Source: a virus. From it: DNA of 26,833 bases. The first letter of the stretch is position 1. Each line of letters begins with the position of its first letter. Under the pieces are notes generated by a model. It was not told the origin of the DNA. It saw only the letters and a list, made by a program, of their open reading frames with translations, and did not search any database. Positions 1 through 26,833 of this stretch are shown in pieces. The DNA lies in IMG/VR virus record IMGVR_UViG_3300047320_000070, positions 1-26,833 of that record; one strand, 5' to 3'. The position numbers and the translations under genes were made by a program.

Positions 1-198
1 AGCGACTTGTGCGAGGCGGCCGAACAGGTTGCATCGGTGCCATTCGGTGTGCTCTTTCACGTCGCCGGATGCCTTGTCTTTCCACTTCTCAGTGGTGGCG
101 ACGCGCAGGTTCGCAACGGCATCGCCGCTTGGCAGGTATCGAACTTCGGGATCGGCGCCAAGATTTCCGACGATGATGAGTTTGTTGACGGATGCCAT
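1..198 (-). CDS. ssb: Single-stranded DNA-binding protein, C-terminus cut by window edge
   Basis: The first 66 codons read as a typical SSB OB-fold start: [20 protein letters not shown], then a [19 protein letters not shown] segment and [18 protein letters not shown]. These match the N-terminal half of bacterial and phage SSB. It coats single-stranded DNA in replication and recombination. The ATG lies directly against the stop of the upstream recombinase gene with no gap, so the two are co-translated. The C-terminal tail that binds partner proteins is outside the window. Too short and edge-cut to be obvious in automated ORF lists, but the identification is firm. Confidence 0.93.
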
Positions 199-1119
199 TT
201 ACGCTCCTGCGGTTTCGGTGGTTTGTTGATGCTCTGCGAGTTTTGCCGCTCGAGCGGCGTCGCGAGCTTCTTTGAATGCGCTGATTGCTTGTGCTGCTTC
301 GCCAAGTCGGGCCTTGGGGAGATCGATTACGCTCGAGATACCGAACTTCTCGCAGAAGCGTTGAGCCGAAAGCCCGCTATCTGCCATCGCACTGAGCAAC
401 TCGTCGCGTTCAACGGGGTTGACTGTCGGCGGCTGCTCAACGCCCGACTCGAGCCATGCGAGCAGTTCCGCGCCGGTATCCTGGCTGACCTTGAAGAAGC
501 GGCCGTCAAAGAGGGAGGTGCGGTCTTTGCTCGAGCTGGCGACGTGGTTCATGTCGATATCGAGCATCACCGTGAATTCGTATTCCATGCCGTCGCGCTG
601 CACCGGTGCGAGTCCGACCTTTTTCGGCGTCTGCTTGCCTCGGTCGTTTGTCTCGAGCACGTATTCCTGCTTTGCACGCATCGTCGCGATGATGTGGCAG
701 GGGCTTTTCAGCATCGCCTCGACGAGCGCGTTATGCTCGGGCGTGATCGTGCGCCATGCCGCAAATCCGTTCGCCTTGCCGCTGTCCGCGATCTTGCCTT
801 GCTTGTCGAGCAAGCCGCCGTCGCCGGCCCATGCGTGCGTCAGGCTGTCGATGATGATGGTCGTGTAGCCAGCCACCTCGAACGCCTTGATCGCCTGAAG
901 GTACTTCGGCACTGTGTACGGCGCTTCGATTGAAATAATGTCGTAATCGCCAAGGTGCGCGTACAGATCTGCAGATCCGTGCTCGGTGTCGATTACTCCG
1001 ACCTTACCGCCAAGCCCGAAGGCCAAGAGCAGAGCGGAATACGTCTTGCCCGCACCGCTCGGTGCTGCGATTCCAAGCCTCAGTTTTGCCTTCTTGCGCT
1101 GCGCTTTCCGGATTTCCAT
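199..1119 (-). CDS. Sak4-like RecA-fold ATPase, single-strand annealing recombinase
   Basis: A 306-residue protein with a Walker A motif APSGAGKT (residues 19-26) and a Walker B-like IIIDS (88-92), the layout of the AAA_24/Sak4 group of phage nucleotide-binding proteins. Sak4 proteins are Rad51/RecA-core recombinases that work with a cognate SSB, and ssb follows immediately here. The ATG at 1119 is preferred because GGGAG stands 7 bases upstream. A TTG nine codons earlier has no such site. Its start lies inside the end of a small overlapping ORF. Function in phage homologous recombination is known for the family and inferred for this member. Confidence 0.85.
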   Translation of the reverse strand: MEIRKAQRKKAKLRLGIAAPSGAGKTYSALLLAFGLGGKVGVIDTEHGSADLYAHLGDYDIISIEAPYTVPKYLQAIKAFEVAGYTTIIIDSLTHAWAGDGGLLDKQGKIADSGKANGFAAWRTITPEHNALVEAMLKSPCHIIATMRAKQEYVLETNDRGKQTPKKVGLAPVQRDGMEYEFTVMLDIDMNHVASSSKDRTSLFDGRFFKVSQDTGAELLAWLESGVEQPPTVNPVERDELLSAMADSGLSAQRFCEKFGISSVIDLPKARLGEAAQAISAFKEARDAARAAKLAEHQQTTETAGA

Positions 1120-1198
1120 GATGTTTCTCCCGTTGCTCGAGTTCAAATAACTGCTGTTCTTCCTGTTGCTGTTGCTGCCACCAATCAGCGCCGCTCAT
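1004..1198 (-). CDS. Small Q/E-rich protein overlapping the recombinase start
   Basis: A 64-codon frame starting MSGADWW, followed by a Gln/Glu-rich helix of about 15 residues and a basic tail. Its ATG overlaps the TGA of the preceding 30-residue ORF as ATGA, as at most junctions of this operon. Its last 116 bases overlap the recombinase gene in another frame, which is long for this operon. It could be a real coupled gene or just the leader that brings ribosomes to the recombinase start. No family recognised. Confidence 0.4.
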   Translation of the reverse strand: MSGADWWQQQQQEEQQLFELEQREKHHGNPESAAQEGKTEAWNRSTERCGQDVFRSALGLRAWR

Positions 1199-1287
1199 TG
1201 GAAAGCCCATAGGTTCTGCGCTGCCGCCCACGCCCCGTATCCGAAGCAGACAAGCAGCGCGATCGTCCAATCAAGCGCGGCCCGCAT
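1195..1287 (-). CDS. 30-residue putative single-TM peptide
   Basis: Reads MRAALDWTIALLVCFGYGAW and then ten more residues to a TGA. The stretch from about residue 5 to 23 is hydrophobic enough for one membrane helix. The ATG lies 14 bases before the stop of the upstream 129-residue gene, and the stop overlaps the next ATG (ATGA), so the ORF fits exactly into the coupled chain. No ribosome-binding site is needed if re-initiation occurs. Function unknown. Confidence 0.45.
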   Translation of the reverse strand: MRAALDWTIALLVCFGYGAWAAAQNLWAFQ

Positions 1288-1660
1288 GGCTTATCTCGTC
1301 GATTTCATCGCGCAGGACGCGCGCACGGTTCACAAGGAGGGAGAGCCAGCCATCGGCAGCGGCTTCAGGAAACATCGATGAAAAGCGACGCCATTCCAGA
1401 TCGAAATTCATCAGAAGGGCGTACATGTCCGGCACCTTCTCCGCGATCTGCACCTGACGATGGAGTTCGATCAGTTCGGCGACGGGGCAAAGGTGCTCGT
1501 CGCCGGCCTTGCGCAGTTCCTGCATGAATACTGACTTAGGCACTGAAGCAGCCAGTGTATCCATTGCGGACAAATTTTTACGCGCAACAGGAGCTTGTTG
1601 CGGGCGGAATGCTTCGATACTGCGTAATAAGCCGTTGCGGCCCAAGGTTTGCGGTTTCAT
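1271..1660 (-). CDS. Hypothetical early protein, first gene of the recombination cassette
   Basis: 129 residues, not recognised. The N-terminus is basic (MKPQTLGRNGLLRSIEAFRP) and the rest looks helical, ending in an acidic RVLRDEIDEI helix. AAGGA is placed 8 bases before the ATG. It is the first gene after a strong leftward promoter at 1703-1730 and starts a chain running through two small ORFs into the Sak4-like recombinase and ssb. The position suggests an accessory role in recombination or single-strand DNA handling, but no motif supports a specific activity. Confidence 0.75.
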   Translation of the reverse strand: MKPQTLGRNGLLRSIEAFRPQQAPVARKNLSAMDTLAASVPKSVFMQELRKAGDEHLCPVAELIELHRQVQIAEKVPDMYALLMNFDLEWRRFSSMFPEAAADGWLSLLVNRARVLRDEIDEISHAGRA

Positions 1661-1702
1661 CGATGTTTCCTTCTGGGTTGTTGTTGTGTGCTGCTGAGTT
1701 GA

Positions 1703-1730
1703 ATAATACCGCGCCTGTATTAAAAGTCAA
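1703..1730 (-). promoter_or_regulatory. Sigma70-type promoter for the recombination cassette
   Basis: On the minus strand TTGACT, a 16-base spacer and TATTAT lie in the 101-base gap between the HNH gene and the 129-residue gene. Both hexamers differ from consensus by one base. This would transcribe the Sak4/SSB genes independently of the long leftward operon. Confidence 0.7.
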
Positions 1731-1761
1731 GCAAAAAGAAGAAGGATCTTTGTTCGCTAGG

Positions 1762-2250
1762 CTACATGTGCCGGCAGAACTCGCCGTGAAGCTGCTCGCG
1801 TGCATCTTTGATGACGGCTGCGGCTTGGTCGACCGTCGCGAAGTAGCCCAGGGTTCGGCGCTTGCCTGCGATCGAGATTCTCGCGCACCATCCGCTCGGG
1901 TGCTTATAGACTCCCTTTACGCCGCTGGTGCTGTCGCGGTGCAGCTTTTGGTTGTATTGGTTCTGGTAGTTGTCAGCGGCGCGAAGGTTCTCTATCCGAT
2001 TATCGGTCGGGATTCCGTTGATGTGATCGACCATGTGCAACGGAAGCTCGCCGCGCTCTACCAGCCATACCAGGTGATGCGCCGGGAATCTTTCCTGGTT
2101 GATAATGATCTGGCGGTATCCGTTGGAGCCTATCGTTCCGGCGATTGTGCCAACCTTAACCCCTTTGCCGCGGCGTTTCCATGTGAAGTGCCCGGTGTCT
2201 TTGTCGTAATCGAGTGCGCTTAAAACTTCTTCTTTCGTGATCGTCTTCAT
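1762..2250 (-). CDS. HNH homing endonuclease with AP2-type DNA-binding domain
   Basis: 162 residues from the ATG at 2250, which has AGGGG 7 bases upstream and overlaps the previous stop as ATGA. The middle carries the HNH_3 signature (LVWLVERGELPLHMVDHING, then PTDNRIENLRAADNYQNQYN). The C-terminal third (SGVKGVYKHPSGWCARI..., ending GYFATVDQAAAVIKDAREQL) is the AP2-like fold common in phage free-standing HNH nucleases. Such genes are selfish insertions that cut alleles lacking them. It sits at the end of one transcription block and just before the promoter of the next, a usual landing place. The AP2 part binds DNA and the HNH part cuts it. Confidence 0.9.
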   Translation of the reverse strand: MKTITKEEVLSALDYDKDTGHFTWKRRGKGVKVGTIAGTIGSNGYRQIIINQERFPAHHLVWLVERGELPLHMVDHINGIPTDNRIENLRAADNYQNQYNQKLHRDSTSGVKGVYKHPSGWCARISIAGKRRTLGYFATVDQAAAVIKDAREQLHGEFCRHM

Positions 2251-2744
2251 TGGTTTTCCCCTCGCGGAATAAGGCCGCGCCGCTCGAACGCCGGTCGTAA
2301 CTTCTCGTGCGTCGCCTGGCGCAGCTCTGCGATTGCTGGCCCGATCTTCGCTGCTGCGTTGTATGCGGTGCTTCGGCTTACTCCGCATTCGTCGGCGATG
2401 TGCTGCGCGGAAGGGCAGTAGTGCGCGCCGTAGACGAACTCACGCATCAGCATCAGGCGAATGACGGCCCGATTGCGCACGATGCCGCCGAACAGGTGTT
2501 CGAGCCGACCGATCGCCGCGTGTCGCTCTCCGTTCTCGCCGCCGTATTCGGCATCCAGGAGCGCTCGTTGATCGAGCGACGTATGCGACTCGATCACATC
2601 GAGGATCAGCCGCGCCTGCGCTCGTTTCTCGCTCGCGCTGAGCATCATTGCGCCAGTTTCGGCTGCGATGAACTCTCCTACTTTTGCGACTTTGACGCCA
2701 TCGGTCGCGCGCCACAAATATGCGAACGACAAGAGGCTTTCCAT
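2247..2744 (-). CDS. Phage HTH protein, possible late or early regulator
   Basis: 165 residues if started at the ATG at 2744. An ATG at 2846 in the same frame would add 34 residues and has a GAGAAG site. It was not preferred because it would bury the start inside the 79-residue gene upstream. A helix-turn-helix lies near residues 115-140 (AQHIADECGVSRSTAYNAAA). The central part is rich in acidic and aliphatic residues. It resembles small antiterminator or replication-control proteins encoded late in early operons of temperate phages, but the family is not certain. It overlaps the HNH gene by ATGA. Confidence 0.65.
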   Translation of the reverse strand: MESLLSFAYLWRATDGVKVAKVGEFIAAETGAMMLSASEKRAQARLILDVIESHTSLDQRALLDAEYGGENGERHAAIGRLEHLFGGIVRNRAVIRLMLMREFVYGAHYCPSAQHIADECGVSRSTAYNAAAKIGPAIAELRQATHEKLRPAFERRGLIPRGENQ

Positions 2745-2917
2745 GTCTCTAAACAGGCAAACTCGCTGCACCGCCCCGTCATTGGGCGCAGCTTGGCGCA
2801 AAGGGTGCTGCCTATCTTTCCGACCGTCCAAACACACTGTTTGCATGATTGTTCTTCTCGCACTAGGAGGATCAGCAATGGATCTTGATATTCGTGCTGG
2901 CGTAATGGTTTCGTCAT
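2678..2917 (-). CDS. Small Cys-rich phage protein
   Basis: 79 residues with a CxxC pair (SCKQCVW) followed by GSTLCAKLRP and TGRCSEFAC, a spacing of cysteines like the short zinc-ribbon-like proteins common in phage early regions. It begins 3 bases after the preceding stop, with an AGAAG ribosome site, and overlaps the HTH gene by 67 bases. The tight fit on the upstream side supports it. The overlap downstream is longer than usual for this operon, so the start of the next gene may be wrong. Function unknown. Confidence 0.5.
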   Translation of the reverse strand: MTKPLRQHEYQDPLLILLVREEQSCKQCVWTVGKIGSTLCAKLRPMTGRCSEFACLETWKASCRSHICGARPMASKSQK

Positions 2918-2920
2918 CAG

Positions 2921-3061
2921 CTACTTCTGTCGCGCCTCGGACAGCATCGACGCAATCATAAGAATGAAGTAGGAGAAGGTTAGGCCGAGCGCGAAATACG
3001 TTGACATATGCGGAGCGCATACGATCATGGCTAACGTCGCATACAACTCGGATCGTTTCAC
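2921..3061 (-). CDS. 46-residue putative membrane protein with GTG start
   Basis: The GTG overlaps the previous TGA (GTGA) and has GGAGG 5 bases upstream, the best ribosome site in the operon. The product runs MKRSELYATLAMIVCAPHMS and then a hydrophobic stretch to about residue 40, with two possible short membrane helices, ending SEARQK. No family recognised. The strong site and exact fit between neighbours make it likely to be translated. Confidence 0.6.
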   Translation of the reverse strand: MKRSELYATLAMIVCAPHMSTYFALGLTFSYFILMIASMLSEARQK

Positions 3062-3147
3062 GCTTCCTCCTTATGCTCGCGTTTCGGCGGATTCCATGAT
3101 CTCGCCATGACGTTGAAGAACAGCCACCAGTACAGGGCGGGACTCAT
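3058..3147 (-). CDS. 29-residue coupled ORF
   Basis: Starts MSPALYWWLFFNVMARSWNP and ends in a charged KREHKEEA tail. The ATG overlaps the stop of the upstream gene (ATGA) and its last codons contain the AAGGAGG site of the next gene. It may be a small membrane-associated peptide with an aromatic N-terminal segment, or a translated bridge that keeps ribosomes on the message. Confidence 0.5.
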   Translation of the reverse strand: MSPALYWWLFFNVMARSWNPPKREHKEEA

Positions 3148-3581
3148 TTTGGCTCCCACTGATTCATGGCGATCATCTGCATCCGGCGTTCATTTGCCAC
3201 TTTGATCGCGTGCTTTTCATCTGTGGCGAACACGGTTGATACGAGAACATCAGCGACCGCAACCCCTTGGAAGGCGCGGGCGTCGCTCCGCTTCCAGATA
3301 TATGATTGCTCCCCAATGCCGTATGCGCTCAGCGAGCGTGGCTCACATCTTTCCGCCGTGCCGTCGCGACGCATATACACAAGGTATTGCGTCATTCCTT
3401 GATTGATCTCGTCTGCTGCCGGATCAAGAGGCCACTCTGCGATTTCTGCCTCGTCATACTCTCCATCGGTCTTGTTTATTGCGTCGCAGACGATGCGGGC
3501 CTTTTCTTCGCTCGTGTACACGCCGACGACTCGATAATCAGAGTACGATCCCTTCTCGATAACCCATACGCTTTTGCTCAT
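3144..3581 (-). CDS. Hypothetical phage protein, DUF7336-like N-terminus
   Basis: 145 residues. The opening MSKSVWVIEKGSYSDYRVVG followed by VYTSEEKARIVCDAIN resembles small phage proteins of the DUF7336 type, in which a strand-rich start is followed by a SxEEKA helix. The middle is acidic (EYDEAEIAEWPLDPAADE). No catalytic motif is visible. ATGA overlaps on both sides place it firmly in the early operon. Family assignment is tentative. Confidence 0.75.
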   Translation of the reverse strand: MSKSVWVIEKGSYSDYRVVGVYTSEEKARIVCDAINKTDGEYDEAEIAEWPLDPAADEINQGMTQYLVYMRRDGTAERCEPRSLSAYGIGEQSYIWKRSDARAFQGVAVADVLVSTVFATDEKHAIKVANERRMQMIAMNQWEPK

Positions 3582-3865
3582 ACCGCCTCCAGTTGGTTAG
3601 CCATCAATCGCGCACGGCAAGCGTCTTGCATCGCCCGTAGCGTCTCCATCGCCCTGAACACTGGCGGCGTATCCTCGCGCGTGCTAAACCAAATGCAACC
3701 CGATCTATCGCGGCGGCCGTTGCATTTCACCTTGCCGCTGGTTTCAAGTCGCGATAGTGCCTGGCGCACCTTCTGAGCAGTAATGTCGATGCTGTCGGCG
3801 ATCTGCTGAACGGTGGCGCCCTCGGGCTGCGTGCTGAGGTAATCGCTGATGCGGGCTGGAATCAT
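3578..3865 (-). CDS. Winged-helix DNA-binding protein
   Basis: 95 residues. Residues 1-50 read as a winged helix: IPARISDYLSTQPEGATVQQ, IADSIDITAQKVRQALSRLE and a TSGKVKC wing. A second strand (CNGRRDRSGCIWFSTRE) follows. This pattern is typical of small phage helix-turn-helix proteins that judge promoters or replication origins. It is coupled by ATGA to the DnaC-like gene upstream and to the next gene downstream, which suggests a role in replication or early gene control. Confidence 0.75.
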   Translation of the reverse strand: MIPARISDYLSTQPEGATVQQIADSIDITAQKVRQALSRLETSGKVKCNGRRDRSGCIWFSTREDTPPVFRAMETLRAMQDACRARLMANQLEAV

Positions 3866-4710
3866 GCTGCCTCCGAATCAAGGCCGCCCACGTCGCGCGA
3901 TTGGCGCCGGTGGCTCTCCCAATCAAACTTCACGCTGACGCCAGATTCGCTCAGGCGGTCCATGAAGCGCTCGCCGAGATACGCCTTCAGGCTCGGTACG
4001 TCGAGGTTTGTCAGCAGGATGGTGGGCTTGCAATTGAGCCTGCGTGCCTCTAGCAGCTCGTGCAGCGTGCGGATCTCGTCGTCAGTGCCGCGCTGCAATC
4101 CGATCTCGTCGAGGATCATCAAATCGATCGACTCGAACTGGCGAAGCATCTGTTCTTCGGTAAGCTCGGAGTTGCGCGCCCATGTTCCGCGAATCTTGGT
4201 AAACAAGCGTGCGGTGGACGTAAAGTAGACGGTGTGCCCCTGAGACATGAGGGCGTTGGCTGCGGCGCAAGCAAGGTGCGACTTCCCTGTTCCAACCTTG
4301 CCGATGCCGACGAGAACCGTTCCGCGCTTCAGATGGTTTTTGAAGCTGACCGTGAAGTTGTAGAAGCGCGACCATGCGATTTCCTGAGCCGTTCCCTTGA
4401 CTTCATAGTTCGAAAACGTGCGATCACGGAACAGAGCAGGGATGCCCGCTTGCTCCAGACGCGCTTCGATCTTCGCCTGACGCTCTATCTGCTCTTTCTT
4501 CGCCTGTACAGCGGCCTCGCGGTCTGCATCTTCCTTCGAGCAGGCAGGGCAGCGCGTCACACGAATGGTGCATTCGCCCACAGAGATTGAGCGGATAGGG
4601 AACTTGCCGTGCTTTTCGCACATGCCGAATTCAGCTGGCGCACCGTCGCACACGCCATGCGTCGAGTTTTGGCACATCACCTTGCAATTCCTTGCGCAGT
4701 AGGCGTTCAT
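3862..4710 (-). CDS. DnaC-type helicase loader ATPase with N-terminal Cys-rich domain
   Basis: 282 residues. The C-terminal AAA+ domain shows Walker A GIGKVGTGKSH (about residues 133-143), Walker B LMILDEIG (about 195-202) and a TILLTNLD sensor segment, as in DnaC and phage helicase loaders. The first 60 residues hold many cysteines (CARNCKVMC, CDG, MCEKHGK, CPAC), likely a zinc-binding domain used for partner contacts. It loads the host DnaB helicase at the phage origin. The ATG at 4710 is chosen because GGGGG lies 5 bases upstream and it overlaps an 11-codon ORF as ATGA. An ATG at 4722 would add 4 residues. It follows the replication initiator gene, the λ O-P arrangement. Confidence 0.9.
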   Translation of the reverse strand: MNAYCARNCKVMCQNSTHGVCDGAPAEFGMCEKHGKFPIRSISVGECTIRVTRCPACSKEDADREAAVQAKKEQIERQAKIEARLEQAGIPALFRDRTFSNYEVKGTAQEIAWSRFYNFTVSFKNHLKRGTVLVGIGKVGTGKSHLACAAANALMSQGHTVYFTSTARLFTKIRGTWARNSELTEEQMLRQFESIDLMILDEIGLQRGTDDEIRTLHELLEARRLNCKPTILLTNLDVPSLKAYLGERFMDRLSESGVSVKFDWESHRRQSRDVGGLDSEAA

Positions 4711-4742
4711 TTGCGCCCCCATGTGGTTTCTAAGTCATTCAT
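4707..4742 (-). CDS. 11-codon micro-ORF coupled to the helicase loader
   Basis: Reads MNDLETTWGRK then TGA, which overlaps the loader's ATG as ATGA. AAGGA stands 6 bases before its start, better than anything directly in front of the 4722 start. It may act as a translated leader that sets loader synthesis. No function beyond coupling can be claimed. Confidence 0.35.
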   Translation of the reverse strand: MNDLETTWGRK

Positions 4743-4778
4743 CGCGGTTCCTTGTTTGTTTTTTTGCGACACTTCTGG

Positions 4779-5480
4779 TTAGAAGAAACTCTCGCTGTAG
4801 TCCATGTCAGCCAGCGATTTTGTTTTACTCGATGATACACCAGATGTTTTAGATTTGGGCGAAGAAAAACGCTTGTCGTTGCGGATCCACATCTGGAAGG
4901 CTGCTTTCCAGTCCTTGTACGTCGATCCCTTGGCGGTGTGATAGAGCTTGAATGCCTCCAGAAGCTCGTCTGGCGACGTGTAGCCCCGTTCAGCAGCCCA
5001 GTTCCGCAGATCGTCCGTGACGGCGAAATTCGCTGGCAGCGCGGTAGCCCTTTTAGTTTCCTTTGATTGGTTCTTTCCTATGGTTAATTCTGGGTGAACC
5101 TGCTGCACCCCCGAGGGTGAACCTGCTGCACCCATGGGTGAACCATCTGCACCCCCAGATAAGGGAAGTTCTGGTTCCGCTCCTGCGTTGCTTGCTACAG
5201 CGAGGTGATGCGGAATTTGCAGGTAGAACAGGTTGGATTGCTGCCGGCCTTCCTTGTTGAAGCGCTTTTCGCGTTTGAGCCAGCCGCCTTGCTCGGCGAT
5301 TCCAACGTGCTCGATGACGCTGCGGGTAGAGAGCGACGTGAGATCCGCGAGGCGGGCGTAGGATGGGAATGCGGGGTCGCCCATGTCATTGACGTGCATA
5401 TCGAGCGCAACCAAGACGAGCTTGGTCGACGCCGATAATTTCGACTGCATGACCGCCTTTTTGTAGGACCAAATGCTCAT
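4779..5480 (-). CDS. Phage replication initiator, HTH N-terminus and DnaT-like C-terminus
   Basis: 233 residues. Residues 1-75 form a winged-helix domain of the HTH_36 type (KAVMQSKLSASTKLVLVALD, then PSYARLADLTSLSTRSVIEH). Residues 160-205 (DELLEAFKLYHTAKGSTYKD, WKAAFQMWIRNDKRF) match the DnaT-like end of many phage O-type initiators. Between them is a Gly/Pro linker coded by three DNA iterons (5092-5154), so the origin probably lies inside the gene, as in λ O. It binds the origin and recruits helicase with the DnaC-like protein encoded next. Coupled by ATGA to the Cro-like gene. Confidence 0.85.
   Translation of the reverse strand: MSIWSYKKAVMQSKLSASTKLVLVALDMHVNDMGDPAFPSYARLADLTSLSTRSVIEHVGIAEQGGWLKREKRFNKEGRQQSNLFYLQIPHHLAVASNAGAEPELPLSGGADGSPMGAAGSPSGVQQVHPELTIGKNQSKETKRATALPANFAVTDDLRNWAAERGYTSPDELLEAFKLYHTAKGSTYKDWKAAFQMWIRNDKRFSSPKSKTSGVSSSKTKSLADMDYSESFF
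5092..5154. repeat. Three 19-bp iterons, candidate replication origin
   Basis: Copies at 5092-5110 and 5115-5133 are identical (GGGTGAACCTGCTGCACCC). The copy at 5136-5154 has two changes. Start-to-start spacing is 23 and 21 bp. Each unit has GGGTG...CACCC arms, so it could bind a dimer. An AT-rich stretch at about 5050-5091 lies against the array, as expected for a melting region. The repeats lie in the linker of the initiator gene, matching origin placement in λ-type phages. Confidence 0.75.
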
Positions 5481-5728
5481 GCTTCGTCCTTGCCGGTGCC
5501 GACGACGCGCGCCGGAAGATCGCGCAGGCGCAGCAGGTCGACGATCTGCATTCCGTCGCCAGCCGTGATCTCGTCGCTTGCGATAGCAAGCTTCACTGCG
5601 CGATCAGGCGTCACCGGGCGGGCGTAATTCTTGATGTGATACCAAGAGCACAGGCTCATGCCGAGCTTCTCGCGCACCTGGTCGACGATCTTGCGGCCGT
5701 GCTTTTGATGGAACTCGTTTGCATCCAT
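5477..5728 (-). CDS. Cro-like HTH regulator, first gene of the leftward operon
   Basis: 83 residues. The middle reads as a compact helix-turn-helix (REKLGMSLCSWYHIKNYARP, then VTPDRAVKLAIASDE), like YdaS/Cro-type proteins. GGAG lies 8 bases upstream of the ATG. It is transcribed away from the repressor gene across a shared operator region, the usual cro position, and is coupled by ATGA to the replication initiator. Role in switching to lytic growth is inferred from position. Confidence 0.75.
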   Translation of the reverse strand: MDANEFHQKHGRKIVDQVREKLGMSLCSWYHIKNYARPVTPDRAVKLAIASDEITAGDGMQIVDLLRLRDLPARVVGTGKDEA

Positions 5729-5769
5729 TTTTCGGCTCCTTTCGCCTGTTTGTCTAAGGCTTCCATTGT

Positions 5770-5822
5770 ATTATAAAGCGCTGTAAGTATCCACTATTTG
5801 TAAGCGTAAAGCGCCGTAAGTT
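5770..5822 (-). promoter_or_regulatory. Leftward early promoter and operator repeats
   Basis: On the minus strand a perfect TATAAT lies at 5770-5775. No good -35 hexamer stands at 16-18 bases. Just upstream are two direct repeats 33 bp apart, TAAAGCGCTGTAAGTA at 5774-5789 and TAAAGCGCCGTAAGTT at 5807-5822. A third GTAAG lies at 5800. The GTAAG cores at 5783, 5800 and 5816 are 16-17 bp apart. This spacing suits repressor and Cro binding that would cover the promoter. Confidence 0.65.
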
Positions 5823-5995
5823 AGTGAAAACTCTAGTTTTTTGCTTAGTTCACGCTTGCATTCAGACGCCCGATGTCGCAATATTCAGTTACACGAGAAA
5901 AGCAGGACGGCGAGGGGAGCACGACCGTACCGGTGAGAAAGCGCATGAGGTGCGCACGACGGGGCCAACCCGCGACTAAAACACAGGAACCGAAG

Positions 5996-6445
5996 ATGAC
6001 CGTAGAAACAATCGAGCGCATCCGTCAGAGAAACTTCCTTTGGCTGTTTGACCAATTCAAAGAAGACTTCAGAAAGGATTGGCCGAACGAGCCGGATCGT
6101 GGAATGCTCAGACGATTCGCCGACCGCCTCGGCATGGATCAGATCTACGTGTCTCAGATCAAGAACGGCGGGAAGAAGGAAGAAGGCGGTAACGGTCGCA
6201 TCATCGGGCCGAAGCTCGCGCGCAGCATAGAAAGCGCTCTGAACCTTCCGGAAGGCTGGCTCGATACAAACCATCAGGAGCCTGCGGAAGTCCAAGACGA
6301 GGGCTTGGCAGACGTTCTAAACACTGTCCGCGGTCTCTACGAACATTCGCCGGAAGCAACGCGCGCTGCGCTTATAAAGGTGATGGGCGCTATCGTCACA
6401 GGAAAGCCGATAGAGACAATCGTCGAGAAAGAGCACGCAAAATAA
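5996..6445 (+). CDS. CI-like repressor without peptidase domain
   Basis: 149 residues from the ATG at 5996, which has AGGAA 6 bases upstream. A longer reading from 5873 lacks a ribosome site. The N-terminal half is a repressor-type HTH (MLRRFADRLGMDQIYVSQIK, then GPKLARSIESALNLPEGWLD). The last 50 residues are a short helical region (ADVLNTVRGLYEHSPEATRA). There is no S24/LexA-type serine-lysine cleavage domain, so induction cannot occur by RecA-stimulated self-cleavage in the λ way. It faces the Cro-like gene across shared operators and likely maintains lysogeny. Confidence 0.8.
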   Translation: MTVETIERIRQRNFLWLFDQFKEDFRKDWPNEPDRGMLRRFADRLGMDQIYVSQIKNGGKKEEGGNGRIIGPKLARSIESALNLPEGWLDTNHQEPAEVQDEGLADVLNTVRGLYEHSPEATRAALIKVMGAIVTGKPIETIVEKEHAK

Positions 6446-6460
6446 GCTGCTCGCAAACGG

Positions 6461-6494
6461 TTGACAGCGGGGCAGACAAAAGTATTACAGCGCT
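6461..6494 (+). promoter_or_regulatory. Rightward promoter with overlapping operator
   Basis: A consensus TTGACA (6461-6466) is followed after 16-17 bases by TATTAC/ATTACA. The sequence TTACAGCGCT at 6485-6494 overlaps this -10 region and is the exact reverse complement of AGCGCTGTAA at 5777-5786 in the left operator. The same regulator probably controls both sides of the repressor gene. Confidence 0.6.
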
Positions 6495-6544
6495 AACAAT
6501 TTTCGTCCTACCAAAGTAATTTTGACTTCTAATGCTGCTGAAAT

Positions 6545-6572
6545 GCAACAAAGCGATACAAAAATTTGTTGC
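6545..6572. repeat. 8-bp inverted repeat in leader region
   Basis: GCAACAAA (6545-6552) and TTTGTTGC (6565-6572) are perfect inverted copies around a 12-base centre. It lies between the 6461 promoter and the gene at 6652. It could be an RNA hairpin in the leader or a binding site for a second regulator. Confidence 0.5.
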
Positions 6573-6651
6573 GTACCCATATGATAAGCCTTAATGTTCA
6601 GGGGTCGCTTAGTTGAAAGCGTCTTCCAACAAAAGAGAAAGGCGGGTAATT

Positions 6652-6834
6652 ATGACCGGTGCGCAAGCTGTCGCTGCAAATAGTGCCAATGTTTTGCCGG
6701 TGTTCGAGGGCGAGTTATCGCCTGACGCCTGGACTGACCACGAATTCATCAACGCGGCCTGCGCCGCCATCCCCGTTCACATGCGTCAGGAGGCGATTGC
6801 CGCGCTCCTGTCGATCGTCGGACGACCGCACTAA
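6652..6834 (+). CDS. 60-residue hypothetical protein
   Basis: Begins MTGAQAVAANSANVLPVFEG and ends IPVHMRQEAIAALLSIVGRP H. The ATG has AAAGGCGGG about 8 bases upstream. An in-frame TTG at 6613 lacks such a site. The second half is likely helical. It is the only protein gene between the repressor and the RNA region, behind an operator-controlled promoter, so it may be an early rightward control or lysogenic conversion gene. No family recognised. Confidence 0.6.
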   Translation: MTGAQAVAANSANVLPVFEGELSPDAWTDHEFINAACAAIPVHMRQEAIAALLSIVGRPH

Positions 6835-6851
6835 TACGCGCAAAGTTTTGG

Positions 6852-6888
6852 TTGACACAACTTGGACTGTTTTGATATGATTGTGTCA
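6852..6888 (+). promoter_or_regulatory. Near-consensus promoter inside an 8-bp inverted repeat
   Basis: TTGACA (6852-6857), an 18-base spacer and TATGAT (6876-6881) predict a start near 6888. TGACACAA (6853-6860) and TTGTGTCA (6881-6888) are perfect inverted copies that bracket the core promoter. The palindrome GTCACcGTGAC (6885-6895) follows at the start site. This looks like a strong but repressible promoter. Confidence 0.7.
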
Positions 6889-6982
6889 CCGTGACGTCAT
6901 TGCGACTTGGGTCGTATTCATCACCGGTTCCTTCTGCTGCAAAGCAGTTTCCGCTCCCCGTAAGGGTTGAGCGGCTTTTTAT
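6888..6982 (+). ncRNA. Candidate ~95-nt phage small RNA
   Basis: The predicted transcript runs from the 6852 promoter to the terminator at 6951-6982. It contains a CTGCT-GCAA-AGCAG hairpin (6935-6948) and the terminator hairpin. No ribosome-binding site is seen. A GTG-started open frame crosses the terminator but looks non-coding. The layout fits a trans-acting regulatory RNA. An attenuator leader for downstream RNA and tRNA is the main alternative. Confidence 0.5.
6951..6982 (+). terminator. Intrinsic terminator
   Basis: CCGCTC-CCC...GGG-TT-GAGCGG hairpin at 6951-6974 followed by CTTTTTATT. This ends the small-RNA unit and any message from the gene at 6652. Confidence 0.8.
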
Positions 6983-6988
6983 TCGGCG

Positions 6989-7020
6989 GCCGTCGCCTGA
7001 GAGATCATGCGGCGGCTTTT
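6989..7020 (+). terminator. Second, tandem terminator
   Basis: GCCGTCGC (6989-6996) pairs with GCGGCGGC (7009-7016), eight pairs including one G-T, around a 12-base loop and followed by TTTT. It lies 7 bases after the first terminator's T-run. Confidence 0.6.
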
Positions 7021-7037
7021 GCTTTATAGTTTCGCCT

Positions 7038-7320
7038 GGAGATCCCCGCTCCTGACTGCTGGAAAGACAGCGCTCTCACGCATGGCGGTTAAGGCGACGT
7101 GCGCTGGCAGACATGGAAACCCTTTGCGGTGAACCCATAGCCGATCGGAAACACAGGCCGATCCTTGTTAGCCGCCAGTCGTGAGAGTGAATGCGCAGGC
7201 TGATGCGCGAAAATTCGGGATAGCTATACGGGGACGCTTCCCTCCCGGCCAATCCTGGTAGCAAGCCGGAGATCAGCGCCGGCCACTCTCAACTTTTGCC
7301 ATGCCCGGCGCTCACGCGCG
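7038..7320 (+). ncRNA. Highly structured RNA region upstream of tRNA-Tyr
   Basis: No credible ORF on either strand. A long-range helix pairs CTCTCACG (7073-7080) with CGTGAGAG (7180-7187). It continues, after a 3x3 internal loop, as GGCGGTTAA (7084-7092) with TTAGCCGCC (7168-7176). Inside lies GATCGG/CCGATC (7143-7163). Local hairpins are GCTG-GAAAGA-CAGC (7058-7071), a bulged CTC(C)CGGC/GCCGGAG (7242-7271) and AGCGCCGG/CCGGCGCT (7275-7312). The loop of the last holds CACTCTCA (7284-7291), complementary to TGAGAGTG (7182-7189) of the long helix. This is either a pseudoknot or a switch. Position next to a tRNA recalls GOLLD and ROOL phage RNAs, but it is shorter and no homology is claimed. Confidence 0.5.
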
Positions 7321-7339
7321 GCTTATCAACGGGTGTTCA

Positions 7340-7428
7340 GGATGGGTAGACCGCTAAGGAGGCGGGGCAGACTGTAAATCTGTCGTCAAACAAGGGCCAT
7401 CTAGGATCGTTACCTAGTCCATCCACCA
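7340..7428 (+). tRNA. tRNA-Tyr (GTA), divergent, CCA encoded
   Basis: The acceptor stem GGATGGG/TCCATCC (one G-T pair) is followed by ACCA. The anticodon arm GCAGA-CTGTAAA-TCTGT gives GTA and matches the E. coli tRNA-Tyr arm almost exactly. The T-arm is CTAGG-ATCGTTA-CCTAG. A long variable region of about 17 bases fits class II tRNA-Tyr. Odd points: the D-stem CCGC/GCGG is shifted by two bases, and the T-loop has A54 and T58 instead of T54 and A58. It could still be functional. Confidence 0.85.
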
Positions 7429-7431
7429 AAC

Positions 7432-7453
7432 AAAAAGCCCGCATCGCGCGGGC
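7432..7453 (-). terminator. Terminator for the small leftward genes, abutting the tRNA
   Basis: On the minus strand GCCCGC-loop-GCGGGC (7437-7453) is followed by TTTTT (7436-7432). It ends the two small leftward genes 4 bases from the CCA of the tRNA. On the plus strand the hairpin has no T-run but may define the tRNA 3' trailer. Confidence 0.75.
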
Positions 7454-7458
7454 CTTAG

Positions 7459-7578
7459 TCACTCATCATCCGGATCATCCTCCGGTTCTTCGTCGTCCTC
7501 GCCATCTGTCTCGTTGTAGTAGGCGTCAGCCTCCTGATCGAGCCAGAAATCGTGACTGCACTTAAACCGCGCGTTCAC
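7459..7578 (-). CDS. 39-residue acidic protein, GTG start
   Basis: GGAGG stands 6 bases before the GTG. The product begins MNARFKCSHDFWLDQEADAY and ends in an almost wholly acidic tail of about 16 residues (ETDGEDDEEPEDDPDDE). Its start overlaps the preceding gene by 17 bases and its stop lies 5 bases before a terminator on the same strand. These features support a real gene despite its size. An acidic tail of this kind could mimic DNA or bind a basic partner. That is inference. Confidence 0.65.
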   Translation of the reverse strand: MNARFKCSHDFWLDQEADAYYNETDGEDDEEPEDDPDDE

Positions 7579-7738
7579 TGCGAGCCTCCAGTGCGTCCGA
7601 GAGGATTTGCAGCATGGCGCGCGCTTCGCCGATTGCGCATGCGCTCTCGATGGTGATGTGACCGGACTGCACCAGCTCGCGCAGCTTGCCGATCGTCTCG
7701 GCGGCTTGCTTCAGGACGTAATTTTCGTAGTTGCTCAT
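7562..7738 (-). CDS. 58-residue helical hypothetical protein
   Basis: Begins MSNYENYVLKQAAETIGKLR and continues as alternating charged and aliphatic residues, so it is likely all-helical. GGAG lies about 7 bases before the ATG at 7738. A strong promoter stands at 7766-7794. It is the first of two leftward genes between the tRNA and the late region, so it is transcribed against the rest of the right arm. This is typical of cargo genes expressed in a lysogen. No family recognised. Confidence 0.7.
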   Translation of the reverse strand: MSNYENYVLKQAAETIGKLRELVQSGHITIESACAIGEARAMLQILSDALEARSERAV

Positions 7739-7765
7739 GGTTGGTCTCCGCGTTTGCGTGTAGAT

Positions 7766-7794
7766 ATAATACTTCCACAGTATTAGAACATCAA
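7766..7794 (-). promoter_or_regulatory. Promoter of the small leftward genes
   Basis: On the minus strand TTGATG, a 17-base spacer and TATTAT. It lies directly upstream of the 58-residue gene. Confidence 0.7.
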
Positions 7795-7799
7795 GTTTT

Positions 7800-7809
7800 G
7801 TTTGCAAAC
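7800..7809. promoter_or_regulatory. Palindrome between divergent promoters
   Basis: GTTTGCAAAC is a perfect 10-bp palindrome, 5 bp from the -35 of the leftward promoter and 19 bp from the rightward -35-like hexamer. A shared operator is possible. Confidence 0.35.
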
Positions 7810-7828
7810 TGTCGACGCCGTGGATGCT

Positions 7829-7857
7829 TTGCGCGTTCGCTCGCCCACATTTAATAC
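7829..7857 (+). promoter_or_regulatory. Candidate rightward promoter for the right arm
   Basis: TTGCGC, a 17-base spacer and TAATAC, 24 bases before the ATG of the gene at 7882. Weaker than the other promoters, as expected if a phage factor assists it. Confidence 0.45.
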
Positions 7858-7881
7858 ATTCACAGACTTATAGGAGCCGCC

Positions 7882-8127
7882 ATGTCTCTCGTCTCGCTTG
7901 TCGTTGTCGCGCTTGTGTTGCTGCTGTCTGCGCTTGGCGTGCTGGCTGTTGCGATGCTCGCAATGGACTTCGCGGAGGACGCCGAAGAAATGGCGCTGCG
8001 CCTGGATCAAGAGAGCGCACACGGGGCGCTATTGGGCAGCGTAGAGAGCGAGAAGCATCGACTGATTTCCGGCGCGATGAAGGCTGATCGCGAGGCGGCA
8101 CTAAAACGTATCGGGGGCGATGCTTGA
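7882..8127 (+). CDS. Small inner-membrane protein
   Basis: 81 residues. Residues 3-27 are an uninterrupted hydrophobic segment (SLVSLVVVALVLLLSALGVL), followed by an acidic and helical cytoplasmic or periplasmic tail (DFAEDAEEMALRLDQES). GGAG lies 7 bases before the ATG. It is the first gene of the rightward block and its stop overlaps the TTG of the phosphoesterase. The helix could be an N-terminal anchor. It has no lipobox. Function unknown. Confidence 0.75.
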   Translation: MSLVSLVVVALVLLLSALGVLAVAMLAMDFAEDAEEMALRLDQESAHGALLGSVESEKHRLISGAMKADREAALKRIGGDA

Positions 8128-9023
8128 TCGATTACCAGAAGGCCATTGAGACGCACGGCAGCATCAAGGCTGCCGCTCGGGCGAGCGGCATCGCAGAGAC
8201 GACGTTTCGCGATCGCATGAGGGCGGCGAAGCATCAAGACGTGGTGCTGACGCTGACGGAAAAGAAACTGACGAACCGGCTGGCGATTCGCAATGGCTCG
8301 ATCGTCGTCGGCTCTGACGCTCACTACTCGCCGAAGCTGGTTACGACCGCGCACAAGGCGTTCTGCAACGTCATCCACGAACATCGCGACGAAATCAAGG
8401 CGGTGGTCCTGAATGGCGATTTGCTCGACGGCGCACGCATCAGCAAGCACGCCCGCATTGGCTGGCAAAAGACGTACAGCGTCAAGGACGAGTTAGAGGC
8501 GGTGCAGGATCGCTTAGGCGAGATCGAGGCCGCTGCGCGCGGTATGAAGCTGATGCGCACGATCGGCAATCACGACGTGAGATTCGACAGCCGCCTGGCT
8601 CACTCTGCGCCGGAATACGAGGGCATCGCAGGGTTCGCGCTGGCTGACCATCTGCCGGCATGGAAAGACTCGTATCGCATCGATGTGAATGATGACACTG
8701 TGATCATTCACAGCGTCGCCAACGGCATGCATGCCGCCTACAACAACGTTGTCAAGGGCGCGGGCTACCACGTCGTCACAGGCCACACGCACCGCCTACA
8801 GGCTGTCCAGTTCCGCGGATTCGGAAAGCTGCGGTACGGCATAGAGACCGGCATGCTGGCCGATCCATCGCAAGATGAGTTCCATTACTTGACCGGCCGC
8901 AATGCGAACTGGCAGAGCGGCTTTGCGGTGCTCACGTGGCGTGATGGCGAGCTTCTTCATCCAGAGTTCTGCTCAGTGCGGGATGACGGTAAGGCGTACT
9001 TTCGTGGACAGAGGATGGCATGA
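8124..9023 (+). CDS. Metallophosphoesterase with N-terminal HTH
   Basis: 299 residues. The calcineurin-like motifs are in order: D65-A-H67, G98-D99, G148-N-H150-D151, H196 and G220-H221-T-H223. These are the residues that bind two metals in this family. Residues 5-35 form an HTH (KAIETHGSIKAAARASGIAE, TTFRDRM). The start is TTG, coupled as TTGA to the previous stop with GGGGG 6 bases upstream. No earlier ATG exists in frame. Such HTH-phosphoesterases often sit just before phage terminase genes. The substrate, probably a nucleic acid, is unknown. Confidence 0.85.
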   Translation: MIDYQKAIETHGSIKAAARASGIAETTFRDRMRAAKHQDVVLTLTEKKLTNRLAIRNGSIVVGSDAHYSPKLVTTAHKAFCNVIHEHRDEIKAVVLNGDLLDGARISKHARIGWQKTYSVKDELEAVQDRLGEIEAAARGMKLMRTIGNHDVRFDSRLAHSAPEYEGIAGFALADHLPAWKDSYRIDVNDDTVIIHSVANGMHAAYNNVVKGAGYHVVTGHTHRLQAVQFRGFGKLRYGIETGMLADPSQDEFHYLTGRNANWQSGFAVLTWRDGELLHPEFCSVRDDGKAYFRGQRMA

Positions 9024-9346
9024 CACCAGAACAATTCACGTATTGGCTGCAAGGTTTCGTTGAGCTAGGAAAGGGCGCCGCGCCAAATCCTGAGCAGTGG
9101 AAGTCCATTCTCGAGCACCTCGATACGGTGTTCAAGAAAGTGACGCCTGCCGTCGGCGATGTCAGTCAAGAAAAGACTCCGGCATCCGGTATTGATTGGA
9201 AGAAGATTGCAGAGGATCTCGCGAAGCAGACGCATCAGACACCTGCTAGACAACAAGATTACCCGTCGTATCCCCAGCAGCCTTATTGGCTGCAGCCGGG
9301 CACGGGTGTTACGTATCCCGTCAATCCGATGATCACAACCTGTTAG
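9020..9346 (+). CDS. Conserved-type phage hypothetical protein before terminase
   Basis: 108 residues. The start MTPEQFTYWLQGFVELGKGA, then PEQWKSILEHLDTVFKKV, is a pattern common to small proteins encoded near phage terminase genes. The C-terminal third is Pro/Tyr/Gln-rich (YPSYPQQPYWLQPGTG) and likely unfolded. ATGA-coupled to the phosphoesterase. Function unknown. Confidence 0.8.
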   Translation: MTPEQFTYWLQGFVELGKGAAPNPEQWKSILEHLDTVFKKVTPAVGDVSQEKTPASGIDWKKIAEDLAKQTHQTPARQQDYPSYPQQPYWLQPGTGVTYPVNPMITTC

Positions 9347-9355
9347 CGGGGTGGT

Positions 9356-9568
9356 ATGCGCAAGCTCTGCCCGCACGAAGACATAGACACGTTAGCCGAC
9401 GCGCTCGCGGTGGCGTTCGGCCATCTGGTGAACGCCGGCAATCTGGAACTCGACGACGAGACGCTAGAAATGCTGATCGGCCGCGCAGAGCAATACGACG
9501 AGGACGATTACGCAGGCTTGTTCGAGGCTGCGCTATCGATCATGGCGCGCGCAGGGATCACGCATTGA
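9356..9568 (+). CDS. 70-residue acidic hypothetical protein
   Basis: Begins MRKLCPHEDIDTLADALAVA and is rich in Asp/Glu with helical pattern (ELDDETLEMLIGRAEQYDED). GGGG lies about 6 bases before the ATG. It follows the previous gene by 9 bases and the next starts 1 base after its stop, so it is part of the operon. No family recognised. Confidence 0.75.
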   Translation: MRKLCPHEDIDTLADALAVAFGHLVNAGNLELDDETLEMLIGRAEQYDEDDYAGLFEAALSIMARAGITH

Positions 9569-9569
9569 T

Positions 9570-9848
9570 ATGAGCGACTACAGAGAAGGCTGCATACACG
9601 CCAAGAAGGTGAGGGCGGGAATCGTTGACCAACGACCGGTCCCGGCGCGCTCGAAGAAGGCGACGCCGGTCATATTGCAGTCTCGGCCAATCAGCGAGGC
9701 TAAGCAGTGGGCGCGACTGATGGGCGGGAAGGATGAATGGCGCAAGTGGGCGGCATATCGCAGTGTGCGCGAGGCTGAGCAGGCGCGCGACAACCTTTCG
9801 CGCAAGTACGCAAGGATTTGGGAATTCCGGATTAAGCCGGAAGCGTAA
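9570..9848 (+). CDS. 92-residue basic hypothetical protein
   Basis: Starts MSDYREGCIHAKKVRAGIVD. Basic overall, with a helical second half (WRKWAAYRSVREAEQARDNL, SRKYARIWEFRIKPEA) that resembles short phage proteins with a strand-helix-strand fold. It is the last gene before a 249-bp gap in front of the small terminase. Function unknown. Confidence 0.75.
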   Translation: MSDYREGCIHAKKVRAGIVDQRPVPARSKKATPVILQSRPISEAKQWARLMGGKDEWRKWAAYRSVREAEQARDNLSRKYARIWEFRIKPEA

Positions 9849-10097
9849 GCATTCATCACCCCAGGCACAGGTGGGAAAACAGTGTCAGCCGCACAGGTGT
9901 TGGAAGCGTCCTGTCTCCGCCCGCAAGGGAACTCTAGGGCGCGCCGGGTGCGGCAATCTTTCTTTCGCGCGCTCCTGGTCAGGGCAGGAACCCGGCAACA
10001 CATACGGGCCGGTGAGCGCGCACCTAACAACCACAGAGGGCCGTTACCCGTAAGGATGCGGCGCACGTTATGGCAAAACTAGTAAAGGTTAGCAAAG
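9849..10097. other. Non-coding gap before terminase, possible packaging-site region
   Basis: No convincing gene on either strand. It holds a 9-bp direct repeat GCACAGGTG (9865-9873 and 9891-9899, 26 bp apart) and several GC-rich imperfect hairpins. Phage pac or cos sites often lie next to or inside the small terminase gene, so this is a candidate. No terminator or promoter is clear. A 14-codon ORF (10070-10114) overlaps the terminase start but has no ribosome site. Confidence 0.4.
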
Positions 10098-10400
10098 ATG
10101 CCGCGCGGTTCTAAACCGGGTGAGCGTCGCGGAGGACGGCAGAAGGGCACGCCGAACAAGATCACTGCTGATGTTCGGGCACTCGCGCAGGAGTACGGCG
10201 AGGATGCAATTCGCGAACTCGCAACGATCCTGACGACGAGCGAGAACCATTCGGCGCGCATCGCTGCCGCGAAAGAACTGCTCGACAGAGGCTACGGCAA
10301 GTCGATGCAGGCCGTTGAACTTACCGGCGCTGATGGTGGGCCGCTGGAAACCATCACGCGCGTAGAACTGGTGGCGCTTGATGACGACAGCCAAGATTAA
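10098..10400 (+). CDS. Putative terminase small subunit
   Basis: 100 residues. The basic start MPRGSKPGERRGGRQKGTPN is followed by NKITADVRALAQEYGEDAIR and a helical ARIAAAKELLDRGYGK segment, a pattern seen in small terminases and DUF5681-like proteins. AAAGG lies about 9 bases upstream. It overlaps the large-terminase gene by 20 bases. It would recognise phage DNA and present it to the motor. The assignment rests on position and on this N-terminal pattern. Confidence 0.75.
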   Translation: MPRGSKPGERRGGRQKGTPNKITADVRALAQEYGEDAIRELATILTTSENHSARIAAAKELLDRGYGKSMQAVELTGADGGPLETITRVELVALDDDSQD

Positions 10401-11688
10401 GCTGCCGAAGAAACTGATCCCTGTTTTCGATGGCCCGGCCGACGTTCGATACGCGCACGGTGGGCGAGGGTCAGGCAAGACGCGCAGTTTTGCAAAGCTC
10501 GCCGCGGTGCGTGGCTATATGTACGGCAAGCAGGGTATCTCAGGGATGCTGCTGTGCGCTCGCCAGTTCATGAACTCGCTGGAAGACTCGTCGCTTGAGG
10601 AATGCAAGCGCGCGATTGAGGATGAGCCGTTCCTCAGGGCGTATTACGACATTGGCGAGAAGTACATCAAGAGCAAAGACGGCCGGATCTGGTTCGCCTT
10701 CGCAGGTCTTGACCGCAACATCGCGTCGATCAAGTCGAAAGGGCGAATCCTGCTGTGTTGGGTCGACGAAGCGGAGCCGGTCACTGACGAGGCCTGGTCG
10801 ACGCTGATCCCGACGCTGCGCGAGGAAGGCGAGGACTGGAACGCTGAACTGTGGGTGACGTGGAACCCGAAGCGCAAGAATGCGCCGGTTGAGCGTCGAT
10901 TCCGCAATAGCAAGAACCCGCGCATCAAGGGCGTTCAGATCAATTGGCGGGACAACCCGAAGTTTCCGCGGAAGCTCGAACGCGATCGCCAGGATGATCT
11001 AGAGAATCGCCCTGAGCAATACGCGCACATATGGGACGGCGATTACGTGACGACTCTCGAAGGCGCGTATTTCGCCAAGCATCTTGCGAAAGCCAAGGAT
11101 GACGGCCGCATCGGCTTCTTCCCGGCTGATCCGCTGATGACGATTCGCTTGTTCTGCGACATTGGCGGAACTGGCGCCAAGGCTGACGCGTTCGCTATTT
11201 GGGCGATGCAGTTCATTGGGCGGGAAATCCGCGTCGTCAACTATTACGAGGCTGTTGGACAGCCGCTCGACGCGCACTTGGCTTGGTGCCGCACGCAGGG
11301 TTACACGGCAGATCGAGCGCAGTTCACGCTTCCGCACGATGGCGACACGCAAGAAAAGGTCTACGACGTCTCGTATGCCTCTGCGCTACGTAAGGCTGGC
11401 TACACCGTCACCGTGATTCCGAATCAGGGCAAAGGCGCCGCAATGGCGCGTATCGAGCGCGCCCGTGTGCTGTTCCCTCAGGTGCGATTCAACGAGGAAA
11501 CGACAGAGCCGGGACGCGCTGCGCTTGGCTGGTATCACGAGAAGCGCGATCAGGAGCGCGGCATCGGGCTTGGGCCTAATCACGATTGGTCAAGCCACGG
11601 TTCCGACGCGTTCGGGCTTGCGATGGTCGCCTGGGAGGAGCCTCGCGAGTATGCGCCGCTCAATTATCCAAACATGAACTACGCCTAA
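10381..11688 (+). CDS. Terminase large subunit
   Basis: 435 residues from the ATG at 10381. The in-frame TTG directly before it adds nothing. Walker A is GGRGSGKT (27-34), Walker B ILLCWVDEAE with D129-E130, and a coupling-type WVTWNPKR follows. The nuclease half shows FCDIGGTGAKADAFAIWAMQ and a late HGSDAFGLA with the expected acidic residues. This fits the Terminase_3/PBSX-type motor that cuts and pumps DNA into the prohead. It overlaps the small subunit and abuts the portal gene. Confidence 0.93.
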   Translation: MTTAKIKLPKKLIPVFDGPADVRYAHGGRGSGKTRSFAKLAAVRGYMYGKQGISGMLLCARQFMNSLEDSSLEECKRAIEDEPFLRAYYDIGEKYIKSKDGRIWFAFAGLDRNIASIKSKGRILLCWVDEAEPVTDEAWSTLIPTLREEGEDWNAELWVTWNPKRKNAPVERRFRNSKNPRIKGVQINWRDNPKFPRKLERDRQDDLENRPEQYAHIWDGDYVTTLEGAYFAKHLAKAKDDGRIGFFPADPLMTIRLFCDIGGTGAKADAFAIWAMQFIGREIRVVNYYEAVGQPLDAHLAWCRTQGYTADRAQFTLPHDGDTQEKVYDVSYASALRKAGYTVTVIPNQGKGAAMARIERARVLFPQVRFNEETTEPGRAALGWYHEKRDQERGIGLGPNHDWSSHGSDAFGLAMVAWEEPREYAPLNYPNMNYA

Positions 11689-13959
11689 ATGACAGACAAA
11701 CCGAAAAAGATCGATGACAACGAGCTCGGCGTCATCGTTGACACCGAGATTCGCCAGTCGATCGCCTATATGGGCGGTACGCTGTCTGAGATGCGGCGCA
11801 AGGCTGAGTATTACTATCTCGGCGAGGCAAAGGGCGATCTCGCACCGCCCGCGATCGAGGGTCGCTCGGCTGTCGTGTCGACCGACGTAGCCGATACGAT
11901 CGAGTGGACGCTTCCCGCGCTCATGGAGATCTTCACGGCCGGCGATGACGTCGTGGAGTTCACCGGGCGCAATCCGAACGACGAGGAAGCGGCGCGGCAG
12001 ACGACCGACGTCGTGAATTACGTCTTCTATCAGCAGAATCCCGGCTGGCAGATTCTTGAAGCATGGATTCGTGACGCGCTGAAGCAGAAGAACGGCATTC
12101 TGAAGGTCTGGTGGGATGACTCGACGGAAGAAGTTCGCGAGGAGTACTCGGGCCTGACTGACGCGCAGATGACGCAGCTTCTGCAAGATCCTGAAGTGGA
12201 GCCGATCGAGCACAGCGCGTATCCTGATCCGCAGCAAGTGCAGGCGATGCTTGCGCAATACGAAGCGCAGATGCAGCAGTACCAGCAAGCCGCAGCGCAA
12301 GCGCAGATGCACGGTCAGCCGTTCAATGTGCCGCCTCCGCAGCAGCCCGATCCGTCGACGGTTGCAGTGCTGCATGATGTGACGCTCAAGCGCACGAAGA
12401 AAGTAGGCAAGGTGTGCGTCGAGAACGTTCCGCCTGAGGAATTCATCATTTCTCGCCGGGCGAAGTCGATCGCTGATGCGCCGTTCTGTGGGCATCACAT
12501 GCCGAAGACGCTTTCGGAGCTGCGTGCTGCAGGATACGAGAACGTCGACGAAATCAACAGTGATTCGAACGGCGATCTGAACGGCGAGCGCATCGAGCGC
12601 GAAGCATACGACGACGATTTCGCGTATGCCGGCGATGGCGGTCAGATCAGCAGCGATCCGAGCCAGCGCGTCGTGTGGATTACGGAAGCATATCTACAGG
12701 TTGACTACGACGGCGACGGCATCGCGGAATGGCGCAAGGTCGTCCGCGGCGGTGGCGTCACGCTCGCTAACGAGGAATGCGACGGGCCTCCGTTCGTCAG
12801 CATCACGCCGATTCGCCGACCGCATCGCTTCTTCGGCCTGTCGCTCGCTGACTTGGCGATGGACACGCAGAAGATCAAGACGTCGATATGGCGCGCGATT
12901 CTCGACAACATGTACATGCAGATCAACGGCCGCACGTTCGCCGTTGATGGTCAGGTAAATCTCGACGATCTGCTGACGACGCGGCCTGGTCAGGTCGTGC
13001 GCGTCAAGGCGCCGGGAATGGTCGGGCCGTTGCAACAGGGTCTAGCGGATTCCGCGGGCGCATATCAGGCGCTCGAATATGCGGATGCTGCGAAGCAAGA
13101 CCGCACAGGCATTACGAAGTACACGCAGGGTTCTGATGCTGACACGCTGAACAAGACGAAGGGCGGGCTTGAGAACATCACCAACCGCGCCGATATGCGT
13201 ATCAAGCTGATTGCTCGCGGCATGGCGGAAACGGGGATGAAAGACCTGTTCCGCATGATCCAGAAGCTGCTTGCGCAGTATCAGGACAAGGCGATGACGA
13301 TCAAGCTGCGCGGCTCCTGGGTCGACGTTGATCCTCGCGCGTGGCGCAATCAATACGATACCGTCGTGAACGTCGGGCTTGGCACTGGCGACAAGACGCT
13401 GATCGTCCAACACCTGATGGCGCTTGGCAATGTGCAGGCGCAAGGTCTGCAAATCGGCATCGCGACGCCTGAGAACATCTACAACGCAGCAACAAAGATG
13501 GCTCAGGCGCTCGGCTTCAAGAACTCGGAACTGTTTTTCACCGATCCGAGCAAGCAGCCGCCGAAGCCGCCGCAGCCAAATCCGGATCTGCTCAAGATCC
13601 AGGCGCAAGCGCAATCGGATCAGCAAGAGTTGCAAATGAAGGCGCAGCTCGACGATCACCGCTCGCGCAATGAGGCGGCGCTCGAGATGCAGAAGCAGCA
13701 GTTGCTTGATGCGCGCGAGCGCGACAAGCACGCGGCTCAGTTGGCATGGGAGCGCGAGAAGTTCTACGCTGAACTCGCAGTGCAGCGCGAGGCGATCTAT
13801 ATCCCTGCCGGCGTCAGCGCGCAGGCCGAAGCACTCGACTTTGCGGCGACCGTTCACAGTAACGAAACGTCGCTTCAGGAGGCTCAGATTGGAGCAGACG
13901 CAGGAAATCAGCCGGGGGCAACAGGCGGCGGAACTGATGGAGCACCCGCTACTCAGTGA
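11689..13959 (+). CDS. Portal protein, P22-like
   Basis: 756 residues, close to P22 gp1 in length. It begins directly after the terminase stop (TAAATGA). The core (MRRKAEYYYLGEAKGDLAPP, SAVVSTDVADTIEWTLPALM, later TGITKYTQGSDADTLNKTKG) is typical of large podoviral portals. Residues 165-215 form a Gln-rich insertion. The last 130 residues are a Gln/Glu/Ala coiled-coil region, comparable to the C-terminal barrel of P22 portal. It forms the dodecameric DNA channel. Its 3' end overlaps a TTG-started gene by 71 bases. Confidence 0.93.
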   Translation: MTDKPKKIDDNELGVIVDTEIRQSIAYMGGTLSEMRRKAEYYYLGEAKGDLAPPAIEGRSAVVSTDVADTIEWTLPALMEIFTAGDDVVEFTGRNPNDEEAARQTTDVVNYVFYQQNPGWQILEAWIRDALKQKNGILKVWWDDSTEEVREEYSGLTDAQMTQLLQDPEVEPIEHSAYPDPQQVQAMLAQYEAQMQQYQQAAAQAQMHGQPFNVPPPQQPDPSTVAVLHDVTLKRTKKVGKVCVENVPPEEFIISRRAKSIADAPFCGHHMPKTLSELRAAGYENVDEINSDSNGDLNGERIEREAYDDDFAYAGDGGQISSDPSQRVVWITEAYLQVDYDGDGIAEWRKVVRGGGVTLANEECDGPPFVSITPIRRPHRFFGLSLADLAMDTQKIKTSIWRAILDNMYMQINGRTFAVDGQVNLDDLLTTRPGQVVRVKAPGMVGPLQQGLADSAGAYQALEYADAAKQDRTGITKYTQGSDADTLNKTKGGLENITNRADMRIKLIARGMAETGMKDLFRMIQKLLAQYQDKAMTIKLRGSWVDVDPRAWRNQYDTVVNVGLGTGDKTLIVQHLMALGNVQAQGLQIGIATPENIYNAATKMAQALGFKNSELFFTDPSKQPPKPPQPNPDLLKIQAQAQSDQQELQMKAQLDDHRSRNEAALEMQKQQLLDARERDKHAAQLAWEREKFYAELAVQREAIYIPAGVSAQAEALDFAATVHSNETSLQEAQIGADAGNQPGATGGGTDGAPATQ

Positions 13960-14185
13960 GGCATTCGCCACCCTGAAGGCTCAATACGTGTCCGCGTGGG
14001 AGTCGTCTCCTGCGCGTGACATTCAAGGACGCGAGGAACTATGGAGGCTGTTGAAGTCGCTAAGCGCCGTGGAAGGCCACCTAAAGACGGTGGTGGAAAC
14101 GGGCAAGATGGCGCGACTGCAAATGGTGCAGCAATCGGCGCTGCAACGCATGAAGGATGGCGTGACTTCTCGCTTCGGCTTATAG
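13889..14185 (+). CDS. Helical hypothetical protein, TTG start inside portal gene
   Basis: 98 residues. AGGAGG (13877-13882) lies exactly 6 bases before the TTG at 13889, which decides the start although it is inside the portal gene. The product is helical: EQTQEISRGQQAAELMEHPL, SEAFATLKAQYVSAWESSPA, REELWRLLKSLSAVEGHL. Its last 145 bases also code for the next ORF in another frame. Small helical proteins at this place are common in podoviruses of this layout. Role unknown. Confidence 0.8.
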   Translation: MEQTQEISRGQQAAELMEHPLLSEAFATLKAQYVSAWESSPARDIQGREELWRLLKSLSAVEGHLKTVVETGKMARLQMVQQSALQRMKDGVTSRFGL

Positions 14186-14334
14186 AGGCAGAGAAAGCGC
14201 ATCCTCACCGTCGCATCGTTCGCGTGTGGCATCCGGACGCGCCTGTTGCGCTGTGGCATGGCGAGCATGGCAGTGCGCCGGTTGAGACTGGCGACGTGTC
14301 GTATCAGTGGAACAACGGCGAGATCGCCGCGTAA
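14041..14334 (+). CDS. AT-hook-containing small protein overlapping its neighbour
   Basis: 97 residues. Residues 8-15 are KRRGRPPK, the core of an AT-hook that binds the DNA minor groove. A Gly/Ala linker follows, then a compact domain (RRIVRVWHPDAPVALWHGEH). AGGA lies 4 bases before the ATG. The first 145 bases overlap the 98-residue gene in the +1 frame. There is no later ATG in this frame, so the overlap is required if the protein is made. Function unknown. Confidence 0.7.
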   Translation: MEAVEVAKRRGRPPKDGGGNGQDGATANGAAIGAATHEGWRDFSLRLIEAEKAHPHRRIVRVWHPDAPVALWHGEHGSAPVETGDVSYQWNNGEIAA

Positions 14335-14370
14335 TGGCCAATGGGGAACCGCGCTCGATCAGCCCTTAAT

Positions 14371-14413
14371 CCGGGTAACCGAAAGGTTGCGGTGACAGCC
14401 GGGAAAGACTGGC
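14371..14413 (+). ncRNA. Tandem hairpin element upstream of scaffold
   Basis: AACC-GAAA-GGTT (14377-14388) is a perfect GNRA hairpin. After the linker GCGGTGACA comes GCCGG-GAAAGA-CTGGC (14398-14413). CCGG at 14371 and 14399 offers an alternative outer pairing. A terminator follows 15 bases later. The element may be the end of a processed RNA or an attenuator that sets the ratio of portal to scaffold and coat mRNA. No named RNA family is recognised. Confidence 0.45.
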
Positions 14414-14427
14414 AACCAATTCAAACC

Positions 14428-14459
14428 AAGCCCGCCCGGAGCAATCCAGCGGGCTTTTT
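14428..14459 (+). terminator. Intrinsic terminator before scaffold
   Basis: AAGCCCGC (14428-14435) and GCGGGCTT (14449-14456) form an 8-bp stem followed by TTTTTCTTT. The scaffold ATG is 15 bases beyond the T-run, with GAGG as ribosome site between. Confidence 0.8.
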
Positions 14460-14473
14460 CTTTGAGGTAATGC

Positions 14474-15409
14474 ATGGACGAGGCTACCCAATCGGGCGCT
14501 GAAAACCAGGGCAACGAAGCATCATTTGACGACGAGCTGTTAGGTCGTTTGTCCGAGATGGTCGACGGATCGGATGCAGGCGAGGAAGGCGGTCAAGAGG
14601 GCGGCGAAACGGAGCAATCCGACGCCCAACCCGAACAGGCCCAACCTGAAACGCCGGCGGAGGAAGCGTTCGTAATCAAGGTCGACGGCGAAGATCGCAC
14701 TCTGACGCGCGCTGAGTTGATCGCGGAGGCACAGAAAGCCGCCGCGGCAAACAAGCGCTTCGAAGAGGCTGCTGCGTTGCGAAAGCAGGCTGAAGCGGAG
14801 CGGGCTCCACTCCAACAGGAACGGGCTCAACTCAAGCAGGTTCTGGATACTTTCGTTCCGCAGATGCAAGCGCTCATGCAAGCAGAGCAACCCAACTGGG
14901 AAGAACTGATTGCAACCAATCCGCAGGAATACCTGCGTCAGCGGCATGTGTTCGAAGCACGCGCGGCACAGTTGCAGCAGGCACAGGCGGCGCAAGCCTA
15001 CCTGATGCAGCAGCAGCAAGCCGAAGCGGCGCAGCAAACGCAGGCGCGCATCGACGAGGAAGGCCGCAAGTTGCGCGACGCCATCCCGGAATGGAAAGAC
15101 CCCGATAAGTACGCGGCCGGCGCAAAGGCGATCGTCGAATTCCTGACTTCCTCGGGATTCGATGCGCAAGAGCTAAACGGCATCAACGACCATCGGCTTC
15201 TGCTGGTCGCTGATAAAGCGCGCAAGTACGACGAACTTATAAAGCAGCAATCGCAAGCTGCGCAGAAGGTCAACAAGCTCCCGCCCAAAGTTGAGCGGCC
15301 CGGAACCGGCATGAAGCCTGGCGACGGTCGTTCAGAGGCGATGCGACGCTTGTCCAAGACCGGAAGCGTGGAAGCGGGGGCTGCTGCAATCCTCCAATTC
15401 CTTGATTAA
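14474..15409 (+). CDS. Head scaffolding protein
   Basis: 311 residues, very acidic at the start (GEEGGQEGGETEQSDAQPEQ) and then a long Gln/Ala/Glu coiled-coil (AAALRKQAEAERAPLQQERA; AQLQQAQAAQAYLMQQQQAE). A basic segment (KVNKLPPKVERPGTGMKPGD) lies near the C-terminus. This composition and the place directly before the coat gene match P22-type scaffolds, which assemble coat subunits and then leave the prohead. Sequence identity to P22 gp8 is not expected. Confidence 0.88.
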   Translation: MDEATQSGAENQGNEASFDDELLGRLSEMVDGSDAGEEGGQEGGETEQSDAQPEQAQPETPAEEAFVIKVDGEDRTLTRAELIAEAQKAAAANKRFEEAAALRKQAEAERAPLQQERAQLKQVLDTFVPQMQALMQAEQPNWEELIATNPQEYLRQRHVFEARAAQLQQAQAAQAYLMQQQQAEAAQQTQARIDEEGRKLRDAIPEWKDPDKYAAGAKAIVEFLTSSGFDAQELNGINDHRLLLVADKARKYDELIKQQSQAAQKVNKLPPKVERPGTGMKPGDGRSEAMRRLSKTGSVEAGAAAILQFLD

Positions 15410-15418
15410 GGATCAGAA

Positions 15419-16357
15419 ATGACCGCTCCGACAAATACCTACCAAACCTATTCCGCCGTTGGAAACCGTGAAGATCTCACCGACGTGATCTATCGGATTG
15501 CGCCGACCGACACGCCGTTTATGAGCGGCATCGGCAAGGGCAAAGCGACCAACACGCTCCACGAATGGCAAACGCAGGATCTCGCCGCTGCTGCGAACAA
15601 CGCCGCAGTTGAAGGCGACGACGCAAGCGCTGCTGCCGTGACGCCGACCGTTCGCCTGAACAACCGCACGCAGATCTCGACGAAGACGATCATCGTTTCG
15701 GGCACGCAGCAATCGGGCATGAACCCGGCAGGCCGCAAGGACGAACTCGCGTATCAGTTGAGTCTCAAGGGCCTTGAGCTTAAGCGCGACATGGAAACGG
15801 CGCTGACGCAGAACACGACCGCCATTGCCGGCAACTCGACGACCGCTCGTCAGCTTCGCGGCCTCGAAGGTTGGGTCGCAACGAACAACGACCTTGGCGC
15901 AACGGGTGCGGCTCCGAACTACAACACGAATACGGCGCCGACTGACGGCACCGCGCGTGCGTTCACGGAAGCGATGCTGAAGAACGTGATCCAGCTCGCG
16001 TGGGCGCAAGGCGGCAACCCGAACGTCATCATGCTCGGCGGCACGCAGAAGCAGACGTTCTCGACGTTCACTGGCGCATCGACCCGTTTCGACAAGGGCG
16101 AAGACAAGCAAGTGACGGCTGCCGTCGATGTGTACGTGTCGGACTTCGGCACGATCAAGGCTGTGCCGAACCGCTTCCAACGTGCGCGTACCGCGTTCGT
16201 GTTGGAAATGGGCCGCTGGAAGACAGCGTTCCTGCGTCCGATGCAGACCAACCCGCTCGCCAAGACCGGCGACGCGGAGAAGCGTCAGCTCGTCGTTGAG
16301 TACACGCTTGAGGCCGGCCAGGAGAAGGCATCCGGCGCAATCCGCGACCTGCTGTAA
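15419..16357 (+). CDS. Major capsid protein, SU10/DUF5309 type
   Basis: 312 residues. The start (MTAPTNTYQTYSAVGNREDL, then TDVIYRIAPTDTPFMSGIGK) and the later THTEW-like HEWQTQDL segment are characteristic of the DUF5309 coat family known from phage SU10. Later parts (NVIMLGGTQKQTFSTFTG; VYVSDFGTIKAVPNRFQRAR) fit the HK97-fold P-domain. AAGGA lies 8 bases upstream. It is flanked by terminators on both sides, so coat and scaffold can be made as their own message. Confidence 0.9.
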   Translation: MTAPTNTYQTYSAVGNREDLTDVIYRIAPTDTPFMSGIGKGKATNTLHEWQTQDLAAAANNAAVEGDDASAAAVTPTVRLNNRTQISTKTIIVSGTQQSGMNPAGRKDELAYQLSLKGLELKRDMETALTQNTTAIAGNSTTARQLRGLEGWVATNNDLGATGAAPNYNTNTAPTDGTARAFTEAMLKNVIQLAWAQGGNPNVIMLGGTQKQTFSTFTGASTRFDKGEDKQVTAAVDVYVSDFGTIKAVPNRFQRARTAFVLEMGRWKTAFLRPMQTNPLAKTGDAEKRQLVVEYTLEAGQEKASGAIRDLL

Positions 16358-16381
16358 TCCGGCGTAGTTCGTAGCAATCAA

Positions 16382-16409
16382 GGGGGCGTCCTTCGGGGCG
16401 CCCCTTTTT
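16382..16409 (+). terminator. Intrinsic terminator after coat gene
   Basis: GGGGGCGTCC, a TTCG loop and GGGCGCCCC with one G-T pair, followed by TTTTTCTTT. It lies between coat and the next head gene. Confidence 0.85.
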
Positions 16410-16422
16410 CTTTGGGAAATCC

Positions 16423-16710
16423 ATGTCCAAGGCAATGCAAATCTTCGCGACCGGCGTCACGATCACGACTGGCGCGACCTCTGCCAGCGCATCGATTCCG
16501 AACTGCGCGAACGGCACGAAGCCGAAATATATCCGCGTCGCTTCTACCGCGTCCGCATACGTGAAGATCGGCACGACGGCTGTCGCTGGCGATGTGCTGG
16601 TTCAGCCTGGCGATTCGATCGTTCTCGCTGTCGCTGGTGCTTCGACGATCGCAGCAATTCAGGTATCCGCCGCCGGAACTGTTCAGGTAAGCCCGCTTGA
16701 GGACTGCTGA
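16423..16710 (+). CDS. Small β-rich head protein, possible decoration protein
   Basis: 95 residues, dominated by Thr/Ala/Val/Ser strands (MQIFATGVTITTGATSASAS; YIRVASTASAYVKIGTTAVA). There is no helix-forming region. A short strand-rich protein directly after the coat gene is usually a capsid decoration protein. No family recognised. Confidence 0.7.
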   Translation: MSKAMQIFATGVTITTGATSASASIPNCANGTKPKYIRVASTASAYVKIGTTAVAGDVLVQPGDSIVLAVAGASTIAAIQVSAAGTVQVSPLEDC

Positions 16711-16711
16711 C

Positions 16712-17002
16712 ATGGAAGTCGGCACTCGCTTTCACTATATCCCCGAGACGGACACGACTGCGATCGAGCGGATTCAGGATTGCACGCCGATTCTCGACAC
16801 GACGACCGCGCTTCGCAATGAGGGCATCGTCGGATCAAACGAGATGCGCCATGCGGCCAGCTTCCCGGCTGTGGTGGTTGAGAACTACCTGAACCGGATG
16901 GGCATCACGTTTGAAGAATTCATGCAAAGCCAAGATCACATCAAGGCAATGCTGCGCGATCCGGATCTGTCCGGATTTCGCGTTTGGACAGGGCGCGTCT
17001 AA
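16712..17002 (+). CDS. Conserved-type head protein of unknown function
   Basis: 96 residues, beginning MEVGTRFHYIPETDTTAIER and ending GFRVWTGRV. The ATG at 16712 follows the previous stop by 1 base, with GAGG about 9 bases upstream. An in-frame TTG at 16697 is less likely. A central NEMRHAASFPAVVVENYLNR helix is visible. It is coupled by TAATG to the adaptor gene. Proteins like this occur between coat and adaptor in SU10-like phages and are probably head-completion factors. Confidence 0.75.
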   Translation: MEVGTRFHYIPETDTTAIERIQDCTPILDTTTALRNEGIVGSNEMRHAASFPAVVVENYLNRMGITFEEFMQSQDHIKAMLRDPDLSGFRVWTGRV

Positions 17003-17592
17003 TGCCATTCGCATCGTATTCCGATCTCCAGGCGTCGGTCGGCCGCTGGCTCAAGCGCAACAATCTGAGCGATGCGGCGCCCGACTTCATAGCGCTCGCT
17101 GAAGCGCGGCTAAATCGCAGGATCAAAGTTCGCCAGATGCGGACGTTCTACAGCGTCACGCCGTCGACTAATTGGGTCACGCTTCCGGGCGACTACAACG
17201 AGGCGATACGCATCACCTACGGCGACAAGCGGCTTGATTTCGTCTCTGAGGCGGCGGCTGACGCCTGCATGGAAGACGTCGACGGGATGAATAAGTACAC
17301 GATCGCCGGCAACAAGATTTGGCTGCTGACGAATCTAGACGGCTCAAAGCTGACGCTGCACTACCTGCAAAACATCGAGCCGTTGAGCGACAGCAATACG
17401 TCGAACTGGCTGCTCGAAGACGCGCCCGACATTTACTTGTATGCATCGCTGCTCGAAGCAGAGCCGTTCATCAAGAACGACGAACGCATTGCGGTGTGGG
17501 CGCAGGCACTTGAGACGGCAATCAAAGACCTGCATGACAACGACCGCGACGGGCAGTACTCCGGTTCTTCGCTGTCGATGAGGGCCATGTAA
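17002..17592 (+). CDS. Head-tail adaptor protein (gp4 position)
   Basis: 196 residues. The start MPFASYSDLQASVGRWLKRN, then LSDAAPDFIALAEARLNRRI and VRQMRTFYSVTPSTNWVTLP, is typical of phage adaptor proteins (DUF6682-like) that attach below the portal ring. The LHYLQNIEPL and LYASLLEAEPFIKNDERIAV segments complete the pattern. P22 has gp4 at this place, but no lytic transglycosylase motif is visible here. TAATG overlaps on both sides. Confidence 0.82.
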   Translation: MPFASYSDLQASVGRWLKRNNLSDAAPDFIALAEARLNRRIKVRQMRTFYSVTPSTNWVTLPGDYNEAIRITYGDKRLDFVSEAAADACMEDVDGMNKYTIAGNKIWLLTNLDGSKLTLHYLQNIEPLSDSNTSNWLLEDAPDIYLYASLLEAEPFIKNDERIAVWAQALETAIKDLHDNDRDGQYSGSSLSMRAM

Positions 17593-19040
17593 TGGGTAAC
17601 AAACTGATCGGCTTCGCGCCCGATATCGATCCAACGACGCCTGGCGCAGTGATCGACTGCGAGAACATGGTGCCGTCGCTCAAGGGCATGCGTGCGGCGC
17701 CTAGTGCGGTCAGTGCTGGAATGCCGGCGCTTCCGGCTAAGGTGCTCGGCGGTGCTACCCTCGTCAAGCTAGACAATACGCGCAGGCTGCTCGTCGGCAC
17801 GCAAACGAAGCTGTATGAGGAAGGCTCTGGCGTCTGGAATGACGTCTCGCGCGCCTCGCCATATACCGCCTCGTCGTCCGCGGCGTGGCGCTTTACGCAG
17901 TTCGGCAACACGACTGTAGCTACGAACGGCGCAGATGTACTTCAGCAGAGCACGACGGGCGCATTCGCAGACATTGCAGGAGCACCGAAGGCGGCGATAA
18001 TCGAGACAGTAGCGGGTTTCGTGTTCGCATTCAACACGGTTGATCCGACCTACGGCACGCGCCCCGATGGCTGGTGGAACTCCGGCCTGTACGACCAAAC
18101 CGTGTGGACGCCGAGCCAGGCTACACAATGCGCGAACGGCCGCATCATCGATACGCCCGGTGAGATCAGGGCAGGGCGCGCGCTTGGTCCGGATATTGTC
18201 GTGTACAAGGAAACGTCCATGTACTACGGCACATATCAGGGGCCGCCTGTCATTTGGGCGTTCAATGTCATCTCGAACCAGATCGGAGCTCCATGCCAAG
18301 AGGCTGTCGTTTCGATCGGCACCGCGCATCTGTTCCTCGGGAATGACAACTTCTACCTTTTCGACGGTACGCGCCCGACGCCGATCGGCGACTCGGTGAA
18401 AAACTGGTTTTTCCGCAACCAGAACCCGTCGTATAAGCAGACCGTTTGTAGTGTGCATGATCGGCTTAATAGCCTTGTGTTCTGGTACTACGTCAGCAAC
18501 AACAGCACCGGCGCTATTGATAGCGCCATCGTCTACAACTACAAGACGGGGCAATGGGGCCGCGCTGATCGTGCGATCGAAGCCGCGGTTGACTTCATCA
18601 ACGGTCAGATCACATGGACGTCGCTCGGGACTATTGCTAACGAATGGCAAGACCTGCCGCAAGTGCCGTGGAGTTCTCCATTCTGGACGTCTGTCGCCAC
18701 TCAGCCATCGATCATCGACACGACGCACACGATACAGACGCTGACCGGTGGAGCAGGGCAATCGTCGATCACGACGGGCGACTTTGGCGACGATGAATCG
18801 TATTCGCTGCTTCAGTACGTGCGGATGCGCTTCGCGCAAGATCCGACGTCGGCAACGATGAGCACGCAGGAGCGGACAACGCTCGGCGGCCTGTTCACGC
18901 CAGGCGTAACGACGACATACGAAGATGGCAAGTTTGACGTCGATTCGTCGGCACGCTATCACCGCGCGTTGATGACGTTTGAGGGTGACTGTGAAGTGAT
19001 CGGCTATTCGCCAAAACTCGTTCCGGATGGCCTTGCATGA
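17592..19040 (+). CDS. Tail hub / DNA stabilisation protein, P22 gp10-like
   Basis: 482 residues, against 472 in P22 gp10. Repeated β-blades with aromatic turns (DPTYGTRPDGWWNSGLYDQT; VKNWFFRNQNPSYKQTVCSV; IVYNYKTGQWGRADRAIEAA) fit the β-propeller hub. The start GFAPDIDPTTPGAVIDCENM resembles gp10-type proteins (DIDPTTPG then a VPSLKGM segment). It extends the adaptor and holds packaged DNA in the head. Position after the adaptor agrees with P22 order. Coupled to both neighbours. Confidence 0.85.
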   Translation: MGNKLIGFAPDIDPTTPGAVIDCENMVPSLKGMRAAPSAVSAGMPALPAKVLGGATLVKLDNTRRLLVGTQTKLYEEGSGVWNDVSRASPYTASSSAAWRFTQFGNTTVATNGADVLQQSTTGAFADIAGAPKAAIIETVAGFVFAFNTVDPTYGTRPDGWWNSGLYDQTVWTPSQATQCANGRIIDTPGEIRAGRALGPDIVVYKETSMYYGTYQGPPVIWAFNVISNQIGAPCQEAVVSIGTAHLFLGNDNFYLFDGTRPTPIGDSVKNWFFRNQNPSYKQTVCSVHDRLNSLVFWYYVSNNSTGAIDSAIVYNYKTGQWGRADRAIEAAVDFINGQITWTSLGTIANEWQDLPQVPWSSPFWTSVATQPSIIDTTHTIQTLTGGAGQSSITTGDFGDDESYSLLQYVRMRFAQDPTSATMSTQERTTLGGLFTPGVTTTYEDGKFDVDSSARYHRALMTFEGDCEVIGYSPKLVPDGLA

Positions 19041-19357
19041 GAATTCAGAAGCCGCAGCTTCCTAACGCTGACGCGAAAGACAAGTTTTCGTCGGATCTGG
19101 TGTTCAAGGTGCGCCAGATTCTTTCGAACGTCATCGATCAACTTAACAACCTGAGCGAAGGGCAGGTGACGGCCGCGACGAACGCAAGCACGGCCGCACC
19201 AACAACCGGAACGTATCAGAAAGGCGACTTCGTACGCAACAGCGCGCCTGCTGAACTTGGCTCCGCTGGTAGCAAATACGTCATCACCGGATGGATCTGC
19301 ACCGCGGCCGGCACGCCTGGCACTTGGCTCTCCTGTCGCTCTCTCACTGGCAACTAA
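19037..19357 (+). CDS. Small protein in the tail-needle position
   Basis: 106 residues. A helical start (DLVFKVRQILSNVIDQLNNL) is followed by a strand-rich C-terminal domain (YQKGDFVRNSAPAELGSAGS; YVITGWICTAAGTPGTWLSC). The second part resembles the short domain found at the ends of many phage spike and fibre proteins. It stands where P22 encodes gp26, the needle, but is much shorter than gp26. It may form a short plug or a receptor-binding tip. ATGA-coupled to the hub gene. Confidence 0.65.
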   Translation: MRIQKPQLPNADAKDKFSSDLVFKVRQILSNVIDQLNNLSEGQVTAATNASTAAPTTGTYQKGDFVRNSAPAELGSAGSKYVITGWICTAAGTPGTWLSCRSLTGN

Positions 19358-19771
19358 ATGAAACAACTCGTTCCTATCTCGCCGGCTGGCTTAGCGGCGG
19401 TTTGGCCGCGCGTGCGCCCCGGACTTGAGGCGATGGACAAGGGCGACGGCTGGCTTCCTGAAGACCTGTATTTGTCGCTCAAGACGAACGGCGCGACGCT
19501 CTACATGGTCACGATCGACGGCAAAGAGCACGGCTTTCTTGTGCTGCGAAACATTTCTGACTTTGACGGCGCACGCCTGCATATCTGGGTGCTGCACTCG
19601 GATTCAAAGGTCAATCTGATGGCGGAGTTCAGCGATGAACTCGACGCCATCGGGCGAAGCATCAACGCAACGCGAATCACTTTCAGCTCTACCCGCTCCG
19701 GATGGGCGAAGGTCGCTCCTAAACATGGTTTCTCCGTGCGGGAAACTGTCTACCAGAGGATCATCAAATGA
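19358..19771 (+). CDS. GNAT-like protein in the tail/ejection block
   Basis: 137 residues. Strands LYMVTIDGKEHGFLVLRN and LHIWVLHSDSK are followed by a helix and the C-terminal GWAKVAPKHGFSVRETVYQR, the pattern of an N-acetyltransferase fold. A clear acetyl-CoA loop (Q/RxxGxG/A) is not visible, so enzymatic activity is doubtful. GNAT-like genes occur in several podoviral structural blocks. It stands at the P22 gp14 position, and overlaps the next gene by ATGA. Confidence 0.75.
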   Translation: MKQLVPISPAGLAAVWPRVRPGLEAMDKGDGWLPEDLYLSLKTNGATLYMVTIDGKEHGFLVLRNISDFDGARLHIWVLHSDSKVNLMAEFSDELDAIGRSINATRITFSSTRSGWAKVAPKHGFSVRETVYQRIIK

Positions 19772-20811
19772 GCGGTGGTGGCGGCGGAAGCCAAACAACC
19801 AAGCAAGAACTGCCCGACTACGCGCAGCCTTACGCGCAGCAGATTTTGAAACAGGGCGCTGCGCTCTCTCAACAGCAGATGCCGCAGTATGGCGGCCAGC
19901 TTGTCGCTGGTCTGAACGACAACCAGAACGCGGCAATCAACCAGGTTCAGAGTCTCGCGTCGAATCCAAATCAGACGCTTAATAGCGCGAATTCTGCCGT
20001 TCAGAATGCGACGAGCAACGCATCGAACCCGTACACGACGTCGAACCAGTACATCGGCCAAGACGTGACGGCATCGCAGAATCCCTATGCGAGCGCGATT
20101 AACCCGTATGTGCAGCAGCAAGTACAGACGGCGCAGGACCAACTGACGAACCAATACAAGAACGGCACCGCGGCGCAGACGATGGCGCAGTTCCGCAACT
20201 CGGGCGCGTTCGGTGGTTCGGCTATGCAGCAGTACCAGGACACGCAGAATCAGCAGCTCGGCCAGCAGTTGAACAACGTCGCGACCAACCTGTATGGCAA
20301 CGCCTACAACACGGCTGCGCAGACCGCAGGACAGCAAGCGGCGCTCAACACGCAGACCGCACTTGCTAACCAGTCGAACAACCTGAATTACACGGCGCAG
20401 AACAACGCGCTCAACAGCCAGAACTACCAAGCTGCGCAGTCTAACGCGTTGAATGCAGCGAGCCTTGCTCCCGGCTTGAATCAGGCGAATTACTACGGCG
20501 CAGGCCAGTTGATGAACGCCGGCACGGCGCAGCAGCAAGCGGCACAGAACCAACTCGGCGCCGATTATCAGCAATGGTACAACCAGGCCTATTCGCCGTA
20601 TCAGCAGCTTGGCGTGCTTCAGTCCGCGCTCTCCGGTGCGCTTGGATCTGGCGCGCAGGGCGTCACGACGTCTTCGCAGAGCGGTGGTAGCGCGCTCGGC
20701 GGTGCGCTCGGCGGCGCAGCATCCGGCGCGGCGATGGGGTCGATGTTTGGTCCGTGGGGGACAGCAATCGGCGGCGCAGCGGGCGGCCTGATGGGCGCAT
20801 TCAGCAAATAA
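19768..20811 (+). CDS. Ejection/internal virion protein (gp7 position), Q/N-rich
   Basis: 347 residues, extremely rich in Gln, Asn and Ala with YAQPYAQQILKQGAAL and many NxxQ helices. The last 50 residues form a glycine-zipper (GGALGGAASGAAMGSMFGPW; GTAIGGAAGGLMGAFSK) that could insert in a membrane. This is the composition of podoviral ejection proteins, which leave the virion with DNA and form a channel across the cell envelope. It follows the GNAT-like gene by an ATGA overlap. Confidence 0.78.
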   Translation: MSGGGGGSQTTKQELPDYAQPYAQQILKQGAALSQQQMPQYGGQLVAGLNDNQNAAINQVQSLASNPNQTLNSANSAVQNATSNASNPYTTSNQYIGQDVTASQNPYASAINPYVQQQVQTAQDQLTNQYKNGTAAQTMAQFRNSGAFGGSAMQQYQDTQNQQLGQQLNNVATNLYGNAYNTAAQTAGQQAALNTQTALANQSNNLNYTAQNNALNSQNYQAAQSNALNAASLAPGLNQANYYGAGQLMNAGTAQQQAAQNQLGADYQQWYNQAYSPYQQLGVLQSALSGALGSGAQGVTTSSQSGGSALGGALGGAASGAAMGSMFGPWGTAIGGAAGGLMGAFSK

Positions 20812-20820
20812 GGAGGCGAC

Positions 20821-21279
20821 ATGAGCGGAAGCGGTGCAGATGGGCTCACGAGCCTCGGGGCGGGTGCATCCGGAAATATCAGCAGCGGCGCGCCGTCAGG
20901 GTTCTCGATGCCGGACGGCAGCGGCAATACGCTGTTCTCGATGCCGAACGGAGGCGCAGCGATGCCCGGTCAGGTGCAGTCGAACCCTATGAGCATGGGT
21001 ATGGGCGCAATGAACGGATCGAACCTAAGCGGGGCGATCGGCACGGCTCCTGACTGGAAATCGGCTCTCTATGCGATCTCGAAAGCGAACGGCTCGGCAA
21101 GTCCGGACGACAATCTAATGCAGGGCGTTCGTATGGGCGGCGGATCGCGCGGCGGATCGTCGGCGGGGAGTTTCCTTCCTTCGTCGGCTGTGACGCTCCC
21201 GTACACGCTGTCGACGGGCGGCGCTCAATCGTTGCTGCAACAGATCCTGAACCAGAACAAACTTAACCCAACGGGGTAA
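20821..21279 (+). CDS. Gly/Ser/Met-rich virion protein
   Basis: 152 residues with a low-complexity first half (GLTSLGAGASGNISSGAPSG; MSMGMGAMNGSNLSG) and a final helix (GAQSLLQQILNQNKLNP). AAGGAGG stands 5 bases before the ATG. It lies between two ejection-type genes and is probably a structural or ejected partner. No family recognised. Confidence 0.7.
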   Translation: MSGSGADGLTSLGAGASGNISSGAPSGFSMPDGSGNTLFSMPNGGAAMPGQVQSNPMSMGMGAMNGSNLSGAIGTAPDWKSALYAISKANGSASPDDNLMQGVRMGGGSRGGSSAGSFLPSSAVTLPYTLSTGGAQSLLQQILNQNKLNPTG

Positions 21280-21281
21280 GC

Positions 21282-22979
21282 ATGGGATTGCTTGATAGTT
21301 ATACGGGCACGCTCTCTAGCTCTGACGGGCAGATGACGCCTGCCGCGCAGGGCTTGCTTGCAGCCGGCCTCGGCATCCTTGCGCACAACCGCGGGCTGAC
21401 GAGCGGCACGCAAGCCGTAGGCATGGGCGGCCTTGAAGGGCTGAACGCCTATGCTGGCGCGAAGCAAGCGCAGATGCAGCAGCAATTGCAAAACGCGCAG
21501 TTGCAACAACTCGGCTTCGGCTTGCAGAAGAACAAGATGCTGCTCGACATGGCGCAGCAGTACCTCGGCAATGGTCCGCAGATGGCGACTACGCCGAACC
21601 CTGCCGCCGACATTGGCGGCGCTGCGGACGGTTCGGCCGGCGCTGGCTCGCAAGGTGCGCCGGTTCAAGTCGCAAGCGCTGCGCCTTCGTTGGGTGGTGC
21701 GCAAACGCCGCTCAGTGGTAGCGCTCCGATTCAATCGGCTCCACAGGGCATGGCGCCTCAAGGCGGTCCGTTCGGCAATATGCCGCGCCCGCTCGTCGCA
21801 TATGGGCTGCTCAACGACCCGACCGCGCTTTTCACCAGCGCGGCGAAGCAGTTCGAACCGACCGACATTCAAAAGCAGATGACGGCGGCCGGCATCGATC
21901 CGAGCAGCCCGATCGGGCGTCAGATCTTGCAGCAGGCCATCTTCAAGGCGAACTACGTGCCGAATGAGGCGTATCGCGGCGGTGGATATGTTCACAATCC
22001 GCAGACGGGCGCAATGGAGCAGTTGCCGCAGGTTCCGGAAGGCTACACGGCGCAGAAGAACGCGGCCGGTCAATGGACGGTGGTTCCGGTGCAGGGCGGC
22101 GCAGGCGCAATTGCTGCGACGGCAGCAGCTCAGGAAGGCGGCAAGGGTAGCGTGCTCCCGTATGCGGGCGTTGATGCGCAGGGCAATCCGCTTCCGGTCA
22201 CGAACCGCACCGCGGCGGCAACGGGGCGTGTCGGAAATCAGCCTCCGCCCATTCCGTCTATTCCCGGCCTCGGCGGATCGACGGGTATGCAGAATAGTTC
22301 GGACGTACCGCTTCCGGGCGGCGGAACTGCAATCTATGCCGCAGCCCCGATGGGCGCGGCGAAAGGGGCTGAAACTGGTGCCGGCAACCAGCAAGACTTG
22401 CTTTCCAAATCGTGGAGCGGCTTGATTGAGCAGAACCGACAGGCTGCGACGACTAATTCGTACCTGCAAAGCATCAAGGCGCTGTCCAGCAAGGCGGCAA
22501 CGGGGCAGCAGTCCGATCGGATTAACTACGCGAACGGGCTTCTGTCGCTTGCTGGAAGCGAGAAAGCAACCGATGCGGTGACGGCGAACAACCTGCTCGA
22601 CAAGTACAGCAACCAGATCGTCGCGCGCCTCGGTCAAGGTGGGCTCGGAACGGATGCGGCTCGTTCGATCCTGCAATCCGCCTATCCGAACGCCCACATG
22701 ACGCCGGATGCGATCAATGAAGCGGCGGATAACCTGATCGGCGCAAACCAGATGACACAGGCGAAGGCGAAGTTGCTTGCGCCGCTGGCGAACGCGCTTG
22801 ATGCGAAGGGCTACACGAACGCCGAAATGAAGTTTGACCAAAATGCCGATCCGCGAATCTTCCAGTACATGGGGATTACGGACCCGGCGAAACGGCAGGC
22901 GTTCGCCAAGAAGCTCATGCAGCAAGATCCTAAGATCGTCAACAAGATCAAGGCGCTGCAAGACATGGGGGCATTCTAA
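21282..22979 (+). CDS. Ejection/internal virion protein (gp20 position)
   Basis: 565 residues. The first 90 are a Gly/Ala/Gln helix region (AAQGLLAAGLGILAHNRGLT; QMQQQLQNAQLQQLGFGLQK). The middle is low complexity and Pro/Gly-rich. The last 200 are a folded helical domain (AATTNSYLQSIKALSSKAAT; QQDPKIVNKIKALQDMGAF at the end). The GGGG before the ATG serves as ribosome site. Position and composition agree with P22 gp20-like DNA-transfer proteins. Its stop abuts the next ATG. Confidence 0.78.
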   Translation: MGLLDSYTGTLSSSDGQMTPAAQGLLAAGLGILAHNRGLTSGTQAVGMGGLEGLNAYAGAKQAQMQQQLQNAQLQQLGFGLQKNKMLLDMAQQYLGNGPQMATTPNPAADIGGAADGSAGAGSQGAPVQVASAAPSLGGAQTPLSGSAPIQSAPQGMAPQGGPFGNMPRPLVAYGLLNDPTALFTSAAKQFEPTDIQKQMTAAGIDPSSPIGRQILQQAIFKANYVPNEAYRGGGYVHNPQTGAMEQLPQVPEGYTAQKNAAGQWTVVPVQGGAGAIAATAAAQEGGKGSVLPYAGVDAQGNPLPVTNRTAAATGRVGNQPPPIPSIPGLGGSTGMQNSSDVPLPGGGTAIYAAAPMGAAKGAETGAGNQQDLLSKSWSGLIEQNRQAATTNSYLQSIKALSSKAATGQQSDRINYANGLLSLAGSEKATDAVTANNLLDKYSNQIVARLGQGGLGTDAARSILQSAYPNAHMTPDAINEAADNLIGANQMTQAKAKLLAPLANALDAKGYTNAEMKFDQNADPRIFQYMGITDPAKRQAFAKKLMQQDPKIVNKIKALQDMGAF

Positions 22980-25100
22980 ATGGCAAGTCTCGCGGATCAG
23001 TTTTTGGCTGACGCGGGCGGGCAGGGCGCTTCGGCGCCTTCGCTTGCAGATCAGTTCCTTGCGGATGCGGGTGCGAAACCAAGTGCGCCCGCTCCTGCCG
23101 CTCAAGCCGCACAATCGCAATCCTTCCTCGATCAACTCGGGCATCAACTCGGACTGACGGCGCGAGCTGGCGTGACGGGTGTAACGGCGCTCCCTGCAAT
23201 GGTTGGGGACGCACTGAACGCCGGCATCAACAAGGTATTCGGCACGAACCTCGCGCCCGTATCGGCATCGACACAAGACCTGATGAACCGGGCGGGCGTG
23301 GCGCAACCGCAGAACGCGACTGAACGGGTCGTGCAAGACGCAGCTAGTGCGATGGCCGGCACCGCGCCGTCGATTGGCCTCGGAAAGATGATCCCGGCGC
23401 TGACAAACTCCCTCGCGACCAACGCGGCAGCGAGGACAACGAGTGCCGCGGCGTCACCAGTTGCGCAGGCTGTTGGTCGATCGCTTCAAGTGGCTCCAGG
23501 CATGCAGATGCTTGGCTCCGCTGGCGCTGGCGCGGCTTCATCTGGCGCGCACGAGGCGGGGCTAAATCCTGCGTGGCAAGTGGCGGCCGGCCTTCTCGGC
23601 GGCGCTGCTGGCGTTGGTGCTGGCTCACTCGCTACCGCTGGCGTTCGCGCCATAGCGCCTCGTTTCAGTTCGCCCGCATCGGTAACGCCGCGAGCTGCTG
23701 CTACGCTGGCTGATTCGGGCGTCGATCAGGCAATCAACGAACTTGGGCCGCAAGCTCGTCAATCGTTCGCGGCGGATCAACCGCTTGCCGGCCCGGTCGA
23801 TCCGAACAACCCGGCAGGATTGCTGTCGCCGCTCAAGCAGCAGGTAGCGCAAGGCATTCAACAAAACCCTGGCGTCAGCCCTGCGGCGGTGATGCGCGCG
23901 CAGGATTTCCGCGATCTCGGTATTCAGCCGACGCTCGGGCAGATCACGCGCGATCCAACGCAGTTCTCGCAAGAATTGAACATGCGCGGACTGCCCCGTG
24001 TCGGCGACGCCCTGTCGAACCGGTTCAATCAGCAGAATACACAGCTTCAGCAGGCGCTTTACGGCCTCGCCGGCAATGGTCAAGATGCTTTCCAGGCGGG
24101 CTCATTCTTGAAGGGCACGTTAGGTGATATCGATGCATCGCTTGCGAGCGATGTTCGAAACGCCTATGCGGCTGCGAAGGCATCGAGCGGAAAGAACATC
24201 GACGTTCCGCTGACGGGGCTCGCGCAGGATTACGCGCAAGTCTTGAACGACTTCGGCGACAAGGTTCCTAGCGGGGTGCGCAACAACTTCAACCAGCTAG
24301 GGTTGATGGGCGGCACGCAGCAAAAGACGTTCTCTATCGAGAGCGCCGAGAATCTGCTGAAGGTTATTAACGCCAATCAAAGCAGCGACCCCGCGACGAA
24401 TGCGGCGCTGGCTCAGCTTCGGGGGAGCGTCAAAAACGCGATTCTGTCGGCTGACGATCAGGGCGGCGTCTATGCGCCAGCCCGGCAGCTTGCGGCGGCT
24501 CGGTTTGCGCTACACGACCAGATTCCGGCGCTTGAGGCCGCGGCGTCAAATTCGATTAACCCCGACGACTTTGTGCGCAGGTTCGTTGTTGGTGGGAAAA
24601 CAGATCAGGTCGTCGCGCTGGCGAACCTGCTGAAGTCGAACGCGCCGGATGCATTCAATGAGGCGCGCAATCAACTCGGCGCCCAGTTGGCGGTGAAGGG
24701 GTTTGGTCAGAACGTGGCTGGCGATGCGCCGTTCAAGCCAGCGAGTTTCGCTCAGGCGATGCAGAACATCGGTCAAACGAAGCTCGGCGCGTTCTACTCT
24801 CCAGACGAACTCGCGCAGCTTAACGCGATCGGCCGCGTCGGATCGTATATGAACGCATTCCCGTCGTCGCACACGGTCAACACATCGGGAACGGGCGCGG
24901 CACTGGCGCAAATGCTTGATGCGGGCGTCAAGAAGATCCCCGTCGTCGGCGGATTGCTGGAGAACGCGCAAAACCGCATGTTCGTCAACAAGGCACTTGC
25001 AGGGCTTCTATCAGATGCCGCCGCGGCGCCTGTCCAGACCCAACCGAGCGGCCTCCTTGGCCCGTTGCCTCTCATGCCATCGACGAACCGCTCCCGATAG
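22980..25100 (+). CDS. Large ejection/internal virion protein (gp16 position)
   Basis: 706 residues, similar in size to P22 gp16 (609). The N-terminus holds two copies of SLADQFLADAG (residues 3-13 and 21-31) whose codons differ at 8 of 11 positions. Residues 55-240 are Ala/Gly-rich with possible membrane-active helices (AAGLLGGAAGVGAGSLATAG). The rest is a long helical domain. No lytic transglycosylase motif is seen. Follows the gp20-like gene with no gap (TAAATG). Its last 90 bases overlap an antisense ORF. Confidence 0.8.
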   Translation: MASLADQFLADAGGQGASAPSLADQFLADAGAKPSAPAPAAQAAQSQSFLDQLGHQLGLTARAGVTGVTALPAMVGDALNAGINKVFGTNLAPVSASTQDLMNRAGVAQPQNATERVVQDAASAMAGTAPSIGLGKMIPALTNSLATNAAARTTSAAASPVAQAVGRSLQVAPGMQMLGSAGAGAASSGAHEAGLNPAWQVAAGLLGGAAGVGAGSLATAGVRAIAPRFSSPASVTPRAAATLADSGVDQAINELGPQARQSFAADQPLAGPVDPNNPAGLLSPLKQQVAQGIQQNPGVSPAAVMRAQDFRDLGIQPTLGQITRDPTQFSQELNMRGLPRVGDALSNRFNQQNTQLQQALYGLAGNGQDAFQAGSFLKGTLGDIDASLASDVRNAYAAAKASSGKNIDVPLTGLAQDYAQVLNDFGDKVPSGVRNNFNQLGLMGGTQQKTFSIESAENLLKVINANQSSDPATNAALAQLRGSVKNAILSADDQGGVYAPARQLAAARFALHDQIPALEAAASNSINPDDFVRRFVVGGKTDQVVALANLLKSNAPDAFNEARNQLGAQLAVKGFGQNVAGDAPFKPASFAQAMQNIGQTKLGAFYSPDELAQLNAIGRVGSYMNAFPSSHTVNTSGTGAALAQMLDAGVKKIPVVGGLLENAQNRMFVNKALAGLLSDAAAAPVQTQPSGLLGPLPLMPSTNRSR

Positions 25101-25157
25101 GCCGTGATAGATGCAGATGCACGCGATCGGCGCTAGTGCGGTGATGTAAAGCTGCAT
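25011..25157 (-). CDS. 48-residue antisense membrane-peptide ORF
   Basis: Reads MQLYITALAPIACICIYHGL, then a basic tail (RRWHERQRAKEAARLGLD). Residues 4-22 could span a membrane. AGAGG lies about 7 bases before the ATG. It is the only leftward ORF in the late block. Two thirds of it lies antisense to the end of the gp16-like gene. The rest fills a gap otherwise without genes. No clear promoter was found. It may be a small lysis-related or superinfection gene, or chance. Confidence 0.4.
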   Translation of the reverse strand: MQLYITALAPIACICIYHGLSGAVRRWHERQRAKEAARLGLDRRRGGI

Positions 25158-25186
25158 GGCGTTGCCTCTGTAAGATAAAGCAGCAC

Positions 25187-25209
25187 AGCCGCCTCCGGGC
25201 GGCTTTTTT
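25187..25209 (+). terminator. Intrinsic terminator before lysis genes
   Basis: AGCCGCC-TCCG-GGCGGCT hairpin (25187-25204) followed by TTTTTT. It ends the structural message 16 bases before the holin ATG. Confidence 0.85.
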
Positions 25210-25224
25210 ATTTCCGGGCACCCA

Positions 25225-25404
25225 ATGAAAGAAACTGCATCGGCAGTGGTTAAAACCGTGCCTTCATGGTACGTGACGCTCCTCTCGTGGGGCGATGCCA
25301 ATTTTCCACGAATTCTACTGGTTCTGTCCATCGCTTATACGGTGCTTCAGATCTACTCGACCATTCGCCGGCTTCGTAAGGGTGATTCGAATGGCGATGA
25401 ATAA
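25225..25404 (+). CDS. T7-type small holin
   Basis: 59 residues. The segment NFPRILLVLSIAYTVLQIYS matches the single-helix region of T7 holin gp17.5, which reads WFYVAAIAYTVVQIG, and is followed by a basic then acidic tail (TIRRLRKGDSNGDE). Residues 1-27 are weakly hydrophobic. It would form the membrane hole that releases or triggers the lysozyme. It overlaps the endolysin start by 14 bases. Only a weak ribosome site is seen, which could keep holin levels low. Too short to appear in simple ORF lists. Confidence 0.82.
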   Translation: MKETASAVVKTVPSWYVTLLSWGDANFPRILLVLSIAYTVLQIYSTIRRLRKGDSNGDE

Positions 25405-25870
25405 CGAAAACCTTCAAAAGCTGATCGCCGAGCTGCGGCGCGACGAGGGGGTTCGGTATTCGGTCTACAAGGACACGAAGGGTATCGATACGGCCGGCGT
25501 CGGGCACAACCTGCAAGCGAAGCCGCTGCCGCCCGGGTGGAAATTCCCGCTCAACGACACGCAGGTTAATTCGTTGCTCGACGACGACTTGCAAGACGTC
25601 TTTCATGACCTTGACCGCAATCTGCCCTGGTGGACAGAACTGAGCGATGTACGCATGCGCGTGCTCGCTAACCTCTGTTTCAACATGGGGATCAATCGCC
25701 TGCTTGGATTCAAAAAGGCGCTGATCGCGATGCGCCAAGGCAAATTCTCGACCGCCGCCGACGAAATGCTCGATTCGAAGTGGGCGCGTGATGACGTCGG
25801 CATCGGCACACCAGATAAGCCGGGCAGGGCGTTGCGCCTTGCAAACATGATGCGAACAGGGGTCTCGTAA
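25391..25870 (+). CDS. Endolysin, T4 lysozyme family (GH24)
   Basis: 159 residues from the ATG at 25391, which has AAGGG about 9 bases upstream. The catalytic triad is present with exact T4 spacing: E19 (RRDEGVRYSVYKD), D28 and T34 (GIDTAGVGHNL). In T4 lysozyme these are E11, D20 and T26. The RVLANLCFNMGINRLLGFKK and DDVGIGTPDKPGRALRLANM helices also match the family. No signal peptide or SAR segment, so export depends on the holin. It cleaves the MurNAc-GlcNAc bond of peptidoglycan. Overlaps the next gene by TAATG. Confidence 0.93.
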   Translation: MAMNNENLQKLIAELRRDEGVRYSVYKDTKGIDTAGVGHNLQAKPLPPGWKFPLNDTQVNSLLDDDLQDVFHDLDRNLPWWTELSDVRMRVLANLCFNMGINRLLGFKKALIAMRQGKFSTAADEMLDSKWARDDVGIGTPDKPGRALRLANMMRTGVS

Positions 25871-26412
25871 TGGACTGGAAATCGATACTCGGCGGCGTTG
25901 CTCCGACTCTGGCTACGGCTCTATCGGTCGTCGGCGGTCCTGCCGGCATGGTGGCAGGCGCTGCGCTGCGCGCCGTGAGCTCGGCTGTCGTCGGGCATCC
26001 GGACGGAACGGCCGATCAAGTCGCGCAGATCGTGCAGTCGGGCTTGTCGCCTGACGCCATTGCGGCACTTCAGAAGGCGGACAACGACTTTAAGGTGCAG
26101 ATGGCGCAGATCCAGGCGGCGACCGATCAGAAAGAGATTGGCGCGGCCTCTGACGCCATCGGCGCAGTCAACGCGACGATGCAAGCGGAAACGAAGGCAG
26201 ATCATTGGCCTTCGTACACCTGGCGCCCGTTCATCGGCTTCGTTTTCGGCCTTTACGTCATGTCGATGTTCATTCTGCCGCTCTTTCACGTTCAGCCGGT
26301 GCCGCTCTCGGCGGATATGACGCTGACCATCGGCGCAGTCCTCGGCGTAGCGTCGTTCTTCCGCGGCAAGGCTCAGGCAGACCCGCGCGTACAGATCGAC
26401 AACCGCGGCTAA
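25870..26412 (+). CDS. 3-TM holin-like protein
   Basis: 180 residues. The C-terminal half (HWPSYTWRPFIGFVFGLYVM, SMFILPLF, DMTLTIGAVLGVASFFRGKA) is the signature of the 3TM_holin family, first named for gene-transfer-agent release. The first part (ILGGVAPTLATALSVVGGPA) is a further hydrophobic stretch, followed by a long helical region (DNDFKVQMAQIQAATDQKEI). It follows the endolysin gene with a 1-base overlap, so lysis appears to use two holin-type proteins. No Rz/Rz1 spanin frame was recognised. Confidence 0.85.
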   Translation: MDWKSILGGVAPTLATALSVVGGPAGMVAGAALRAVSSAVVGHPDGTADQVAQIVQSGLSPDAIAALQKADNDFKVQMAQIQAATDQKEIGAASDAIGAVNATMQAETKADHWPSYTWRPFIGFVFGLYVMSMFILPLFHVQPVPLSADMTLTIGAVLGVASFFRGKAQADPRVQIDNRG

Positions 26413-26432
26413 ACAAACACGACTCAGCACCA

Positions 26433-26456
26433 AGCCACCTTCGGGTGGCTTTTTTT
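26433..26456 (+). terminator. Intrinsic terminator after lysis genes
   Basis: AGCCACC-TTCG-GGTGGCT hairpin (26433-26450) followed by TTTTTTT. It separates lysis from the fibre gene. Confidence 0.88.
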
Positions 26457-26467
26457 ATGGGTGAAGC

Positions 26468-26833
26468 ATGCCGATTCCATCGAGTTTTACCGATCTCGAC
26501 ACCAATCCGAACAACAACAGCCCGCAAGGGTCCGAAAACGTCGGGCCGAACGCAAACGGCTATATCCAGGCGCTCGGCGCGTTCGTCAAGCAGATCTATA
26601 ACGGCGCGCTGAAGCCTACTGCTGCGGTTGATTTCAACGCGCAGAAGATCACGAACATTGCCAACGGCTCCGTCACCACTTCGAGCAAGGACGCGATCAC
26701 GGGCGCGCAAGCCCGCAGTCTTGCCTACAAGGTCGGCGAAGTGCGCATGTGGCATGGCGCAGTTGCGAACATTGCGACCGTATGGGGAGCGGGCTGGCAG
26801 CTTGCAGACGGCACGAACGGTACTTCTGACTTG
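26468..26833 (+). CDS. Tail fibre/collar-domain protein, 3' end beyond window
   Basis: The first 122 codons are present. MPIPSSFTDLDTNPNNNSPQ, then VDFNAQKITNIANGSVTTSS, is the attachment-type N-terminus of many phage fibres. The visible end VGEVRMWHGAVANIATVWGA followed by GWQLADGTNGTSDL is a tail-collar domain, which is typical of receptor-binding fibres. The ribosome site is weak (GGTGAA 3-4 bases upstream). Being cut at the window edge, neither its length nor its receptor part can be judged. Confidence 0.85.
   Translation, partial: MPIPSSFTDLDTNPNNNSPQGSENVGPNANGYIQALGAFVKQIYNGALKPTAAVDFNAQKITNIANGSVTTSSKDAITGAQARSLAYKVGEVRMWHGAVANIATVWGAGWQLADGTNGTSDL

Follow-up and report, generated by a model that had tools for sequence, protein, structure and literature searches.

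In the engineered tRNA scaffold, a recombinant RNA is put in place of the anticodon stem. Such a scaffold was used in PMC3753655. Among natural RNAs, GOLLD and ROOL are single RNAs, much larger than the one described here, that form homo-oligomers (PMC12286853). STnc100 is expressed in EHEC with support from Northern analysis (PMC5331693), and PasD, a prophage sRNA described as STnc100-related, has RIL-seq targets (PMC13192938).

The RNA considered here consists of an upstream module, D1, and a downstream module, E. It lies in the window, by which is meant the whole 26.8 kb phage contig that was analysed. The first-pass annotation had called for an Rfam covariance search and a covariation test; the latter supported the helices, while the former returned no family for E or D1 in the window at the gathering threshold, in positions 6840–7450 at E ≤ 10, or in 32 other loci. 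Weak matches to mir-489, rydB and isrG were set aside as chance. The covariance models of GOLLD and ROOL gave no match either, at the gathering threshold for the window and at E ≤ 10 for 6840–7450. The original description of a large RNA beside a tRNA, belonging to neither of these two classes, is therefore correct as to the classes, but the RNA is built from two modules and not from one large fold. The STnc100 model (RF02076) also had no match in the window; two of the 32 other loci (L235 and L237 only) contain one, at a distance of over 1 kb from E.

The locus and its surroundings

The window encodes an SU10-type portal and a Terminase_3 large subunit, for which the closest matches come from Microcystis and Sulfitobacter phages at ~59% identity. 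The structured stretch is placed after the early genes and before a tRNA-Tyr-like gene. From comparison with relatives, the limits of the RNA are about 7052–7291, slightly inside the earlier 7038–7320. The features are as follows.

6852–6881, + strand: predicted sigma-70-type promoter, TTGACA-18-TGnTATGAT, 11 of 12 consensus positions
6951–7024, + strand: two terminator-like hairpins in the leader, read by eye
6951–6980, + strand: leader hairpin 1, CCGCTCCCC-GTAA-GGGttGAGCGG-CTTTTT, by eye
about 6989–7020, + strand: leader hairpin 2, GCCGTCGC...GCGGCGGC-TTTT, by eye
7058–7071, + strand: hairpin P0, GCUG-GAAAGA-CAGC, directly 5' of strand A
7071–7080, + strand: strand A (CGCUCUCACG), the 5' partner of strand B
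7081–7179, + strand: upstream module D1, made of CAU (7081–7083), P4 (7084–7091/7169–7176), hypervariable insert 1 (7092–7168) and AGU (7177–7179)
7180–7189, + strand: strand B (CGUGAGAGUG), with A (7071–7080) or A' (7284–7291) as its partner
7190–7208, + strand: linker AAU and P2, a D-arm-like hairpin GCGC-AGGCUGAU-GCGC that covaries
7209–7264, + strand: insert 2, hypervariable and exchangeable from the comparison of inserts, in the anticodon-arm position
7265–7283, + strand: P3, a T-arm-like hairpin GCCGG-AGAUCAGCG-CCGGC, from covariation
7284–7291, + strand: strand A' (CACUCUCA), which forms the acceptor-like stem P1 with B and follows P3 with no linker
7340–7428, + strand: tRNA-Tyr-like gene with a GUA anticodon, from ARAGORN

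The promoter at 6852–6881 is the likely start of the transcript, and a promoter scan identified no second promoter-like site in 6780–7600. The same scan did not pick up the two leader hairpins; if these putative terminators work, they may place the RNA under antitermination. At the other end of the locus, the tRNA-Tyr-like gene has a non-standard T loop (AUCGUUA, compared to UUCRANY), and the tRNA model of Rfam fails to match it at thresholds as loose as E ≤ 10. Its product may be tRNA-like and not a working tRNA. No tmRNA was reported for the window by ARAGORN or Rfam.

The 17-pair long-range helix of the first-pass annotation is present as described and consists of two stacked helices, A:B (7071–7080/7180–7189) and P4 (7084–7091/7169–7176), with a conserved CAU/AGU internal loop between them. 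Module E spans 7182–7291 and has its kissing bases at 7199–7203 in the P2 loop and 7273–7277 in the P3 loop. The alternative pairing of 7182–7189 with 7284–7291, in eight of eight bases, had been given with exact coordinates; the TGAGAG motif had been placed at 7183–7188 and in fact lies one position earlier, at 7182–7187.

Covariation supports two competing helices

Folding energy was dropped as evidence for an RNA, the single sequence folding no better than expected by chance (z = −1.05; matched by 31 of 200 shuffles). Instead, the fold is judged to be real on account of covariation among relatives. For 21 loci, the state composed of A:B, P4, P2 and P3 is 96.6% paired compared to 87.3% when shuffled, and 12 pairs show changes on both sides; neither value was reached in any of 500 shuffles. 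Changes on both sides affect six of the eight P4 pairs. Stem P1 is fully (100%) paired in these 21 loci, with both-side changes in four of seven pairs, and the alternative state with stem P1 and the kiss between the P2 and P3 loops is 99.2% paired compared to 90.5% when shuffled, again with 12 double-changed pairs. Both A:B and P1 thus covary in one set of loci, in line with the earlier claim that the helices are mutually exclusive. Since the same letters of strand B (alignment columns 37 and 38) show covariation with A as well as with A', both of the exclusive helices, A:B and B:A', are conserved as judged from the alignment. Helices of this kind would correspond either to a switch or to a precursor and its product.

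The common layout of 24 loci may be written as (P0 hairpin)-A-CAU-P4-insert-P4'-AGY-B, where P0 is clear only in some; a GGAAAGA-type hairpin with altered stem letters is also found immediately before A in other loci. A D1-type domain was found for 23–24 of 250 E elements and is absent from most. Upstream complements of B exceeded the 99% permutation level in 31 of 239 elements, and 30 of these 31 cover at least 4 nt of stem P1. The complement of B in the window itself is at about the 0.8% level by permutation. Long A:B helices of 14–20 bp occur. The computed energies, before any credit for the kiss, favour A:B by a median of 3.0 kcal/mol (5.3 in the window). One locus with a long A:B helix, L095, has a Proteo-phage-1 RNA (RF03044) at 676–756, ~130 nt upstream of E.

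Module E belongs to a widespread family

The 250 distinct E elements are those among the matches listed in pattern scans of IMG/VR, so that their counts are not population frequencies, and they are related and hence not independent. In each scan either a single end or just the loops were fixed, and the remaining parts were recovered nearby in hundreds of stretches. In anatomy, the elements have a closing stem P1 of 7–9 bp, the 4-bp hairpin P2, an insert of 12–166 nt of unrelated sequence and the 5-bp hairpin P3 abutting P1. The variable pairs of stem P1 are 91–100% paired compared to ~46–50% when shuffled (most variable positions), with pairing dropping to 66% at the eighth pair and 46% at the ninth; P2 (4 bp) and P3 (5 bp) covary as well. 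A descriptor made from the stems only found 355 sites on E loci and none on reversed sequence. Among the 250 elements, G.U pairs and A.C mismatches occur at about 103 to 19. Since G.U is far more numerous than A.C, the functional molecule is taken to be the RNA of this strand.

The conservation of E as a true RNA element is nearly certain. The original view that the stretch is a structured RNA and not a gene also holds, as the fixed helices covary and no coding gene is required as an explanation. A coding gene in relatives was considered and rejected, for the ORFs annotated over E clash with fixed helices surrounding unrelated inserts of any length. The hypothetical proteins annotated antisense to E at L002 (3977–4093) and L004 (2200–2753) are probably not genes.

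The P2 loop AGGCUGAU is complementary to the P3 loop AGAUCAGC through GCUGA/UCAGC. The four combinations at one pair of this putative kiss were scanned via gapped patterns in which the stems were left free. G:C was found in at least 120 stretches, G:U in 65, A:U in 29 and A.C in 4, and 94 of the 98 stretches without G:C (65 + 29 + 4) passed an independent test of pairing in stems P1, P2 and P3. Since the compensatory G:C, G:U and A:U combinations are common, A.C is rare and nearly all of these stretches pass the independent stem test, the predicted kiss between the P2 and P3 loops is well supported.

The phages in which relatives of E were identified infect Klebsiella, E. coli (phage P1 among them), Pseudomonas, Burkholderia and others. 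With blastn against phages, positions 7187–7286 of the window matched an otherwise different Klebsiella phage, 6991, at 95% over 100 nt, and shorter terminal matches were obtained to E. coli, Burkholderia and Pseudomonas phages. The ends that these relatives have in common are GUGAAUGCGCAGGCUGAUGCGC ... GCCGGAGAUCAGCRCCGGCCAC or near variants of these, and the sequence that they enclose is unrelated. A blastn search of the whole region against E. coli genomes gave no match because the inserts differ, and the conserved ends are needed to reach the family. With a loose cut-off, a consensus query found 259 of 50,697 phage records, a few of them by chance. The mEp460 locus is matched at least in part by 1,824 of 5,426 complete E. 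coli genomes, and a strict pattern was found in the genomes of 16 species, mainly Enterobacterales, Pseudomonas, Burkholderiales and Xanthomonadales. Many matches to the short 5'-end pattern were chance and were removed by a paired descriptor. E-like elements were also seen in L221 and L232, contigs labelled as Phycisphaerales and Verrucomicrobiota MAGs, which are perhaps misbinned phage contigs.

Resemblance to tRNA

The arms of E follow the order and size of those in tRNA: an acceptor-like stem of 7–9 bp, a linker of 2–3 nt, a D-like arm of 4 bp with 8 nt in the loop, and a T-like arm of 5 bp with 9 nt in the loop. The T-like arm joins the acceptor-like stem without a linker, and the insert of 12–166 nt stands for the anticodon arm. 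This arrangement of ordered arms, with the T-like arm stacked and no linker, was found in the 250 elements. A contact between the D-like and T-like loops is indicated by the compensatory changes of the loops, the pairing being read from sequence, and E would have a tRNA-like three-dimensional shape. The body of E is not called a tRNA by ARAGORN or RF00005; the sole tRNA call within an E element is a tRNA-Pro nested in the insert of L105. The P3 loop has 9 nt and lacks the UUCRANY motif, and stem P1 is frequently 8–9 bp, not 7. Forward-strand T-arm motifs were found in 8 of 239 inserts compared to 0.66 expected.

An encoded N-CCA directly follows stem P1 in 58 of 250 elements, compared to a background of 9.4 with a maximum of 16. 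The other 192, among them the window copy, have no encoded N-CCA at the tRNA position. The link with phage tRNA genes suggested in the first-pass annotation was borne out: a tRNA gene is found no more than 1 kb away for 38 of 250 elements, compared to 3 of 569 control positions, and E shares its strand with 57 of the 59 tRNAs nearby. For about 85% of elements, the available sequence shows no recognisable tRNA within 1 kb. In a close relative of the window, L376 (80–330), E ends with CACUCUC-A-CCA exactly where the tRNA-Tyr-like gene of the window ends; L376 has no tRNA-Tyr gene, and its downstream sequence continues as the window does after that gene. The E. coli genome 2824 (L236, 2001–2175) has an mEp460-type upstream module followed by a tRNA-Arg, and not E, at the position where E would start. 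The same tRNA-Arg overlap was seen in two more E. coli genomes.

Exchange of inserts and tandem arrays

The same insert is present within unrelated flanks in 40 pairs of loci, and the same flanks surround unrelated inserts in five pairs. Re-used inserts are 85–100% identical between unrelated phages. The insert of the window and its counterpart in phage 6991, which sits over a different stem P1, are 93% identical, and a nearly identical copy of insert 2 is also carried by a K. oxytoca plasmid whose flanks differ. Conversely, L376 has the flanks of the window with both inserts, 1 and 2, unrelated. The conserved P2 and P3 arms would offer phage recombinases natural homology arms.

In phage P1 (L234, about 2420–3360), structured modules form a tandem array behind a tRNA-Asn and a tRNA-Thr, in the order of a T-arm-containing module closed by GGTAAGGGTA/TACCCTTACC, E, more modules, a second E and an STnc100-like element. 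T-arm-containing modules of phage P1 are closed by arms of the GGTAAGAGCA/TGCTCTTACC type. In Taipeivirus phages, E and STnc100 (RF02076) occur within one tRNA region. The modules upstream of E in L235, L237, L238, L239 and L002, from Klebsiella and E. coli phages, have the look of degenerate tRNAs with GGTAAGAGC/GCTCTTTCC arms, and modules closed in this way may be another uncatalogued RNA family.

Proposed mechanism and alternatives

The preferred reading, with a probability of about 0.5, is that E is a natural tRNA scaffold that presents exchangeable payload RNAs. Positions 7052–7291 would represent a phage noncoding RNA with two scaffolds that share one strand, B. In the 3' scaffold, E, the T-like P3 would be stacked on the acceptor-like P1, and its loop would kiss that of the D-like P2 in the manner of a tRNA elbow. 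The 5' scaffold, D1, would comprise the A:B helix and P4, the latter bearing a second exchangeable insert. During synthesis, B would presumably pair first with A. Later, or once cleavage frees E, B would pair with A' to give the tRNA-like fold; both the order of these events and their cause are proposals. With its tRNA-like ends, E may be processed and protected alongside the tRNAs of the same phage operon, and its payloads may diversify through recombination at the conserved P2 and P3 arms. The payloads would most likely be decoys or sponges for host factors, including tRNA-targeting defences, with an antisense action also conceivable. Any specific payload role is proposed with less confidence than the scaffold mechanism.

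It is possible, if rather doubtful, that E is a base-pairing regulatory sRNA of the STnc100/PasD kind, in which the hairpins stabilise the RNA and the insert is a seed for host or phage mRNAs, probably with Hfq. STnc100 has the layout of E and shares phage arrays with it, and there is precedent in the expression of STnc100 in EHEC (PMC5331693) and in the RIL-seq targets of PasD (PMC13192938). However, no terminator was found directly 3' of A' in the window, where such an sRNA would have a U-tract, and with inserts that are unrelated between close phages the targets would change constantly; the kissing loops and the encoded N-CCA indicate tRNA-like handling instead. E and D1 might also be processing or insulating spacers of tRNA operons, with competing helices that direct cuts by RNase III, E or P, to release the tRNAs, and inserts that are neutral filler. 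While the nearby tRNAs on the same strand, the presence of a tRNA where E would otherwise stand and the suitability of 14–20 bp A:B helices for RNase III are consistent with spacers, most elements have no nearby tRNA in the sequence at hand, and neutral filler would not recur intact at 85–100% identity across unrelated phages, which makes this explanation unlikely.

The competing helices also raise the prospect of a cis-acting two-state switch that would control the downstream phage operon as an attenuator or riboswitch. Two conserved exclusive helices of similar computed energy (a median difference of 3.0 kcal/mol), an upstream promoter and terminator-like hairpins read by eye would all suit a switch. 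Nevertheless, the downstream genes are wholly different among loci (tRNA, SSB, methyltransferase and others) with no constant gene class, A' in the window is associated with neither a terminator nor a ribosome-binding site, and just 23–24 of 250 E elements have a D1-type domain; a switch is considered quite improbable. Least probable is that the element acts as DNA, its hairpins forming in the single-stranded state at a site of recombination, packaging or replication. Inserts are indeed exchanged between conserved arms, but the ratio of G.U to A.C (about 103 to 19) and a kiss that is made through G:U (65) and rarely A.C (4) point to an RNA of one strand, as do the nearby tRNAs on that strand. 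A DNA-level element was rejected on the G.U/A.C asymmetry.

If the scaffold reading is true, phages have invented the tRNA-scaffold trick and use it for fast swapping of RNA payloads, and the question of why phages carry odd tRNA-like genes becomes testable in the P1/E. coli system. The structured RNA is in any case present in phage P1, virulent Klebsiella phages and E. coli prophages, apparently without an Rfam entry.

Comparison with known RNAs

A description of E was not found in the literature searched, which covered few subscription journals, so that an earlier account is possible. GOLLD and ROOL resemble E as structured, phage-borne RNAs near tRNA genes; they differ in being far larger and homo-oligomeric, and their covariance models match neither E nor D1. 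Proteo-phage-1 RNA (RF03044) is likewise a structured RNA of proteobacterial phages, but with another sequence and structure, and it occurs in one of 32 scanned E loci.

The closest agreement in helix layout is with STnc100, as found by comparing the structure line of the RF02076 model with E. STnc100 follows the layout of E with a closing stem ending in GGUG/CACC, a short GAAU linker, a 5-bp hairpin, a variable middle and a 5-bp hairpin contiguous with the closing stem, and both RNAs are found in the same phage arrays. In contrast, the loops of STnc100 differ and the GCUGA/UCAGC kiss is not recognised in them, there is an extra 3' hairpin, and no D1 partner is evident. A kissing pair of its own was considered for STnc100, but was unconvincing and is not claimed. 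As a result, the earlier suggestion of a possible new class is correct in that no Rfam family covers the RNA, but the RNA is not wholly isolated.

With tRNA and the tRNA-like domain of tmRNA, E has in common the order and size of the arms, the loop–loop contact and, in a quarter of the elements, N-CCA. It differs by the insert in place of the anticodon arm, the 9-nt T-like loop and the lack of a match to tRNA or tmRNA models, and its kiss would consist of 5–6 Watson-Crick pairs compared to the D/T-loop contacts of tRNA. The engineered tRNA scaffold is similar in that E would be a tRNA body bearing an arbitrary RNA at the anticodon-arm site; E is natural and has other elbow contacts, and any stabilising effect of E is hypothetical. 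More tentatively than for the scaffold itself, E and D1 may be viewed as a new phage RNA system in many temperate and virulent phages, with tRNA-shaped scaffolds, hypervariable payloads that are exchanged horizontally and a second payload scaffold coupled by a strand switch, that would amount to a fast-diversifying arsenal of anti-defence RNAs. E is best regarded as a new family, akin to phage RNAs of the STnc100-like and tRNA-like types, and there is a real chance that it represents a new kind of system.
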